Positions 1 to 64,000 of a DNA stretch of 64,000 nucleotides are shown here, in pieces; positions within the stretch are counted from its first letter, which is position 1, and every line of letters begins with the position of its first letter. Origin of the DNA: an uncultured Spirochaetota bacterium (GTDB lineage Bacteria > Spirochaetota > Brachyspiria > Brachyspirales > Brachyspiraceae); assembly GCA_944390575.1 (NCBI GenBank), contig CALXQJ010000006.1:1-64000 (forward strand), read 5' to 3'. The position numbers and the translations under genes were made by a program. The notes below the pieces were generated by a model, which had not been told where the DNA came from, did no database searches, and saw only the letters and a program-made list of their open reading frames with translations.

Positions 1-7
1 AAGATAT

Positions 8-2023
8 TTGATATTTAATTTTTTTAGAAATCTTTTATTTAATAGTAAATACTTTTTTATATTATATTTTTCTTTATTATTAATTTTTATTATTATAATC
101 CTCATTATGAATTATTATGGTAGTTTAAAAAAAGAAACATATATTTATAATTTCAATATTAATATAAATAAAACTATGGAATATAATGGTATAGATTATA
201 GATTCAGTAAGCATTGGATTACAGGGGAGACTTTTTATACATTTTATAAGACAAATGTTTATAGAGATTTTGATGTTTTAGAATATATATATACAAATAA
301 TATTATAACTAATTATATTTATGATTTTAGAGTAAAATATTATAGTAAACTATTTAATATATATATCGATACTAATGATCTTATAAAGAAGAATAATTTT
401 ATATATTATATAGATATTCCATATTATGGATTTACAACTGGAAATACCTTATCCTCGTCTAAATATTTGAATAAAAATACTATAATAGATAATGTTAAAT
501 ATACTGAGAGTGTGCAATATATTTTTATATTGAAAGGATTGTCTTTTTTTATAATTTTTCTTTTAATATTTATCATTAATAAACTATCTTATTTTAAAGA
601 TTATATATTTTATATTTTTACTATTTTATCTATAGCTATATTATTTTTTCTAGAGCTATATATATATAGTCCAGGTTATATATATTATGGTGATAACTTT
701 GAAATAATATCTAGAGGATTTAGAGGAATATATAGGAGTGGGCACCCAGTATTTCTTCAATATTTATTGAGTGTTTTATATAATATATTTGGTTTTAGTT
801 TCTCATATTTTTTTGTGATACAGTTATTTTTATGGTATTTAGGTTTATTTTTTATAATAATTTCATTGTATAAAAAATATAATAATACATATTTATATTT
901 TTTAATATTTATTTCTTTTATCGCTAATATATTTTTTGCTAATATTTATCAGGTCAAAGATGTTACATCAGTAAATTTTTTATGGCTTTCTTTATCTCTT
1001 ATAATATTTTATCTATCTTTTAATATAAAAAATAGAATTTTTAATACTTTGATAATATTTTTCATATCATTATTATTGATATTATCATTAATTTCAAGAA
1101 ATACAATGATAATAACAATTTATCCTTTAGGTATTTTCTTAACTTATTGTATATTGAAGAACTTAAATCTTAGAATAAAATTTATATCTTTTTTTAGTAG
1201 TATGTCAATTTTTTTGTTTTTATTAGTAATTATATTTAAATTTAATCACTTAATATGGTATTCTCATTTAGAGAGACATGATAGGGATATATATTATTAT
1301 CATATATATAAATTACAAGTATTAGCTACTACTGTCTTATCTGATGATCCTACTTTGATACCTAATTCTTTTTATAAGCCTGGTAAGACATTTTATGATG
1401 CAAGAAACTCATATTTTAATAATAGAACATTTGCTGATGTATTTTCATATGATACAGAAGATAATATTTTTTCTAAATCAATAAATTCTTATGAATTAAG
1501 AAAGTTATGGTTAAAAAGTATACTTAAGCATCCTATAGCATATATTAAACATAGCTTGTTCTTTTCTAAAGAAATACTGTTAAATCCATCTTTAATTTTT
1601 AAGTTAAATTTTAATTATTATGATAAGAGTTTTAAAATTTTTAGTGGTTATTTAGAAGAATATAATCTAAATATAGATTCTAAAAAATATTATCCTAATT
1701 TTACAGATAAATTTAGAATACATATTATAAATGCCATATATTTTTTATTACCAGATTTTCATATAACTTTATTTATATTTTTAAGTATTATTATTTTATT
1801 TAGCTCTTTTTTATTTATATTAAAAAATAAAAAGAAATTACATAATGAACTATTATGGTTTTCTTTTTCTACTTCTTTATCTGTATTATTAACTTTTATA
1901 TTTGTATCTATATTTTCTCCTGTTGCTATATTTAGATATATTTATATTATAGTTCCTATTTCTATCATTTCAATTATTTCCTTTTTATCATTTTTATTTG
2001 ACAATTATATCAAAGATAGTTAA
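8..2023 (+). CDS. Tandem GT-C-like membrane protein A (one ectodomain module)
   Basis: Polytopic membrane protein, first of four adjacent paralogues. A helix at about residues 16-34 is followed by one extracytoplasmic module (35-175) and then a C-terminal core of about ten helices. The core has features typical of GT-C glycosyltransferases: a PG-x5-D motif in the first large loop (D229), a following HP, a KD pair, an R-N/H-N step, and a late Arg-Tyr near the last helices. This suggests sugar transfer outside the membrane from a polyprenyl-phosphate donor, but no activity is proven. The module is the divergent type: it lacks the FRHSDI and GSPFG motifs seen in the other three proteins. The start is uncertain. 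TTG at 8 fits the paralogues' N-terminus, but the frame stays open to base 2, so the true start may lie outside the window. Confidence 0.7.
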   Translation: MIFNFFRNLLFNSKYFFILYFSLLLIFIIIILIMNYYGSLKKETYIYNFNININKTMEYNGIDYRFSKHWITGETFYTFYKTNVYRDFDVLEYIYTNNIITNYIYDFRVKYYSKLFNIYIDTNDLIKKNNFIYYIDIPYYGFTTGNTLSSSKYLNKNTIIDNVKYTESVQYIFILKGLSFFIIFLLIFIINKLSYFKDYIFYIFTILSIAILFFLELYIYSPGYIYYGDNFEIISRGFRGIYRSGHPVFLQYLLSVLYNIFGFSFSYFFVIQLFLWYLGLFFIIISLYKKYNNTYLYFLIFISFIANIFFANIYQVKDVTSVNFLWLSLSLIIFYLSFNIKNRIFNTLIIFFISLLLILSLISRNTMIITIYPLGIFLTYCILKNLNLRIKFISFFSSMSIFLFLLVIIFKFNHLIWYSHLERHDRDIYYYHIYKLQVLATTVLSDDPTLIPNSFYKPGKTFYDARNSYFNNRTFADVFSYDTEDNIFSKSINSYELRKLWLKSILKHPIAYIKHSLFFSKEILLNPSLIFKLNFNYYDKSFKIFSGYLEEYNLNIDSKKYYPNFTDKFRIHIINAIYFLLPDFHITLFIFLSIIILFSSFLFILKNKKKLHNELLWFSFSTSLSVLLTFIFVSIFSPVAIFRYIYIIVPISIISIISFLSFLFDNYIKDS

Positions 2024-2094
2024 AATATTTGATGATTATAATATTATTGCTTAATTTTTATAAATTATTATATAGTTATTCTATGGATTAATCT

Positions 2095-4569
2095 ATGAAA
2101 AGTTTTAGATTTTTATTTATCTCTATACTAATTATACTATTTATTTTATTATCTTTTTCTATTTTAGGTATAAAAGATAGGTCTGGGTATTTAGATAATA
2201 TTAGTATTAATATTGATAGAACATTAAAAATTAATGGTCTTTTTTATTCTAATATTCAATATACTAATTATAGTGGTGTTATTACTAATAAGTATATTAT
2301 TAATGGTATTAATTATGAATTTTATTTAGATAGTTTAGAGGAATATATAGTTACAAATTCTAATATTATTAGTAATTATAGTTATGATTTTAAATTGAGT
2401 TATTATAGTAAAATTTTTAGAAATTCTGATATATATGGAGTTTTAGTAGATACTAATTCTATATTAAATTATTATTCTTTTATTAAATATATAAGCTTAG
2501 GTGATAATGGGAGTCCTTTTGGCAGTTTAATATCTGATAAAATTATTTCTAATAAATTAGATAATATAGAATATAATTTATTTTTTAAATTAAATTATTT
2601 ATATATTATTTTTATTGCTTTATTATGTTTATTAATATTTTATAAAGTATTAAATATTAATAAGTTTATAGCTTATTATAAGAATAATAGATTAAAAATA
2701 TATTATACTTTATTGATATGTATTATATTTATATCTTTTATACTTTTACTTTCATTTTCATATTATGCTAAAAAAGATAGAATAGGATATATTTCAAATT
2801 TCAACTTATTAGAAGTACAAGATAATGTATACAAATATAGTTTCAAAATCATTCTGCCAAATAGATTATTATCAAATACTAATATATATGGAGTATATCC
2901 TAGTTTTAATAATACACCAGATTATATAGAAAGTATTGAGATGGATGATATTTGGGGTACTCATAATGGCACGTTAATATCTAGTAAATTTTTAAATTAT
3001 TATGATATTATATCTGACATTCCATACTACCTACTCTTTAAATTTAATATATTTGTTTATATTGTAGCTATTTTCTTTTTATTTATTATTTTATCATCAT
3101 ATTTTATTCTTAAAGAATATTGGGTTTATAAGATAAGTTTACCTTTAGAAGAATATTTATTTGTTAATAAAATAGCTCTTGTGTCTATACTTTTATTTAT
3201 ATTTGACTATTGGTTATTTTATCCTGGTCAATTTACGGGTGGTGATACTTGGGTTTCTATATATAATGCATTGTTTAATAAAGGTGATAATGCTAACCCT
3301 ATTATTTTGGAGTATAGTATTAGAATAGTAAATAATTTAGGGATTAGAAATTCTACTTTGATAGTAATAAATTTGTTGTTATGGCATATAGGCATGTTTG
3401 CCATTGTTAGTTCTGCTTATATATATACAAAAAATAAATTTACAATTTTATTTTTAGCATCTTCTTTCTTATTACCAATTCTTAACTTTAAAGTAGATTA
3501 TACTAAAGATTATGTTTTTACATTATATACAGTTTGCGCATATGGGCTTGTATTCTTTACTATTATTAATCCTATAAAAAGTAGTATTAAGCAACTAATA
3601 AAGTTTATTGCTTTTTCATTATTAGTTATAGGTATGCTACATAGACATAATGGTATAGTTACTATTTATCCTTTTTTTATTTATTTCACATATGATATAT
3701 TAAAAAATAAAATAGTTATGTTTTCTAAGAAATATAATATATGTTTTTTACTTTTAATGTTTATTAATGCTATTTTATTAATATCTATATTTTATTTTTT
3801 TCCACGAATATTTATAAAAAAGACAGTAGAGTATACTTCTCATAATATATTGAATTTACAAATAGCAGGTACTTTAGTTCCAAACAATGATGGTAGCTTG
3901 ATAAAAGATGAATGGTATTTTGAGGGTAAAACTTGGGAAGATGTTGTTAGTATATATAATAAAGATCCATATTTAGGTGATAATTTTCATAGAACTCTAA
4001 AAATTCCTAAAAAATATTTAGCTACTACTTTATTTAAATCTATTTTAAAATATCCTAAAAGTTATCTTAATCATATGTATAAATATACTAAAGAGATATA
4101 TACCCGTAAGTTTGTTCCATTTCAATTTGGTGGATATTTAAATGAATTTATGATTAATCATTTTGGTTTAGATATAGAAGAATTTAAAGAAACTAAATAT
4201 GTAAAAGAAAATAGCGGTCTTGAAATGACAGATACAAAGAAAAAGGTATATAAGTTTATATTAAAAGTAGTTCCTAATATTAATGCCTTATTTTTTATAT
4301 TATTATCTTTTATTTTATTCATCATTACTATTTTTATGATTTTTAGAAAAAAATATATAAATAATGATATTTTGATTTTTACATTTTCTACATCATCTTC
4401 TGCCTTTTTTACTGCTGTTATAGTTGCTTTATATACTCCTGCTGTTAGATGTTATAGATATATTTATCCTATAATACCAATTAGTATTATATCTCTTATA
4501 TCTTTTATTGTTCTACTATATTATATTGGTTTTATAGATAAAATAAAAAAATTAATATTTAAAAAGTAA
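2095..4569 (+). CDS. Tandem GT-C-like membrane protein B (two ectodomain modules)
   Basis: Paralogue of its three neighbours. Order: helix (7-25), canonical module 1 (26-165) with YYSKIFRNSD, a GV-LVDTN step and GSPFG, two helices (about 166-188 and 203-223), shortened divergent module 2 (226-310), helix (316-336), then the GT-C-like core (355-824). The core keeps PG-x5-D (D384), the KD pair, HRHN and a late RYIYP. By analogy with GT-C enzymes D384 would be the catalytic acid; this is inference. ATG at 2095 has only a weak GGA ahead of it. The 71-base gap to protein A and the 4-base gap to protein C suggest one transcript. Function and substrate are unknown; a surface-glycan transferase is most likely. 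Confidence 0.75.
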   Translation: MKSFRFLFISILIILFILLSFSILGIKDRSGYLDNISINIDRTLKINGLFYSNIQYTNYSGVITNKYIINGINYEFYLDSLEEYIVTNSNIISNYSYDFKLSYYSKIFRNSDIYGVLVDTNSILNYYSFIKYISLGDNGSPFGSLISDKIISNKLDNIEYNLFFKLNYLYIIFIALLCLLIFYKVLNINKFIAYYKNNRLKIYYTLLICIIFISFILLLSFSYYAKKDRIGYISNFNLLEVQDNVYKYSFKIILPNRLLSNTNIYGVYPSFNNTPDYIESIEMDDIWGTHNGTLISSKFLNYYDIISDIPYYLLFKFNIFVYIVAIFFLFIILSSYFILKEYWVYKISLPLEEYLFVNKIALVSILLFIFDYWLFYPGQFTGGDTWVSIYNALFNKGDNANPIILEYSIRIVNNLGIRNSTLIVINLLLWHIGMFAIVSSAYIYTKNKFTILFLASSFLLPILNFKVDYTKDYVFTLYTVCAYGLVFFTIINPIKSSIKQLIKFIAFSLLVIGMLHRHNGIVTIYPFFIYFTYDILKNKIVMFSKKYNICFLLLMFINAILLISIFYFFPRIFIKKTVEYTSHNILNLQIAGTLVPNNDGSLIKDEWYFEGKTWEDVVSIYNKDPYLGDNFHRTLKIPKKYLATTLFKSILKYPKSYLNHMYKYTKEIYTRKFVPFQFGGYLNEFMINHFGLDIEEFKETKYVKENSGLEMTDTKKKVYKFILKVVPNINALFFILLSFILFIITIFMIFRKKYINNDILIFTFSTSSSAFFTAVIVALYTPAVRCYRYIYPIIPISIISLISFIVLLYYIGFIDKIKKLIFKK

Positions 4570-4573
4570 AGTT

Positions 4574-7054
4574 ATGAAAAAAATTGCAACAATTTCATTT
4601 TGTATAGTTATTATTGTTTTATTTACTATATTTTTAATAGGTAATAAATATAGATATGGATATTTATCTGATTTAGAACTTGATATATATAAAACATTAG
4701 ATATTAATAATATAGAATATTATAAGTTTTCAGATTCAAATTTACTATTAGATGCTAATAATTGTATTTTAGATAAAGATTATATATTAACTAATAATAG
4801 TATAAAAAAATATGTTTATAATTTTAAAATTAATTATTATAGTAAAATATTTAGACATAGTGATATTTTAGGAGTATATTTAGATACTAATCAGCTTCTA
4901 CATAATTATTCTCATATTTTAGATGTTAATATGAATAACTCTGGAAGTCCTTATGGTTATTTTATATCTGATAAAATTTTATATGAAATATATAAAATTG
5001 ATAATGTTTTATATAAATTAAAAATAAAACAATATATTTATATTATTATATTTATACTATTTTTTATTTTATTTATTTTTAATTTTAGAATAAAAAAATT
5101 ATTTATTATATTATCTATTTTTTATATATGTGCTATATTATTATCTACTATTATCTTAAATAAAGATTCAAGTTTATATATTTCAGATTTTTATTTAAAT
5201 ACTTATAGAACTATGAAGCTTAATAATATAGACTATGTTAATAATTCAGACTATTCTAAAAATATTTATAAATATGTAATAAATAAAACTAATGAATATA
5301 CTAATCAATATGATTTTTTACTTTATATTTTAAATACTAATTTTGTTACTAATTATTCTTATTCTTTTTCACATAATAAAGATGTTTATAATTATTCATT
5401 ATTAAAGAAATTTTATTACTTTGATTTTAATGAATATGCAAAAGATAAACTCAATTTTATATGGAATTATTTTATAAGTGATTCAAAGATAAGTTTTAAT
5501 AATAAACTTATAGGTATAAAATCTTTTTATTATTTAGATAATATATTTTATTATATTGGATTTATTTTATTTTTAATATTGTTTATTATATTTATCAATA
5601 GATTTGTTCATAATGATATTTATTTTCTATATTTTACTGTTATTATAACTATGTTGATGTTTATTTTTCATTATTGGTTTTCTTATCCAGGAGATTATAG
5701 GTATGGTGATAGTATAATTATTATGGCAGGAGATTTTACAAATGCCAATCCTATTATAATATCTGTTTTTTTACATACATTATATAAACTATTTGGTGCT
5801 AATAGTTATTATATACTTTTACTTAATTTATTATTATGGTATTCTTCAATTATATTATTAGTTTATTCTTTATATAAAAAATATAATTCCAAATATACTA
5901 TTATTATTTTATTTGTTAGTTATATATCAAATATATTTTTTATGAATTTTAATCATCTAAAGGATTCAACATCTTCTTTATGGGTATTTTTTTCATATAG
6001 CTTATTTCTATTTTTAATAACCAAGGATAATAAAAATTGGGGTTTTATATTGTATTTTTTATTTTTTGTGTCTTTAATTATTGGAATGTTGTGGCGACAT
6101 AATATTATTGTTACTATATACCCAATATTTATATTAGTTGTATATTTAATACTAAATAATTATAGATTAAGTATATTTATGTACTCTATTTACTTTTTAT
6201 CATTAATGTTTATATTCTTTATATTATTAGTTTTATTACATATTTTTATTCCAAAACTATTTATTAAACATGATGAAAATGCTTTTAATAAAACTTATAA
6301 TATTAATCATTTATTTGCTTTACAAATAGCAGCTTGTGCAACTTATAGTAGTGATGATTCTATGATTCCTGATAACTGGTATATGCCAAATAAAACATTT
6401 GATGATGTTAAGAAAACATATAATTTGAACCCTCTTAATGCTGATAGATTTTCTATTTGGTGGTATAGTGATAGGGTGTTTAGAAGTGATTTGACGACTA
6501 AAGAAGTTATTGGCGTTTGGGTAAAATATATATTAAAATATCCCGGTGGTTATATTAAGCATATATTAAAATTTAATGATAAGTTTTTAGATTTAAGTAA
6601 TAGAAATAGCATAGTTTCACATTATAAAACAAAAATGCATTTTTTTGGTTATGATAGTTTTTTCCAAAATTTTGATGTTTTAGAGTTTACAGGTATTAGA
6701 GAAAGTATATATAATTTTTTATATTTGTTATTACCTAATATTAAAATAAAATATTTTGTATTAGTTTCTTTTTTGATATTTATATCATCATTTATATTAT
6801 TGTTTACTTATAAATATATAGATAAATCTTTAATTTTATTTTCATTATCTACTTCATTATCATCTTTATTTACATATTTGATTGTTATTTGTTTCACTCC
6901 TGTTATAGATTATAGATATATCTATCCTGTTGTTCCAATTAGTATAATATCTTTTATATCATTTATATTTTTATTGTATTATAGTATTCTTAATGATATA
7001 ATAAAAAATAAGATTATTATCTGTTTTAGTAAGATTTTAAAGGCTTGTTCTTGA
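4574..7054 (+). CDS. Tandem GT-C-like membrane protein C (two ectodomain modules)
   Basis: Third paralogue, starting 4 bases after B stops. Order: helix (7-22), canonical module 1 (24-150) with YYSKIFRHSD, VYLDTN and GSPYG, helix (153-173), helix (176-195), long divergent module 2 (196-318) rich in Asn and Tyr, helix (322-340), and the GT-C-like core. The core has YPG-x5-D (D379), LKD, LWRHN and RYIYP near the C-terminus. The conserved core motifs argue that it still works, while module 2 has drifted far from module 1. The final codons overlap the start of gene D (TTGA), so translation of D is probably coupled to C. Substrate unknown. Confidence 0.75.
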   Translation: MKKIATISFCIVIIVLFTIFLIGNKYRYGYLSDLELDIYKTLDINNIEYYKFSDSNLLLDANNCILDKDYILTNNSIKKYVYNFKINYYSKIFRHSDILGVYLDTNQLLHNYSHILDVNMNNSGSPYGYFISDKILYEIYKIDNVLYKLKIKQYIYIIIFILFFILFIFNFRIKKLFIILSIFYICAILLSTIILNKDSSLYISDFYLNTYRTMKLNNIDYVNNSDYSKNIYKYVINKTNEYTNQYDFLLYILNTNFVTNYSYSFSHNKDVYNYSLLKKFYYFDFNEYAKDKLNFIWNYFISDSKISFNNKLIGIKSFYYLDNIFYYIGFILFLILFIIFINRFVHNDIYFLYFTVIITMLMFIFHYWFSYPGDYRYGDSIIIMAGDFTNANPIIISVFLHTLYKLFGANSYYILLLNLLLWYSSIILLVYSLYKKYNSKYTIIILFVSYISNIFFMNFNHLKDSTSSLWVFFSYSLFLFLITKDNKNWGFILYFLFFVSLIIGMLWRHNIIVTIYPIFILVVYLILNNYRLSIFMYSIYFLSLMFIFFILLVLLHIFIPKLFIKHDENAFNKTYNINHLFALQIAACATYSSDDSMIPDNWYMPNKTFDDVKKTYNLNPLNADRFSIWWYSDRVFRSDLTTKEVIGVWVKYILKYPGGYIKHILKFNDKFLDLSNRNSIVSHYKTKMHFFGYDSFFQNFDVLEFTGIRESIYNFLYLLLPNIKIKYFVLVSFLIFISSFILLFTYKYIDKSLILFSLSTSLSSLFTYLIVICFTPVIDYRYIYPVVPISIISFISFIFLLYYSILNDIIKNKIIICFSKILKACS
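4829..4891 (+). repeat. Conserved 63-base stretch inside the canonical ectodomain modules
   Basis: This segment (encoding the YYSKIFRHSD...LDTN part of module C1) is closely matched in the same frame at 7300-7362 (module D1), 7867-7929 (D2) and more weakly at 2395-2457 (B1). The similarity extends to bases, not just residues. Such direct repeats within and between neighbouring genes could support module gain, loss or exchange by recombination. That role is inference; the similarity is seen directly. Confidence 0.7.
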
Positions 7055-10000
7055 AAAGAAAGTATATTTTTAGATTTTTTATTTCATTATATATTGTATT
7101 ATTTTTTTTATTAATATTATTATCTATTATTGGATATAATGATAGGCTAGGTTATGTATCAGATCTAAATTTAGACTATCATAATACTTTTATATATAAT
7201 GGTATATCAGATGAAAATATATTGACTAATACTTTAGATGTAAAAAATATTTTTTTATCAACTAATAAAACTATAACTAACTATATTTACAATTTTAGAA
7301 TTAATTATTATACAAAAGTATTCAGGCATAGTGATATATTTGGTGTATATTTAGATACTAATAGCCTTCTTTCTTCAGGTAGTTCTGTACTTGAAGTAAA
7401 TATGAATGAAAATGGAAGTCCTTTTGGTAGTATTATTTCTAGTATAGCTATTACAGATGATAAAATAGATAATATTATATATAAGTTAAAAATTAGAAAA
7501 ACTTTTATACTGTATATATTTATTAGCTTTTTTATATTTATTTTAATATTTTATATTAAGTATATATATTTATTTTTTAATTTTATATTAAAAAAATTAT
7601 ATTATTTTATATTTTTCAAGCGTTATTCTAATTGTAGAAAATATTTTATATATTTTTTGATTATTATAATTATTATGATATTTATTATATCATATTTAGG
7701 AAAAATTAAACGTATAGGGTATTTATCTGATTTTAGGCTTGATAATAACTTAACTTTACAGTTAAATAATATAACTAACATAAATGTATTAACAAATAGC
7801 TTAGATTTTAAAAGTTCATTTATAGAAACAAATGCTGCAATCAGTATGTATTCATATATTTTTAGAATTAATTATTATACTAAGATATTTAGACATAATG
7901 ATATTTTTGACGTCTATATTAATAGTAATAATATTATTTCTTCTAATGATTTTATTCTTGAATTAAATATGAATGAAAGTGGTAGTCCTTTTGGTACATT
8001 GGTATCAGATAGAGTTATTAAAGAAAATAAAGTAGATTCAGTTATATATTATTTAATGATAAAGCTAAAAATTAAGGTAATTTTAATATTACTTATTATA
8101 TTTACGTTATTATTTTCTGTATATTATATGTTATCAGAAAATATTATAACTATAAATAAAATTAATATAGATATAGATTTATACAAAATTACTATTCTTA
8201 TATTAAGAACTTTTATTATATTATCAATAATTTCTCTATTATTACTACTAACAATGAAAGTTTTGTTTATTAATAAAAGTTATGCAGGAGAATTATATAA
8301 TATATCATTAAATATAGAAGATACTTTATATTATAATAATGAGCTTGTAGATATATATTATGATAGGTATCATAGTATTAAAAATTTACATAATATATAT
8401 TATACTTGGAATAATATAGATACTAATATTTTTAAAGATTCATTTATATATACAAATAATAAAATAACTAATTATGTATATAATTTTTCATTATTAGATG
8501 ATAGTTTTTTATATAAATTAAATTTTTTGTATGATATTAATTTTAATATTAAAGATATATTAAGTAGCCATAATTATATCAGTGATATAAAACAATATTC
8601 TAAAGGAGATTCTTTTGGTACTTTTTATTCTACTAAGAATTTAAAAGAAATAAATAATATAGATAATATTATATATAGTATAAGTATAAAAGAAAGTGTT
8701 ATTTTATGTAATATAATAATAACTTTTGTATTATTATTATTTTATATTCTACTATTATGTTATGATTTTATTTTATCTGTAGTAAAGAAAATAAAAATTA
8801 ATTTTATAAATAAGTTATTAATTATTTTTATATTTGTATTATTATTTTCTTTGTTATTATTAAATATTATTTCTATAAAAGATAAAACAGGATATATAAC
8901 TGATTTTAATTTAATGATAAAAGATACAATAAAAGCAAATAATATTGAGGAAAATTTAGATAATATTTGGGTTTCTAGTAATATTTTTACTACTAATAAA
9001 CTTTTAACTTATAGTTTACAAAAAGAGTTTATATTTACCAATAAATTAATAACAAACTACTATTACTATTATAATTTGATTAGTAAAAATAAGTTGTTTA
9101 ATGATAATATATTTTATTATATAGATAATATAAAAGTATTAGATAACTTATCAATTAAGTTAAGATATAATTCAAATAATTTTGGATATTTGATATCTAC
9201 AAACAAGTTATCTTCTAATGATGTAATTAATAATATTTTATATAATGTCAAAGTAAAATCTGTATTTCATAATTTAGTTTATTTTATTATATTTATAACA
9301 ATAATCTTTATGATAATTTTTAATTATAGCAGTATATTAAAATATATTATCAATATAGATTCATATACTTATATTAAAATTATCATCATATTTTCTTCAG
9401 TCATAGCTTTATTTGAATTTTGGCTTTTATTTCCTGGATATTTTGCACATTATGATGAAGACTGGATGATGGCAAAAGCTGTATCTTTGGATTATGATAA
9501 TTGGTATCCAGTTGCTATACAAGTTTTTCTAACAACAATGTATCAACTTTTTGGCTATAAAACATTTTATATATTTTTATTAAATCTTATATGTTGGTAT
9601 ACAGGAATAACATTAGTTACAGTTGCATTATTTAAAAAATATAAAGATAAGAGGTTTATATTTTTAATATTTGTTTCTTGTTTGCCAGATATATTTTTTA
9701 ATAGTTTTTTACAATTAAAAGATATTTCAGCTACACTTTTAATATGGCTGTTATACTCCACATTATTTTATACTTCTATTGTGAAAGTTAATAAAAGATA
9801 TACTATTATAGTTAATATAATAGTATGTATTTTAGTCATATTATCAATAGTATGGCGTCATAATTTTATAGTTACGGTATATCCTATGTGTATTTTATTT
9901 ACTTATAGAATATTGAAACATTATAATAATAAAAAAAATTATTTTATATATTTTATTATTATAATGTTTTTATTTGCTATTTCTTTTATCTTTATTAATA

Positions 10001-10752
10001 AAGGAAATACTTATTTATGGATAAAAAATAATGAACAAATAGAATTCTCTAAAGATTCTACTACTCATCTATTTTTATTACAGATTATTGGTACAGCATC
10101 TAGAGCAAATGATGGAAGCTTAATTCCTGAAGATTGGTATTATAAAGGTAAGACTTTCGAAGATTTAAAATTATTATATTTTAATGCTTCAACTTCTGGA
10201 GATGTTTATAGACATCCCCCTGGATCTCCTATTAAATTTTATAAATTAAGAGATTTAAAAAAAATATGGATTCTATATATATTAAAACATCCTATTAGCT
10301 ATTTAGAACATGTTATTAATTTTACATCCTATGCATTTTTTGTTACTCCTTGGTTATACAATGAAGATGATATACAAAGAAAAACGACTCATTTTATAGG
10401 TGAGGGATTATTTGATAATAATGGTATAACTTTTTCTGAGTTAAGATATCATATATATTCATTTTTATTTAAGCATTTTAGTAGAATGTATATTAATATA
10501 TTCTTCTATATAATATTATCTTTTATTTTATTTATTATAAATATTTATTTATTAGTAAATAATAAAAATAAAATAACAGATATTCAAGTATTTTCTATAG
10601 TAACATCTATATCTTCACTTGTAACTATAATTATAGTTTCATTATTTGCACCAGCTATAATCTTTAGATACTTTTTTCCAATAATACCTATTAATATATT
10701 ATCATTAATTTCTTTATTAGTTTTTTATAAAAATAAAAAAAATATTACTTGA
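7051..10752 (+). CDS. Tandem GT-C-like membrane protein D (four ectodomain modules)
   Basis: Largest paralogue, about 1,233 residues. Four extracytoplasmic modules lie at roughly residues 28-152, 218-345, 408-552 and 612-742, each bracketed by membrane helices. Modules 1 and 2 are canonical (YYTKVFRHSD or YYTKIFRHND, then GSPFG). Modules 3 and 4 are divergent. The GT-C-like core follows, with FPG-x5-DED (acidic residues near 802-806), LKD, VWRHN and RYFFP. The start is placed at TTG 7051, which overlaps the upstream stop as TTGA: AAAGG at 7039-7043 is seven bases ahead of it but only one base ahead of the alternative TTG at 7045, and the paralogues also begin Met-Lys. The core is about the size of the others, so the extra length is all modules. 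Confidence 0.78.
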   Translation: MKRKYIFRFFISLYIVLFFLLILLSIIGYNDRLGYVSDLNLDYHNTFIYNGISDENILTNTLDVKNIFLSTNKTITNYIYNFRINYYTKVFRHSDIFGVYLDTNSLLSSGSSVLEVNMNENGSPFGSIISSIAITDDKIDNIIYKLKIRKTFILYIFISFFIFILIFYIKYIYLFFNFILKKLYYFIFFKRYSNCRKYFIYFLIIIIIMIFIISYLGKIKRIGYLSDFRLDNNLTLQLNNITNINVLTNSLDFKSSFIETNAAISMYSYIFRINYYTKIFRHNDIFDVYINSNNIISSNDFILELNMNESGSPFGTLVSDRVIKENKVDSVIYYLMIKLKIKVILILLIIFTLLFSVYYMLSENIITINKINIDIDLYKITILILRTFIILSIISLLLLLTMKVLFINKSYAGELYNISLNIEDTLYYNNELVDIYYDRYHSIKNLHNIYYTWNNIDTNIFKDSFIYTNNKITNYVYNFSLLDDSFLYKLNFLYDINFNIKDILSSHNYISDIKQYSKGDSFGTFYSTKNLKEINNIDNIIYSISIKESVILCNIIITFVLLLFYILLLCYDFILSVVKKIKINFINKLLIIFIFVLLFSLLLLNIISIKDKTGYITDFNLMIKDTIKANNIEENLDNIWVSSNIFTTNKLLTYSLQKEFIFTNKLITNYYYYYNLISKNKLFNDNIFYYIDNIKVLDNLSIKLRYNSNNFGYLISTNKLSSNDVINNILYNVKVKSVFHNLVYFIIFITIIFMIIFNYSSILKYIINIDSYTYIKIIIIFSSVIALFEFWLLFPGYFAHYDEDWMMAKAVSLDYDNWYPVAIQVFLTTMYQLFGYKTFYIFLLNLICWYTGITLVTVALFKKYKDKRFIFLIFVSCLPDIFFNSFLQLKDISATLLIWLLYSTLFYTSIVKVNKRYTIIVNIIVCILVILSIVWRHNFIVTVYPMCILFTYRILKHYNNKKNYFIYFIIIMFLFAISFIFINKGNTYLWIKNNEQIEFSKDSTTHLFLLQIIGTASRANDGSLIPEDWYYKGKTFEDLKLLYFNASTSGDVYRHPPGSPIKFYKLRDLKKIWILYILKHPISYLEHVINFTSYAFFVTPWLYNEDDIQRKTTHFIGEGLFDNNGITFSELRYHIYSFLFKHFSRMYINIFFYIILSFILFIINIYLLVNNKNKITDIQVFSIVTSISSLVTIIIVSLFAPAIIFRYFFPIIPINILSLISLLVFYKNKKNIT

Positions 10753-10792
10753 TATTTATATATTAATATTGTACTATAATAGAAGGTGATAT

Positions 10793-12121
10793 ATGTGTTT
10801 ACAAGCAACAAGCAACAAGCAACAAGCAACAAGCAACAAGCAACAAGCAACAAGCAACAAGCAACAAGCAACAAGCAACAAGCAACAATATTATATATTT
10901 TTTATTATAATATTCATTATACTGTTTTTAAATTTTGAATTTGGTATTTTTACTATTGCTAAAGAAAAAGCATTTAGAAGTCCAGATGTATGGTCTGCTA
11001 ATACTATTTTAGATGATTTATTTATAGAGGATATTTTAGGTGAGGATAAATCTTCATTTTTTATAGAAGTTCACCAAAATAATGGAGATAGAGATTTGAT
11101 TTTTGATACATCTAAGTTTAATAGAGAAGAAATAATCAATAATATTCATAGTGGAAAGTATTGGCTTTATAAATCAAGTCTTGGTTTTCAAACCCATATT
11201 TTACGACTTTTATTTAAGATCCTTAAAAAAGAAAATTATGATGCGTCTAAAATATTTAGACAGTTGGAATTTTTTGTTGCTATTATTAGTTCTTTTGTAT
11301 TAGCTATATTTTTTACTTTTTTATCTATAGAGTTTTCTATATTACCTGTAGATATAATGTTTATAGTTTCTTTATATACTAATATATGGATTACTATATT
11401 TGCTAAAGATATTTATTGGATGATTTGGTCTTTTTTTGTTCCATTTTTAATATCATCATTTTTTATCTATAGGTATGATTTTGAAAAAAATAATAAATTA
11501 TTTTTTATATTATTTACATTAACAGTTGCTCTTATACTTTCTATGGGATATGAATTTATATATACTTTTTTTATATCATCTACTTTGCCATTATTTTATT
11601 TTTCTATATCTAGAGAATATTCGTTAAAAAAGTTCTTTAAATATTTTATGATTATATCATCTCTTTGTTTTTTAGCATTGTTTATTGTATTATCTATTCA
11701 AGTTGTTTTACTAGGTAGTTTTGAAGTAATATTAGATAGACTGTATACTAGAACTATAAATAATACATATGATGATGGTGGGATCATTAATCTTTCTACT
11801 TTTAGTGTATTAAGGACATATTTGTTTTGGAACTATTATTCATATCCTTATATTTATTCTTTATATGTTTTATTTTTTGTTGTTTTATTACAATTTATAT
11901 CTTACAAGTTAAAAATTAACTATATAGGTTTTTCTTTAGATAATAAGAAATATTTAGCTTTATTTATTTGTTCTATTTTATCATTTATAGGTTCTATATC
12001 TAATTTAATGATACTAAAACAACATGCATATGTGCATGTACATATTGACTTTTTAATCTTTTGGATACCAACTTTATTTTTAGTTTATCTTATCTTATTA
12101 TTTAAGATTATAAAAAGTTAA
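10793..12121 (+). CDS. Polytopic membrane protein behind a 7-bp repeat; likely phase variable
   Basis: Begins Met-Cys-Leu and then reads four copies of the heptapeptide QATSNKQ from a 12-unit heptanucleotide array. A helix follows (33-51), then a large probably extracytoplasmic loop (about 52-155) and some eight more helices. The large first loop and a late His-rich stretch (HAYVHVHID) recall GT-C-like transferases, but I do not recognise the family. ATG at 10793 follows a strong AGAAGGTGAT ribosome site. A GTG at 10795 opens a second frame. With the present copy number the ATG frame is open. Shifting the frame brings stops at 10908 or 10936, so slippage would switch the gene off. It lies between the GT-C array and a GT2 gene, which points to glycan work. 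Confidence 0.75.
   Translation: MCLQATSNKQQATSNKQQATSNKQQATSNKQQYYIFFIIIFIILFLNFEFGIFTIAKEKAFRSPDVWSANTILDDLFIEDILGEDKSSFFIEVHQNNGDRDLIFDTSKFNREEIINNIHSGKYWLYKSSLGFQTHILRLLFKILKKENYDASKIFRQLEFFVAIISSFVLAIFFTFLSIEFSILPVDIMFIVSLYTNIWITIFAKDIYWMIWSFFVPFLISSFFIYRYDFEKNNKLFFILFTLTVALILSMGYEFIYTFFISSTLPLFYFSISREYSLKKFFKYFMIISSLCFLALFIVLSIQVVLLGSFEVILDRLYTRTINNTYDDGGIINLSTFSVLRTYLFWNYYSYPYIYSLYVLFFVVLLQFISYKLKINYIGFSLDNKKYLALFICSILSFIGSISNLMILKQHAYVHVHIDFLIFWIPTLFLVYLILLFKIIKS
10801..10888 (+). repeat. Heptanucleotide tandem repeat, 12 units of ACAAGCA plus 4 bases
   Basis: Twelve perfect copies of ACAAGCA (84 bases) and a partial ACAA sit from the third codon of the following gene. Seven is not a multiple of three, so every gain or loss of a unit shifts the frame unless three units change together. 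All three frames of the array are free of stops and read the same cyclic heptapeptide. This is the classic layout of a slippage-switched contingency locus. Confidence 0.95.
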
Positions 12122-12201
12122 TATTTATTAAATTTATAATGATGAATTTTTATATATGAATGAGCTATACTTTTTATGATATATTTATTTAAGGTGAAAA
12201 T

Positions 12202-12993
12202 ATGAATAATCAAAATATACAAATACCTATTTATACAAAACATATATTTTTTAATAAGAGAAATAAATATGTATTACTTATTCCTGTTATTAATGAAGGA
12301 GATAGATTTATTTCTCAAATGAATAAAATGAAAGATAATGGTATATTTGATATTTGTGATGTTTATATTTGTGATGGTGGTAGTACTGATAATTCTACTA
12401 ATTTAGAAGTTATAAAAAGTTATGGCTGTAAGGCATTATTAATAAATACAAGTGATATAAAAGGTCAGGGGGTACAACTTAAACAGGGATTTTATGAAGC
12501 TATGAAAGAAGGCTATGAAGGTGCTATAATGGCTGATGGCAATGATAAAGATGATATTCATAATAGTCTTAAGCGTTTTTTAGATAAATTAGATGAAGGT
12601 TATGATGTTGTTCAAGCTACAAGATTTTCTCTTGGAGGATATCATGAAAATACTCCATTGCTTAGAGTAATAGGTATTAGACTTATTGCGTCTCCTTTAT
12701 TAAGTTTTACTTCTGGTGTCAAGTATGATGATGTTTGTAACGGTTATAAGGGTTTTTCAAGAAGATATATTATGGATAATAGGTTAGGTTGGTTCACCGA
12801 CTTTTTTACTAAGTATGAATATTGTTATTATCCTTTAGTACATGCTAAGAAATTAGGTTATAGAGTAGTTCAAGTACCAACTTCTCGTGTTTATCCTAAA
12901 AATGAAGTTCCTTCTAAAATAAAAGGCTTCAGTCCTAATTTTAAATTATTAAAAGCTATAATTTCTTTAGCATTTAGTAAAACTAAAAAATAA
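12202..12993 (+). CDS. GT2 glycosyltransferase, polyprenyl-phosphate sugar synthase-like
   Basis: Soluble GT-A fold family 2 transferase of 263 residues. Visible motifs are IPVINEGD near residue 27 (nucleotide-sugar entry), DGGSTDNS (58-64) and MADGNDKDD (acidic metal site around D112). The protein has no C-terminal helices. Family 2 proteins of this size and pattern include DPM1-type enzymes that put a sugar on undecaprenyl or dolichyl phosphate. Placed directly after five polytopic membrane proteins of GT-C character, it is the natural supplier of their lipid-linked donor; this is inference. ATG at 12202 follows AAGGTGA at 12191. The sugar cannot be told from sequence. Confidence 0.8.
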   Translation: MNNQNIQIPIYTKHIFFNKRNKYVLLIPVINEGDRFISQMNKMKDNGIFDICDVYICDGGSTDNSTNLEVIKSYGCKALLINTSDIKGQGVQLKQGFYEAMKEGYEGAIMADGNDKDDIHNSLKRFLDKLDEGYDVVQATRFSLGGYHENTPLLRVIGIRLIASPLLSFTSGVKYDDVCNGYKGFSRRYIMDNRLGWFTDFFTKYEYCYYPLVHAKKLGYRVVQVPTSRVYPKNEVPSKIKGFSPNFKLLKAIISLAFSKTKK

Positions 12994-13065
12994 TATTCTT
13001 TATATATACTAATAATCTTATTATTTAATAAAATAATTTCCGATAAATTTACTTAGAGAAAAAGT

Positions 13066-13734
13066 ATGAAAAAAGTATTGATATTTATATTTTTAGAATT
13101 ATTAGTATTCTTATCTTTATATGCTTCATCTTCAGAAGAAAATTTCAAACTTCTATATGAGAGAATGAAAGAAAAATATTCATCTATATATCCAACAAGG
13201 TTTGAATCTTATATAGAAGGTGAAATAGTAAGTAAGCAAATAGCTACTATACCAGCTAGAAGTATATTATCATCTAAAGATAATGTTAAATTAAAATTTA
13301 GTTTTTCTAAGGGAGCTAAACCTGTAATTATATTAGAAAATGTAGATAGTTTTTATAGAGGTATGTTTGGAGTTTTTGAAGTACCTTTAGAGACTATGGG
13401 GTTTTATACTTTAGTTAGTGTTTATAGTTCTTATGCTTCTTTATCTAAGAAATTTAGTTTTGAGAGTTTTGAGGAAAAGTCTAATAATTATAATGTTGTA
13501 CTTCGTGCTTTTGGAGATGATAAAGATTATAGTATTAAATATATTGTAAATAAAGATAGTTTATTAATAGAGAGGGCTGAGTATTATAATAAAAAAAGAA
13601 AAGTGTATGATGTCTTTATTACATATACTGATATAGAAGAATATACTCTGCCTGATTCTATTAGTTTTAAAAGTTCTGATGGTAGGGTTAATTCTAAAAT
13701 TAATTTTGTTAATACTAAAACTTTCTCTAAATAA
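13066..13734 (+). CDS. Secreted protein of unknown function
   Basis: 222 residues with a signal peptide (hydrophobic 4-19, cleavage probably after YASS). The mature part is rich in short beta-type stretches (KLKFSFSKG, VKPVIILENV-like, SIKYIVNKDSLLIERAEYY). The pattern vaguely recalls LolA-type half-barrels that handle lipoproteins or lipids, but no diagnostic motif is visible. It is probably co-transcribed with the next secreted protein, 17 bases downstream. No Cys near the cleavage site, so it is not a lipoprotein. Confidence 0.6.
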   Translation: MKKVLIFIFLELLVFLSLYASSSEENFKLLYERMKEKYSSIYPTRFESYIEGEIVSKQIATIPARSILSSKDNVKLKFSFSKGAKPVIILENVDSFYRGMFGVFEVPLETMGFYTLVSVYSSYASLSKKFSFESFEEKSNNYNVVLRAFGDDKDYSIKYIVNKDSLLIERAEYYNKKRKVYDVFITYTDIEEYTLPDSISFKSSDGRVNSKINFVNTKTFSK

Positions 13735-13751
13735 TATTATGGATTTATATT

Positions 13752-14495
13752 ATGTTTAAAATATTTTCTTTACTATTAATATTTTTTAGTTTTAATATTT
13801 ATGCTTTAGATGTTAATAGCTTATTTAACTTAGAGAGTAATGGTGATATTGTTTATTATGATGGCAGTAGTAGTGTTGATAGTGGAGATTATATTAAGGC
13901 TGATAAAATTAAGAGTAAATTAGAAAGCAAAAATTTAAATGTTCATAGTATTGTTATTGCTGATATTTTATCTCATGAAGGTAATGAGTTTATTGCTTTA
14001 GTTAGCAGTATTAATGGAGATAGTATTTTTATTTATAATAATAAAACGGAAGATGAGTTTTCTTATACAACAGATAGAATAGGGGATAATGCTTCTTTAG
14101 ATTTAGAAACTTTCTTTGATAAAAAGAGTGAAATTAATATAATTAAATATTATGTATTAAAAACAGATGGTGTTGATCGTGATATTTATGCTTATATGTT
14201 TAGAATAGAGGATAATAAAATAAAATTTTTAACTGATATATCATTTTATAAAGAAATTAACTCTAAAAAATCATCAGTTATTCAGCAATTAGATAATATT
14301 TTTGTAGATATAGATGAGGATGGTATTTATGAGATGCTTGTTGAGGCTAAGGAAAAGGTAAGTGGTAGATCTGATAGAGTTGAGTATCAAGTTTATAAGT
14401 TAAATAAGAAACGTGGTAAGTATGAATGTGTTGTATCTTCTTGGCTTGAAGATGATAGTGATGTAGATTATTCTGTTTTCTTTAATAAGAGATAG
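13752..14495 (+). CDS. Secreted protein with a DxDxDG-type motif
   Basis: 247 residues with a signal peptide ending near YALD. Near residue 190 it carries DIDEDGIYEMLVEA, which matches the calcium-binding Asp-rich loop found in FG-GAP/VCBS-like repeats and in dockerin-like loops. The rest is not recognised. It follows the other secreted gene closely and ends 8 bases before the 3' end of mutL on the other strand. Likely periplasmic or outer-surface; function unknown. Confidence 0.6.
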   Translation: MFKIFSLLLIFFSFNIYALDVNSLFNLESNGDIVYYDGSSSVDSGDYIKADKIKSKLESKNLNVHSIVIADILSHEGNEFIALVSSINGDSIFIYNNKTEDEFSYTTDRIGDNASLDLETFFDKKSEINIIKYYVLKTDGVDRDIYAYMFRIEDNKIKFLTDISFYKEINSKKSSVIQQLDNIFVDIDEDGIYEMLVEAKEKVSGRSDRVEYQVYKLNKKRGKYECVVSSWLEDDSDVDYSVFFNKR

Positions 14496-14503
14496 TATTT
14501 TTC

Positions 14504-16252
14504 TTATCTAAAGAATTTTTTGTCTAAGTATTCTTTAGATATTCTAAGTACAAATGGTCTTCCATGTGGACAATTTGTAAGAATATTTTCTTCTTCTAAA
14601 AGATCTATTAATTTTTGCATATCTGAAATAGAAAGTATATCTCCAGCTTTTGGTGAATACTTACAAGATATAGTACTACAAGTATGTTTGATAACTTTTT
14701 CTAAAGAGTTATTATCCTCTTTTTTTATATAAATATCCAATACATCTTTTATTATATTTTCTACTTTTGTGTTTTTAGGTATATATATTGGAATATCTTC
14801 TATTATTATTGAATTTTTAGAGTTTACTTCGAATTTTATACCTATATCCTCTATTTTATCTTTATAGCTATTTAATATATCTATTTCATAATCACGATAC
14901 TCAATTTCACAAGGTATTAAAAGTTTTTCATACTCTATTTTTTTGCTAATTAGTTTTTTATATATTCTCTCATAGTTTAATCTTTCATAAGCAGCATGTT
15001 GATCTATTATATACATTTCATTATTTTTTTCTGCAACTATATATGATGAAAAGACTTGCCCTATTGCTCTAACATATTCCCCAAACTCATTATTTTTTTG
15101 ATTTACTGTATTATTATTAGTAGTATTTTCTATATTGTTTTGAAAATCATATTTCTCTATAGTATTATTTATTTTTTCTACTTCTGTATTATTAATTTGA
15201 AATGTAGGAGTAATATCCTTGTCTAAGTCAACTTCTATATTAACACTATCAAATGTATTATTAGAATTAATATTTTTATATATTAAATTATATATAATCC
15301 CTGCAATATCTCTTTCATTTTTTATTCTAACTTCTTTTTTACTAGGATGTACATTAACATCTACTTTATCAGTATTTATATTTATATATATAAAGAAAAA
15401 AGGATAGCGTTCTTTTGGTATAGAGTTTGAGTATGCATTTTTTATTGCGTATGATAATACTCTATTTTCTATAGGTCTATTATTTAAAAATATAAAATTA
15501 TTTTTTCTCATTGATTGACTTATTTTTGAGTTTGAAAAAAGTCCGTATATTTTTAAATCATTTTTTTCAAAATCTAACTCTATTAAATTTTGAAAAACAT
15601 TGTCATCATTAATATAATCTTCTATTCTATTTTTTATACTATCTGTTTTTAAATATGTTTCTACTATTTTATTATTATTTTTTAATTTCATAGTAATATT
15701 AGGATTTACTAATGCTTCTGTATCAAATACTTCTTTTATAAGAAAAAATTCTCTAGATGTATTTTTTAAGAATTTATATCTTGCAGGTATATTAAAGAAT
15801 AAATTTTTAGCAATAATCTTAGTTCCAGAAGATATTGGGTACGGTTTATGTTCTATAATATTTCCACCTTCTACTACTATTTTGCCTCCATTTTCTTCAT
15901 CTATACTTTTAGATATAATTTCTAAATGAGTAACATCCGATATAGAAGCAAGAGCCTCACCTCTAAATCCAAGAGTATATATAAAATCTAAATCTTCAAT
16001 AGAATGTATCTTACTCGTAGCATGATGTGTAACAGCAAGTGGAAGTTCCTCAAACTTTATACCACTTCCATTATCTTCTACAATCATAGTTCTAACCCCA
16101 GCTTCCTCAACTTCAACTTCAATAGAATCCGCTCCAGAGTCTATAGCATTTTCTAATAGTTCTTTAAGCATAGAAGCAGGACGCTCTATGACTTCTCCAG
16201 CTGCTATACGATTAGCAACAGATTGTGGTAGTTTTAGTATTCTTTTATTCAA
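14504..16252 (-). CDS. mutL: DNA mismatch repair protein MutL, endonuclease type
   Basis: Couples mismatch recognition by MutS to strand incision. The N-terminal GHKL ATPase has ENAIDSGAD, VEDNGSG, HATSKI and GFRGEAL in the usual order. After a low-complexity Asn-rich linker (about 340-390) the C-terminal domain carries DQHAAYERLNYE (about 417-428), the DQHA-x2-E-x4-E metal motif of endonuclease MutL, plus SCKYSPKAGD and the terminal CPHGRP. This fits a species that lacks MutH. Length of 582 is normal. It sits 17 bases behind a CheY-like gene and is probably in one transcript with it. Confidence 0.95.
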   Translation of the reverse strand: MNKRILKLPQSVANRIAAGEVIERPASMLKELLENAIDSGADSIEVEVEEAGVRTMIVEDNGSGIKFEELPLAVTHHATSKIHSIEDLDFIYTLGFRGEALASISDVTHLEIISKSIDEENGGKIVVEGGNIIEHKPYPISSGTKIIAKNLFFNIPARYKFLKNTSREFFLIKEVFDTEALVNPNITMKLKNNNKIVETYLKTDSIKNRIEDYINDDNVFQNLIELDFEKNDLKIYGLFSNSKISQSMRKNNFIFLNNRPIENRVLSYAIKNAYSNSIPKERYPFFFIYININTDKVDVNVHPSKKEVRIKNERDIAGIIYNLIYKNINSNNTFDSVNIEVDLDKDITPTFQINNTEVEKINNTIEKYDFQNNIENTTNNNTVNQKNNEFGEYVRAIGQVFSSYIVAEKNNEMYIIDQHAAYERLNYERIYKKLISKKIEYEKLLIPCEIEYRDYEIDILNSYKDKIEDIGIKFEVNSKNSIIIEDIPIYIPKNTKVENIIKDVLDIYIKKEDNNSLEKVIKHTCSTISCKYSPKAGDILSISDMQKLIDLLEEENILTNCPHGRPFVLRISKEYLDKKFFR

Positions 16253-16269
16253 AATATCATTATTATTTT

Positions 16270-16695
16270 TTATTTAGAATAATCATCCCTACCTAACACT
16301 TTAGCTAAATGATTCATTAAAGTTTGTCTATCAATAGGTTTTGCTATATACCCATCAATTTTTAACTTTAAAAATTCCATCAATGTAGCTTTATTTGCAT
16401 AAGAAGTTACAACAACAACTTTGCCTTCATAATTTTGTGCTCTAAGTCTTTTTAGTAAATCTATACCATTCATTTGAGGCATTTCAAAATCGATCATTAG
16501 AATATCAGGTTTTTCAGTAGCTTCTTTTAGTTTTTTAAGAGCAGTCATAGCACCATCAGCTTCTAATACAACTTCAAAACTTTCAGATAGTAATATTTTT
16601 CTTTCAGTTATACGAATAGTACTTGAGTCATCTACTATCATTACTTTGTATGGAGTTCCTGTTGTTGGGTTTATACCGAGGGGAATAGTTGCCAT
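16270..16695 (-). CDS. Stand-alone CheY-like response regulator
   Basis: Single receiver domain with no output domain (141 residues). Acid pocket D22/D23, phosphate acceptor D69 in IDFEMPQMNG, T97 and K119 are all in place. A 17-residue N-terminal extension precedes the domain. Such proteins act by protein-protein contact, for example on the flagellar motor or in a phosphorelay. The cognate kinase is not in this window. Upstream of mutL in the same direction. Confidence 0.85.
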   Translation of the reverse strand: MATIPLGINPTTGTPYKVMIVDDSSTIRITERKILLSESFEVVLEADGAMTALKKLKEATEKPDILMIDFEMPQMNGIDLLKRLRAQNYEGKVVVVTSYANKATLMEFLKLKIDGYIAKPIDRQTLMNHLAKVLGRDDYSK

Positions 16696-16793
16696 AAAAA
16701 CATATTGTCCTTCATTAGAATATATAAAGTCATTATATAATTTATACTATATATTAATATTTTCAATAACTTTTTTATTTTTAATAGTATTAT

Positions 16794-16821
16794 TTGACGT
16801 AATTTTTATTTAGTGTATCAT
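16794..16821 (+). promoter_or_regulatory. Promoter of rnc; predicted leaderless transcript
   Basis: TTGACG (16794-16799), 16-base spacer, TATCAT (16816-16821). Initiation about seven bases on would fall at the ATG of rnc (16829). No ribosome-binding site is visible before that ATG, so the message may be leaderless. Confidence 0.5.
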
Positions 16822-16828
16822 ATTATAA

Positions 16829-17527
16829 ATGAATAGAAGTATCAGTATTATACTCAAAGAGTGCGAAAATAGTATTAATTATACTTTTAAAAATAAAGAT
16901 TATTTATTAGAGGCATTAACTCATAGAACTTATGCAAATGAGAAATCTAATAATATGAAGTATAATCAAAGATTAGAGTTCTTGGGAGACTCTGTACTTT
17001 CTCTTATTATTAATGAATACCTTTTTAAAACTTATGAGAATTATGAGGAGGGGATACTCTCTAGGTTTAAATCTTCTTTGGTTTCTCGCGATAGTTTGGC
17101 AGATATTTCTCGTAGTTTAAATTTGGGTAATTATATATTGCTTGGTCGTGGAGAGGAGGCTTCTGGGGGACGTTATCGGGCTAATATGCTTGAAGATTTA
17201 TTTGAGGCTATAGTAGGTGCTATATATTTGGATTCTGGTTTTGATAGTGTTAAAAATTTTATATTAAATATATATGATAATAGGCTTAAACAATTAAATA
17301 TAAATACATTTGATAAAGACTATAAAACTATGTTTCAGGAAATTATACAAAAAAAATATAAAGTTAATCCTACATATAATACTATAGAATATGATAATAA
17401 TTTTTCTTTTAAGTCAGAAGTTTTAGTATCTAATAAATTATATGGTACTGGCTTTGCTAATAATAAAAAAGAAGCAGAGATTAATGCTGCTAAAGATGCT
17501 TTAGAAAAAATTAATAATAAGGGATAA
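16829..17527 (+). CDS. rnc: Ribonuclease III
   Basis: Cuts double-stranded RNA in rRNA and mRNA processing. The signature QRLEFLGDSVL has E50 and D54. EDLFEAIVGAIYLD supplies the second pair of acids. A C-terminal double-stranded RNA-binding domain runs from about residue 165 (DYKTMFQEIIQKK ... NKKEAEINAAKDAL). Length of 232 is normal. No ribosome site precedes the ATG, and a good promoter ends eight bases before it. rpe follows after 5 bases. Confidence 0.95.
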   Translation: MNRSISIILKECENSINYTFKNKDYLLEALTHRTYANEKSNNMKYNQRLEFLGDSVLSLIINEYLFKTYENYEEGILSRFKSSLVSRDSLADISRSLNLGNYILLGRGEEASGGRYRANMLEDLFEAIVGAIYLDSGFDSVKNFILNIYDNRLKQLNINTFDKDYKTMFQEIIQKKYKVNPTYNTIEYDNNFSFKSEVLVSNKLYGTGFANNKKEAEINAAKDALEKINNKG

Positions 17528-17532
17528 TATAT

Positions 17533-18183
17533 ATGAATAAAGTAATAATAGCTCCATCAATACTTACAGCATCATTTTCTAATTTAGAAGCTACTATTAG
17601 AGAATTTGAGGAGGCTGGATGTGATTATTTACATTTAGATATTATGGATGGTGTATTTGTACCTAATATTACATTTGGACATAAAATAGTAGCTGATATA
17701 AAAAAGATAACAAATCTACCAATGGATGTTCATTTAATGATAGTAAATCCAGAAAATCATATAGATAATTTTGCTAAGTCTGGTTGTGATATGATAAGTG
17801 TACACTTTGAAGGAAATATTCATTTACACAAATTAATTATGCAAATAAAGTCACATAATATTAAAGCTGGAGTAGTTATTAATCCTCATACAAAAGTTTC
17901 TGTTTTAGAGCCTTTAATTGATTATATTGATAATATACTTATAATGAGTGTTAATCCTGGTTTTGGTGGTCAGAAGTTTATAGAGTATAGTACTGAGAAG
18001 ATAAAACAGGCTAAGAAATTAATAGGAAATAGAGATATTATCATTTCTGTTGATGGTGGGGTTAATCTAGATACTTGTAAGAGAGTAGTTGATGCTGGGG
18101 CAAACTTTTTGGTTGCAGGCTCTGCTATTGTTGATAGTGATAATAAAAAAGAAACTGTTAGTAAACTTAGATGTCAAAATTAA
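17533..18183 (+). CDS. rpe: Ribulose-phosphate 3-epimerase
   Basis: TIM-barrel enzyme interconverting ribulose 5-phosphate and xylulose 5-phosphate in the pentose phosphate pathway. Typical motifs: PSILTASF at the start, HLDIMDG with the metal His/Asp, DVHLMIV, MSVNPGFGGQKF and VDGGV near the end, then GSAIV. 216 residues is usual. It lies between rnc and a CatA-like gene that overlaps its end by 13 bases, so the three form an operon. Confidence 0.95.
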   Translation: MNKVIIAPSILTASFSNLEATIREFEEAGCDYLHLDIMDGVFVPNITFGHKIVADIKKITNLPMDVHLMIVNPENHIDNFAKSGCDMISVHFEGNIHLHKLIMQIKSHNIKAGVVINPHTKVSVLEPLIDYIDNILIMSVNPGFGGQKFIEYSTEKIKQAKKLIGNRDIIISVDGGVNLDTCKRVVDAGANFLVAGSAIVDSDNKKETVSKLRCQN

Positions 18184-18863
18184 ATAATGCTATATTTCAT
18201 AAAATAAATATAGAAGAGTATAATAGAAAAGAACATTTTTATTTCTATCTTAATGCTATACCCTGTACTTATTCTTTAATTGTAGAGCTTGATATTGGTA
18301 GCTTATTAGAAAAAATATCTTTATATAAAAAGAATAATATTTTAATTTATAAAGAGAATATTAAGTTTTATCCTATTATGATTTACTTAATTAGTCTTAG
18401 TGTTAATGAGCATAATGAGTTTAAAATGTGTTTTAGAGATGGTGATTTAGGTTATTATAATATAGTTCATCCTTCTTATACTATATTTAATAAAGAATCT
18501 AAAACTTTTTCTTCTATTTATACAGAATATAATGAAGATTTTATTTCTTTTTATAAAAACTATATAGAGGATATTAATCTATATTCCAATACAACACATT
18601 TAAGTCCTAAGGAACATAGTGTAGATAATGTATTTAATATATCTATACTTCCCAATGTAAAGTTTACATCTTTTAATCTAAACTTAGAAAAAGGTTTTAA
18701 ACATCTACTTCCTATATTTACAATGGGTAAGTATTATAAAAATACTGAAAATAAAACCCTCATACCAATATCAATACAAGTTCATCATAGTGTATGTGAT
18801 GGTTATCATATAGGGCTATTTATAGAAACATTACAAAATAATATTAATTCTTTCTCACTTTAG
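18171..18863 (+). CDS. CatA-like O-acetyltransferase
   Basis: Shows the chloramphenicol acetyltransferase fold signature: FTSFNLN near the middle, then PIFTMGKYY, LIPISIQVHHSVCDGYH with catalytic-position H206 and D210, and a final helix. Full length (230). The family uses acetyl-CoA and includes true resistance enzymes as well as acetyltransferases of unknown substrate. Here it overlaps rpe by 13 bases in a housekeeping operon, and shows no sign of a mobile context, so a native role is as likely as drug resistance. Its 3' end overlaps the opposed receiver gene by 20 bases. Confidence 0.8.
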   Translation: MSKLNNAIFHKINIEEYNRKEHFYFYLNAIPCTYSLIVELDIGSLLEKISLYKKNNILIYKENIKFYPIMIYLISLSVNEHNEFKMCFRDGDLGYYNIVHPSYTIFNKESKTFSSIYTEYNEDFISFYKNYIEDINLYSNTTHLSPKEHSVDNVFNISILPNVKFTSFNLNLEKGFKHLLPIFTMGKYYKNTENKTLIPISIQVHHSVCDGYHIGLFIETLQNNINSFSL

Positions 18864-19230
18864 TTTTAGATTTTAGAGCATCTTCTACTATAGGTATTAA
18901 TACATCAAAATCTAATGGTTTTTCTATAAGTCTAAATACACCTTCAGTTATAATCTCTTTTACCATATCAGTAGCACCATAAGCTGTGATAATAATGATA
19001 GGAATAGTGCTATTTCTCTTTTTCATCTCTCTAATAAGACTAATACCAGTCATAGAAGGCATAAGTAAGTCAGTAATAATAACATCTATATGATTATTTT
19101 CTAAAATAGTAAGAGCTACTTTTCCATTTTCAGCAGTCTTAACATCATAATATTGAGAATCAAATGTATATTTAATTAAGTTTCTAATATTCTCTTCATC
19201 ATCTACAGCAAGTATAGTATATTTATTCAT
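18844..19230 (-). CDS. Stand-alone response regulator receiver
   Basis: Single receiver domain, 128 residues, with D10/D11, phosphate acceptor D54 (TDLLMPSMTG), T82 and K104 (EKPLD). No output domain, and no kinase nearby. ATG at 19230 follows TTTAGGGGTAATT. It lies 20 bases behind gltX and is probably on the same transcript. Its sequence is closer to NtrC-type receivers than the receiver beside mutL is (AVDDEENIR, ITAYG); that is an impression only. Confidence 0.85.
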   Translation of the reverse strand: MNKYTILAVDDEENIRNLIKYTFDSQYYDVKTAENGKVALTILENNHIDVIITDLLMPSMTGISLIREMKKRNSTIPIIIITAYGATDMVKEIITEGVFRLIEKPLDFDVLIPIVEDALKSKTKVRKN

Positions 19231-19250
19231 TTTAATTACCCCTAAAAAAT

Positions 19251-20699
19251 TTAAATATGTTTTGATAGTCTATATAAAATACTTTCTTTTCCAAGAAGTT
19301 CACAAATACTAGAAAGCTCAGTACCCTCGCTACTTCCTGTCAACACATATCTTATAGGGTGATATAAACTAGCCCCTTTTAATCCCGTTTCTTTCTGTGC
19401 TTGTTTTATTAATTCTTTCATAAAACTATCAGTTATTTCATTTTCAGATTCTATTCTATCTTTTATAAATAGAAGTAATTTTTTACTTTCTTCTTTAGAT
19501 ACAATTTCTTTCATCTCAGCACTTAATTCAAAGTCATTCTCAAAAAATACAGGAACATATTTAATAATATCTGATAAAACAACACAATTATGACGAATAA
19601 CAGATACAAGTTTTTTAGCCCATATTCTATCTTCTTCTGAGTAATTTTCCTTTAGAAAATTACCTTGAATTAAATATGGAATAAATAATTCTGTAACTTT
19701 ATCTAAATCCATATTCTTTATATGCCAAGCATTCAAGTGTCTAAGTTTTGCAGTATCAAATATAGCAGGACTTTTTGAGAATCTATTAAGTCCAAAAGCT
19801 TTAATCATATCATCATCATTCATAGTTTCCATAGCTTCTGGATGAGTCCAACCAAGTAGTGCTAAGAAGTTTCTAAGAGCTTCTGCAAGATATCCTTCAT
19901 CTTTATACTCCATTAGAGTAGCAGCACCATGTCTTTTTGATAATTTTTTTCTATCATTACCAAGAATAGATGAAGTATGAGCAAATTTAGGAATTTCTGC
20001 ACCAAGAGCTTCATAAATTAGTATTTGTTTAGGTGTATTAGATATATGATCTTCACCTCTAATAATATGCGTAATTTTCATAAGCATATCATCTATAACA
20101 ACAGCAAAGTTGTAAGTAGGAAAACCATTTTCACGTACAATAATAATATCACCAATCTCATCACTATTAGTTTTTACTACTCCACGTACATAGTCTTCAA
20201 ATACAACAGTTTGATTTTTAGGCACTCTAAAGCGAATTTTTGCAGCTTCTCCATTTGCAACTCTTTTTTTAGCCTCCTCTAATGGAATATCCTTACATTT
20301 TCCATCATAAATTATAGGTTGATTTAATGTTCTTTGCATATTAGATTTTTTTTCTAATTCCTCAGAACTACAAAAACAATAATAAGCTTTTCCTTCTTCC
20401 ATAAGCTTATCTGTATATTTTTTGTATATATCTAATCTTTCAGATTGAAAATAAGGACCATAATCTCCAGAAACCTCAGGACCCTCATCCCAATCAAGAC
20501 CAAGCCACTTTAAAGATTTTATAGCCATATCAACAGCTTCTTTTGTACTTCTCTCTTGATCTGTATCTTCTATTCTTAGAATTAATTTTCCTTTGATAGA
20601 TTTTGCATATAGCCAATTAAATAAAGCAGTTCTTGCATTTCCTATATGTAAAAAACCTGTTGGTGAAGGTGCAAAACGCACTCTAACATCTTCAGACAT
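19251..20699 (-). CDS. gltX: Glutamyl-tRNA synthetase
   Basis: Class I synthetase charging tRNA-Glu. FAPSPTGFLHIGNART contains the HIGH-type motif, and KLSKRHG is the KMSKS-type loop. A Cys-x-Cys ... Tyr-x3-Cys pattern (YCFCSSEE to YDGKC) fits the zinc site of many bacterial GltX. The alpha-helical anticodon-binding region fills the C-terminal third. 482 residues. The ATG follows AGAGGTTG with a seven-base spacer. A receiver gene follows in the same direction. Confidence 0.96.
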   Translation of the reverse strand: MSEDVRVRFAPSPTGFLHIGNARTALFNWLYAKSIKGKLILRIEDTDQERSTKEAVDMAIKSLKWLGLDWDEGPEVSGDYGPYFQSERLDIYKKYTDKLMEEGKAYYCFCSSEELEKKSNMQRTLNQPIIYDGKCKDIPLEEAKKRVANGEAAKIRFRVPKNQTVVFEDYVRGVVKTNSDEIGDIIIVRENGFPTYNFAVVIDDMLMKITHIIRGEDHISNTPKQILIYEALGAEIPKFAHTSSILGNDRKKLSKRHGAATLMEYKDEGYLAEALRNFLALLGWTHPEAMETMNDDDMIKAFGLNRFSKSPAIFDTAKLRHLNAWHIKNMDLDKVTELFIPYLIQGNFLKENYSEEDRIWAKKLVSVIRHNCVVLSDIIKYVPVFFENDFELSAEMKEIVSKEESKKLLLFIKDRIESENEITDSFMKELIKQAQKETGLKGASLYHPIRYVLTGSSEGTELSSICELLGKESILYRLSKHI

Positions 20700-20740
20700 A
20701 AAATAACAACCTCTTTTTTCTATTAATCAAACTTAAAAAA

Positions 20741-20769
20741 ATTATAATACAATCAAAAATAAATTTCAA
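20741..20769 (-). promoter_or_regulatory. Promoter of gltX
   Basis: On the minus strand, TTGAAA (20769-20764), 17-base spacer, TATAAT (20746-20741). Transcription would start near 20734, giving a leader of about 35 bases. Confidence 0.6.
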
Positions 20770-20902
20770 ATTTACAATTAATATTTATATATATTTATTT
20801 TATATAAAAAGTTATTAAAAATATAAATAAATTACACTAATGCCTATTAGTTATATTGATTATAATAGTAGTATTATATTATTATATATTTTTCTGTAAG
20901 AA

Positions 20903-21772
20903 TTATTTTTTTATAAGAGGAAACCCGAGCTTTTCCCTAGATTCAATATACTTAGCAGATACTTTTTTCATCATATCGCGTACACGAGCAATATAAGTAG
21001 CTCTTTCAGTAACACTAATAGCATTTCTCGCATCAAGCATATTAAATACATGTGATGCTTTCATAACCATATCATAAGCAGGAAGTATACAATCATTTTC
21101 AAGACATAAATTGCATTCTTCTTCATACTCATTAAAATGTCTGAAATACATATCAATATTTGCTATTTCAAAATTATATTTAGAGAACTCTTTTTCACCT
21201 TGTAAATGTACATCACCATATTTTACACCATGTCTCCATTCAAGATCATACACATTGTCAATATTCTGTAAGTACATACATAAACGCTCAAGTCCATAAG
21301 TAATTTCACCAGTAATAGGCTTTAAATTAAAACCACCTACCGATTGAAAGTATGTAAATTGTGTAATTTCCATACCATCAAGCCATACTTCCCAACCAAG
21401 TCCCCAAGCTCCAAGAGTAGGAGATTCCCAGTCATCATGTACAAATCTAATATCATGATCTTTAAACTTAATACCTATAGCTTCTAAGCTTTGTATATAT
21501 AAATCCTGAATATTTTCAGGTGCGGGTTTCATTATAACTTGATATTGATAATAATGCTGAAGTCTATTTGGATTTTCTCCATATCTTCCATCTGTAGGTC
21601 TTCTTGATGGTTCTACATATGCTACATTAAAAGGTTCTGGACCTAATGCTCTTAAGGCTGTAGCTGGGTTAAAAGTACCTGCACCTACTTCCATATCATA
21701 TCCTTGTTGTATTATACAACCATTATCCGACCAAAACTTATTTAGAGTCATTATTAATTCATCAAAAGTCAT
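20903..21772 (-). CDS. glyQ: Glycyl-tRNA synthetase alpha subunit
   Basis: Catalytic subunit of the bacterial alpha2-beta2 glycine enzyme. Typical stretches: [49 protein letters not shown] and [17 protein letters not shown]. The start is set at ATG 21772 because GGGGAAG lies just before it; an in-frame TTG at 21790 would put this ribosome site inside the gene. 289 residues. The beta subunit gene (23033-25120) points the same way, but an opposed mscS gene lies between them. Confidence 0.95.
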
Positions 21773-21812
21773 AATTCTTCCCCATATCAAAATATATAGT
21801 AGATGTGAAAAA

Positions 21813-21841
21813 AGTATATAATAAATATATCATTGTAGCAA
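21813..21841 (-). promoter_or_regulatory. Promoter of glyQ
   Basis: On the minus strand, TTGCTA (21841-21836), 17-base spacer, TATACT (21818-21813). Start of transcription near 21806, about 34 bases ahead of the glyQ ATG. Confidence 0.5.
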
Positions 21842-21913
21842 GTATAAATTATTTTTTGTAATAAAAATAATATTATGTTAGTATATATTAAAGTTTTTTG
21901 TTTTGAGGAGCTT

Positions 21914-22966
21914 ATGGAAATTATGGATTTTTTAAGAGAGACTATATTTTATGGGAATAGTCTTCTAAGGTATATTATTTTTATTGGAATATTTTTATTA
22001 ACATTCTTAATTTTTAATTTTGCATTGTCTTTAATATTAAAGGTATTAGTAAAAATTAATAACAGATTTCAAAATAATTTTATAACAACATTGGTTACAA
22101 GTATTACAAAAAGATCAAGACCATTTATATTTTTAATTTCAATAGCAATATCAAGATTGGTATTAGTACTACCTCGTATATTGAGTGCTTATTGGGATAA
22201 GATTATTATTATAGCTTTGATTGTTTATACTGTTCTTTTAATATGTGATATAATAACTAATTTTTCTGAAAATTATTTATTACCTAAAAAAGGTGTTGTT
22301 ATATCTGATGGTATTATTACTATAGCTAAAGTTTTTGTATGGATTATTGGTATTTTAACTATTCTTGCTAATTTGGGTGTTAATGTTAATACTTTTCTTG
22401 CTGGACTTGGGGTTGGTGGTGTAGCTGTTGCTTTTGCTGCTCAGAGTATAGTTGCTGATTTATTTAATTATTTTGTTATTGTTTTTGATAAGCCTTTTTT
22501 AAAGGGAGATTTTATTAAAGTAGATCAAGATTTGGGTACTGTTGAATACATAGGAGTAAAGTCTACTCGTATTAGAAGAAATAGTGGAGAACAACTTTTA
22601 ATATCTAATACTAATTTATTAGCCTCAAGAATACAAAATTATAGACTTTTAGAAAAAAGAAGAAAAAATATGCTTATAGGAGTTGAGTATTCTACACCTT
22701 TAGAGAAAATGAAGTTAATACCTGATATTATTAAAAATGCTATAGAAGAGCAGGGGAATACTGAGTTTTATTCTGCTAGATTTATTGAGTTTGCTGATTC
22801 TTCTCTTAATTTTGAAGTTATTTATTATGTACTTGATGCTGATTATCTTGTATATGTGTCTACTGTGGAGAATATTAATCATAAAATTATGGAAGAGTTT
22901 GCTAAGATTAATGTAAACTTTGCTTTCCCTTCTCGTACACTATATGTTAATAATCTTAATTCTTAA
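21914..22966 (+). CDS. Small-conductance mechanosensitive channel, MscS family
   Basis: Tension-gated membrane channel that releases solutes on osmotic downshock. Several N-terminal helices lead into the pore helix GLGVGGVAVAFAAQS, followed by the beta domain (KGDFIKVDQDLGTVEYIG and RIRRNSGEQLLISN) and the mixed C-terminal domain. The ATG at 21914 is chosen because GAGGAG (21905-21910) lies three bases before it; an earlier in-frame ATG at 21875 would encode the ribosome site as Glu-Glu. About 350 residues. It separates glyQ from glyS and is divergent from glyQ. Confidence 0.88.
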   Translation: MEIMDFLRETIFYGNSLLRYIIFIGIFLLTFLIFNFALSLILKVLVKINNRFQNNFITTLVTSITKRSRPFIFLISIAISRLVLVLPRILSAYWDKIIIIALIVYTVLLICDIITNFSENYLLPKKGVVISDGIITIAKVFVWIIGILTILANLGVNVNTFLAGLGVGGVAVAFAAQSIVADLFNYFVIVFDKPFLKGDFIKVDQDLGTVEYIGVKSTRIRRNSGEQLLISNTNLLASRIQNYRLLEKRRKNMLIGVEYSTPLEKMKLIPDIIKNAIEEQGNTEFYSARFIEFADSSLNFEVIYYVLDADYLVYVSTVENINHKIMEEFAKINVNFAFPSRTLYVNNLNS

Positions 22967-22990
22967 ACTCTGACTTTTAAAATATAAAAA

Positions 22991-23021
22991 AGAGTATACA
23001 TTAGTAATAAATGTATACTCT
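22991..23021. terminator. Bidirectional terminator between mscS and glyS
   Basis: Perfect 12-bp stem (AGAGTATACATT at 22991-23002 with AATGTATACTCT at 23010-23021 after a short loop). T-rich sequence follows on the plus strand and an A-run precedes it, so it can serve the convergent genes on both strands. Confidence 0.85.
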
Positions 23022-23032
23022 CTTATTTTCTA

Positions 23033-25120
23033 TTATTTTACTAAACTTGAAAAATCAAGCATATTTTTAAATATTTTATCTACTAAAGTTAATAAAGCTA
23101 TTCTATTATTTTTTATTTTTTCATCATCAACCATAACCATAATATCATTAAAGAAATTATCTAATGGTGTATAAAGTTCTGATAATTTTGAGAATGTTTT
23201 TTCATATTCTTTATTTTCTATTAATGTTTTAATTTCAATTTCTTCTTTTTGGTATAAATTATATAAAGTTTTTTCTGCTTCTTCTGTTAATAGTTTTTCA
23301 TCGAATGAAGTATTATTAGAAGATTTTATTATATTCTTTATTCTTTTAAATACTAGTAAAAGATTTGTAAATAATTCTTCATTTTTATTTCTAAAATTAT
23401 CTATAGCTTCTATTTTTAAATATGCATCATATAAGTCATCTATATCTGTAGATAATACTCCAGAGATAGAATCTTTTCTAAATGATAAATCATTTTCAAA
23501 ACGAGCTTTTAGAAAATCAAAAATATCATTAATTAAATTATCACTCTTATTAACTTTTTTATCTTTTGGCATAGAGTTTATAGTATTTTCTATTAATTTC
23601 TTTAAGTTAATATGTTTTTTAGATTTTATTAATATATTTATAATACCAAGTGCTTGTCTTCTTAAAGCATTAGGATCTTGAGAACCTGTTGGAATATCAT
23701 TAATAAAAAATCCAGCTACTATATTATCTATCTTATCTAATATAGCTATAGTTTTTGCTGTATTATTAGAAGGTATATCATCATTAGCAGATAATGGCTT
23801 ATATTGTTCTCTTATAGCAGTAGATACATCATCATTAAGCCCCATATTAGTAGCAAAATATCCACCCATTATACCTTGAAGCTCTGGAAAGTTATATACC
23901 ATATTACTAACCAAATCCGACTTCATATATTTTATTGCTTTTATTATATTTTCTTTATCCGCACTGTAATTTAATTTTTCTATTAAATAAGAAGAGTTTT
24001 TTTCAAGTCTTGCTACCTTATCTAATACACTTCCAAGCTCTTTTCTAAACATAAGCATAGAAAGTCTATTATTCATTTCATCCATACCATTTTTTAAATC
24101 TTCCTGATATAAAAATCTACCATCAGAAAGACGAGCAACTAATACACGTATATTTCCAGATATAATTTGCTCTGTTTTTGGTTGATTTGCAGTGATAACA
24201 AACATATTAACAAGTTCACCACTTTCTTTCTTACATAAAGGGAAGTATTTTTGATGTTCTATCATTTCTGATGTTAATACTTCTTTAGGTACTTCTAAAA
24301 ATTTAGAATCAAACTCTGCTGTTAGTAGATAAGGTTCTTCTACCAAATCTACAACTATTTCTGATACTTTTGTTTTTGATATAGCATTATATCCTGTATT
24401 TTTTTCTATAGTTTCTAATTGTGATATTATACTATTTAATCTTTTTTCTCTTGAAACTATAACATTCTTTTTTTCTAATATATTTTCATATTCTTTTGGA
24501 TTATTAATTTCTATTTCTTCAGGAGATAATAGTCTATGTCCTTTAATTTTATTATTAGTATTAATTCCAGCTACTGTAGTTTGTATTATTTCATTTCCAA
24601 ATAGTGCAACTACATTTCTAATAGGGCGTACAAATGCAAAATCTTTATCAGCCCAACGCATTTTTTTCTTAAAGTCTATACTTGCTATGATATTTTCTAA
24701 TTCTCTTTCAAATAATTCCCTAGTATTTATTCCTTTTTTTTCTTTTTTTACAAAAATATAATATTTTCCAGATAATTCTTTTTTATAAGCCTTATTAATT
24801 TCTTCTTTTTCATATATTGTATTATCTGTAATATTATTAGACTTTAAAAATCCTTCTCCCGCTTTAGTTAATACTCCATCCTTAAAAGCTACATCATATA
24901 AAGGACCTTTTACTTCTAATATTTCATCTTTAGATTTTTCTTCTACTTCTTCTATTAATAGAGCAAGTCTTCTTGGTGTTATATATGAAGTTATACTTTT
25001 AAATTTTATAGAATTAGAAGTTAGAGTTTTTTCTATAATGTTTTTAAAGCTATTAATTGCAGGTTTAGAAAAGTCAGCTGGTATTTCTTCTACTAAAATT
25101 TCTAAAAGTATATCTTTCAT
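23033..25120 (-). CDS. glyS: Glycyl-tRNA synthetase beta subunit
   Basis: tRNA-binding partner of GlyQ. Usual GlyS features: LLVEILVEEIPAD-type N-terminus, TPRRLALLI, FVRPIRNVVALFG, VLTSEMIEHQKYFPL, NQPKTEQIISGN, LARLSDGRFLYQEDL-like stretch, ELQGIMGGYFA, TAKTIAILDKIDNIVAGF and DPNALRRQALGI. 695 residues, complete. Encoded apart from glyQ. The terminator at 22991-23021 closes the gene. Confidence 0.95.
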   Translation of the reverse strand: MKDILLEILVEEIPADFSKPAINSFKNIIEKTLTSNSIKFKSITSYITPRRLALLIEEVEEKSKDEILEVKGPLYDVAFKDGVLTKAGEGFLKSNNITDNTIYEKEEINKAYKKELSGKYYIFVKKEKKGINTRELFERELENIIASIDFKKKMRWADKDFAFVRPIRNVVALFGNEIIQTTVAGINTNNKIKGHRLLSPEEIEINNPKEYENILEKKNVIVSREKRLNSIISQLETIEKNTGYNAISKTKVSEIVVDLVEEPYLLTAEFDSKFLEVPKEVLTSEMIEHQKYFPLCKKESGELVNMFVITANQPKTEQIISGNIRVLVARLSDGRFLYQEDLKNGMDEMNNRLSMLMFRKELGSVLDKVARLEKNSSYLIEKLNYSADKENIIKAIKYMKSDLVSNMVYNFPELQGIMGGYFATNMGLNDDVSTAIREQYKPLSANDDIPSNNTAKTIAILDKIDNIVAGFFINDIPTGSQDPNALRRQALGIINILIKSKKHINLKKLIENTINSMPKDKKVNKSDNLINDIFDFLKARFENDLSFRKDSISGVLSTDIDDLYDAYLKIEAIDNFRNKNEELFTNLLLVFKRIKNIIKSSNNTSFDEKLLTEEAEKTLYNLYQKEEIEIKTLIENKEYEKTFSKLSELYTPLDNFFNDIMVMVDDEKIKNNRIALLTLVDKIFKNMLDFSSLVK

Positions 25121-25263
25121 TTATCTATTCCTCATTTAAGTGATGTATTAGTTATTATATTATATTTAATTATAAAAATACACAATATTTTTATAAAAAT
25201 TCTTTATTAATGTGTTATTATTACAATAATATATATTAGTATGTATATTTTATTCTTTGTTTA

Positions 25264-25291
25264 TTGAAAAAAAACGAAATTATGCTAAAAT
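25264..25291 (+). promoter_or_regulatory. Promoter of the CBS-GGDEF gene
   Basis: TTGAAA (25264-25269), 16-base spacer, TAAAAT (25286-25291). The predicted start near 25298 falls inside an inverted repeat CCTAAT/ATTAGG (25295-25311) whose right arm overlaps the ribosome site TAGGAT. The repeat could be an operator or chance. Confidence 0.5.
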
Positions 25292-25320
25292 AAGCCTAAT
25301 TTATTATTAGGATTTTTATT

Positions 25321-26301
25321 TTGATAGATAAATCTGTTTTAAGTAGCAACATCATAGTGATTAATCATAATTCTCCATTGTCTGAAGTAGTAAATATGAT
25401 TATTAATGATGATTTTATTGTTGTTGTTGATGATGATAAAAAGATAGTTGGTGTTGTTAATTATGGTAATTTGGCTAAAGTTTTAATTAGTCAGTTAAAA
25501 GAAAAAAATGATGAGATTTTAAATATCAAAATATCTAATTATGTTAATAAGTGCTTTTCTACTATTAAAGATAGTAATGATATAGAAGAGATTATAAAGC
25601 TTATTATTGTTAATAAGTTAGAAAATTTGATAGTAGTAGATGATAATGAATATCCTATATATTATATTAATGTTTATAATTTTTTAGAGGATGTTATATT
25701 AAGACTTTTTAATTTTAAAGAAAGTACAACTGAAGACAATATTATTAAAAATCTAATAAAAGAAATTACATATCTTAATGAGCAATCTACAATAGATCAA
25801 TTAACAGGTCTTTTTAATTATAGATATTTTAATAAGATAATGGAAGAAGAAAGTAATAGGGCAATTCGTTATAAGCAGAGTGTTTCTATTATTTTTATGG
25901 ATATAGATCACTTTAAGCATATTAATGATACTTATGGGCATGAATGTGGTAATTTAGTTTTATCTGAGATAGGTAAGTTATTTAGTAATTTTGATAACGG
26001 TTCATCATTACTTAGAAGAAGTGATATTGCTGTTCGATATGGTGGGGAAGAGTTTGTTATTATATGTCCTAGCACTAATAAGAATCAAGCTTTTATACTT
26101 GCTGAGAGAATTCGTAAAACTATAGAAGAGAATATTTTTATTTATAATAATACTACTATTAATGTAACTATTAGTATTGGAGTTTCTGAGTTTAATTATT
26201 GTGATAATAGAAATATTTTTGATATATTAAAAGAAGCTGATACTGCTATGTATAATGCTAAGTCTCAAGGTAGAAATAAAGTTGTATTATATAATGAATA
26301 A
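25321..26301 (+). CDS. Diguanylate cyclase with an N-terminal CBS pair
   Basis: Makes cyclic di-GMP. Residues 1-60 and about 75-125 look like two CBS units (FIVVVDDDKKIVGVVNYGNL and NLIVVDDNEYPIYYINVY), which in other proteins bind adenosine nucleotides. A short helical linker leads to the GGDEF domain: DQLTGLFNYRYF, FMDIDHFKHINDTYGH, then RYGGEEF with the active-site loop in its GGEEF form. No RxxD inhibitory site is obvious. Starts at TTG 25321, eight bases after TAGGA. No membrane segments, so cytoplasmic. Confidence 0.88.
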   Translation: MIDKSVLSSNIIVINHNSPLSEVVNMIINDDFIVVVDDDKKIVGVVNYGNLAKVLISQLKEKNDEILNIKISNYVNKCFSTIKDSNDIEEIIKLIIVNKLENLIVVDDNEYPIYYINVYNFLEDVILRLFNFKESTTEDNIIKNLIKEITYLNEQSTIDQLTGLFNYRYFNKIMEEESNRAIRYKQSVSIIFMDIDHFKHINDTYGHECGNLVLSEIGKLFSNFDNGSSLLRRSDIAVRYGGEEFVIICPSTNKNQAFILAERIRKTIEENIFIYNNTTINVTISIGVSEFNYCDNRNIFDILKEADTAMYNAKSQGRNKVVLYNE

Positions 26302-26311
26302 TAATATATTA

Positions 26312-27181
26312 TTAATACACTAATTCTGTATTAGTGTATATTTCCTTTGCTTTATTATATAATTCTACTGCTTTTTGATAATTACCGCTTATAAACTCTA
26401 TATTTCCTAAATGAAAATAATCGCTATGAGTTGGATTTTCTTTTATATTATTTAAATATTTCTGTTTAGATTCTTCTATATAAGGATAATTTTCTTCTAA
26501 TGTTTTAGAAGCTAAATCTTTTAATTTTAATACCTGAGGATCATTAGAAGGATACATATCTAAAGCTTTTTGATATATATACTCTGATGATTTAAAATCT
26601 CTTATTTCATATAAACACACACCATAATAATGATAATCATTATGATCTGCTAAATTATTATCTACAAGTATTTTATAGAAACTACTTGATTCTTTAAATA
26701 ATTTATTTTTATAAAAGTATTGTGCCATATATCTAAGAGCAAATACATCTTTATCATTAATACTTAAAATATTCTTAGCAGCATCTATACCTTTATCTTC
26801 TTTTTTTAATTTTTTACAAATAGATAAAAAATCATAATAAGGCTCTAAATTATGATTGTCATAAATCTCTATTCCCATTCTATAGTAATTAAATGCACTT
26901 TCTATATTTTTTTCATATTCAGCAATTTTACCTAAAATAAAATAAGCCTTACTATTTTTACTATACTCTAAAAATGCATCTAAAAATACTTTAGTATGAT
27001 AATAATCTCCACTTTCAAATAGAGAAATGGCAATATTAAGATAAGAAGTCATATCGCTTTGATTATTAAGTCTCATACTTCTTTTAAGAGCTTCCATAGC
27101 CTCATTATCTATACCTTTCTTTAATAATTCCTCAGCAAGGTTCTCTAATTTAGTAGATTTATTATCAGCTTTAGTATTCAC
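26312..27181 (-). CDS. TPR-repeat protein
   Basis: 289 residues made of tetratricopeptide-like helix pairs, e.g. ALKRSMRLNNQSDMTSYLNI, AFNYYRMGIEIYDNHNLEPY and KAVELYNKAKEIYTN. No signal peptide or membrane segment. Starts at GTG 27181 with AGGAG six bases upstream; the overlapping ATG one base away reads straight into a stop. Last gene of a seven-gene minus-strand run of envelope genes. Probably a protein-interaction scaffold; partner unknown. Confidence 0.75.
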   Translation of the reverse strand: MNTKADNKSTKLENLAEELLKKGIDNEAMEALKRSMRLNNQSDMTSYLNIAISLFESGDYYHTKVFLDAFLEYSKNSKAYFILGKIAEYEKNIESAFNYYRMGIEIYDNHNLEPYYDFLSICKKLKKEDKGIDAAKNILSINDKDVFALRYMAQYFYKNKLFKESSSFYKILVDNNLADHNDYHYYGVCLYEIRDFKSSEYIYQKALDMYPSNDPQVLKLKDLASKTLEENYPYIEESKQKYLNNIKENPTHSDYFHLGNIEFISGNYQKAVELYNKAKEIYTNTELVY

Positions 27182-27203
27182 ATTTCTCTCCTAATTATAT
27201 TAT

Positions 27204-28607
27204 TTAATAATTTGGTCTTGCATATACTTCTTCAGAGAAATCACTCTCTATATTTCCACCTTCACCACCAATAGTAGTCACTCTAAAGTAATATATCTCA
27301 TTATTATCTAAATTATCAATAATATACTCATTAATATCATCAACAATAATAGGTTCATTATTAGCATTATTATAAATTCCAGATTCAGTCCCATAATATA
27401 TCTTATACCCACTAATATCCTCGTGAGAACCTTCCCACTGTAACATTATACTACCATTTAAAGGTGTAGCTTTTATATTAATAGGCTTAAGAGGTTTTTT
27501 AGGTAAATGATAACCCACTTTTATAGCTTCTAATACAGGAGTTTTATCTCTTTTATTATCAGTTTCAAGAACTGCTTTTAATTGTATATACTTTATTTTT
27601 TTACTATTGATAATATTATTTTTATTTTCTAATCTTACCCATTCTATATTATCATTTTCTTCTGAGAAGTAGTTTTCAGAAGCTCTATAATAAACATCTA
27701 TATATGTTTTATCTTTTATTATTCCATTATAATCTATAGTATCTATAAAAAAGTTTTGATTATTAAAGTTTAATACTTTTGTTATTAATTCACCACTCTT
27801 TTCATATTGATATAGCTCAAATTTATTTTTATATATAGGTATAAAATTAAAAGAGTCTATACCGCCTATAAATCCTTGTCCTAAATATGTTGGTACTGAA
27901 GTTATATTATCAAAATTAATAGTATAAGGAGAACCAGTTCTGTCTCCTGTTGATGTTAAATATATAACTTCTTCTTCAAGACCATCTATATATTTTACAA
28001 GTTTTCCAGTAGTAGCATCAAAACTAATACTATGATGTCTCCATTCATTTTCTTTTAGATATTCTCCTTTTGATAGAGTTACATTATAGTATTTTCCTTC
28101 ATACATAAATATATTATTAAATTGCCATACCATTTTGCCATTTATAATATTTGCTCTAATTCCAGAATATTTACTTCCAGTTCCATCATTATATATAGAA
28201 ATTTTTGAATATACTTTAGAGTTCATTCGTATTTGATAAGGGTTTAAATAAAACTCTATAGTAAAACTATTAATTTTATTGTCTCTAGAAAATTGATATT
28301 CATTATCATCTATTTTAATATATGACTTTATATTAGGAAGAAGTATAGCTCTAACTCCATTATCTTCTCTTATAACTTTAATATCTTTAGTAAAAAAAAT
28401 ATTTTTATAATTTTTATTAATAACTCCATTAAATAATTCAGCTACATCCGAATTGATAACAGATATTTTTCTTGTATTTTTTAATACAAATCCTTCGTCT
28501 ATTCTGTTAAGAGAAGAGTAATAAATATTATTAGCAGAAAATACATTAACAGTATTTGCATTTATAGTTGTATATAATATAAGTAGAGTTAAAATTATAT
28601 AACGCAC
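27204..28607 (-). CDS. Secreted LamG-like and fibronectin type III protein
   Basis: Signal peptide at the N-terminus. The central part (about 100-260) has the look of a LamG/concanavalin-like fold (SFTIEFYLNPYQIR, EWRHHSISFDATTGKLVKYIDG). The last 95 residues form a fibronectin type III domain (PIN-x3-TPLNGSIMLQWEGS ... YKIYYGTESG ... YFRVTTIGGEG). GTG at 28607 is preferred because GGAAAG lies just before it; TTG at 28617-28619 lies upstream of that ribosome site. Such proteins usually bind glycans or other surface partners. Encoded in a run of envelope genes. Confidence 0.7.
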   Translation of the reverse strand: MRYIILTLLILYTTINANTVNVFSANNIYYSSLNRIDEGFVLKNTRKISVINSDVAELFNGVINKNYKNIFFTKDIKVIREDNGVRAILLPNIKSYIKIDDNEYQFSRDNKINSFTIEFYLNPYQIRMNSKVYSKISIYNDGTGSKYSGIRANIINGKMVWQFNNIFMYEGKYYNVTLSKGEYLKENEWRHHSISFDATTGKLVKYIDGLEEEVIYLTSTGDRTGSPYTINFDNITSVPTYLGQGFIGGIDSFNFIPIYKNKFELYQYEKSGELITKVLNFNNQNFFIDTIDYNGIIKDKTYIDVYYRASENYFSEENDNIEWVRLENKNNIINSKKIKYIQLKAVLETDNKRDKTPVLEAIKVGYHLPKKPLKPINIKATPLNGSIMLQWEGSHEDISGYKIYYGTESGIYNNANNEPIIVDDINEYIIDNLDNNEIYYFRVTTIGGEGGNIESDFSEEVYARPNY

Positions 28608-28675
28608 ATTACTTTCCAAATAAAATATTCCTTACAAGCAATGTTCGGAAAAATAAAAAAACTCATTAATAAAAT

Positions 28676-29284
28676 TTATTTATTACTATTAGTTGTATTT
28701 AAAATCCAAGAATCATCAGGTAATTGATAATAGCTATTTAATATATTTCTTTGAATGTTTCTTCTATATAGAGCAGTTTCTACTTCTTTTAAATTTGCCA
28801 TAGTAAGCTTTGGATCAGATAGTATAATATATTCGGCTACAGTTTTTCTATTTTTATTTTCATTTTCTATTATTTCTTGAATATACTTTATACGTTCTTT
28901 ACTATATTCAATTTTAGGAGTAGTTACACTAAAAGCAATATATGATAAATACCCTCTATTGTTTTCTCCTATATATTCATTTGTTTTGTAAAGATTAATT
29001 TCATCTTGATTAAACATACTTTTTATAAGAGCCTGTCTATATTCAAAAGCAATTTCTTCATTAACATTTGTGCTTACTAAAATAAGATTTAAATCCTTTT
29101 CACTTGTTAGAGTAGATATTTGATAAGCACTTTCATCTATTTGTCTATATCTACCAAGAACTTGAGCTTCTATTAATGTTTTACCCCCAAGTACTTTTAC
29201 CTGAGGTTCTTGAACTACTATTAATTGAGAACAGCTTATAATTCCAATATAAATAAAGAAAAGTATAAAAATTATTTTTTTCAT
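28676..29284 (-). CDS. Lipoprotein resembling DUF1318 (YdbL-like)
   Basis: 202 residues with a lipoprotein signal (hydrophobic stretch then GIISCSQ, Cys about residue 18). The start of the mature part, PQVKVLGGKTLIEAQVLGRY, follows the pattern I associate with DUF1318 (PEVTLTG-KTALE-Q-LG-Y). In enterobacteria a DUF1318 protein (YdbL) is encoded with the AsmA-like YdbH and the lipoprotein YnbE, and here an AsmA-like gene is directly upstream (15 bases). Family recall is from memory and should be checked. Likely envelope lipid homeostasis. Confidence 0.6.
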   Translation of the reverse strand: MKKIIFILFFIYIGIISCSQLIVVQEPQVKVLGGKTLIEAQVLGRYRQIDESAYQISTLTSEKDLNLILVSTNVNEEIAFEYRQALIKSMFNQDEINLYKTNEYIGENNRGYLSYIAFSVTTPKIEYSKERIKYIQEIIENENKNRKTVAEYIILSDPKLTMANLKEVETALYRRNIQRNILNSYYQLPDDSWILNTTNSNK

Positions 29285-29299
29285 AATAGTATCCTTAAT

Positions 29300-32200
29300 T
29301 TATTTATTGCCTTCTAAATATGAAACAACATCAGAAAAAGGCATAGGGTCAAGTCCAAACTTATCACCTTCAAATACTAATAACTGTTGTTTTTGTTGTT
29401 TTATTTTATCTAAGTTTTGATCTCTAAAATAAAAAGTTGTAAATACTTTATTTGCAGAAATACTAAATTCCACAGCATTAGGATCATACCCAAACTGTAC
29501 AATATTTTCAATAACAGCAATACCAGGGTTAATAGGGCGAATAATTTCTATTAAAGCCTTAGAAAACTCAGTAGACATCTTACTAATTCCTACAAAAAAT
29601 GTAGAAGTATTAATACTGCTTAGAGGTGATATACCAGTACCCGCAATATCTGCTGTTAGATTTACTAATAATTTATCATCGTTTATTTTATATCTGTTTT
29701 CTACTGGAATTAAATATTTAAAATTAATATCACTTGCTAATATTCTTGTATCATATTTAATAGTTTGTGTATTAAAACTTGCTAAGTTTATATTAAGCCA
29801 AGGTATTCTAATGGCACCTCTTCTTGGAGCTGTATTATTTTCTATAGACTGAAAAAATAATTTATCATCAAATTTTTCGCCTCCTATATATAAAGAAGAC
29901 TTTAAATCTTGTATAGTGATAATATGATTATCTATTTTTATAGAAGTAGAAAAGTCTGTTAATCTAATACTATCATCTATTAATTCACCAACTTTTAAGT
30001 ATACTCTAAGTTGTTTAAAAAATAGATTTGGTGACTTTGTTTTTAATGGATTATATCTAACAGGTTCTACTTTTATACTACTTGAATCTTTTTCTGGTAT
30101 TAGATTAAAATTATAATTAATATCAGATTGAAGACCATTTAATATAATAGTCTCTTTTCCTTTTTCACCCTTATTCATAAAAAAGTCTTTAGCATTAAAT
30201 TTACCCGATGCTATATTATTTTTTAATATTCCATCTATATCTATTAATCCACCAACCTCTAATCCAAATGGTAGATATAAAGACTTTGTATCAAGACCTA
30301 CTTTATATTTTAAATCTGTATTTTTAAGATTTTGTGTGTAGTATCCTTTTACAGATACTAATAAATTATTAGTTTTACTTGTTATCTCAAAATTATCTAT
30401 ATTTAGCTTTAAATCATTTTTATAATCTACATCTGCATCTATATTCATTTTTACATCTTGTAAATTATATTGCTTTTCTGTTACAAATAGAGTAGTGTAG
30501 TTTGTTATACTAGCTTTAGACTCTGATAGTGCTAAATTATATTTAAGCTTGCTTGTAAGTTTTATATCATCTTCAAAAGGTAAACTTTCTACTAAACTTT
30601 TGTAGTTTGGAGATAGCCAATTTTTTATAGAATATGGTGCTATTCTTAAAGTACTAATATTTATAAATCCTTCTTCTGCACCAAATCCTTTTAAATTCAT
30701 ATTAGACTTAAAGTTGAAAAAGTTTCCTAAGTCTATATCTAATTTTCTAACTCTAACATCTTTTGATATTATATTAGCATTAGCATCAACTATCAACTTT
30801 GCTTTAGTAAGAGAAGATACCTCTCCAGATAGGTTATAAGAGAAATTATTAATATCTCCATCTAATTTTACTCTTAAGTTATCAAGTAGTCTTCCATATA
30901 TATTAATATCAGCATCTAATGCCCCACGAGCAATTTCGCCACTAAAATGTGCTACGGGTAGAGACTTTATATTAATATTCAAATCTGTAGGATCATCAAA
31001 CTTAACCTTACCATTTATAGCAACTTTAGATTGTAAATAGTCTAAAGATATATCATTTATATAAACTTCTGTATCTGATTTTTTATTTTTATCATTCATA
31101 GCAGATGATATATCAAAAATACCATCTAATGATGAGAAAGCATTAAAGTTTAATTTAACATTTCTTACAGGATATTTATTTAATGCAAATGCTCTTTCTA
31201 TTGTAGTATTATGCTCTAATTGTATATCATTTTTTGATTTTTCATTTTTATTAAAATTAAACCCTAATTTTGTTTTTGAGTTTAGATTTTTAATAGATAT
31301 AGTTTTTCCAAATATAAAGTCTATTTTATCTAATGATATATCTATATTATTATTAATATTATTTATAGTACCAAATGTTTTAGCTACATCTATATTTATA
31401 TTTCCACTCATATTAATTCCAAGTTGTGGAACTATTATTGTAGATAATCTGTTTAACTTTTTTAAATCAAGCCTTGCATATAAGGTATCTATATTAACAC
31501 CTATATCTTTTTTGAATATGTTATTTGCTTCTGCTACTATCTTTAATATTTCATCATTTAAAATTTCTGATTGTATATTATCTATATATAGATTTTGAGT
31601 TTTTTTATTGTATCGCACTTGTATATCAAATGCTAATTGTAAATCATCTCTTTTTATATTATTGTATATAAAGTTAGGATTATCTATTTCAAATTGAAAT
31701 TTTAATAGTATTTCATCTCTATTATAATCTTTTAAGTCTACAACTTCTTTTGGTAGAGAAATATTTAAATCTAATTTTGTATCATCATTAAATGATATTG
31801 TATTATTTTTATAAGATACATCATTTGTAATAAAAGTTCTAATATTTAATTTTTTTAGAGTATTAATAGCATTTATTCCTACAACTTCAGACAGTTTAAA
31901 TCTTTTAGTGTTTAAATCAAAATGAAAGTTAAAACTATTTAATGAAGCGAGTATTCCATTATTATTTGTAGTATAATTAATACTATCAGCATTTACTTTC
32001 AAATTATTAATTCTTATATTTTCTATATCAGCTCTAAATTTTAGAAAGTCTAATTTTTTTAAGTCAAAAGGCTCTTTATTAGTTTCTTTTATTTTTTCTT
32101 CAGAAGGAGGTAGGTCTGGTATATTCCAATTACCCTGCTTATCTGTAAACATACTAATATATAAATTATCTATTAATATTTCTTTGATATGTACTCTTAA

Positions 32201-32551
32201 AAATATTAGTTTAAAAATAGATAGTCTAATTCTTAAAGTATCTAATTTTATATTTTCTTTTTCATCAAATTTTGTAGAATTATATAATGTTATACCATTA
32301 AGCTCTATTTTTGGAAATAAAAGTGAGTATTTAAAATCATTTATTTCTATCTTTCTATTTAGAGAAGAGTATACAGATTTTTCTATAATATTTTTTACTC
32401 TTTCATTATTAAAGTATATTCTTATACCTACAGCTATTACAATTATTATTGTAGAAAAAATTATAATATACTTTCTTTTCTTTCTATTTTTTTCTTTACC
32501 TTGATTATTTTCTTCACTATTTGTTATTTTTTTTCTAAAAATATTTTTCAT
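29300..32551 (-). CDS. AsmA-like large envelope protein
   Basis: 1,083 residues. A basic cytoplasmic tail and one helix (27-47) anchor a very long extracytoplasmic part rich in beta strands. The start of the mature part (IEKSVYSSLNRKIEINDFKYSLLFPKIELNGITLYN) is cut here only in description: its order, a helix followed by an R-K-I-x-I stretch and L-F-P-x-I-x-L, is the hallmark of AsmA/YhdP-type proteins. Known relatives form grooves that carry phospholipids between inner and outer membranes. Flanked by a PPC-like lipoprotein (14 bases) and a DUF1318-like lipoprotein (15 bases), possible partners. Which AsmA subgroup is unclear. Confidence 0.75.
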   Translation of the reverse strand: MKNIFRKKITNSEENNQGKEKNRKKRKYIIIFSTIIIVIAVGIRIYFNNERVKNIIEKSVYSSLNRKIEINDFKYSLLFPKIELNGITLYNSTKFDEKENIKLDTLRIRLSIFKLIFLRVHIKEILIDNLYISMFTDKQGNWNIPDLPPSEEKIKETNKEPFDLKKLDFLKFRADIENIRINNLKVNADSINYTTNNNGILASLNSFNFHFDLNTKRFKLSEVVGINAINTLKKLNIRTFITNDVSYKNNTISFNDDTKLDLNISLPKEVVDLKDYNRDEILLKFQFEIDNPNFIYNNIKRDDLQLAFDIQVRYNKKTQNLYIDNIQSEILNDEILKIVAEANNIFKKDIGVNIDTLYARLDLKKLNRLSTIIVPQLGINMSGNINIDVAKTFGTINNINNNIDISLDKIDFIFGKTISIKNLNSKTKLGFNFNKNEKSKNDIQLEHNTTIERAFALNKYPVRNVKLNFNAFSSLDGIFDISSAMNDKNKKSDTEVYINDISLDYLQSKVAINGKVKFDDPTDLNINIKSLPVAHFSGEIARGALDADINIYGRLLDNLRVKLDGDINNFSYNLSGEVSSLTKAKLIVDANANIISKDVRVRKLDIDLGNFFNFKSNMNLKGFGAEEGFINISTLRIAPYSIKNWLSPNYKSLVESLPFEDDIKLTSKLKYNLALSESKASITNYTTLFVTEKQYNLQDVKMNIDADVDYKNDLKLNIDNFEITSKTNNLLVSVKGYYTQNLKNTDLKYKVGLDTKSLYLPFGLEVGGLIDIDGILKNNIASGKFNAKDFFMNKGEKGKETIILNGLQSDINYNFNLIPEKDSSSIKVEPVRYNPLKTKSPNLFFKQLRVYLKVGELIDDSIRLTDFSTSIKIDNHIITIQDLKSSLYIGGEKFDDKLFFQSIENNTAPRRGAIRIPWLNINLASFNTQTIKYDTRILASDINFKYLIPVENRYKINDDKLLVNLTADIAGTGISPLSSINTSTFFVGISKMSTEFSKALIEIIRPINPGIAVIENIVQFGYDPNAVEFSISANKVFTTFYFRDQNLDKIKQQKQQLLVFEGDKFGLDPMPFSDVVSYLEGNK

Positions 32552-32565
32552 AATATTGTGTGTAT

Positions 32566-33912
32566 TTAATTAAAATTTGTTATAGTATTAGTATAATAAA
32601 ATATGTCAGAATTAAGATCTTCTTCTTTTATTATAATCAAATTATTTTCTTGTTTTGTATCATTTGAATTTTCTTCTTGTAATATATCATTTGTATATTC
32701 ATCTATAAATCCATAATTACTACTTATTCTATTTGATACGCTAATATTAAACTCATAGTTTCTAGGCTTAGAGTATCCTTTTTCCCATTTTTCTTTTTTT
32801 AAGTCGCTTTCAAATATAATATAGTATTTACCTTGTTCTAAGCTTACTATATATTCATTCTTTATTTGTGGTAATTTACTTATATTAAAATTGTTATTTG
32901 AGATACTAATATTAATAGCTTCAGAGTCTATTAAAAAATATGATAATTTAATATCAGACTTAATAGGTATATTAAAATAATAATAATCCTTATCATAAGA
33001 ATAGTCTATAGCACCCTTATAAGTTTTTGCAAACTCTATATTCTTAGCTTCATTTTCTTTATTATTAGGCTCTTCTTCTATGTATTTATCATATGGTTTT
33101 GCTATAATACTAAATCTATAAGGAATATTATATACAGCATTATCTCCATAAATAACAGAATAATAAGACATATATGGATATAAAACTAATTTATCTATAG
33201 TTTCACCATCACCTGTTTTATTAATATCTTTTTCTAATATAAAGTTACCTTTAGAATCATATAATCTTATTTTAAAGTCTATAGACGGTACTCCAGATAG
33301 TTCAAAGGATACTGAAAATGTATTAAATGAACTATTTGTTATAATGTATGAATCTATTTCTAAATCTTTAAAATCTCCTGTTTGTATTAATGGATTAAAT
33401 GTTTGATTATAATATCCTTCTATAGTAATTAATCTATTTTCACTATTTAAATCTATTACCTGAGAGAGATTTATATTATCATTAGGTTCTTTTTCTCTAT
33501 TATCTTTATATTCTTTTTTACTTAAAATCAAACTATATTCACTATTTATACTATTGTTGTTTTCAACTTGTATATAATAGTTTGTTTGTTCTAATAATAT
33601 ATTTTTAATAACTTGCTCTGATGTGTTTGTTTCATTTATTACTTTTATAATTTCTCTTTTATCATTATAAAGAGTAATATACAAAGGAGATGTATTAGAT
33701 ATATACAAACCTATATATTGTATTTTATCTATATTAAAAGAATAATAATCCTTTTCACTTGTGGCAATACTTCCATTAATACCATCTTTATTTATAACTT
33801 GTGCATTTTCAAAACTATTATTCTTATCATTTTTATTTTCTAATTTTTCTTTACCACTACAAGAAATAAAACAAGTTACTAATAGTAATATATAAAAATA
33901 TTTATAATACAT
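32566..33912 (-). CDS. Lipoprotein with PPC-like beta domains
   Basis: 448 residues. Lipobox FISCSG gives a lipidated Cys near residue 18. At least three units resemble bacterial pre-peptidase C-terminal (PPC) domains: SEKDYYSFNI, then EKEPNDNINLSQ with a folded unit, then EEEPNNKENEAKN with SYDKDYYYFNI. The EPN-x2-x-A and D-YYF pairings are typical. ATG follows AGGAAATAGTAA. No catalytic domain is present, so it is not a protease. Probably outer-membrane anchored; it sits between lysS and the AsmA-like gene. Confidence 0.7.
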   Translation of the reverse strand: MYYKYFYILLLVTCFISCSGKEKLENKNDKNNSFENAQVINKDGINGSIATSEKDYYSFNIDKIQYIGLYISNTSPLYITLYNDKREIIKVINETNTSEQVIKNILLEQTNYYIQVENNNSINSEYSLILSKKEYKDNREKEPNDNINLSQVIDLNSENRLITIEGYYNQTFNPLIQTGDFKDLEIDSYIITNSSFNTFSVSFELSGVPSIDFKIRLYDSKGNFILEKDINKTGDGETIDKLVLYPYMSYYSVIYGDNAVYNIPYRFSIIAKPYDKYIEEEPNNKENEAKNIEFAKTYKGAIDYSYDKDYYYFNIPIKSDIKLSYFLIDSEAINISISNNNFNISKLPQIKNEYIVSLEQGKYYIIFESDLKKEKWEKGYSKPRNYEFNISVSNRISSNYGFIDEYTNDILQEENSNDTKQENNLIIIKEEDLNSDIFYYTNTITNFN

Positions 33913-33929
33913 TTACTATTTCCTATGTA

Positions 33930-35441
33930 TTATTCTAATTTTCTCATTTGAGGGAAAAGTATAGTGTCTCTAATGCTTGGTACATTTAAAAATAGTATAG
34001 CCATTCTATCTATACCAATACCAAGTCCTCCAGTAGGTGGAAGTCCATACTCTAAAGCATTTAGGAAATCATAATCCATATCCATAGTCTCATCTTCACC
34101 ACGTGCCTTTGCTGCAACTTGTACATCAAAACGCTCCTTTTGATCTATTGGATCATTAAGCTCAGAGAAGCCATTAGATAATTCCATACCCCCACAGAAT
34201 AATTCATATCTTTCTGTAATGTCTGGATTATCAGGGTATGATTTAGAAAGAGGAGATACCGCCTTAGGATGATCTGTTACAAAAGTAGGCTGTATTAATT
34301 TTCCTTCTACTTTGTGTTCAAATACAGTAAATAATGTTTCCCATTTAGAAGGTATTCCTTTAGAAGTATCTATATCTATACCTATATTTTTCGCACTTTC
34401 TAATGCTTCTTTGTCGGAAGATATAGAGTTAAATTCTAAGTTAGTATATTCTTTTACAATATCTACCATAGATACTCTTTTAAATGGTGGCTTAAAGTTT
34501 ATTTCATTACCATTAAATTCAAGAGTATATTTCCCATTTAAAGTAAAACATATATGAGCAAATAATTCCTCTACTAATCTCATAACATCTTCAAAATTAG
34601 CATAAGCTATATAAGCTTCCATCATAGTAAATTCAGGATTATGACGAGTAGATATACCCTCATTTCTAAAGTTTCTATTAAGCTCAAATACCTTGTCAAA
34701 ACCACCAACAATTAAACGTTTTAAGTATAGTTCTGGAGCTATGCGTAGATAAAGAGTCATATCCAATGTATTATGATGTGTTATAAATGGTTTAGCTTTT
34801 GCACCGCCTATTAATGGGTGCATCATAGGAGTTTCTACCTCTAAGAAATCTCTTTCTGTCATAAATTGTCTAATAGTAGAAACCATTTTAGAGCGTTTTA
34901 TAAAAACCTCTTTAACATCATCATTCATTATTAAGTCTACATATCTTTGTCTATATCTTAATTCTGTATCTGTTAGACCGTGAAATTTCTCTGGAAGAGG
35001 ATTAATTGCTTTTGTTAATAGAGTAATTTCTGTTGCATATACTGTAATTTCACCTTTTTGAGTTTTAAAAACAGTTCCTTTAACTCCAACAATATCACCT
35101 ATATCTATTAATTTCTTAAAAATATTATTATAAAAATCCTCTCCAACTTTTTCTTTTTGTATATATGCTTGTATTGTGCCTTTAGGATCTTTAATAGTTA
35201 AAAAAGAAGCCTTACCCATAACCCTATATAGCATAATTCTACCTGCTATACTTACTTCAGTAGAATTTTTTTCTAATTCTTCAAAATTATTTATAATATC
35301 AGTAGATTTATGAGTAACATTGTATGAGTTAGGAAAAGGATTAATGCCTATACTTCTTAGAGTGTTAATTTTTTCTTTTCTATTTTCTTTTTCCGCACTT
35401 GTATTTTCATTATTATTAGTATTGTTCAAATCATTTGACAT
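33930..35441 (-). CDS. lysS: Lysyl-tRNA synthetase, class II
   Basis: OB-fold anticodon domain (about 50-150: VSIAGRIMLYRVMGKASFL) followed by the class II catalytic core: RQRYVDLI, FLEVETPMMHP, APELYLKRLIVGGFDKVFE, NPEFTMMEAY and GLGIGIDRMAIL. The start is set at ATG 35441. An in-frame TTG at 35456 would place the GAAGGAAAA ribosome site inside the gene. About 503 residues. An Asn-rich N-terminal tail is unusual but common in this AT-rich genome. Co-directional with the aldehyde dehydrogenase upstream. Confidence 0.95.
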   Translation of the reverse strand: MSNDLNNTNNNENTSAEKENRKEKINTLRSIGINPFPNSYNVTHKSTDIINNFEELEKNSTEVSIAGRIMLYRVMGKASFLTIKDPKGTIQAYIQKEKVGEDFYNNIFKKLIDIGDIVGVKGTVFKTQKGEITVYATEITLLTKAINPLPEKFHGLTDTELRYRQRYVDLIMNDDVKEVFIKRSKMVSTIRQFMTERDFLEVETPMMHPLIGGAKAKPFITHHNTLDMTLYLRIAPELYLKRLIVGGFDKVFELNRNFRNEGISTRHNPEFTMMEAYIAYANFEDVMRLVEELFAHICFTLNGKYTLEFNGNEINFKPPFKRVSMVDIVKEYTNLEFNSISSDKEALESAKNIGIDIDTSKGIPSKWETLFTVFEHKVEGKLIQPTFVTDHPKAVSPLSKSYPDNPDITERYELFCGGMELSNGFSELNDPIDQKERFDVQVAAKARGEDETMDMDYDFLNALEYGLPPTGGLGIGIDRMAILFLNVPSIRDTILFPQMRKLE

Positions 35442-35493
35442 ATTATTTTCCTTCAATTTTAACTACTTATTAAATATAGATTATTAAAAATAT

Positions 35494-36855
35494 TTATTTC
35501 TTTAGTTTATTATATAGTCCTTTTAGAGACTTTAAATGTTTACTATAAGGAGGATATTTAGTATTTATTTCAAAGCTATATCCTTTTCTAAGTACAGTAG
35601 TATCTTTAGAGAAACACTTAAAGCTATCAAAACCATGATATTGTCCTATTCCACTATTTGCAACACCACCAAAAGGAGCATGTGGATTTAATATATGACT
35701 AATAGTATCATTTACACAACCACCACCAAAGTATATATTATCTAAGAAATATGATATAAACTCTTCATCAGTAGAGAAAATATACATAGCAAGAGGGCGA
35801 TTACATACAGACTCTATAATTTCTTTAGCATCCTCTTTAGAATTATAGTATACAATAGGGAATATAGGTCCAAATATCTCTTCTTGCATTAATGGTACAT
35901 TAATATTAAGTGGTTCTATCAATGTAATAGCCATAGAAATATTATCATCATCACATTCCCCACCAAAAATAATATTTCCACCAAGTAAATAGCTTTTTAA
36001 TCTATTATAATGATTTTGATTGATTATTCTATTTAATTTTCTTTCTTTTAAAAATAACTGTATTTCACTTTTAAAAGTTGCTATAAACTCTTCTTTTAGT
36101 GTTTCTTTAACTAATAAATAATCAGGAGATACACAAGTTTGTCCAGAGTTTAAGAACTTACCCCATAATATTCTTTTAATAGCCTTTTTAATATTTGTAG
36201 CATCATTAACTATAACAGGAGATTTACCCCCAAGCTCTAAAGTAATAGAAGTTAAATACTTAGAAGCACTTTCCATTATTATTTTTCCTACACGAGGTGA
36301 ACCTGTAAAGAATATTTTATCATATTCTATTTTAGTAGTATCTTCTGGCATAATAGATTTGTCTATAACAGTACAATATTCTTCATCGAATGTAGAATTA
36401 ATAGCTTTTCTTAGTACATCATAAACTTTAGGTGTAAGCTGAGATGGAGCAATTATAACAGTATTACCACTACCAATAGCACCAACAACAGGAACAAGTG
36501 TCAATTGTACAGGATAATTCCAAGGTGATATTATTAGAGATACACCATAAGGCTTTGATATTATTGTAGTTTTAGCGTCAAATGTAAGTAGGTTTTTCTT
36601 TACTTTTCTTAATTTCATCCACTTTTTTAGATTTTTAATGAACATATCTATTTCTTCTAAAACCATATAAAGCTCAGATTCAATAGCTTCAAATTCACAC
36701 TTATTCATATCTTCTTTTAATGCATTTATAAACTCATCTTCATACTGAATCATCATATTTTTTAATTTTTTTAATTGCATTATTCTAAATGAATAATCTA
36801 AAGTATTTCCTTTTTTGAAGTATTCTCTTTGTTTATCTCTAATTTGTGTAATCAT
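35494..36855 (-). CDS. Aldehyde dehydrogenase (class 3-like)
   Basis: NAD(P)-dependent oxidation of an aldehyde to an acid. Contains the coenzyme fold with FTGSPRVGK, ELGGKSPVIV (catalytic Glu near 207), GQTCVSPDYLLV (nucleophile Cys near 241), EEIFGPIFPIV and the terminal PFGGVANSGIGQYHG. At 453 residues it is short, like class 3/fatty-aldehyde enzymes, which lack the long N-terminus. No membrane anchor is seen. Substrate unknown; long-chain or aromatic aldehydes are typical for the class. First gene of a long minus-strand run. Confidence 0.9.
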   Translation of the reverse strand: MITQIRDKQREYFKKGNTLDYSFRIMQLKKLKNMMIQYEDEFINALKEDMNKCEFEAIESELYMVLEEIDMFIKNLKKWMKLRKVKKNLLTFDAKTTIISKPYGVSLIISPWNYPVQLTLVPVVGAIGSGNTVIIAPSQLTPKVYDVLRKAINSTFDEEYCTVIDKSIMPEDTTKIEYDKIFFTGSPRVGKIIMESASKYLTSITLELGGKSPVIVNDATNIKKAIKRILWGKFLNSGQTCVSPDYLLVKETLKEEFIATFKSEIQLFLKERKLNRIINQNHYNRLKSYLLGGNIIFGGECDDDNISMAITLIEPLNINVPLMQEEIFGPIFPIVYYNSKEDAKEIIESVCNRPLAMYIFSTDEEFISYFLDNIYFGGGCVNDTISHILNPHAPFGGVANSGIGQYHGFDSFKCFSKDTTVLRKGYSFEINTKYPPYSKHLKSLKGLYNKLKK

Positions 36856-36910
36856 AATATATTTATCCTTAGTATTTATTTTTTTATATGTAATAAAGTT
36901 TACTGTTTTA

Positions 36911-36938
36911 ATAATACAATAAAAATTATAAATTTCAA
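36911..36938 (-). promoter_or_regulatory. Promoter of the aldehyde dehydrogenase-lysS-envelope operon
   Basis: On the minus strand, TTGAAA (36938-36933), 16-base spacer, TATTAT (36916-36911), with a start near 36904. Downstream genes to 26312 have gaps of 14-68 bases, so one long transcript is possible. Confidence 0.5.
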
Positions 36939-36961
36939 TTAATTTAATATTGCATTTATAA

Positions 36962-36990
36962 TTGCAAAAAGAAGTGAAAAATAATAAAAT
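36962..36990 (+). promoter_or_regulatory. Candidate promoter of slt
   Basis: TTGCAA (36962-36967), 17-base spacer, TAAAAT (36985-36990). A second TATAAT at 37015-37020 has no good partner but would make a leaderless slt message. AAGG at 37008-37011 is 17 bases from the ATG, which is too far for a normal ribosome site. Confidence 0.4.
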
Positions 36991-37028
36991 AGATAAATTA
37001 CATTATGAAGGTATTATAATTTATAAAA

Positions 37029-39269
37029 ATGAATAAACGTATTTTAATATATTCTTTATTTTTTCAAGTAGTAGTAATAATAATGACTTCTATTCTTGTA
37101 GCTCAAAATACACAAAGGCTTTCAAATATAATATCAAAAAAGAGGGTAAATTATTCTACAGCTTTTAAGCTATATAGTGAAGGAAAGTATGATAAAGCTT
37201 ATAAGCAGTTTTCTTCATTAATAGATGATGAAAAGCATAATATAATAGGAGATTATGTTTTATATTATGCTGCAAAAAGTGCATTATATGATAAACAGTA
37301 TGAGAACTCAATAAAGCTTTATAGTGATTTAATATCAAAATATAAGGTATCTCGTCTTTATCCTTTTGCAGAACAATATAAAGCTTTGGCTCAGTTTAGA
37401 TTAGATAATTACCCTGTTATTAATTTCTTTAATGGTAGAACACAAAAGTGGATAAAAGAATTTGTTGGTGTTACTTCTTTAAGAGAGGTTGAAGATAAAG
37501 ATATAAAAAAAGAAATAGCATTAGAGCTTATAACTAAGTTTAGTAATAGAGAAGCTGTATTATATTTTAATAATAATTATAAAGCTGAAGTTATAAACTT
37601 ACCAAATGAAGTTTTATATTCATTTGCTGTTGAGCTTTATGAGGCTGGATATAGAAATGATTCTCTTTCTTATTTTAGTAAGTTGGTTGATGAAAATTAT
37701 AAAAAGGCAGATTCTACATATTATATGGCAAGAATAAAGCAAAGAGCAGGAAAATATTTGGAAGCTTCTAATTATTTTGATATTTATTTATCTAATAGCA
37801 ATAATAAAACTTTTAGAAAATTAGCATTATACTATTCAGCTGATAATTATAAGAGTTTAAAAAATTATGCAAAATCTAAAGAATTAATTAACTTATTTTT
37901 AAAAGAATATCCAAGAGATGATTATGTTCCAAGAATATATAATAATTCAGTTCAAGTAGCACTAAATAGTAATAATCTACCAGAAGCTAAAAAAACTTTG
38001 ACTATATTATTGACCAAATTTCCAAAAAGTTGGCAAACAGAACTTGCATTAAAGTCTTATCTAAAAAAGGCATTTAAGCTTAAAAATAAAACAGAAACAT
38101 ATTATGCCTTAAATCAATTAGAAAATAGATATAATACCACATTTAGAAATGACTATGCTTTGTCTTGGAATATGTGGGTTGCATATGAATTTGGAGATAC
38201 TGAGAAAAAAGATGAATATATAATGAAAAGTCTTCTAACTAGTAAAAATCCATTTTATGTAAAAGGGGCTTTATCTATTGCAAGTCCCGAGCAAATTAAT
38301 ATGGTATATTCTAATAATGCTATAAACTTGGAGAATGCTAAGAGATATTTTGCTTCTTCTAATTATACAAAGGCTATGGAGAGTTTGAATAATATTCAGT
38401 TTATAGATTATATTTTAACAAAAAAAGAAGATAAAATAACAAAAGAAGCAAGAGCTATTGCAAAATCTATTTTACTTAAAAATAAATTTGTACAAGATTT
38501 TTATGCTAAAAAATCAGAAAATGAAATATTTGAAGAATTATCATTAAATACAAAAAAGGGAGTAGATAGAGCTATAGCATTATATTATTATAAAGACTAT
38601 GACAATGCTTATGAGGAGTATAATAAAATATTCTCAGAACTTCCTAAAACTTATCCATTATTCTATTATGCAGATAAGATATTTAAAAGCTCTATGAATA
38701 CTAAAAGACTTATGCAGGCTTCAGCACAAATAGGAAAATATTTTGGTTATCCTTATAGTGAAAATGTAGATTTACTTCCTGATGAGTTTAGAGAATATAT
38801 ATATCCGAGATTTTTTGATGAATATGTTATTCCTGAGTCTAAGCACTATAAAATAGAGCCTGCTTTTGTATATTCTATAATGCGTGAAGAGAGTTTATTT
38901 GATGCTAAGGCTCGTTCTTGGGTTGGGGCACAGGGGCTTATGCAATTAATGGTTCCTACTGCACGTGGAGAAAATAAGAAGTCTAGATATAGATTTTCTC
39001 CTTTAAACTTGAATGATCCAAAGCAAAATATTTATCTTGGAGTATCTCACTTGGCTTGGTTATTTAGTAGTGAGAATGCTAGTAATTATGTTATAGTTGC
39101 TTCTAAGTATAATGCTGGCTCTAGTAGGGGAAATAGGTGGAAAAGAGAGTGGGGTACTAATAATATTTATCGCACTGCTCGTTTTATTGATATTGAAGAG
39201 ACTGAGTATTATGTAGAGAGAGTTATGAAAAGTTATGAGTATTATAGTAGATACTATAAAAGGTGGTAG
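37029..39269 (+). CDS. slt: Soluble lytic murein transglycosylase
   Basis: Periplasmic enzyme that cuts peptidoglycan between MurNAc and GlcNAc with ring closure. An N-terminal signal/anchor helix (about 5-25) is followed by a long helical superhelix of TPR-like units (about 45-560) and a C-terminal SLT domain: YSIMREESLFDAKARSWVG (catalytic Glu 620/621), AQGLMQLMVPTA, NIYLGVSHL and YNAGSSRGNRW. 746 residues, close to Slt70-type enzymes with their doughnut domain. murF follows after 12 bases, so it is a cell-wall gene pair. Confidence 0.9.
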   Translation: MNKRILIYSLFFQVVVIIMTSILVAQNTQRLSNIISKKRVNYSTAFKLYSEGKYDKAYKQFSSLIDDEKHNIIGDYVLYYAAKSALYDKQYENSIKLYSDLISKYKVSRLYPFAEQYKALAQFRLDNYPVINFFNGRTQKWIKEFVGVTSLREVEDKDIKKEIALELITKFSNREAVLYFNNNYKAEVINLPNEVLYSFAVELYEAGYRNDSLSYFSKLVDENYKKADSTYYMARIKQRAGKYLEASNYFDIYLSNSNNKTFRKLALYYSADNYKSLKNYAKSKELINLFLKEYPRDDYVPRIYNNSVQVALNSNNLPEAKKTLTILLTKFPKSWQTELALKSYLKKAFKLKNKTETYYALNQLENRYNTTFRNDYALSWNMWVAYEFGDTEKKDEYIMKSLLTSKNPFYVKGALSIASPEQINMVYSNNAINLENAKRYFASSNYTKAMESLNNIQFIDYILTKKEDKITKEARAIAKSILLKNKFVQDFYAKKSENEIFEELSLNTKKGVDRAIALYYYKDYDNAYEEYNKIFSELPKTYPLFYYADKIFKSSMNTKRLMQASAQIGKYFGYPYSENVDLLPDEFREYIYPRFFDEYVIPESKHYKIEPAFVYSIMREESLFDAKARSWVGAQGLMQLMVPTARGENKKSRYRFSPLNLNDPKQNIYLGVSHLAWLFSSENASNYVIVASKYNAGSSRGNRWKREWGTNNIYRTARFIDIEETEYYVERVMKSYEYYSRYYKRW

Positions 39270-39281
39270 GATTATATATTT

Positions 39282-40631
39282 ATGGGAAAGATAACAGTTC
39301 AAGATATTATTAATGTTGCTAAAGAATTTGATACAGAATGTTTTGAATATTCTGATATAAATAAAGAACTTGAAGTGTCTACTGATAGTAGGGATGATTT
39401 TAATAGTGCTGATAAGGTTTTTATAGCATTAAAGGGTGATAAGTTTGATGGTAATAATTTTGCTTTGGATGTGTATAATTTAGGATGTAGATTTTTTATA
39501 TTATCTAATAGAAATATAATACTTCCTAAAGATGCTTTTGTTATATATTGTAATGATACTATTTTATTTTTAATAAGACTTGCAAGAGAATATAGAAGAA
39601 AGTTTAATATTAAAGTAGTATTAGTTACAGGTAGCTGTGGCAAAACTACTACAAAAGAGCTTATTTCTTTATTTTTATCTACAAAGTATAAAGTTCTAAA
39701 AACAGAAGGAAATCTAAATAATGAAATAGGTGTACCTAAGACTATATTAAATTTAGATTCTTCTTATGATATTGCAGTTATAGAAGCTGGTATGAACCAT
39801 AGGAATGAACTTCTTAGAATATCTGAAGCTACTGAGTCTGATACTGTTGTTATTAATAATGTAGAAGAAGTACATATTGCATATTTAGGTTCTTTAGAGA
39901 ATATTGCACTTGCAAAGAGTGAAACTCTTTATAATACTCAAAAAAATGCTTCTCTAATTATAAGCAAAGATATAAGAGAGAAAGACACTATATTAAAAGA
40001 AGCTAATAAAAACAATATAGAAAATATTATAGAATATGATATAGCTGATATTACAAAAATAGATGATAACACTTTTAAGTATAAAGATGTATTGTTTAAT
40101 CATAACTTGATAGGAGATTTTAACTTAAAAAATATACTAACAGCCTTAAAAGTAGCAGAGCTTTATAATATTAACTTGGAAGATGTTTCTAATATATTAC
40201 AAACTTATAAAAATCAAAAAAACAGAATGGAAATTTTTAATATTAATGGTGCTACTATTATTAATGATTGCTATAATTCTAATCCTGTTGCACTTAAAAA
40301 TATGCTTATGTTTTTATCAAAAAGAATAGAAAGTAAAAAAATAGCTGTTATAGGAGATATGCTTGAAACAGAGATGGATAATACTCATTTTCATAGAGAT
40401 ATAGGCCTTTTCATTAATGAGCTTAAAAATATAGATGTTGTTATAGCTTGTGGTGAATGTTCTAAAGATATTTATGATATTGTAAACTCTGAGAAATACT
40501 ATTTTAAAAGTGTAGATGATAAACTACTATTAAAAATAAAATCTATTTTAACTGTAGATACTGCCATTTTAATAAAGGCTTCTTTTGGAGTAGGTTTTGC
40601 AAAAATTATAGACTACATAAAAGAGTTATAA
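39282..40631 (+). CDS. murF: UDP-N-acetylmuramoyl-tripeptide--D-alanyl-D-alanine ligase
   Basis: Adds D-Ala-D-Ala in the last cytoplasmic step of the peptidoglycan precursor. The N-terminal domain has STDSRD and VFIALKGDKFDGN. The central ATPase has VTGSCGKTTTKELIS as P-loop, EAGMNHRNEL and NNVEEVH. The C-terminal Rossmann domain carries INDCYNSNP and IGDMLE. 449 residues is normal. It ends one base before the end of the opposed DUF4241 gene. Confidence 0.93.
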   Translation: MGKITVQDIINVAKEFDTECFEYSDINKELEVSTDSRDDFNSADKVFIALKGDKFDGNNFALDVYNLGCRFFILSNRNIILPKDAFVIYCNDTILFLIRLAREYRRKFNIKVVLVTGSCGKTTTKELISLFLSTKYKVLKTEGNLNNEIGVPKTILNLDSSYDIAVIEAGMNHRNELLRISEATESDTVVINNVEEVHIAYLGSLENIALAKSETLYNTQKNASLIISKDIREKDTILKEANKNNIENIIEYDIADITKIDDNTFKYKDVLFNHNLIGDFNLKNILTALKVAELYNINLEDVSNILQTYKNQKNRMEIFNINGATIINDCYNSNPVALKNMLMFLSKRIESKKIAVIGDMLETEMDNTHFHRDIGLFINELKNIDVVIACGECSKDIYDIVNSEKYYFKSVDDKLLLKIKSILTVDTAILIKASFGVGFAKIIDYIKEL

Positions 40632-40632
40632 T

Positions 40633-41337
40633 TTACTCTTCTTCACTATTAGTTAAGTCTATAAACATAATATATAATGCACATATATTATTATTCTCAT
40701 CAATTCCAAAATATGCAGGATAGCACCCATCCCCATATCCACTTGTAAACATTACAATATTATGTTCTGTATTTGGTATAGTCCAATTAAGCCAGTCTCC
40801 ATACTCTTTTTGATGCTTTGGATTTTCTATAGCATTTTTTGTAAGAAGTTCATCAAAATATTCATCATAAATATTATCAAAACTCTCTCTAAACTTAATA
40901 TATTCCTTAAAAGCCTCTTTATCACAAACACAAGCCATACCAGCATCAACATTAAAGCCAAAAAAATCATTCTCTTCAATATCAGAAAAATCCTCTTCAC
41001 CAGTAAGAGCTATTTCATATTTAGTTGGCTTATTTTCTGAAAAAGATACCCTAACTAAAGCATAATCACTTTCTTCTTTATCAATAAGAATAGATACTTT
41101 ATGTTTACCAGTAGGAACTTTTCTAAAAAAAGGTAAATAATCATCATCATTACAAGATAGAGGGTCTATAGCAATAATATCTCCACTACTAATATTAACA
41201 CTTCCAATTTCTAATACATCAAGTTCAGCATCATTAATCTTTCTATTATCAAAAGCACTTTCCAAATCGTATAGTGGTGTAAGTAAATGTTTAACTTTTT
41301 CAAAATTACTCATCCATTCTTTTGATGTACTACTCAT
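40633..41337 (-). CDS. DUF4241-like protein
   Basis: 234 residues, cytoplasmic, acidic. Pattern agrees with DUF4241: an early SGDIIAIDPLS, then KVSILIDKEES, a central FGFNVDAGMACVCD, and a late FTSGYGDGCYPAYFGID. No catalytic motif is known for the family. Members are scattered in bacteria, sometimes in toxin-immunity settings, but none is visible here. ATG follows AGGATATATTT. Convergent with murF at one base. Confidence 0.7.
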   Translation of the reverse strand: MSSTSKEWMSNFEKVKHLLTPLYDLESAFDNRKINDAELDVLEIGSVNISSGDIIAIDPLSCNDDDYLPFFRKVPTGKHKVSILIDKEESDYALVRVSFSENKPTKYEIALTGEEDFSDIEENDFFGFNVDAGMACVCDKEAFKEYIKFRESFDNIYDEYFDELLTKNAIENPKHQKEYGDWLNWTIPNTEHNIVMFTSGYGDGCYPAYFGIDENNNICALYIMFIDLTNSEEE

Positions 41338-41405
41338 AAATATATCCTAATTATTATTTCTCAAACATTATATATCAATAGATTATTTATATAAAGAATA
41401 TTTAA

Positions 41406-41433
41406 TTGAAAAATCTTTAAAATAAGATAAAAT
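41406..41433 (+). promoter_or_regulatory. Promoter of valS
   Basis: TTGAAA (41406-41411), 16-base spacer, TAAAAT (41428-41433). The start would be near 41440, 25 bases before the ATG, with TAGGAC as ribosome site. Confidence 0.55.
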
Positions 41434-41464
41434 ACTATTCATTAAAAATTAATAGGACTTTTTT

Positions 41465-44122
41465 ATGAAACATACATTAGAGGGTAGCTATACTCCATCA
41501 AATATAGAAGAAAAACTTTATACATTTTGGAAAGAAAGTGGATTTTTTAAAGCAAATATAGATAAATCAAAAGAAGCATATTCAATAGTAATACCACCGC
41601 CAAATGTTACAGGTGTTCTTCATATGGGGCATGGTCTTAATAATACACTTCAAGATATATTAATTCGTTTTCATAGAATGCTTGGAAAATCTACTCTTTG
41701 GATGCCTGGTACTGATCATGCTGGTATTGCTACTCAGAATGTTGTAGAAAGACGTTTAAAAAAAGATGGTAAAACAAAGTATGACTTAGGTCGTGAAGAG
41801 TTTATAAAGCTTACTTGGGAAGTAAAAAAAGAACATCATTATATTATTACAAAACAGCTTGAAAAGATTGGTTGTTCTTTAGATTGGGATAGAGAGCGTT
41901 TTACTCTTGATGAGGGTTTGAGTAATGCTGTTCGTGAAGTTTTTGTTGAGCTTTATAATGAGGGTTTAATTTATCGTGGTAAATATTTAATTAACTATTG
42001 TACTTCTTGTGGTACTGCTTTGGCTAATGATGAGGTTGAGCACGAAGAGGTTAATGGGGCATTATATCATATAAAATATAATATAGAAGGAACTGATGAA
42101 TATATAGAGATAGCTACTTCTCGTCCTGAAACAATTTTGGCGGATGTTGCTATAGCTGTTAATCCTGATGATGAAAGATATTCACATCTTAATGAAGATA
42201 ATACTTATTTAATACTTCCTATAGTAGGACGTAGATTAAGATTAGTAAAAGATAATTATGTAGATAAAGATTTTGGTACTGGGGCATTAAAGATTACTCC
42301 TGCACATGATCCTAATGACTTTGCTATATCAGAGCGTCATAATTTAGAAATTATTAATATATTAAATCCTGATGGCACTTTTAATGAAAATTGTCCAGAG
42401 AATTATCAAGGAAAAACGGTAAAAGAGGCTCGTGAGCTTATATTAAAAGAATTAGAGGGTATTGGAGCTTATGTAGGTAAAGATAATATGAAACATCAGG
42501 TTGGGCATTGTTATAGATGTCATAGTGTTGTTGAACCTTATTATAGCGATCAGTGGTTTGTAAAAATGAAGCCTTTAGCTGAAAAAGCTTTAGATGCTGT
42601 TAATAGTGGAGATATAAAGATACATCCTGATAGATGGATTAACACTTATAATAGATGGCTTACTGATATTCGTGATTGGTGTATTAGTCGTCAATTATGG
42701 TGGGGACATAGAATTCCTGTTTGGTATTGTAGGGATTGTGATAATATGATGGTCTCTAAAGTTGATGTTTGTGAGTGTAGTAAGTGTAAGTCTACTAATA
42801 TTTATCAAGATGAGGATGTATTAGATACTTGGTTTTCTTCTTGGCTTTGGCCTTTTTCTACTTTTGGATGGCCTGATAGTAATGAGGATTTAGAGTATTT
42901 TTATCCTACTTCTACACTTGTTACTGGTTATGACATTTTATTTTTCTGGGTTGCTCGTATGATTATGGCGGGTACTCATTTTATGAAAAAAGTTCCTTTT
43001 AAAGATGTGTATTTAAATGGTCTTATACGTGATAAGATTGGTCGTAAGATGTCTAAGAGCTTAGGTAATGGGATTGATCCTATTGAGGTTATTGATGAGT
43101 ATGGAGCTGATGCTTTTAGATTTACACTTTCTTTTATAACTTCTCTTGGTGGGCAAGATATTTGGCTTGATCGTGAATTATTTAAGATGGGTGGAAAGTT
43201 TGCTAATAAGATTTATAATAGTGCTAAGTTTATTTTTGGTAATATTGATAATGAATCTGAAATACTTTCTTTGGATAATTATGAGCTTGAGAGTAAGGAT
43301 AAGTGGATACTTTCTCGTCTTCAAAATGCTATTTTAAATACTACAGAGAAATTAAAAGAGTATAGATTTGATGAGGCTTCGCAGACTATTTATAAGTTTT
43401 ATTGGAATGAGTTTTGTGATTGGTATATAGAGATTAGTAAGTTTGACTTGAGAGATGAGTCTAAAAAGAAAAAGACTTTATCTGTTCTTTTATATGTATT
43501 AGAAGAGTCTATGGCTATGATTCATCCATTTATGCCATTTATTACAGAAGAGATTTATTCTAATATAGCAAATAAAAATATAGAATCAAAATCTTTGATG
43601 ATTAGAGAATACCCTAAGTGTGTAGAAAAATATGTATTTGAAGATATTGAAAAAGATTTTAACTTTATACAAGATATAGTGTCTTCTATTAGAAACTCGA
43701 GGGCTTCTTTTAATTTGCCACCAAATAAAAAGCTTGATGTTATTATAAGATATAATTCTGATTACTTAAAAAACATATCAGAAACTTATAAAGATATAAT
43801 ATCATCTTTAGCATTAACAGAGTCTTTAAGTATAATTTCTTCTGAAGATAGTGATAGAAAGCAGGGTAGCTTTGTAAAGGTATTTGAGGGTGGTGAGATT
43901 AATGTTAATCTTAGCGGTATAATAGATTTGGAAGCAGAGAAAAAGCGTTTGAGTAAGGAAAAAGATAAACTTCAAAAAGATTTGGATGCTGTGAATAAAA
44001 AACTATCAAATGAGCAGTTTATAAGTAGAGCAAAGCAAGAGGCAATAGATACAGAAAATCGTAAGAAAAAAGAGTTTGAAGATAAGCTAAGAGGAGTTGA
44101 AGAAGTTCTTAACTCTCTTTAA
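41465..44122 (+). CDS. valS: Valyl-tRNA synthetase
   Basis: Class I synthetase with editing domain. PPPNVTGVLHMGHGLNN is the HIGH region, GTDHAGIATQ follows, the CP1 editing insert has TSRPETILADVAIAVNP, and GRKMSKSLGNGIDP is the KMSKS loop. The tail ends in the coiled-coil arm typical of ValRS (LEAEKKRLSKEKDKLQKDL and on). 885 residues. Its last 26-40 coding bases are repeated at 45986-46031 beyond the methyltransferase gene. Confidence 0.96.
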   Translation: MKHTLEGSYTPSNIEEKLYTFWKESGFFKANIDKSKEAYSIVIPPPNVTGVLHMGHGLNNTLQDILIRFHRMLGKSTLWMPGTDHAGIATQNVVERRLKKDGKTKYDLGREEFIKLTWEVKKEHHYIITKQLEKIGCSLDWDRERFTLDEGLSNAVREVFVELYNEGLIYRGKYLINYCTSCGTALANDEVEHEEVNGALYHIKYNIEGTDEYIEIATSRPETILADVAIAVNPDDERYSHLNEDNTYLILPIVGRRLRLVKDNYVDKDFGTGALKITPAHDPNDFAISERHNLEIINILNPDGTFNENCPENYQGKTVKEARELILKELEGIGAYVGKDNMKHQVGHCYRCHSVVEPYYSDQWFVKMKPLAEKALDAVNSGDIKIHPDRWINTYNRWLTDIRDWCISRQLWWGHRIPVWYCRDCDNMMVSKVDVCECSKCKSTNIYQDEDVLDTWFSSWLWPFSTFGWPDSNEDLEYFYPTSTLVTGYDILFFWVARMIMAGTHFMKKVPFKDVYLNGLIRDKIGRKMSKSLGNGIDPIEVIDEYGADAFRFTLSFITSLGGQDIWLDRELFKMGGKFANKIYNSAKFIFGNIDNESEILSLDNYELESKDKWILSRLQNAILNTTEKLKEYRFDEASQTIYKFYWNEFCDWYIEISKFDLRDESKKKKTLSVLLYVLEESMAMIHPFMPFITEEIYSNIANKNIESKSLMIREYPKCVEKYVFEDIEKDFNFIQDIVSSIRNSRASFNLPPNKKLDVIIRYNSDYLKNISETYKDIISSLALTESLSIISSEDSDRKQGSFVKVFEGGEINVNLSGIIDLEAEKKRLSKEKDKLQKDLDAVNKKLSNEQFISRAKQEAIDTENRKKKEFEDKLRGVEEVLNSL
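44069..44094 (+). repeat. Left copy of a 26-base direct repeat in the valS 3' end
   Basis: Lies within the last codons of valS. The right copy at 45986-46011 matches 25 of 26 bases, and weaker similarity runs on to about 46031. Together they bracket the methyltransferase gene and look like the footprint of an insertion at the valS end. Confidence 0.75.
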
Positions 44123-44133
44123 TAGGTATGAAA

Positions 44134-45411
44134 ATGAGTAATGAAAATTTTATAAATCAATTATACTATGGTGATAATTTGGACGTGATGTCTGAAAAAA
44201 TTCAAAATAAATCTATAGACTTAATATATTTAGACCCTCCATTTAATTCTAATAAGAACTATAATTTAATATATTCTACTGCCACAGGACAACCAGTAGA
44301 AGAAAATGCTATAGCTTTTTGTGATGCTTGGGAACTGACTAATGATAAGTTAAATGATATAAAAGAATTTGCTAATGAGCTTGAAGTAGAAGATGATAAC
44401 AAATCTTTTGCTGATTTTTGGAATGCTTGGGTTAAAGCATTGGAATATCAAAATCCAAAAATATTAGCTTATTTAGTTTTTATGGCAAGAAGATTAAGAT
44501 TGATGAAGTATAAACTTAAAGATACAGGTTCTTTATTTTTGCATTGTGATGCTTCTGCAAGTCATTATATAAAAATAATATTAGATGGAATTTTTGGTCA
44601 TAAGAATTTTAGAAATGAAATAATATGGCAAAGAACAAAAAATCCTAAAGGTTCTCAATTTAAAGAGAAAAAATTAGGAATATGTACAGATAGCATATTT
44701 TGGTATTCTAAAAGTGAAAACTATAAATTTGATTTATCAAAAATAAAAGTGCCTTTGACAAAAGAAGAAATAGAACAAAAATATCACTTAAAAGATGATA
44801 TAGGTAGGTATTATTCAGGTCCCATAGAGCGTGGTCCTTCTATGGGAGATAGACCTAATTTGTGCTATGAATATAAGGGGTATAAAAATCAGTATCCAAG
44901 TGGTTGGAGAATGACTAAAGAAAATCTTATAAAACTTGATGAATTAGGAAATCTTGGTTGGTCTTCGACGGGTAGACCTTTTAGAAAGTTAAGACCAGAA
45001 GATGATAAAGGACATCCATTATATAATTTATGGACTGATATTAATAGGCTATATAAATCTAAAGAAAAGTTAGGCTATCCTACTCAAAAACCTACTGATT
45101 TATTAGAGAGAATTATAAAAATGTGTACAGATGAGGGAGATATAGTTTTAGATCCTTTTTGTGGTTGTGGTACAACTTTAGAGGCTGCTCAAGAATTAAA
45201 GAGAAAGTGGATAGGTATATATATTTGTATGCTATCTACTACATTAGTCGAAAAAAGATTAGTAGAAAAATATCCAGCAACTTTAAAAAAAGGAAAAACA
45301 TATAAGGTTGATGGAATACCTATAACAATGGAGCAAGTTAAGGAATTAATAAACAAGGCTGATACAAATAAAAATGAAGGTAGGTATCAGTTTCAATATT
45401 GGGCTATATAG
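44134..45411 (+). CDS. Adenine/cytosine-N DNA methyltransferase, N-terminal part of a broken fusion
   Basis: Beta-class methyltransferase: the catalytic DPPF motif (about residues 34-37) comes before the AdoMet motif DPFCGCGTT (about 340). GYPTQKP, usual before that motif, is present. ATG 44134 is preferred over ATG 44128 because AGG at 44124-44126 is only one base from the latter. The frame ends at a TAG (45409-45411) but stays open on the far side for another 133 codons that read like the C-terminal nuclease domain of the same protein family. The enzyme may still methylate. Probably N6-adenine, but N4-cytosine cannot be excluded. No second restriction gene is nearby. Confidence 0.85.
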   Translation: MSNENFINQLYYGDNLDVMSEKIQNKSIDLIYLDPPFNSNKNYNLIYSTATGQPVEENAIAFCDAWELTNDKLNDIKEFANELEVEDDNKSFADFWNAWVKALEYQNPKILAYLVFMARRLRLMKYKLKDTGSLFLHCDASASHYIKIILDGIFGHKNFRNEIIWQRTKNPKGSQFKEKKLGICTDSIFWYSKSENYKFDLSKIKVPLTKEEIEQKYHLKDDIGRYYSGPIERGPSMGDRPNLCYEYKGYKNQYPSGWRMTKENLIKLDELGNLGWSSTGRPFRKLRPEDDKGHPLYNLWTDINRLYKSKEKLGYPTQKPTDLLERIIKMCTDEGDIVLDPFCGCGTTLEAAQELKRKWIGIYICMLSTTLVEKRLVEKYPATLKKGKTYKVDGIPITMEQVKELINKADTNKNEGRYQFQYWAI

Positions 45412-45813
45412 CAAGTTCAAGGATTTGCTTCTACTAAAAAAAGTGGTGATGGTGGAATTGATGGTGCTATTTATTTTTATAAGGAAGAAAAAACACTTGG
45501 TAAAATGCTTATATCTGTAAAAAGTGACAAGAAGTTAAAGGCTTCATATATAAGAGATTTAATAGGAACTATGGAAAATAATAAAGCTGATATGGCAGGC
45601 TTAATTTCCTATGCTGAACCTACAAAAGAAATGTTATTTGAGGCTAGTAAAGCAGGTTATTTTAAATTAAATAATGGACTTTTTGCTGATTTTAAATTTC
45701 CAAGAGTACAAATATTAACTGCAGAGCAAATATTAAAAGGTGAAAAATTTGCTCTTCCTTATGAAAGATTATATAGAGAAAAGATAACTCAGGATACTTT
45801 TTTTAAGTCTTAA
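45412..45813 (+). pseudogene. Nuclease-like C-terminal domain cut off by an in-frame TAG
   Basis: Same frame as the methyltransferase, directly after its TAG. It reads QVQGFASTKKSGDGGIDGAI, then ISVKSDK, YIRDLIGTMENNKADMAGL, EPTKEMLFEASKAGYF and FPRVQILTAEQIL. The GIDG Asp and the VKSDK Lys fit a Mrr-like PD-(D/E)xK nuclease core, and the whole stretch matches the tail I know from intact methyltransferase-nuclease fusions. A restart at ATG 45505 has no real ribosome site and would lose the GIDG Asp. Most likely dead as a nuclease unless the stop is read through. Confidence 0.75.
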
Positions 45814-45943
45814 AATTTTATTGATATTTCTTTTTTAATATAATATAAACATTATTTATACAATAATTCTCTTACATAGAATTCTATAATATTATTTATA
45901 AAAAATTAAATTTGTATATACTATAATATCAAATTATTATGCA

Positions 45944-45994
45944 GAGTTTATTAAGGCTATTGAGAGTGGAAATATAAATAGAGTTAAAGAGTTT
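45944..45994 (+). pseudogene. Fragment of an ankyrin-protein gene
   Basis: 51 bases match 46358-46408 in the intact ankyrin gene at 49 positions. It reads EFIKAIESGNINRVKEF and then a stop, where the intact gene reads EFIKVIESGNINTVKEF and goes on. No start or other part of the gene is present. Confidence 0.8.
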
Positions 45995-46011
45995 TAAGAT
46001 AAGCTAAGAGG
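45986..46011 (+). repeat. Right copy of the valS-end direct repeat
   Basis: Matches 44069-44094 at 25 of 26 bases (one change, G to T, makes a stop in the ankyrin-like frame that runs into it). The nine bases AAAGAGTTT at its left edge are shared with the ankyrin fragment, so they mark the joint. Confidence 0.75.
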
Positions 46012-46219
46012 TTATAGAAGAGGTTTTAATTTCCTTATAATATATTAGTATTAAATTCATTAAGTGAACAATGATATTTTTATATAAATATCAAATACTA
46101 ATAAAGTTATAGCTTAATTAAAAATAATTTTTAATTTTACCGAAATTGAATCTAAAGACTTAATTTATTTATGATTAAATGGCTTAATTATATAATAGTA
46201 CTATATTTAGGGGATATTT

Positions 46220-47041
46220 ATGGTAAAAAAACTTTTATTAATTTTATTTTTAAATAGTATAATAGCTTTTTCAATAGATTTTACAATTATTGATGTTAAA
46301 GATAGACCTGTTTTTAAAATTGAACTTACAAATAATATAGATTCAAATGATAATATTGAGTTTATTAAGGTTATTGAGAGTGGAAATATAAATACAGTTA
46401 AAGAGTTTGTCACTAATAATAAATTAAAAGTTAGTAATATCAGATTTTCATCAGGATATACACCTTTGATGTTGGCTTCACAATATGGTTATACTCAAAT
46501 TGTTAGATATTTATTAGCGGAAGGTGCTAATGTAAACTCAGAAAGTATTAATGGTGAGACTGCTCTACTTTTTGCATTATACAATAGAAAAGAAATAATT
46601 GCTAATATCTTATTAAGAGCTAATGCTAATGTTGATATTAAAACCAGAAATGGTTATACTCCTTTAATTGTAGCTATAGAAAAATCTAGTTCTAATTTAG
46701 CTAAATCTATAATAGATAAAAGTAATAATGTAAATACTACAAGTAATGATGGGGTTTCTGCTTTGATTTTATCTGTTTTATCAAAGAAGTATGATTATGT
46801 TGAGCTTTTATTAAATAAAAGAGCTGATATTAATACTGTTGCGAGAAATGGTTATACTCCTTTGATGATAGCTTGTGAGTTAGAGGATCTTGATATGGTT
46901 AATTTACTCATTAAAAATAAAGCTAATGTTAGACTTAGTTCTTTTGGTTTTTTTTCTAAATCTACTGCTTTAAGTATAGCTGAAAATAAGGGTAATGCTC
47001 AAATTGTAGAAGCTTTAAGAAAGGCAGGTGCTATTCAATAA
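46220..47041 (+). CDS. Exported ankyrin-repeat protein
   Basis: 273 residues. Signal peptide (about 1-18, ending near AFS), a short leader, then about five ankyrin repeats (SGYTPLMLASQYGYTQIVRYLLAEGANVNSE cut in description; each has the TPLM/TALL ... A-x2 ... GAN pattern). Ankyrin repeats bind other proteins, and export places them in the periplasm or at the surface. ATG at 46220 follows AGGGGAT. A fragment of a near-identical gene lies 360 bases upstream, which points to past duplication here. A 72-residue gene follows 37 bases on. Confidence 0.85.
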   Translation: MVKKLLLILFLNSIIAFSIDFTIIDVKDRPVFKIELTNNIDSNDNIEFIKVIESGNINTVKEFVTNNKLKVSNIRFSSGYTPLMLASQYGYTQIVRYLLAEGANVNSESINGETALLFALYNRKEIIANILLRANANVDIKTRNGYTPLIVAIEKSSSNLAKSIIDKSNNVNTTSNDGVSALILSVLSKKYDYVELLLNKRADINTVARNGYTPLMIACELEDLDMVNLLIKNKANVRLSSFGFFSKSTALSIAENKGNAQIVEALRKAGAIQ

Positions 47042-47078
47042 TTACTTTTATAATAAAATTTAAGGAGAAAATTATATT

Positions 47079-47297
47079 ATGGATAGTGATGGTGTTTATA
47101 GAAGAGTTAATATTAATAAAGTTATAGCAGAGATTCAAAAAAATAATTCTGATATTAGTGAAAGTAAAGCTCAAGAACTTGCTTTGCTTATGATTAAAGA
47201 GCTTAATAAGAGAGTTGCTGATATTGTAAAAGAATTTGAAAGTGGTGAGGGATATTTTATGTCTTGCTATTATGATTCTTATGATAGTATTAATTAG
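47079..47297 (+). CDS. Small protein of unknown function (72 aa)
   Basis: Has a strong ribosome site (AAGGAGA from 47062) and normal codon use. Mostly helical: VNINKVIAEIQKNNSDISESK and then AQELALLMIKELNKRVADI, ending in a Tyr-rich SCYYDSYDS tail. No signal peptide or membrane helix. Its short gap to the ankyrin gene suggests one transcript. Not recognised. Confidence 0.55.
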   Translation: MDSDGVYRRVNINKVIAEIQKNNSDISESKAQELALLMIKELNKRVADIVKEFESGEGYFMSCYYDSYDSIN

Positions 47298-47372
47298 TAA
47301 AAAATAATTTTTTTGAAACTTTTATATATACTTATTCGTCTAATATTTAAAGTAATGTAATAGGTGTATTTT

Positions 47373-47591
47373 ATGTTTAAGAAAATTATTTTTATATTAT
47401 CTAATATCTTTTTTATAAGTTGTGCTGGATTTCATATACCTCCTGGACATCATAAAAAAACTCTTTTTCATTTTCAAGCAGGACATTATTTAGCATTTGA
47501 TAATTTACTTTCTATTATTATTAAAATACTCATAATTGTTATTTTAATATTTGTTATAAAAAGGCTTTATGATAAAAATGCTCGTAAATAA
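47373..47591 (+). CDS. Small lipoprotein with a C-terminal membrane helix
   Basis: 72 residues. Lipobox FFISCAG puts the lipidated Cys near residue 17. A His-rich middle (IPPGHHKKTLFHFQAGHY) precedes a hydrophobic helix (about 47-64) and a basic end. ATG 47373 is chosen because AGGTG (47362-47366) lies six bases before it; GTG 47364 would overlap that site. A lipoprotein with a second membrane anchor is unusual. Function unknown; the His cluster might bind metal. Confidence 0.5.
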   Translation: MFKKIIFILSNIFFISCAGFHIPPGHHKKTLFHFQAGHYLAFDNLLSIIIKILIIVILIFVIKRLYDKNARK

Positions 47592-47651
47592 TTATTTTTA
47601 TGTTGACTAATTTAACAAAAAAGTCGGTAATTTTAAAGTTATCATATTTAC

Positions 47652-47680
47652 TTGACAATTTTAGCTTATTTTGTTTTAAT
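47652..47680 (+). promoter_or_regulatory. Promoter of fabG
   Basis: TTGACA (47652-47657), 17-base spacer, TTTAAT (47675-47680). The start would be near 47687, and the ATG is at 47716 behind TAGGAA. Confidence 0.65.
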
Positions 47681-47715
47681 TATCTTAAATAATTGTATGT
47701 AGGAATAATTAAATT

Positions 47716-48465
47716 ATGGAATTAAACTTAAAAGGTAAAACAGCTATTATTACAGGTTCAAGTAGAGGAATAGGTAGAGCTATTGCTGAATCTTTAGCTA
47801 AAGAAGGTGCTAATGTTGTTGTAACGGCTACTACTCAGGATAAGGCTGATTCTGTAGCTTCTGAAATAAAGTCAAAGTATGGTGTAGAGGCTTTAGGTTT
47901 TGCTCATGATGTTAAGTCATCATCATCTTGTAAGGATATTGTTTCAAAAGTTGTAGAGAAGTTTAATAGTATCGACATACTTGTTAATAATGCGGGTATC
48001 ACTAGAGATAAACTTGTTATGCAAATGGATGATGAAGATTGGTCTTCTGTTGTAGATACTAATCTATCAGGTGCTTTTTATATGGCACGTGAGGTTTCTC
48101 GTATTATGCTTAAAGCACGTAGTGGTAAGATTATTAATATTTCTTCTGTTATAGGAAAAATGGGAAATGCTGGTCAAGCTAATTATGCTTCTGCTAAGGC
48201 TGGACTTATTGGTATGACTAAATCTATGGCTAAGGAATTTGCTGCTCGTGGAGTTTGTGTTAATGCTATAGCTCCTGGTTTTATTCAAACTGATATGACA
48301 GATGTTTTATCTGAAGATGTTGTAAAAAATATTATGGGTGCTATTCCATTAAAAAAGCTAGGTAATGTTGCTGATATTGCAAATATGATTTTATTTTTAT
48401 CATCTGATATTAGTAATTATATCACAGGTGAGGTTATAGCAGTAGACGGTGGAATGTCTATGTAA
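47716..48465 (+). CDS. fabG: 3-oxoacyl-ACP reductase
   Basis: NADPH-dependent reduction in fatty acid elongation. Short-chain dehydrogenase with TGSSRGIGRAIAE (cofactor loop), NNAGITRD, S144, Y157 and K161 in the usual 13- and 4-residue spacing, and GFIQTDMT. 249 residues. It is followed by acpP and fabF in the same direction, a standard fatty-acid cluster. Confidence 0.95.
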   Translation: MELNLKGKTAIITGSSRGIGRAIAESLAKEGANVVVTATTQDKADSVASEIKSKYGVEALGFAHDVKSSSSCKDIVSKVVEKFNSIDILVNNAGITRDKLVMQMDDEDWSSVVDTNLSGAFYMAREVSRIMLKARSGKIINISSVIGKMGNAGQANYASAKAGLIGMTKSMAKEFAARGVCVNAIAPGFIQTDMTDVLSEDVVKNIMGAIPLKKLGNVADIANMILFLSSDISNYITGEVIAVDGGMSM

Positions 48466-48597
48466 TTATATATGGCATTTTATTTGTTTGCTTAATTTTT
48501 TATTTTTGACGATAATAGTTTATAATGTTGCTTTTAATTAATATATAATTAAAGACGCATTTATTATAAAAATAAAATATATTTTAAGGAGTGCAAA

Positions 48598-48834
48598 ATG
48601 GCATTAATCGATGAAATTAAAGAAGTGGTTGCAAGCCAATTAAATATTTCTGATATGAGTAAGATTACAGACACTGCTTCTTTTGTAGATGACTTAAACG
48701 CTGATTCTTTAGACTTAGTAGAACTTATTATGGAATTAGAAAAGCGTTATGAGATTAAGATTCCTCAAGAGGATCAAGAAAAAATTAAAAATGTAGCTGA
48801 TGCTGCTGCATATATAGAGTCACATAAAAAATAA
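48598..48834 (+). CDS. acpP: Acyl carrier protein
   Basis: Carries acyl chains on a phosphopantetheine arm. 78 residues, acidic, with DSLDLVELIMELE holding the attachment Ser37. Strong ribosome site (AAGGAG) before the ATG. Upstream TATAAT at 48521-48526 might give it an extra promoter. A terminator-like hairpin follows the gene. Confidence 0.96.
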   Translation: MALIDEIKEVVASQLNISDMSKITDTASFVDDLNADSLDLVELIMELEKRYEIKIPQEDQEKIKNVADAAAYIESHKK

Positions 48835-48846
48835 TTATACTATTTT

Positions 48847-48881
48847 ACCCGTAATGAGATTTCTCTTTTTACGGGTTTTTT
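48847..48881 (+). terminator. Terminator or attenuator between acpP and fabF
   Basis: ACCCGTAA (48847-48854) pairs with TTACGGGT (48869-48876), followed by a run of six T. Partial read-through would give more acpP than fabF message. Confidence 0.8.
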
Positions 48882-48904
48882 ATGATTTTATAGGAGTTTT
48901 GTTT

Positions 48905-50161
48905 ATGAGTGAACGTAGAGTTGTAATTACTGGTCTTGGAGTTGTAAGCTCTATTGGTAATGATATTAATACTTTTTGGAATAATCTTGTTAATGGGGTT
49001 TCTGGTATTAAAACTTTTTCTAAGTATTTTGATCCTGAAAAGGAAGGACTTACTACTAAATTTGGTGGTGAGGCTCCAGAATTAGAGGGGGATTATTATT
49101 CTGATAAGAAGATGCTTAGAAGATTAGACCCTTTTATTAATTTTGCTTTATATGCTGCTTATAATGCCTTAACCCAAGCTGGTATCAAGCCTCGTGAAGG
49201 TTTTGAGTCTTCTAGAGCTGGAGTTGTTTTAGGTTCTGGTATAGGTGGTATTAATACTTTACTTTCAAATCACAATGCAATTTTAAATGATGGACCTAGT
49301 AGAGTTTCTCCATTCTTTGTACCTATGCAAATTATTAATATGAGTTCTGGAATGATTGCTATGGAATATGGTATGCAGGGTCCTAATTATGGTGTAGTTA
49401 CAGCTTGTGCTTCTTCAAATCACTCTATTGGTATTGGATTAAATCATATTAGAAATAATGAGGCTGATATTATGATAGTTGGAGGTTCTGAGTCTACTCT
49501 TAATCCTTTAACTGTTGCTGGATTTAATTCTGCAAGAGCATTATCTACGAGAAATGATGATCCTGTTCGTGCTTGTCGTCCTTTTGACAAGGATAGAGAT
49601 GGTTTTGTTATGGCTGAGGGGGCTGGTGTTTTAGTATTAGAAGAGTATGAGCATGCTAAGAAGCGTGGTGCTAATATATTAGCGGAAGTGTGTGGTTTTG
49701 GTTTTACTGCTGATGCTAATCATATTACTGCTCCTTTAGAAGATGGGGCTATGGGTGCTCGTGCTATAAAGCTTGCTATTGAAAGTGCTAAAATTAAGCC
49801 AGAGCAGATTAATTATGTTAATACTCATGGAACTTCTACACCTGTTGGAGATGTTGCTGAGACTAAGGCTATTAAGCTTGCTCTTGGTGAGGCTCATGCT
49901 AAGACTATTAAGATAAATTCTACTAAATCTATGGTTGGACATACGCTTGGTGCTGCTGGTGGAATAGAGGCTGTTGCTACTGTTTTACAGATGTTGAATT
50001 CTAAATTACACCCTACTATAAATGTAGAAAATCAAGATCCTGATTGTGATTTAGATGTAGTACCAAATAAAGCTGTTGACTATAATATAGGATATGCTGT
50101 TAGCAATTCTCTTGGTTTTGGTGGACATAATGCTTCTATAGTATTTAAAAATTTAAAATAA
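48905..50161 (+). CDS. fabF: 3-oxoacyl-ACP synthase II
   Basis: Condensing enzyme of fatty acid elongation. Catalytic triad Cys168 (TACASSNHS), His308 (NTHGTSTPVGD) and His346 (VGHTLGAAGG). 418 residues. ATG 48905 lies eight bases after GGAG. An earlier in-frame ATG at 48854 falls inside the terminator hairpin and would add residues not expected for the family. Confidence 0.95.
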   Translation: MSERRVVITGLGVVSSIGNDINTFWNNLVNGVSGIKTFSKYFDPEKEGLTTKFGGEAPELEGDYYSDKKMLRRLDPFINFALYAAYNALTQAGIKPREGFESSRAGVVLGSGIGGINTLLSNHNAILNDGPSRVSPFFVPMQIINMSSGMIAMEYGMQGPNYGVVTACASSNHSIGIGLNHIRNNEADIMIVGGSESTLNPLTVAGFNSARALSTRNDDPVRACRPFDKDRDGFVMAEGAGVLVLEEYEHAKKRGANILAEVCGFGFTADANHITAPLEDGAMGARAIKLAIESAKIKPEQINYVNTHGTSTPVGDVAETKAIKLALGEAHAKTIKINSTKSMVGHTLGAAGGIEAVATVLQMLNSKLHPTINVENQDPDCDLDVVPNKAVDYNIGYAVSNSLGFGGHNASIVFKNLK

Positions 50162-50183
50162 TTAATATTTTTTATAAAATAAT

Positions 50184-50221
50184 AAGCTATACTTAATTTA
50201 TTTAGGTATAGCTTTTTTTTT
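50184..50221. terminator. Terminator after fabF
   Basis: AAGCTATAC (50184-50192) pairs with GTATAGCTT (50206-50214), followed by a T-run to 50221. It lies between the convergent ends of fabF and mfd. The A-rich left flank could let it serve mfd as well. Confidence 0.8.
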
Positions 50222-50222
50222 A

Positions 50223-53200
50223 TTAGTTATTATTAATTTTTATAATCTTAGCTTTTTTCTTTATATAATTTCTTCTTTTCATATCTTTTTGTGATTTTAT
50301 ATTTGCTTCTGCTAAAGTTATAATTTTTTTCTTTTCTGTTTCTTCTTCCTTATTTATACTCACTACTTCATCATTTTCTATTTCAAGTATCAAATCTCTT
50401 ACTTTATTAATTTTCCACTCTAATTTATCTTCAACAGCAGGAACTATTAATTGATTTAAATTATCCTTGTCAAAATATACTCCAGAACCTTCAATAGAAA
50501 CCATCTTCATAAGTTTATCAACATTAATCTTAGAATATTTATCTAATTTTATATAAATATTATATTGTCCCTCAACTACAGATAAAACTCTCACTCTTCT
50601 AAGAATAACCTTTAGTTTTGCAATTTCAAAAATATCTTCTATTTCCTTAGGAAGTTTACCATACTTATCTATAATATATTCTTTTGCTGTTTTTATATCA
50701 TCATCACTTTGAGAACGCATAATTAACTTATATGTAGATATTTTATCTTTTACATCAGATATATAAGTTTCTGGTATAAATAAATTATGTTTAAAATCTA
50801 TAACAGTATCAAAAGTAACTTCTTTTATTTCACCTTTATATTCATTAGTAGCCTCTTCAAGCATTTGAGTATATAATTCATACCCAACTTGATAAATCAT
50901 TCCAGACTGTTCTTTACCAAGTATATTTCCAGCACCACGAATTTCTAAATCACGCATAGCTATTTTAAATCCAGCTCCTAAGTCTGTATGCTCTGATATA
51001 GCTTGTAGCCTTTTATATGCTACTTCTGTAAGTGCCAAATTGGAAGGGTAGAACATATAGGCATAAGCCTCTCTATCACTTCTTCCAACGCGTCCTCTAA
51101 GCTGATAAAGTTCTGAAAGCCCAAGTCTATTAGCATTATCTATTAAAATAGTATTAGCATTTGGAATATCTATACCATTTTCTATTATAGTTGTTGATAC
51201 TAATATATCATATTTATGTTCTATAAAATCATTCATTACTTTTTCTAATTGATGACCTGTCATTCTACCATGTGCTGTACATATTCTTGCTTTTGGGGAT
51301 AGTTTTTTTATCATAAGTGCGAAAGAGTCTATAGTTTCAACTCTATTATATAAGAAAAATACCTGTCCATTTCTGTTTAATTCTCTATCTATTGCTTTTA
51401 CTATAGTATCTTCATTAAACTCCATTACAAATGTTTTGACAGGAAGTCTATTAAGTGGAGGTGTTTCTATAATGCTAATATCTCTTATACCGCTTAAAGC
51501 CATATTTAAAGTTCTTGGTATTGGGGTTGCTGATAATGTTAGAACATCTGTTTCTAATCTTAATTTTTTTAATTCTTCTTTATGTTTTACCCCAAATCTA
51601 TGCTCTTCATCTATAACTATAAGTCCAAGATTTTTAAACTTTATATCTTTAGATAGAAGCATATGAGTTCCAACTATTAAATCAACACTTCCTTCTTCTA
51701 TCATCTTCTTATTTAAATTAGCTTGTTTTGTAGTTATAAATCTGTTTAATAATTCTATTTTTATAGGAAAGTCTTCAAATCTCTTTTTAGCATTATTATA
51801 ATGTTGTTGAGATAATATTGTAGTAGGGCATAATATAGCACATTGTTTTCCAGCCATAATAGCTTTAAATATAGCTCTAAAAGCTACTTCAGTTTTTCCA
51901 AATCCAACATCTCCACATATAAGCCTATCCATCATTTTAGTGCTTTCCATATCTTCTTTTATTTCATTAATAGCCCTTAATTGATCAATAGTCTCTTCAT
52001 ATTTGAAAGAAGCCTCAAAATCATCTTGCCATTGAGTGTCTTCTCCATATACATTTCCTTGTACAGTTGAACGTATAGCGTATATTTTTATTAATTCTCT
52101 TGCTGTAGCCTCAGCATCTGCTTTTGCCTTACTCTTAATTTTGTCCCAAGCACTTCCTCCTAATGATGTGAGTGTTGGACTTTCTCCATTGCCAGAAATA
52201 TATTTTTGTACAAAGTTCATTTGCTCAACAGGTATATATAATTTATCACCTTTGGCATATTCTAAAGTTAAATAGTCTTTTTCTTTTCCATTTGAAGTTT
52301 TTCTTGTAAGACCAAGATATTTTCCTATACCATAATTTACATGTACAGCATAGTCTCCAATATTTAAGTCTACAAAAGTTTCTATTAGGCTTTTATTTGC
52401 TTTTGGAATCTTTTTTATTTTTTTTCTTTGGCGTCCAAATACTTCCCAGTCTGCTATTAATATTGTTTTTATATCATCTTTGATGAATCCTGATGATGAT
52501 TCTTCGGTTATTATATAAAAGTTATTTTGATTATTTTTGAAACTTTCTTTATTATTTTGTTTTGTAATTTCTCTCACTTCTATATTTTCTAAACTGTCAT
52601 CATTTTCTTTATTATTACTTTCTATATTATCATTTTTTTCACCTATAAATGTAGGCTCTAAGTTTTCTAATATTTTATAAAATCTATTTGCTTGTTCTTT
52701 ATGCGTTGTTGATAAAACTATTAGATAGTCTTTTTTTCTATATTCTTCTACATATTCTACAAACTCTGTTAATTTAGATTTAAATGATTGTCCTTCTATA
52801 AAACTAAAGTTTATTGTATTGTCTGTTATAAATGGAGATATATTAATTGCATTTTTTATTTTTTCTTCAAAAGTTTCTATGCTTATATATAAAGATTCTA
52901 TTGTTGGAATTATTGTAAATATATTGTCTATGTCATAGAAATTTGTATTTATTACTTCTAATTGATTTATAAGATTGTTTTTTAATTTTAGGCTATCTTT
53001 TATAAAAATAGTAGAGTAGTCAAAATAGTCGAATATAGTTTCTAAATTATCATAGAATAATGTTATTAAGTTTTCACTGCCTGCAAAGTATTTTGCTTTT
53101 AATAGATTTTCTTTTATATCTTCATTTATGGTATTCTTATTTATAAGCTCTTCAACAGCATCATCATCATATATAACTTCTCTTACAGGATATATAGTTG

Positions 53201-53864
53201 CTTTTTTTATAGATTCAAAAGAACGTCCAGATTCTATACTAAATACTCTTATACTTTCAACTTCATCATCAAACATTTCTATTCGTATAGGGTTTTCACT
53301 ATCTATAGAAAATATATCTATAATACTACCTCTAATAGAAGCAGTACCTTTTTCTGATACTTCTCTCTCTATTATGTATCCCAAATCATTTAATGCTAAT
53401 CTTAAATTTTCTAAGTCTAATTTATCTCCAACATTGATAGGTATAGCACATTCTATTAGATCTTTTCTATTTGGTAATTTTCTTAATATTGCATTTATTG
53501 TTGTTATTATAATTGCTTTTTCTTTATTTATTAGTTTGAATAGTATATTTACTCTATCTTGTGCTACATCTGTTGTTGGTGACATTTTTGAAAATGCTAC
53601 TGTATCATAGTCTGGATAATAATAGCTTTTTATATTATAAAACTTAAGAGTTTGATTTAAAAGTAATGCTTCACTTTCTGTTTCTTGTATAATTAAAATA
53701 CTTTTATTTTTTTCTCTAAAAATTGAAGCAAAAAACAGTGCATCCGATCCACCTTTAAGACCGTATATAGTTTTTGTGTTTTCTATATTAAATGTTTTAT
53801 ATTCTTCACTTTCTATAAATTTTTTTATAATTTCTTCTGATATTTGATGGTTCTTATTTATCAT
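50223..53864 (-). CDS. mfd: Transcription-repair coupling factor
   Basis: ATP-driven translocase that removes RNA polymerase stalled at lesions and recruits UvrA. In order: UvrB-like N-terminal region, Asn/Glu-rich linker (about 405-450), RNA polymerase-binding domain (GDYAVHVNYGIGKYLGL, then EYAKGDKLYIPVEQMN), and helicase motors with GDVGFGKTEVAF (about 650) and VIDEEHRFGV, SATPIPRTLNMAL, TTIIENGIDIPNANT and QLRGRVGRS. A C-terminal D7-like part follows. 1,213 residues with a lysine-rich tail. Complete. Confidence 0.95.
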   Translation of the reverse strand: MINKNHQISEEIIKKFIESEEYKTFNIENTKTIYGLKGGSDALFFASIFREKNKSILIIQETESEALLLNQTLKFYNIKSYYYPDYDTVAFSKMSPTTDVAQDRVNILFKLINKEKAIIITTINAILRKLPNRKDLIECAIPINVGDKLDLENLRLALNDLGYIIEREVSEKGTASIRGSIIDIFSIDSENPIRIEMFDDEVESIRVFSIESGRSFESIKKATIYPVREVIYDDDAVEELINKNTINEDIKENLLKAKYFAGSENLITLFYDNLETIFDYFDYSTIFIKDSLKLKNNLINQLEVINTNFYDIDNIFTIIPTIESLYISIETFEEKIKNAINISPFITDNTINFSFIEGQSFKSKLTEFVEYVEEYRKKDYLIVLSTTHKEQANRFYKILENLEPTFIGEKNDNIESNNKENDDSLENIEVREITKQNNKESFKNNQNNFYIITEESSSGFIKDDIKTILIADWEVFGRQRKKIKKIPKANKSLIETFVDLNIGDYAVHVNYGIGKYLGLTRKTSNGKEKDYLTLEYAKGDKLYIPVEQMNFVQKYISGNGESPTLTSLGGSAWDKIKSKAKADAEATARELIKIYAIRSTVQGNVYGEDTQWQDDFEASFKYEETIDQLRAINEIKEDMESTKMMDRLICGDVGFGKTEVAFRAIFKAIMAGKQCAILCPTTILSQQHYNNAKKRFEDFPIKIELLNRFITTKQANLNKKMIEEGSVDLIVGTHMLLSKDIKFKNLGLIVIDEEHRFGVKHKEELKKLRLETDVLTLSATPIPRTLNMALSGIRDISIIETPPLNRLPVKTFVMEFNEDTIVKAIDRELNRNGQVFFLYNRVETIDSFALMIKKLSPKARICTAHGRMTGHQLEKVMNDFIEHKYDILVSTTIIENGIDIPNANTILIDNANRLGLSELYQLRGRVGRSDREAYAYMFYPSNLALTEVAYKRLQAISEHTDLGAGFKIAMRDLEIRGAGNILGKEQSGMIYQVGYELYTQMLEEATNEYKGEIKEVTFDTVIDFKHNLFIPETYISDVKDKISTYKLIMRSQSDDDIKTAKEYIIDKYGKLPKEIEDIFEIAKLKVILRRVRVLSVVEGQYNIYIKLDKYSKINVDKLMKMVSIEGSGVYFDKDNLNQLIVPAVEDKLEWKINKVRDLILEIENDEVVSINKEEETEKKKIITLAEANIKSQKDMKRRNYIKKKAKIIKINNN

Positions 53865-54013
53865 AATACTTATATATTTCTTTTGAATATTCCCTTAAAT
53901 TGAATTATAATATTTTAATATTAAAAATAATATTATTCAATATTTAATAATCCTTTATTTTTTTATTAAAATATATTACTATTTATAGATATAATAAAAA
54001 TGGAGTTCTCATT

Positions 54014-54913
54014 ATGGAAAAGAGTAAAATTATAGTTTGGGCTATATGGATATTTTTAGTATTATCTATGCTTATTTATATTATTTATTTAATTAGAGAT
54101 TGTATTAAAAATAAAGAAAAAATAGAAAAAGATGGCAATAATATTATTATCATTATTACAGCATTTTTTACACAATTTTTTGACACTCTTGGTATAGGCT
54201 CTTTTGCTATTATGACTTCTGTTTTTAGAGGTTTTAAACTTATTAAAGATAAAATACTACCTGGTACATTAAATACAGCAGCTACTACTTCTGTAATGCT
54301 ACAAGCTTTAATATTTATAAAAACAGTAGAGGTAGATACTAAAACCTTGGTATTGATGACTATATCTGCTCTTACTGGTGCATTATTAATGTCTGGAGTA
54401 GTTTCTAAACTTTCTGAGAAGACTATACAAATAATTATGTCTATAACATTATTTATACTTGCTTTAATTATAATATCTGCACAGTTAAAACTTACGCCTT
54501 TAGGTGGAGATGCTACTGGTCTTTATGGGGTTAAGTTAATTATAGGGGTTATAGGAAATTTTATTTTTGGTATACTTATGACTGTAGGTATAGGGCTTTA
54601 TGCACCTTGTCTTGCTTTAGTTTATTTTTTAGGTATGAATCCTGCTGTTGCTTTTCCTATTATGATGTGTTCTTGTGCTGTTCTTATGCCTTTTGCTAGT
54701 ATGAGTTTTATTAAGAATAATGCTTATAATAGAAAAATTTCTATTTTATTTTTGATACCAGGGGCTATTGGAGTTTTTATAGCTGCATTTATAGTTAAGT
54801 CTATGAATATTTATTGGATAACTTGGCTTGTGGTGGTTGTTCTAATTTATACTTCATTTAATTTACTTATGACTTATCTTAGAAAAAAAATAAATATATA
54901 CTATATTGTTTAG
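54014..54913 (+). CDS. TSUP (TauE/SafE) family membrane transporter
   Basis: 299 residues with about eight helices in two halves. FFTQFFDTLGIGSFA near the start and GLYAPCLALVYFLGMNPAVAFPIMM in the second half agree with the TSUP pattern of a G-x-G-x-G/A step in each half. The family exports sulfite, sulfoacetate and similar organosulfur anions, and substrate cannot be read from sequence. An M24 peptidase gene follows 11 bases on. Confidence 0.8.
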   Translation: MEKSKIIVWAIWIFLVLSMLIYIIYLIRDCIKNKEKIEKDGNNIIIIITAFFTQFFDTLGIGSFAIMTSVFRGFKLIKDKILPGTLNTAATTSVMLQALIFIKTVEVDTKTLVLMTISALTGALLMSGVVSKLSEKTIQIIMSITLFILALIIISAQLKLTPLGGDATGLYGVKLIIGVIGNFIFGILMTVGIGLYAPCLALVYFLGMNPAVAFPIMMCSCAVLMPFASMSFIKNNAYNRKISILFLIPGAIGVFIAAFIVKSMNIYWITWLVVVVLIYTSFNLLMTYLRKKINIYYIV

Positions 54914-54924
54914 GAGTTGTTTTT

Positions 54925-55995
54925 ATGAATAGAATAGAAAGAGTTATTGATAATATGAAAAAAAATAATATATATCAATTTATTATTACAGATGATAAAG
55001 CTATATATTATTTAACAAATATTAAGATTCATCCTGGTGAGCGTTTTTTAGGCTTATATATAAATATAGATAATAAAGTTTGCCTTATTAATAATATACT
55101 ATTTCCTTTAAATGAATCAAAATTAGATGTTTTATTTTATAGTGATACTGAAAGTGCTATAGAGAAGATGTCTTATTTTATAAATAAAAATGAGGCACTT
55201 GGTATTGATAAATATATGCCTTCAAGATTTTTAATAGAGATGATAGAAATAAATATAGCTAAAAATTATTTTAATGGCTCATATTTAATAGATTATATTA
55301 TTATGAAAAAAGATTCTGAAGAAATAGCTAAGATGATTAAAGCTTCTGAAATAAATGATGCTACTATGAAAGATATTATAGACTTTATTAAACCTGGAAT
55401 GAAAGAAATAGAGGTTCTCGAAGAACTTAAAAGTTTATATATAAAAAATGGTACAAATGAGGGATTTTCTTTTACTCCTATAATAGGTTATGCTTCTAAT
55501 GCTGCAAACCCTCATCATAATACTGGAGATACTGTTATTGGTAATAGTGGTTGTTTGGTTATTGATACTGGTTGTATTCATAATGAGTATTGCTCTGATA
55601 TGACTCGCACTATATTTTTGGGAGAACCTTCTAAAGAGGGGAGAGAAATATATAATATAGTAAAGACTGCTAATGAGATGGCTATTGAAGGAGTAAAACC
55701 TGGAGTTAAATTCTCAGATATTGATAATATAGCACGTTCTTATATTACAGAAAAAGGATATGGAGAGTATTTCACTCATAGAACGGGGCATTCTATAGGT
55801 ATGTCTGTACATGAATATGGAGATGTTAGTTCTATACATCACAAAGAACTTGAAGAAGGTATGATATTTTCTATAGAGCCTGGTATATATTATGATAAGG
55901 CTAATGTTGGTGTTCGAATTGAAGATTTAATTTTGGTTACCAAAGATGGTTATAAGAATTTAAATAGTTTTACAAAAGAGCTTATTGTAAAATAA
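54925..55995 (+). CDS. M24 family metallopeptidase (Xaa-Pro aminopeptidase-like)
   Basis: 356 residues: a creatinase-type N-terminal domain (1-125) then the pita-bread domain. Metal ligands are visible: VIDTGCIHNEYCSDMTRT (two Asp), GHSIG (His), SIEPGIYY (Glu) and VRIEDLI (Glu). Cleaves N-terminal residues before proline or dipeptides with C-terminal proline. ATG follows GGAG. Likely co-transcribed with the TSUP gene. Confidence 0.88.
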   Translation: MNRIERVIDNMKKNNIYQFIITDDKAIYYLTNIKIHPGERFLGLYINIDNKVCLINNILFPLNESKLDVLFYSDTESAIEKMSYFINKNEALGIDKYMPSRFLIEMIEINIAKNYFNGSYLIDYIIMKKDSEEIAKMIKASEINDATMKDIIDFIKPGMKEIEVLEELKSLYIKNGTNEGFSFTPIIGYASNAANPHHNTGDTVIGNSGCLVIDTGCIHNEYCSDMTRTIFLGEPSKEGREIYNIVKTANEMAIEGVKPGVKFSDIDNIARSYITEKGYGEYFTHRTGHSIGMSVHEYGDVSSIHHKELEEGMIFSIEPGIYYDKANVGVRIEDLILVTKDGYKNLNSFTKELIVK

Positions 55996-56061
55996 ACAAT
56001 ATATAATTGATTTTTTATCATTATTAATATATTATCTTTTATTATTTATTAGGATTTTATT

Positions 56062-57813
56062 ATGCATTTAAGTAAAGTTTTTATGCCAACATTAAAAGAG
56101 ATTCCATCTGATGTTAAGGTTATATCTCATGCTCTTATGCTTAGAGCAGGTTTTGTTAGAAAAATGACTAGTGGAGTTTATTCATACTTACCACTTGGAC
56201 TTAGAGTTTTTAGAAAAATATCTGATATTATTCGTAGAGAGATGGATAGAATTGGTAGTCAAGAATGTGTAATGCCTATTTTAGTTCCTAAGGATGTTTT
56301 GGAAGAAACGGGTCGTTGGGAAACTTTTAAAGCTAATTTATTTAGATTAAATGATAGAAATGATTCTCCTTTTGCACTTGGTCCCACTCATGAAGAATAT
56401 TTTACTTTAACTGTAAAAAATAATATTCAGTCTTATAAAGATTTGCCTCTTTGTTTATATCAAATTTACACTAAGTTTAGAGATGAAACTCGTCCTCGTT
56501 TTGGTGTTATTCGTGGTAAAGAGTTTACTATGAAAGATGCTTATTCTTTTCATTTAAATGATGAGTGTTTAGATAAGACATATAAAGATATGAGTATTGC
56601 CTATAGACGAATTTTTCTTTATTCTGGACTTGATACTGTGGCAGTTAAAGCAGATTCTGGAGCTATGGGCGGTGAAGGTTCTGAAGAGTTTATGGTTCTT
56701 TCACATATAGGGGAGAATGATATTGCTTTTTGTTCTTCTTGTGATTATAAGGCCAATGTTGAGAAGGCTACTGTTTTAAGAGATAAAAAATCAGATTCTT
56801 ATACTGATAAACCTTATGAAGAGATGCATACTCCTAATGTTATTACTATAGAAGATTTAGAAAATACTTATGGTTTTAAGAAAGAATCTTTAATTAAAAC
56901 TTTACTTCTTACTGTTGAGACAGGAGAGACTATTGCTGTTTTAATACGTGGAGATATTGAACTTAATGAGGTTAAGCTTTCTAATCATTTAGGTGGATTA
57001 GAAGTTGCTATGGCTGATGCTAAAACTGTAGAAGAAGTTACAGGTGCTCGTGTTGGTTTTGCTGGTCCTATTGGTCTTAAGAAAAAGGTTAGAATAATTG
57101 CTGATTATTCTATAGAGAGTATTTATTCTGCTGGTGTTGGAGGTAATAAGGATGATACTCATATTACTTCTGTTAATATAGAGCGTGATTTTACTATTGA
57201 TGAATGGGCAGATTTAAGAACGGCTAAAGAGGGAGATAAGTGTCCTAATTGTTCTAATACTTTATATGTAAAAAAGGGTCTTGAGCTTGGGCATATATTT
57301 AAGCTTGGTGATAAGTATAGTAAGAGTTATGGTCTTGATATAATTGATAATACTGGTAAACCTGTAACTGTTACTATGGGTTGTTATGGTATTGGTGTTG
57401 ATAGGCTTTTTGCTGGTATTATAGAACAACATAATGATGATAAGGGTATAATATTTCCTATTACTATTGCTCCTTATGAAGTTTCTATCATTGTTATAGA
57501 TACAAAAGATAGTAATGCTATGGATTTTGCAAATAAGATACATGATGAGTTAGAAAGTAAAAATGTTGAGGTTTTATTTGATGACACTAATGAACGTCTT
57601 GGTGTTAAACTTAATAATGCTGATTTGATTGGTATTCCTATGAGGGTTGTTATTGGAAAAAAAGAGATGGAAAAAGGCGTTGTAAGTTTTAAACTTAGAC
57701 GTGATAGTGAAGCTATTGAAGTTAAAAAAGACGATATTGTAGATTATATTATAAATACTAAAGAACAACTTATTAATGAAATAGTTACTAAAGTTAATAG
57801 TGTAAAAAATTAA
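56062..57813 (+). CDS. proS: Prolyl-tRNA synthetase, bacterial type
   Basis: Class II synthetase with the long editing insert of bacterial ProRS. SGVYSYLPLGLRVFRKI, LGPTHEEYFT, KFRDETRPRFGVIRGKEFTMKDAYSF, then the insert (about 225-390), then TMGCYGIGVDRL and the anticodon-binding domain. 583 residues. Followed by cdaA with its own promoter. Confidence 0.96.
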   Translation: MHLSKVFMPTLKEIPSDVKVISHALMLRAGFVRKMTSGVYSYLPLGLRVFRKISDIIRREMDRIGSQECVMPILVPKDVLEETGRWETFKANLFRLNDRNDSPFALGPTHEEYFTLTVKNNIQSYKDLPLCLYQIYTKFRDETRPRFGVIRGKEFTMKDAYSFHLNDECLDKTYKDMSIAYRRIFLYSGLDTVAVKADSGAMGGEGSEEFMVLSHIGENDIAFCSSCDYKANVEKATVLRDKKSDSYTDKPYEEMHTPNVITIEDLENTYGFKKESLIKTLLLTVETGETIAVLIRGDIELNEVKLSNHLGGLEVAMADAKTVEEVTGARVGFAGPIGLKKKVRIIADYSIESIYSAGVGGNKDDTHITSVNIERDFTIDEWADLRTAKEGDKCPNCSNTLYVKKGLELGHIFKLGDKYSKSYGLDIIDNTGKPVTVTMGCYGIGVDRLFAGIIEQHNDDKGIIFPITIAPYEVSIIVIDTKDSNAMDFANKIHDELESKNVEVLFDDTNERLGVKLNNADLIGIPMRVVIGKKEMEKGVVSFKLRRDSEAIEVKKDDIVDYIINTKEQLINEIVTKVNSVKN

Positions 57814-57830
57814 ATACTATAACATTTTTG

Positions 57831-57858
57831 TTTACAAAAATAATATTTATTGTACAAT
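57831..57858 (+). promoter_or_regulatory. Promoter of cdaA
   Basis: TTTACA (57831-57836), 16-base spacer, TACAAT (57853-57858). Start of transcription near 57865, almost at the ATG (57868), so the message may have no leader. Confidence 0.45.
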
Positions 57859-57867
57859 AATGGATAA

Positions 57868-58644
57868 ATGTTCTATTATTTTAATAATTTTATATCAAAT
57901 ACAAGTCTTAGATACCTATTCTATGCTGTAGATATAGTTTTAGTAGCTATATTTTTCTATTTTTTGTATATATTTATGTATAATACAAAAGCTTATAGTA
58001 TTGCTATAGGTATAGTGGTACTTGCTTTTTTAACTTTTGTTTCTAAAATATTAGGACTTTCTACACTTTCTTGGATATTTGATAAGTTTTTTCAGGTTGT
58101 ACTTGTGGCTATTATAGTTTTATTTCAATCTGAAATTAAACATGCTCTTAGAATATTAGGTGGTCCTACTTTATTAAAAAGAACTTTTGGATATAGTGAA
58201 AATAATATTAATGATATTCTAACTGCTACTTTTAATTTATCTTATAAAGGATATGGGGCATTAATAGTATTTCAAAGAAATATTTCGCTTCATTCTCTTG
58301 CTGATAGGGCTGTTAAATTGGATGCTAAAATTTCTGTTGAGCTTATAGAGAGTATTTTCTTTAAGAATAATCCACTACATGATGGTGCTGTTGTTATTGT
58401 TGGAAAAAAGATATTTTTGGCTAGTGCATACTTGCCGCTTACAGATAAGGAACTTAAAGTTCATAATAGAAGACTTGGAACTAGGCATAGAGCTGCTATT
58501 GGAATATCTGAGCAAACAGATGCTGTTGTTTTAGTTGTATCTGAGGAGACTCAAGGTATATCTATAGCACATAATGGTAAGTTGGAGTATAATCTAAATA
58601 GAGAAGAATTACAAAATAGACTTGGAGAGCTTTTATCTATATAA
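57868..58644 (+). CDS. cdaA: Diadenylate cyclase CdaA
   Basis: Makes cyclic di-AMP, a regulator of potassium and cell-wall homeostasis. Three N-terminal helices (about 15-80), then the DisA_N cyclase domain with DGA (172-174) and RHR (206-208) intact. 258 residues. The stop overlaps the start of the next gene (TAATG), a CdaR-like regulator, the usual operon partner. Confidence 0.93.
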   Translation: MFYYFNNFISNTSLRYLFYAVDIVLVAIFFYFLYIFMYNTKAYSIAIGIVVLAFLTFVSKILGLSTLSWIFDKFFQVVLVAIIVLFQSEIKHALRILGGPTLLKRTFGYSENNINDILTATFNLSYKGYGALIVFQRNISLHSLADRAVKLDAKISVELIESIFFKNNPLHDGAVVIVGKKIFLASAYLPLTDKELKVHNRRLGTRHRAAIGISEQTDAVVLVVSEETQGISIAHNGKLEYNLNREELQNRLGELLSI

Positions 58645-59588
58645 TGAATAATAAAACAAATAAGTTTCATAAAAAAATAGTGAGATTATTTACTTATAAT
58701 ATTCATATTAAATTATTGTGTTTATTATTATCTTTTTTACTATTTTTATATGTGAGATATCAAAAGGAATATTCTAAAGATTTTATTTCTAAAGTTCAAG
58801 TGAGAAATAAACCTTCTAATTTAGTTATTATCAATGATATTAAAGATACTATTAATATAAATATTAAAGGGTTTAGAGATAATATATATGATATACCTAG
58901 GAGTTTTGATTCTTATATAGATTTGGCTAATGCTAAGGTTGGTAGCAATAATTATAGGGTAGAATTTGATGATGATATTGGTATATATGATAATTTATAT
59001 ATTAGTGTTAATCCTAATATTATTGCTGTTGTATTGGATGAGCTTTATACTAAGGAAGTTCCTATTGTACTTAAAACCTCTTCTACTAATAATGTATCTA
59101 ATATGACTATTAGTCCTTCTGTAGTAAAAATATCTGGAGCAAAGAGCATAGTAGATTCTATAGATAGTATTAATACTGAGTTTTTATATTTAGAAACTCA
59201 TCACTTAGATTATACAACTAATTTAAAATTAGAATTATATGATAATATAGAAGCAAATATTAATTCTATAAATGTTGATATTGTATTTAAAAAAGATTTA
59301 AAAGTAGTAGAGTTTAATGATCTTGATTTACATATTAATAATTTAAATAGTCAGTATAGTATTACAAGTCCTTCTAATTTAAAAATAGATAAATTGGTTT
59401 TAGAGTATAATAGTATATTTTCAAATCATATTATAAGCTATACTAATATATTTTTATCATTAGATTTATCATCTATAACAAATACTGGTTATTATTCAAA
59501 TATTAAGGTTGATGTAAAAGTGCCAGAGTATGCTAATATTGTTGATGTAGCGCCATTAGGTTTTGATTTGGAAGTAGAAAAAAGATAA
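58644..59588 (+). CDS. YbbR/CdaR-like protein
   Basis: 314 residues: one N-terminal helix (about 20-40) followed by extracytoplasmic YbbR-type beta units (KDTININIKGFRDNIYD, and KEVPIVLKTSS ... SPSVVKISGAKSIVDSI). In other bacteria CdaR binds CdaA and tunes cyclic di-AMP synthesis. Overlapping start with cdaA supports translational coupling. Confidence 0.82.
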   Translation: MNNKTNKFHKKIVRLFTYNIHIKLLCLLLSFLLFLYVRYQKEYSKDFISKVQVRNKPSNLVIINDIKDTININIKGFRDNIYDIPRSFDSYIDLANAKVGSNNYRVEFDDDIGIYDNLYISVNPNIIAVVLDELYTKEVPIVLKTSSTNNVSNMTISPSVVKISGAKSIVDSIDSINTEFLYLETHHLDYTTNLKLELYDNIEANINSINVDIVFKKDLKVVEFNDLDLHINNLNSQYSITSPSNLKIDKLVLEYNSIFSNHIISYTNIFLSLDLSSITNTGYYSNIKVDVKVPEYANIVDVAPLGFDLEVEKR

Positions 59589-59590
59589 TT

Positions 59591-59968
59591 ATGAGTTTTA
59601 TTAAACAAATAAGAGTAGGAGATATTATATTAATTATTTTTATAGTATCTTTTTCTTTTATATATTATAATAGTCTTAATAAGAATAAGAGTGATAAGAT
59701 AATAATAGAAACTCCTTATAATTCTTTTAGATATGATTTATCTATGAATGATAGAGAGATTATTGTTGATGGAATTTTGGGTGAGAGTAGAATTATTATA
59801 GAAAATCATAGTATTAGGTTTGATACTGCTCCTTGTAGAGATAAGCTTTGTATTAGAGCTGGTATATTAAAAAATGCACCTTTAATTTGTATGCCTAATG
59901 GTATTATTATTAGGTATGATAGTATTAAGTCTGATGATGGATTAGAAATAGATTCTATTGTACAGTAA
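59591..59968 (+). CDS. NusG domain II-like small membrane protein
   Basis: 125 residues: one helix (about 10-25) then a single NusG_II-type domain (SRIIIENHSIRFDTAPCRDKLC cut here by position: the paired Cys lie near residues 85 and 90, a third in LICMPN). These stand-alone domains typically occur next to Gx transporters, as here. Role unknown; not the transcription factor NusG. Confidence 0.75.
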   Translation: MSFIKQIRVGDIILIIFIVSFSFIYYNSLNKNKSDKIIIETPYNSFRYDLSMNDREIIVDGILGESRIIIENHSIRFDTAPCRDKLCIRAGILKNAPLICMPNGIIIRYDSIKSDDGLEIDSIVQ

Positions 59969-59987
59969 ATACGAGGTTTTTTCTTTT

Positions 59988-60509
59988 ATGAATTTTTTAG
60001 AATGTATTAGCACTCATAGTGGAAAGAGAAGAGTTTATGATATTATATTTTTTGCATTTTTATCATCTTTTATAGCAGCTCTTGAAAATATGTTTCCAAG
60101 ACCTATTCCATATTTTAGAATTGGGTTTTCTTTTATTGTTATACTTATAATATTAGACTATTTTAAGATTAGTGAATTATTACTTCTTATACTTATTAAA
60201 AATGTTTCAGTTGCGATTGTCTTTGCATATATATTTACACCTCCTTTTTATTTGGGGCTTATAGGTGGTTTATGTTCTGTTATTATTATGAAGTTTTTTA
60301 GACTTATGCCTAATATATTTTCTTTTTTTGGGGTTAGTTTAATAGGTGCTTTATCTAGTAATTTATCGCAGGCTTTTTTATCTAAATATTTATTTTCTCT
60401 TCCAAGTATAAAGTTTTTAATAATTCCTGTATTGATACTTTCACTTATAACTGGCAGTGTGGTCGGATTTTTTACTTTATTTTTTAATAAAAATTTAAAA
60501 AAAATTTAG
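59988..60509 (+). CDS. Gx transporter family protein (HepT-I-like)
   Basis: About 173 residues and five helices. ENMFPRPIPYFRIGFS and the Gly-rich LGLIGGLCSVIIMKFF match the Gx/heptaprenyl-diphosphate-synthase-component-I family. ATG 59988 is preferred with GAGG at 59974; a TTG at 59958 lies inside the end of the NusG_II gene. Thought to be a small-molecule transporter, possibly tied to isoprenoids; not proven. Confidence 0.75.
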   Translation: MNFLECISTHSGKRRVYDIIFFAFLSSFIAALENMFPRPIPYFRIGFSFIVILIILDYFKISELLLLILIKNVSVAIVFAYIFTPPFYLGLIGGLCSVIIMKFFRLMPNIFSFFGVSLIGALSSNLSQAFLSKYLFSLPSIKFLIIPVLILSLITGSVVGFFTLFFNKNLKKI

Positions 60510-60572
60510 TTTTATTTGTATTTTTTTAGTATTCATAATAGAATATACCTATTCATAATAAGGGGTAGAATT

Positions 60573-60728
60573 ATGATTACAAAAATGACAACTACAGGTA
60601 CAGTGAATAGTTATATTATTAGAATAGGTGGGGTATCTGTTACTGTTAACAATAATTTTTCAGAGAAAACTTCTGATATTCAAGTAGAGGCAAAAATTAC
60701 AGGAGGAGCATTAGACGCTCAGGCATAA
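60573..60728 (+). CDS. 51-residue protein of unknown function
   Basis: ATG 60573 lies seven bases after AAGGGG, one of the strongest ribosome sites in the window. The residues alternate in beta style (TVNSYIIRIGG, VSVTVNNNF) and end GGALDAQA. No Cys, signal or helix. A perfect terminator follows. Not recognised; the N-terminal extension upstream of this ATG is rejected because it has no ribosome site. Confidence 0.6.
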   Translation: MITKMTTTGTVNSYIIRIGGVSVTVNNNFSEKTSDIQVEAKITGGALDAQA

Positions 60729-60754
60729 AATCTATATTTTGTTTAAAAATAAAA

Positions 60755-60786
60755 ACCCTCATTATATAATCTTTTATAATGAGGGT
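60755..60786. terminator. Bidirectional terminator between the 51-aa gene and nifS
   Basis: Perfect 12-bp stem (ACCCTCATTATA at 60755-60766 with TATAATGAGGGT at 60775-60786). T-run after it and A-rich tract before it, fitting the convergent genes. Confidence 0.88.
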
Positions 60787-60808
60787 ATAATTTTTTCTTA
60801 GTTTATAT

Positions 60809-61975
60809 TTAGTTTCTATAAGGAGAGATTTCTCTAAGTCTCTTTACTATTTTCTCTAAAGCATCAGCTACAAGCATAATCTCATCCATAGTGTTATCTA
60901 ATGATAGAGAAAATCTTGTAGAAGAATGAGCAAACTCAAAAGGAACTCCCATAGCCTGAAGCACTGGAGAAGGCTCTAAAGTACCAGAAGAACAAGCACT
61001 ACCACTTGAAGTACATATTCCATAACCATCCAACATAAGTAGTATAGCTTCACCTTCAATATTCTTAAAGCTAATATTTGTAGTGTTGCTTACTCTTTTA
61101 GCATTTTTACCATTGATTTTTATATCTGTAATTCTCTTAGCTACTTCAGCATCTAAAGTATCTCTTAATTTAGAAGTATGCTCTATAAACTTTGGCAACT
61201 CTGCCTTAACCATCTCAGCAGCTTTTCCAAAACCAACAATATAAGGAACATTTTCAGTACCAGCACGTCTACTTCTCTCCTGATGACCTCCAGTAAGAAT
61301 AGGTCTTATCTTAGTTCCTTTTTTGATATATAAAGCACCAATACCTTTAGGAGCATGCATTTTATGTCCAGCTATTGTAAGTAAATCTATATAAGGTTCA
61401 TCTTTCATATTAAGTGCAAGTTTTCCAGCAGCCTGTACAGCATCAACGTGGAATATAGCACCAGCACTTTTTACAATTTCTCCTATCTCTCTAATAGGAA
61501 ATACAACACCAGTCTCATTATTTGCATACATTATAGATACAATAGCAGTATCATCACTTAAAGATTTTTTTAACTCATCTAAATTAAGATTTCCATCATT
61601 ATCAACATCAAGTAATGTAATTCTATAACCAAGACGTTTTAATGATTTACAAGTCTCAATAACAGCAGGATGTTCTACTTTAGTAGTTATAATATGATTT
61701 TTATTAGGATAAGCATCTGTTATACCCTTAATAGCCATATTATTACCTTCAGATCCACAAGAAACAAAACAAACTTCAAGTGGTTCACAGCCTAAAAAAT
61801 CAGCAACCTGTTCTCTTGCAGTTTCTACATATTTATGAATACCACCAGCAGCAGAGTACATACTAGAAGGGTTGAAATATCCTTCTTTAAAGAAAGGCAT
61901 CATAGCATCTAATACTTCAGGATATACTCTTGTAGTAGCATTATTATCCATATAAATAATTTTTTTATCTGACAT
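60809..61975 (-). CDS. nifS: Cysteine desulfurase
   Basis: PLP enzyme delivering sulfur for Fe-S clusters. MDNNATTRVYPEV at the start, HVDAVQAAGK, AGHKMHAPKGIG with the PLP Lys, and CTSSGSACSSGTLEPS with the sulfur-carrying Cys. 388 residues. ATG follows AGGAG. It comes 22 bases after nifU, so it is the second gene of a nifU-nifS operon. Confidence 0.94.
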   Translation of the reverse strand: MSDKKIIYMDNNATTRVYPEVLDAMMPFFKEGYFNPSSMYSAAGGIHKYVETAREQVADFLGCEPLEVCFVSCGSEGNNMAIKGITDAYPNKNHIITTKVEHPAVIETCKSLKRLGYRITLLDVDNDGNLNLDELKKSLSDDTAIVSIMYANNETGVVFPIREIGEIVKSAGAIFHVDAVQAAGKLALNMKDEPYIDLLTIAGHKMHAPKGIGALYIKKGTKIRPILTGGHQERSRRAGTENVPYIVGFGKAAEMVKAELPKFIEHTSKLRDTLDAEVAKRITDIKINGKNAKRVSNTTNISFKNIEGEAILLMLDGYGICTSSGSACSSGTLEPSPVLQAMGVPFEFAHSSTRFSLSLDNTMDEIMLVADALEKIVKRLREISPYRN

Positions 61976-61997
61976 TTTTGTTTATACTCCTATACAA

Positions 61998-62831
61998 TTA
62001 AGCACTAACAACTTCTAAATTCTTATCTACTAACTCTTGAAGCTTAGGCTCAACAAAACCTTTCAATGTGTTTTTAGAAGCACCACATCCAGAACAAGCA
62101 CCCTTAAACTCAATAACAACCTTATTTCCTTGTAAGTCAATAAGTTTGCAGCTACCACCATCCATTTTTAACATAGGATTAATAACAGTATCTAATATAT
62201 CTTCTATTCTTTTTATTTTTTGAACAGTAGTCATAGGAGCATTATCAGCAATTCTTTGTCTTTCAGCTAATTCTTCATTTAGAATATCTTCTAATTGAGG
62301 TAAACAAGCACCACAACCACCACCAGCTTTTGTATAGAAAGTAACTTCTTCTACAGTTTGTAATTTATTTTCTCTGATAACTCTTTTAATTTTAGTATCA
62401 GTTACTCCATAACATTTACAAATAATAGCACCTTCATCTTCTTCATGCTCTTCTGTAACAATACCTCTATAATTGTTAATAGCTAATTCTAAAGTTTCCA
62501 TACCCATAACAGAACAATGCATCTTTTCATCAGGAAGACCACCAAGCTCCATTGCTATATCTTTATTTGTGATATTTGCAGCTTCTGTTAAAGTTTTACC
62601 TTTAATCATTTCTGTTAGAATACTACTACTTGCTATTGCAGAAGCACATCCAAAAGTTTGGAATTTTGCATCTTCTATAACTTCAGTATCTTTATTAATT
62701 TTTAGAGTAAGCTTTAGAGCATCACCACATACTATAGAACCAGTCATAGCCTCTGCATCAGGATTTTCTATTTCTCCTACATTACGAGGATTTATAAAAT
62801 GATCTTTTACTTTATCTGTATATTCCCACAT
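61998..62831 (-). CDS. nifU: NifU-type Fe-S scaffold protein
   Basis: 277 residues in the full three-part form: an IscU-like domain (1-125) with Cys in SIVCGD, FGCASAIASSS and MHCSVMG; a BFD-like [2Fe-2S] part (about 133-185) with ICKCYGVTD and GGGCGACLPQLE; and a C-terminal Nfu domain with GACSGCGASK. ATG 62831 is chosen because GGAG lies just upstream, inside an in-frame extension from 62846. Pairs with NifS. Confidence 0.94.
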   Translation of the reverse strand: MWEYTDKVKDHFINPRNVGEIENPDAEAMTGSIVCGDALKLTLKINKDTEVIEDAKFQTFGCASAIASSSILTEMIKGKTLTEAANITNKDIAMELGGLPDEKMHCSVMGMETLELAINNYRGIVTEEHEEDEGAIICKCYGVTDTKIKRVIRENKLQTVEEVTFYTKAGGGCGACLPQLEDILNEELAERQRIADNAPMTTVQKIKRIEDILDTVINPMLKMDGGSCKLIDLQGNKVVIEFKGACSGCGASKNTLKGFVEPKLQELVDKNLEVVSA

Positions 62832-62866
62832 AATTATTGTCTCCATATATTTGATTTTTTAGAAGA

Positions 62867-62955
62867 ATACAGATATAGAATAATTATATATCTGTATAAA
62901 CAAAGTAATAATTTATGTATATATATAAAACAGTGACTTATAAAAAATTACTTTG
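62867..62955 (-). promoter_or_regulatory. Inverted repeats in the nifU leader
   Basis: ATACAGATATA (62867-62877) pairs with TATATCTGTAT (62887-62897), an 11-bp perfect stem. CAAAGTAAT (62901-62909) pairs with ATTACTTTG (62947-62955). Both lie between the predicted nifU promoter and gene, so they may fold in the leader or bind a regulator. Confidence 0.5.
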
Positions 62956-63050
62956 CTATAAGACACATCAATTTTCTATTTTTAATTAAGACTTAATATA
63001 AATAAAAAAACACTTATATTTAGTTTTTAATAGTATTCATTCTTAATAAA

Positions 63051-63078
63051 ATTATAATACTTTTAAAATAAATATCAA
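63051..63078 (-). promoter_or_regulatory. Promoter of nifU-nifS
   Basis: On the minus strand, TTGATA (63078-63073), 16-base spacer, TATAAT (63056-63051). Start near 63044 gives a leader of about 210 bases, long for this genome. AAAAACACTT (63006-63015) and AAGTGTTTTT (63077-63086) also form a wide inverted repeat around it. Confidence 0.5.
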
Positions 63079-63124
63079 GTGTTTTTAAACTAAATTAATT
63101 GTTATTGTTTGGAATAAAAAATAA

Positions 63125-64000
63125 TTATAATTTATTTTTCTTAATTTTAGCCTTTTGTAATGATTTATTTTCCCATTCTATTACTATATTATTAATAATT
63201 TTATAGTTTAGGTCTTGTTTTAGATTTTCTCTTGTAATATCATTTATAGTTGCTAATCTTGTAGTATCTGGTCTTTCTTCAGATATTACTTTAATAACAG
63301 CAACACCTTGATCTAACTTTATAACATCAGATGTATTTCCTGTAGCTACAGAGAATGCTACTTTATTAAACAAGTCTGTAGAAGATTCTGGTATTGCATT
63401 TCCATCTGTACTTGATATGTTTCCTTGACCGTATGTAAAAGGCATAGATGATTTATAATATTCTATATTGTTGTTATTATTTAAGCTTATAAAATTATTA
63501 TTTTCAGCTACTGCTTTTTTTAGTATATCAGCTTGTTTATTTTTTTCTAATTCTATTAAATTATTATAATTGTCACTATAATATTGATTTTTTAATATAT
63601 CTATATTCACATCTGTATATTTTTCTGGTAATTTTATGTTGTTTACTAATACAATATAATATAGTCCATTATCAGATATAGGTTCTAATAATGTATTTGT
63701 ATTTTTAGAGCTAAATACTTTTTCAGCTATTTTTAAAGATGGCATTTCATATTTAGTTACATATCCTAATTTATAGTTGTTTGTATTAATACTTTTTTCT
63801 AAAGCATATTTATCAAAGTTAGAAGTATCATCCTTTATATTTTTATATAAATTATCAGCAACAGCAGAAGTTTCTACTGTTATATATGAAATATCTGCTT
63901 GTGTGAAATTTGTTTTTTTATCTGTAAAATATTTTTCTAAATCTATATCTAATACTTGATTATTTCTTATTAAGTTTGCTGCATTAATATATAATACTTC
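63125..64000 (-). CDS. PpiD/SurA-like periplasmic chaperone, C-terminal part
   Basis: The frame is open to the right edge of the window (64000), so the 5' end is missing; an internal Met at 63745 is not the start. Two degenerate parvulin-like units are visible: YKLGYVTKYEM then KVFSSKNTNTLLEPISDNG and LYYIVLVNNIKLP, and later DLFNKVAFSVATGNTSDVI followed by GVAVIKVISEERPD. This is the usual C-terminal layout of PpiC-type isomerases that help outer-membrane proteins fold. Ends in a basic tail. 292 residues seen. Confidence 0.6.
   Translation of the reverse strand, partial: EVLYINAANLIRNNQVLDIDLEKYFTDKKTNFTQADISYITVETSAVADNLYKNIKDDTSNFDKYALEKSINTNNYKLGYVTKYEMPSLKIAEKVFSSKNTNTLLEPISDNGLYYIVLVNNIKLPEKYTDVNIDILKNQYYSDNYNNLIELEKNKQADILKKAVAENNNFISLNNNNNIEYYKSSMPFTYGQGNISSTDGNAIPESSTDLFNKVAFSVATGNTSDVIKLDQGVAVIKVISEERPDTTRLATINDITRENLKQDLNYKIINNIVIEWENKSLQKAKIKKNKL

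Follow-up and report, generated by a model that had tools for sequence, protein, structure and literature searches.

We conclude that the heptanucleotide array near the start of a 442-aa membrane protein gene in the window, the whole 64,000-nt stretch of DNA analysed here, is very probably a slipped-strand switch of that protein, ON in this assembly and matched by many similar loci elsewhere in Brachyspira. If replication added or removed one or two ACAAGCA units, the frame would shift and the protein would end after about 40 to 50 residues, while steps of three units would restore the protein, its tail lengthened or shortened by seven residues. That slippage changes the frame and truncates a protein of this build follows from the sequence itself. 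The initial annotation had read the locus as phase variable, and this reading is supported by the frames and their stops, the arrays anchored behind ATG codons across the genus, the mixture of open and closed genes, the copy-number differences between orthologues, a homologue that lacks the array, and a second array in the same genome that is probably fused to a gene for a glycosyltransferase family 2 (GT2)-like enzyme. We infer that the window array changes in length within the strain.

A tandem-repeat scan (TRF) of the 64 kb found a single strong array, (ACAAGCA)12.57 at 10801..10888 on the + strand (period 7, 12.6 copies in the scan, 100% matches, score 176, with the second-best array at 104), whereas the chance expectation for such a run in 64 kb at 24.7% G+C is about 1e-36. 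The twelve perfect units that had been described as starting in codon 3 are there both in the sequence and in the TRF output; the gene begins ATG TGT TT followed by (ACAAGCA)12 ACAA, which puts the onset inside codon 3, 8 nt after the A of the ATG (10793), and the length at precisely 12 whole units plus 4 nt. In the present frame the ORF (10793..12121, +; from the ORF list) is open throughout. The first off frame reaches a stop at 10908..10910 (+), 19 nt past the array end, and the second at 10936..10938 (+), 47 nt past it, exactly where the initial annotation had placed them. Direct reading also agrees with its claims that the unit contains no stop in any of the three frames and that three units amount to seven codons, or one heptapeptide, so that the downstream stops alone decide the outcome of a frame change. 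There is no plausible start 3' of the array, since the next in-frame codons, TTG 11096 (residue 102) and ATG 11357 (residue 189), would cost the protein its first membrane helix and a large part of the loop behind it. Upstream, a Shine-Dalgarno-like AGAAGG (10781..10786, +) lies 6 nt before the ATG, and TATAAT (10775..10780, +) is a possible -10 element, over which a promoter scan favours TTGATA 10749 with TACTAT 10772-10777; promoter-like hits numbered 4 against 1.7 expected in shuffles, a weak excess. An Rfam search of the window returned no match.

The 410-aa body of the window protein has no Pfam, NCBIfam or PDB match, and no orthologue of it was found in 25 other Brachyspira genomes (none at E <= 1). 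A single-sequence structure model was of low confidence (pLDDT 49.5). The phylum contains one clear distant homologue, from another spirochaete family (G077), which aligns with residues 5-399 of the body at 26% identity (E 7e-20). It carries no array and consists of a short N-terminal tail followed by the same first membrane helix, an anatomy which indicates that the window array occupies the tail in front of that helix. The residues encoded by the array form a Q/A/T/S/N/K tail at this position, where a three-unit change in length should be harmless.

The next gene on the same strand (12202..12993, +) encodes a GT2 enzyme by database match, and reading showed similar N-termini in L194 and L213, downstream of genes under array control. 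Directly upstream lie two large multi-span membrane ORFs of 826 and 1235 aa (4574..10752, +) that share the motif '...GYLSDL/GYVSDL...FRINYY.K.FRHSDI...GSPFG'; elsewhere in Brachyspira, genes with this motif are under arrays of heptamers or tetramers. The suggestion that the locus belongs to a glycosylation cluster is supported in part, by the GT2 enzyme that follows the array gene; for the two ORFs that precede it a Pfam search found no family. The window gene encodes a multi-span membrane protein adjoining a GT2 gene, and its product, the body of which has no family match of its own, probably helps to build or decorate a cell-envelope glycan, a role that we infer; the switch might then alter a surface sugar.

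Judging from the sequences compared, the phenomenon is larger than the initial annotation described and spans the genus Brachyspira. The pattern ATG-N(0-14)-(ACANNCA)4 matches 20 of 26 Brachyspira genomes while a reversed control pattern has zero matches, and (ARCA)n tetramers stand behind an ATG in 16 of the 26. Units of the ACANNCA form include ACAAGCA, ACAGTCA, ACAATCA, ACAAACA, ACACACA, ACAACCA and ACACTCA, and such arrays recur in many independent assemblies, Mb-sized contigs included. This census is based on patterns (ACANNCA, ARCA and CAACANNN) and misses other units, such as the CTCAT array in L256. When the ATG was not required, 23 arrays were found among the matches listed, five of which end at a contig edge or in masked sequence; of the 18 with a known 5' side, an open ATG lies no further than 14 nt away in 17, against a background of 0.193 (P about 1e-11), and about 39 nt upstream in the last (G006), by direct reading. 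The onset lies no more than 5 nt from the ATG in 35 of 49 arrays, a list partly chosen by pattern.

Two architectures occur in Brachyspira: in type A, that of the window locus, the array is part of the gene itself, and in type B it lies in a short leader ORF. Among the direct fusions, the window locus, L197 and L220 are open and L194 and L215 are closed. Type A genes include a closed membrane protein in G016 that we call GT-C-like from a reading of its topology and not from a database match, an Eco57I-type restriction-modification (R-M) enzyme that is open in G010 and closed in G005, outer-membrane-protein-like genes in G024 and G013, and a DNA methylase with an Mrr domain in G011 (L224, G011:C61). 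The genome of the window itself has a second heptamer array, (ACAGTCA) in at least 17.7 copies, at positions 1-124 of L204 (G000:C16) and at the end of L231 (G000:C15); it stands behind an ATG on C16 and, if the two contigs join as we suppose, is fused on the C15 side to a GT2-like glycosyltransferase. The gene next to it on C16 was read as a putative DNA adenine methylase. The same contig carries an octamer array, (AACAAATC)12.9 at G000:C16:6906-7008 (L204), just before a glycosyltransferase-like gene and without an ATG in front. A CAACANNN array was found in no other genome of the genus.

These fused loci bear on whether the array could be an ordinary low-complexity N-terminal tail that is kept in frame and changes in steps of three, with the peptide alone being of importance. 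Such a tail would fit the window ORF as it now stands, in frame and with a plausible soluble segment before the membrane helix, but all 88 nt of the window array are pure nucleotide repeat with zero synonymous changes, comparable fused genes are out of frame in sister species (L194, L215), and most of the arrays examined lie in short leaders whose peptide is outside the main protein, all of which makes this explanation very unlikely.

Differences in copy number are apparent between several related loci, although these comparisons are between species or paralogues and not within a strain; plasmid records gave no Brachyspira relatives for a within-species comparison. The R-M enzyme has 6 units and an open 1025-aa body in G010 (L197), while its orthologue in G005 (L215) has 8 units and is closed, in flanks that are 96.2% identical over 79 nt upstream and 97.7% identical over 399 nt downstream. 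An MFS leader array measures 201 nt in G019 against 105 nt in G023, with flanks 95.6% and 99.75% identical. In G009, neighbouring paralogues that are 98% identical 3' of the array carry (ACAATCA)32 and (ACAGTCA)11.9, which suggests that whole arrays are rewritten quickly.

In type B loci, the array starts in codon 2, or close to it, of a short leader ORF that reaches the main start codon or overruns it. The main gene follows about 60 to 170 nt later with its own GGAG-like site. Of 34 such loci, 29 have at least one frame that is open as far as the main start, against 9.9 expected from dinucleotide shuffles, and two frames are open in 15 of 34 against 1.0 expected; many of the loci are homologous, and P values from these counts overstate independence. 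Leader stops typically fall 1, 8 or 11 nt past the main start, and several of the tetramer loci examined likewise have stops 1 and 8 nt beyond it. In the family in which a YidC domain is joined to a phosphodiesterase-like domain, all 13 leaders, two array-free ones included, keep open one frame whose stop falls 8 or 11 nt beyond the main start. Substitutions in this conserved frame (0.199, 0.212 and 0.252 at codon positions 1, 2 and 3) tend toward a coding leader, but the trend is weak and not independent. The MFS gene of G020 is likewise array-free and has an intact 50-codon leader at the same place. Retention of the leader in homologues without arrays suggests that it predates the arrays.

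Our results lead us to lean towards a model in which, in most of the phase-variable Brachyspira genes examined, the array lies in codon 2 of a leader ORF whose frame decides ribosome access to the main start, so that slippage sets translational coupling instead of truncation, and in which arrays invaded an existing leader switch. Translation of the leader would either allow ribosomes to arrive at the main start codon and reinitiate there, or keep Rho off the transcript, and a leader frame with an early stop would presumably be the OFF state. A leader that overruns the main start could also be inhibitory, the direction of the effect being our supposition, and the frequent opening of two of the three frames could produce graded states instead of a plain on/off switch.

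An effect on transcription or on the mRNA, through promoter spacing or mRNA stability, would not depend on the frame at all. There is a precedent in the H. influenzae hmw genes, which have heptamers in their promoters (PMC2651432), and the octamer array of the window genome has no ATG before it. The heptamer arrays, on the contrary, lie behind an ATG and not before it, and their units are stop-free, and we regard an action independent of the frame as very unlikely for the window array. It is extremely unlikely that the array is a neutral tandem repeat, passively carried, or an artefact of assembly, even though CAACANN heptamers occur in many unrelated genomes among the matches listed, those of cyanobacteria included, where the STRRs are non-coding heptamer repeats, because the arrays are strongly placed behind ATGs, leader frames are open to the main start far beyond expectation, and similar arrays recur in many independent assemblies.

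A slippage switch of the kind that we propose for the window has its nearest known counterpart in neuO of the E. coli K1 prophage CUS-3, the phase-variable polysialic acid O-acetyltransferase gene with the poly-psi VNTR (PMC3046976). There, 2 to 93 heptamer copies begin two nt behind the ATG, copy numbers divisible by three are ON, each three units add a heptapeptide, and activity rises with the length of the tail (PMC3046976). Both loci have a heptamer array in the first codons, frame switching and steps of three that stay in frame; in the window gene we find, as in neuO, a pure and stop-free array with a unit length not divisible by three in the 5' coding part, an early end in the off frames and a full protein in the on frame. 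The product of neuO acts on a surface glycan, as the window protein may also do. In contrast to the window locus, neuO has the unit AAGACTC and the heptad RLKTQDS and is a prophage-borne gene for a soluble acetyltransferase, whereas the window array targets an orphan membrane protein and belongs to an array family that spans a genus.

In H. influenzae, short tetra- and heptanucleotide repeats (SSRs) switch genes for surface glycans, receptors and R-M systems, and one unit, AACAACC, is common to these SSRs and Brachyspira; the available portion of that description lists mostly tetramers, with some heptamers in promoters, and contains no arrangement with a short leader ORF like that of type B (PMC2651432). 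Phasevarions, which depend on phase-variable DNA methyltransferases such as modA (PMC4525171), are resembled by the Brachyspira arrays in the DNA methylase with an Mrr domain (L224) and in the Eco57I-type R-M enzyme (L197, L215). The Brachyspira units differ in being heptamers, and the window gene is not a DNA methyltransferase gene and does not belong to this class, whereas the sister loci L224 and L197/L215 are candidate phasevarions or switchable defence systems. Our literature search found no report of repeat-driven phase variation in Brachyspira, an absence that is weak because subscription papers are mostly outside its coverage, and Brachyspira, leaders and translational coupling are all absent from a review of phase variation (PMC11868660). 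The window locus belongs to the known neuO-like class, and the genus-wide set, above all its leader architecture, is the newer part.

Domain matches among the array-controlled genes include YidC/Oxa1 (PF02096) joined to the phosphodiesterase-like domain (a weak match), an MFS transporter, Eco57I/N6_Mtase, N6_N4_Mtase with Mrr_cat, an FkbM methyltransferase and DUF1796. Envelope, glycan, transport and restriction-modification genes are the usual phase-variable classes in other bacteria, and Brachyspira includes the agents of swine dysentery and intestinal spirochaetosis. If our reading is correct, one short-repeat signature would predict which envelope, transport and DNA-methylation genes vary within strains of this hard-to-manipulate genus, with a bearing on typing, the choice of vaccine antigens and phage sensitivity.

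CAACANN heptamers near ATGs also occur in other phyla among the matches listed from public contigs, so the shape of the unit alone is not specific to Brachyspira. CAACAGC and AACAACC heptamers, for example, stand right after ATGs in an Endomicrobium MAG (L124, 3024-3091 and 4632-4664) and a Treponema MAG (L142, 4334-4445), and similar heptamer switches may be widespread beyond Brachyspira.

Within the genus, a pentamer array, (CTCAT)n, lies at about 1330-1410 of L256, shortly after an ATG and upstream of a YidC-phosphodiesterase gene; its genome, G021, has no ACANNCA or ARCA matches, and other unit types exist that these patterns miss. Further pentamers, (ACCAG)n and (ACAGG)n, were seen near array-controlled genes (L194 4415-4472, L213 4452-4524, L227 7965-8001, L214 3297-3340); on the strand examined they do not seem to follow an ATG. 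Contigs often end inside arrays (G017 C76/C95 and C127/C114, G011 C143/C61, G022 C17/C26, G005 C68/C91, the pairing of ends being a guess), as is expected where arrays are hard to assemble or variable in length. Finally, a mutL-like gene (by reading) is located at 14504-16252 (-) in the window, about 4 kb from the array, and mismatch repair status may influence the slippage of tetramer loci.
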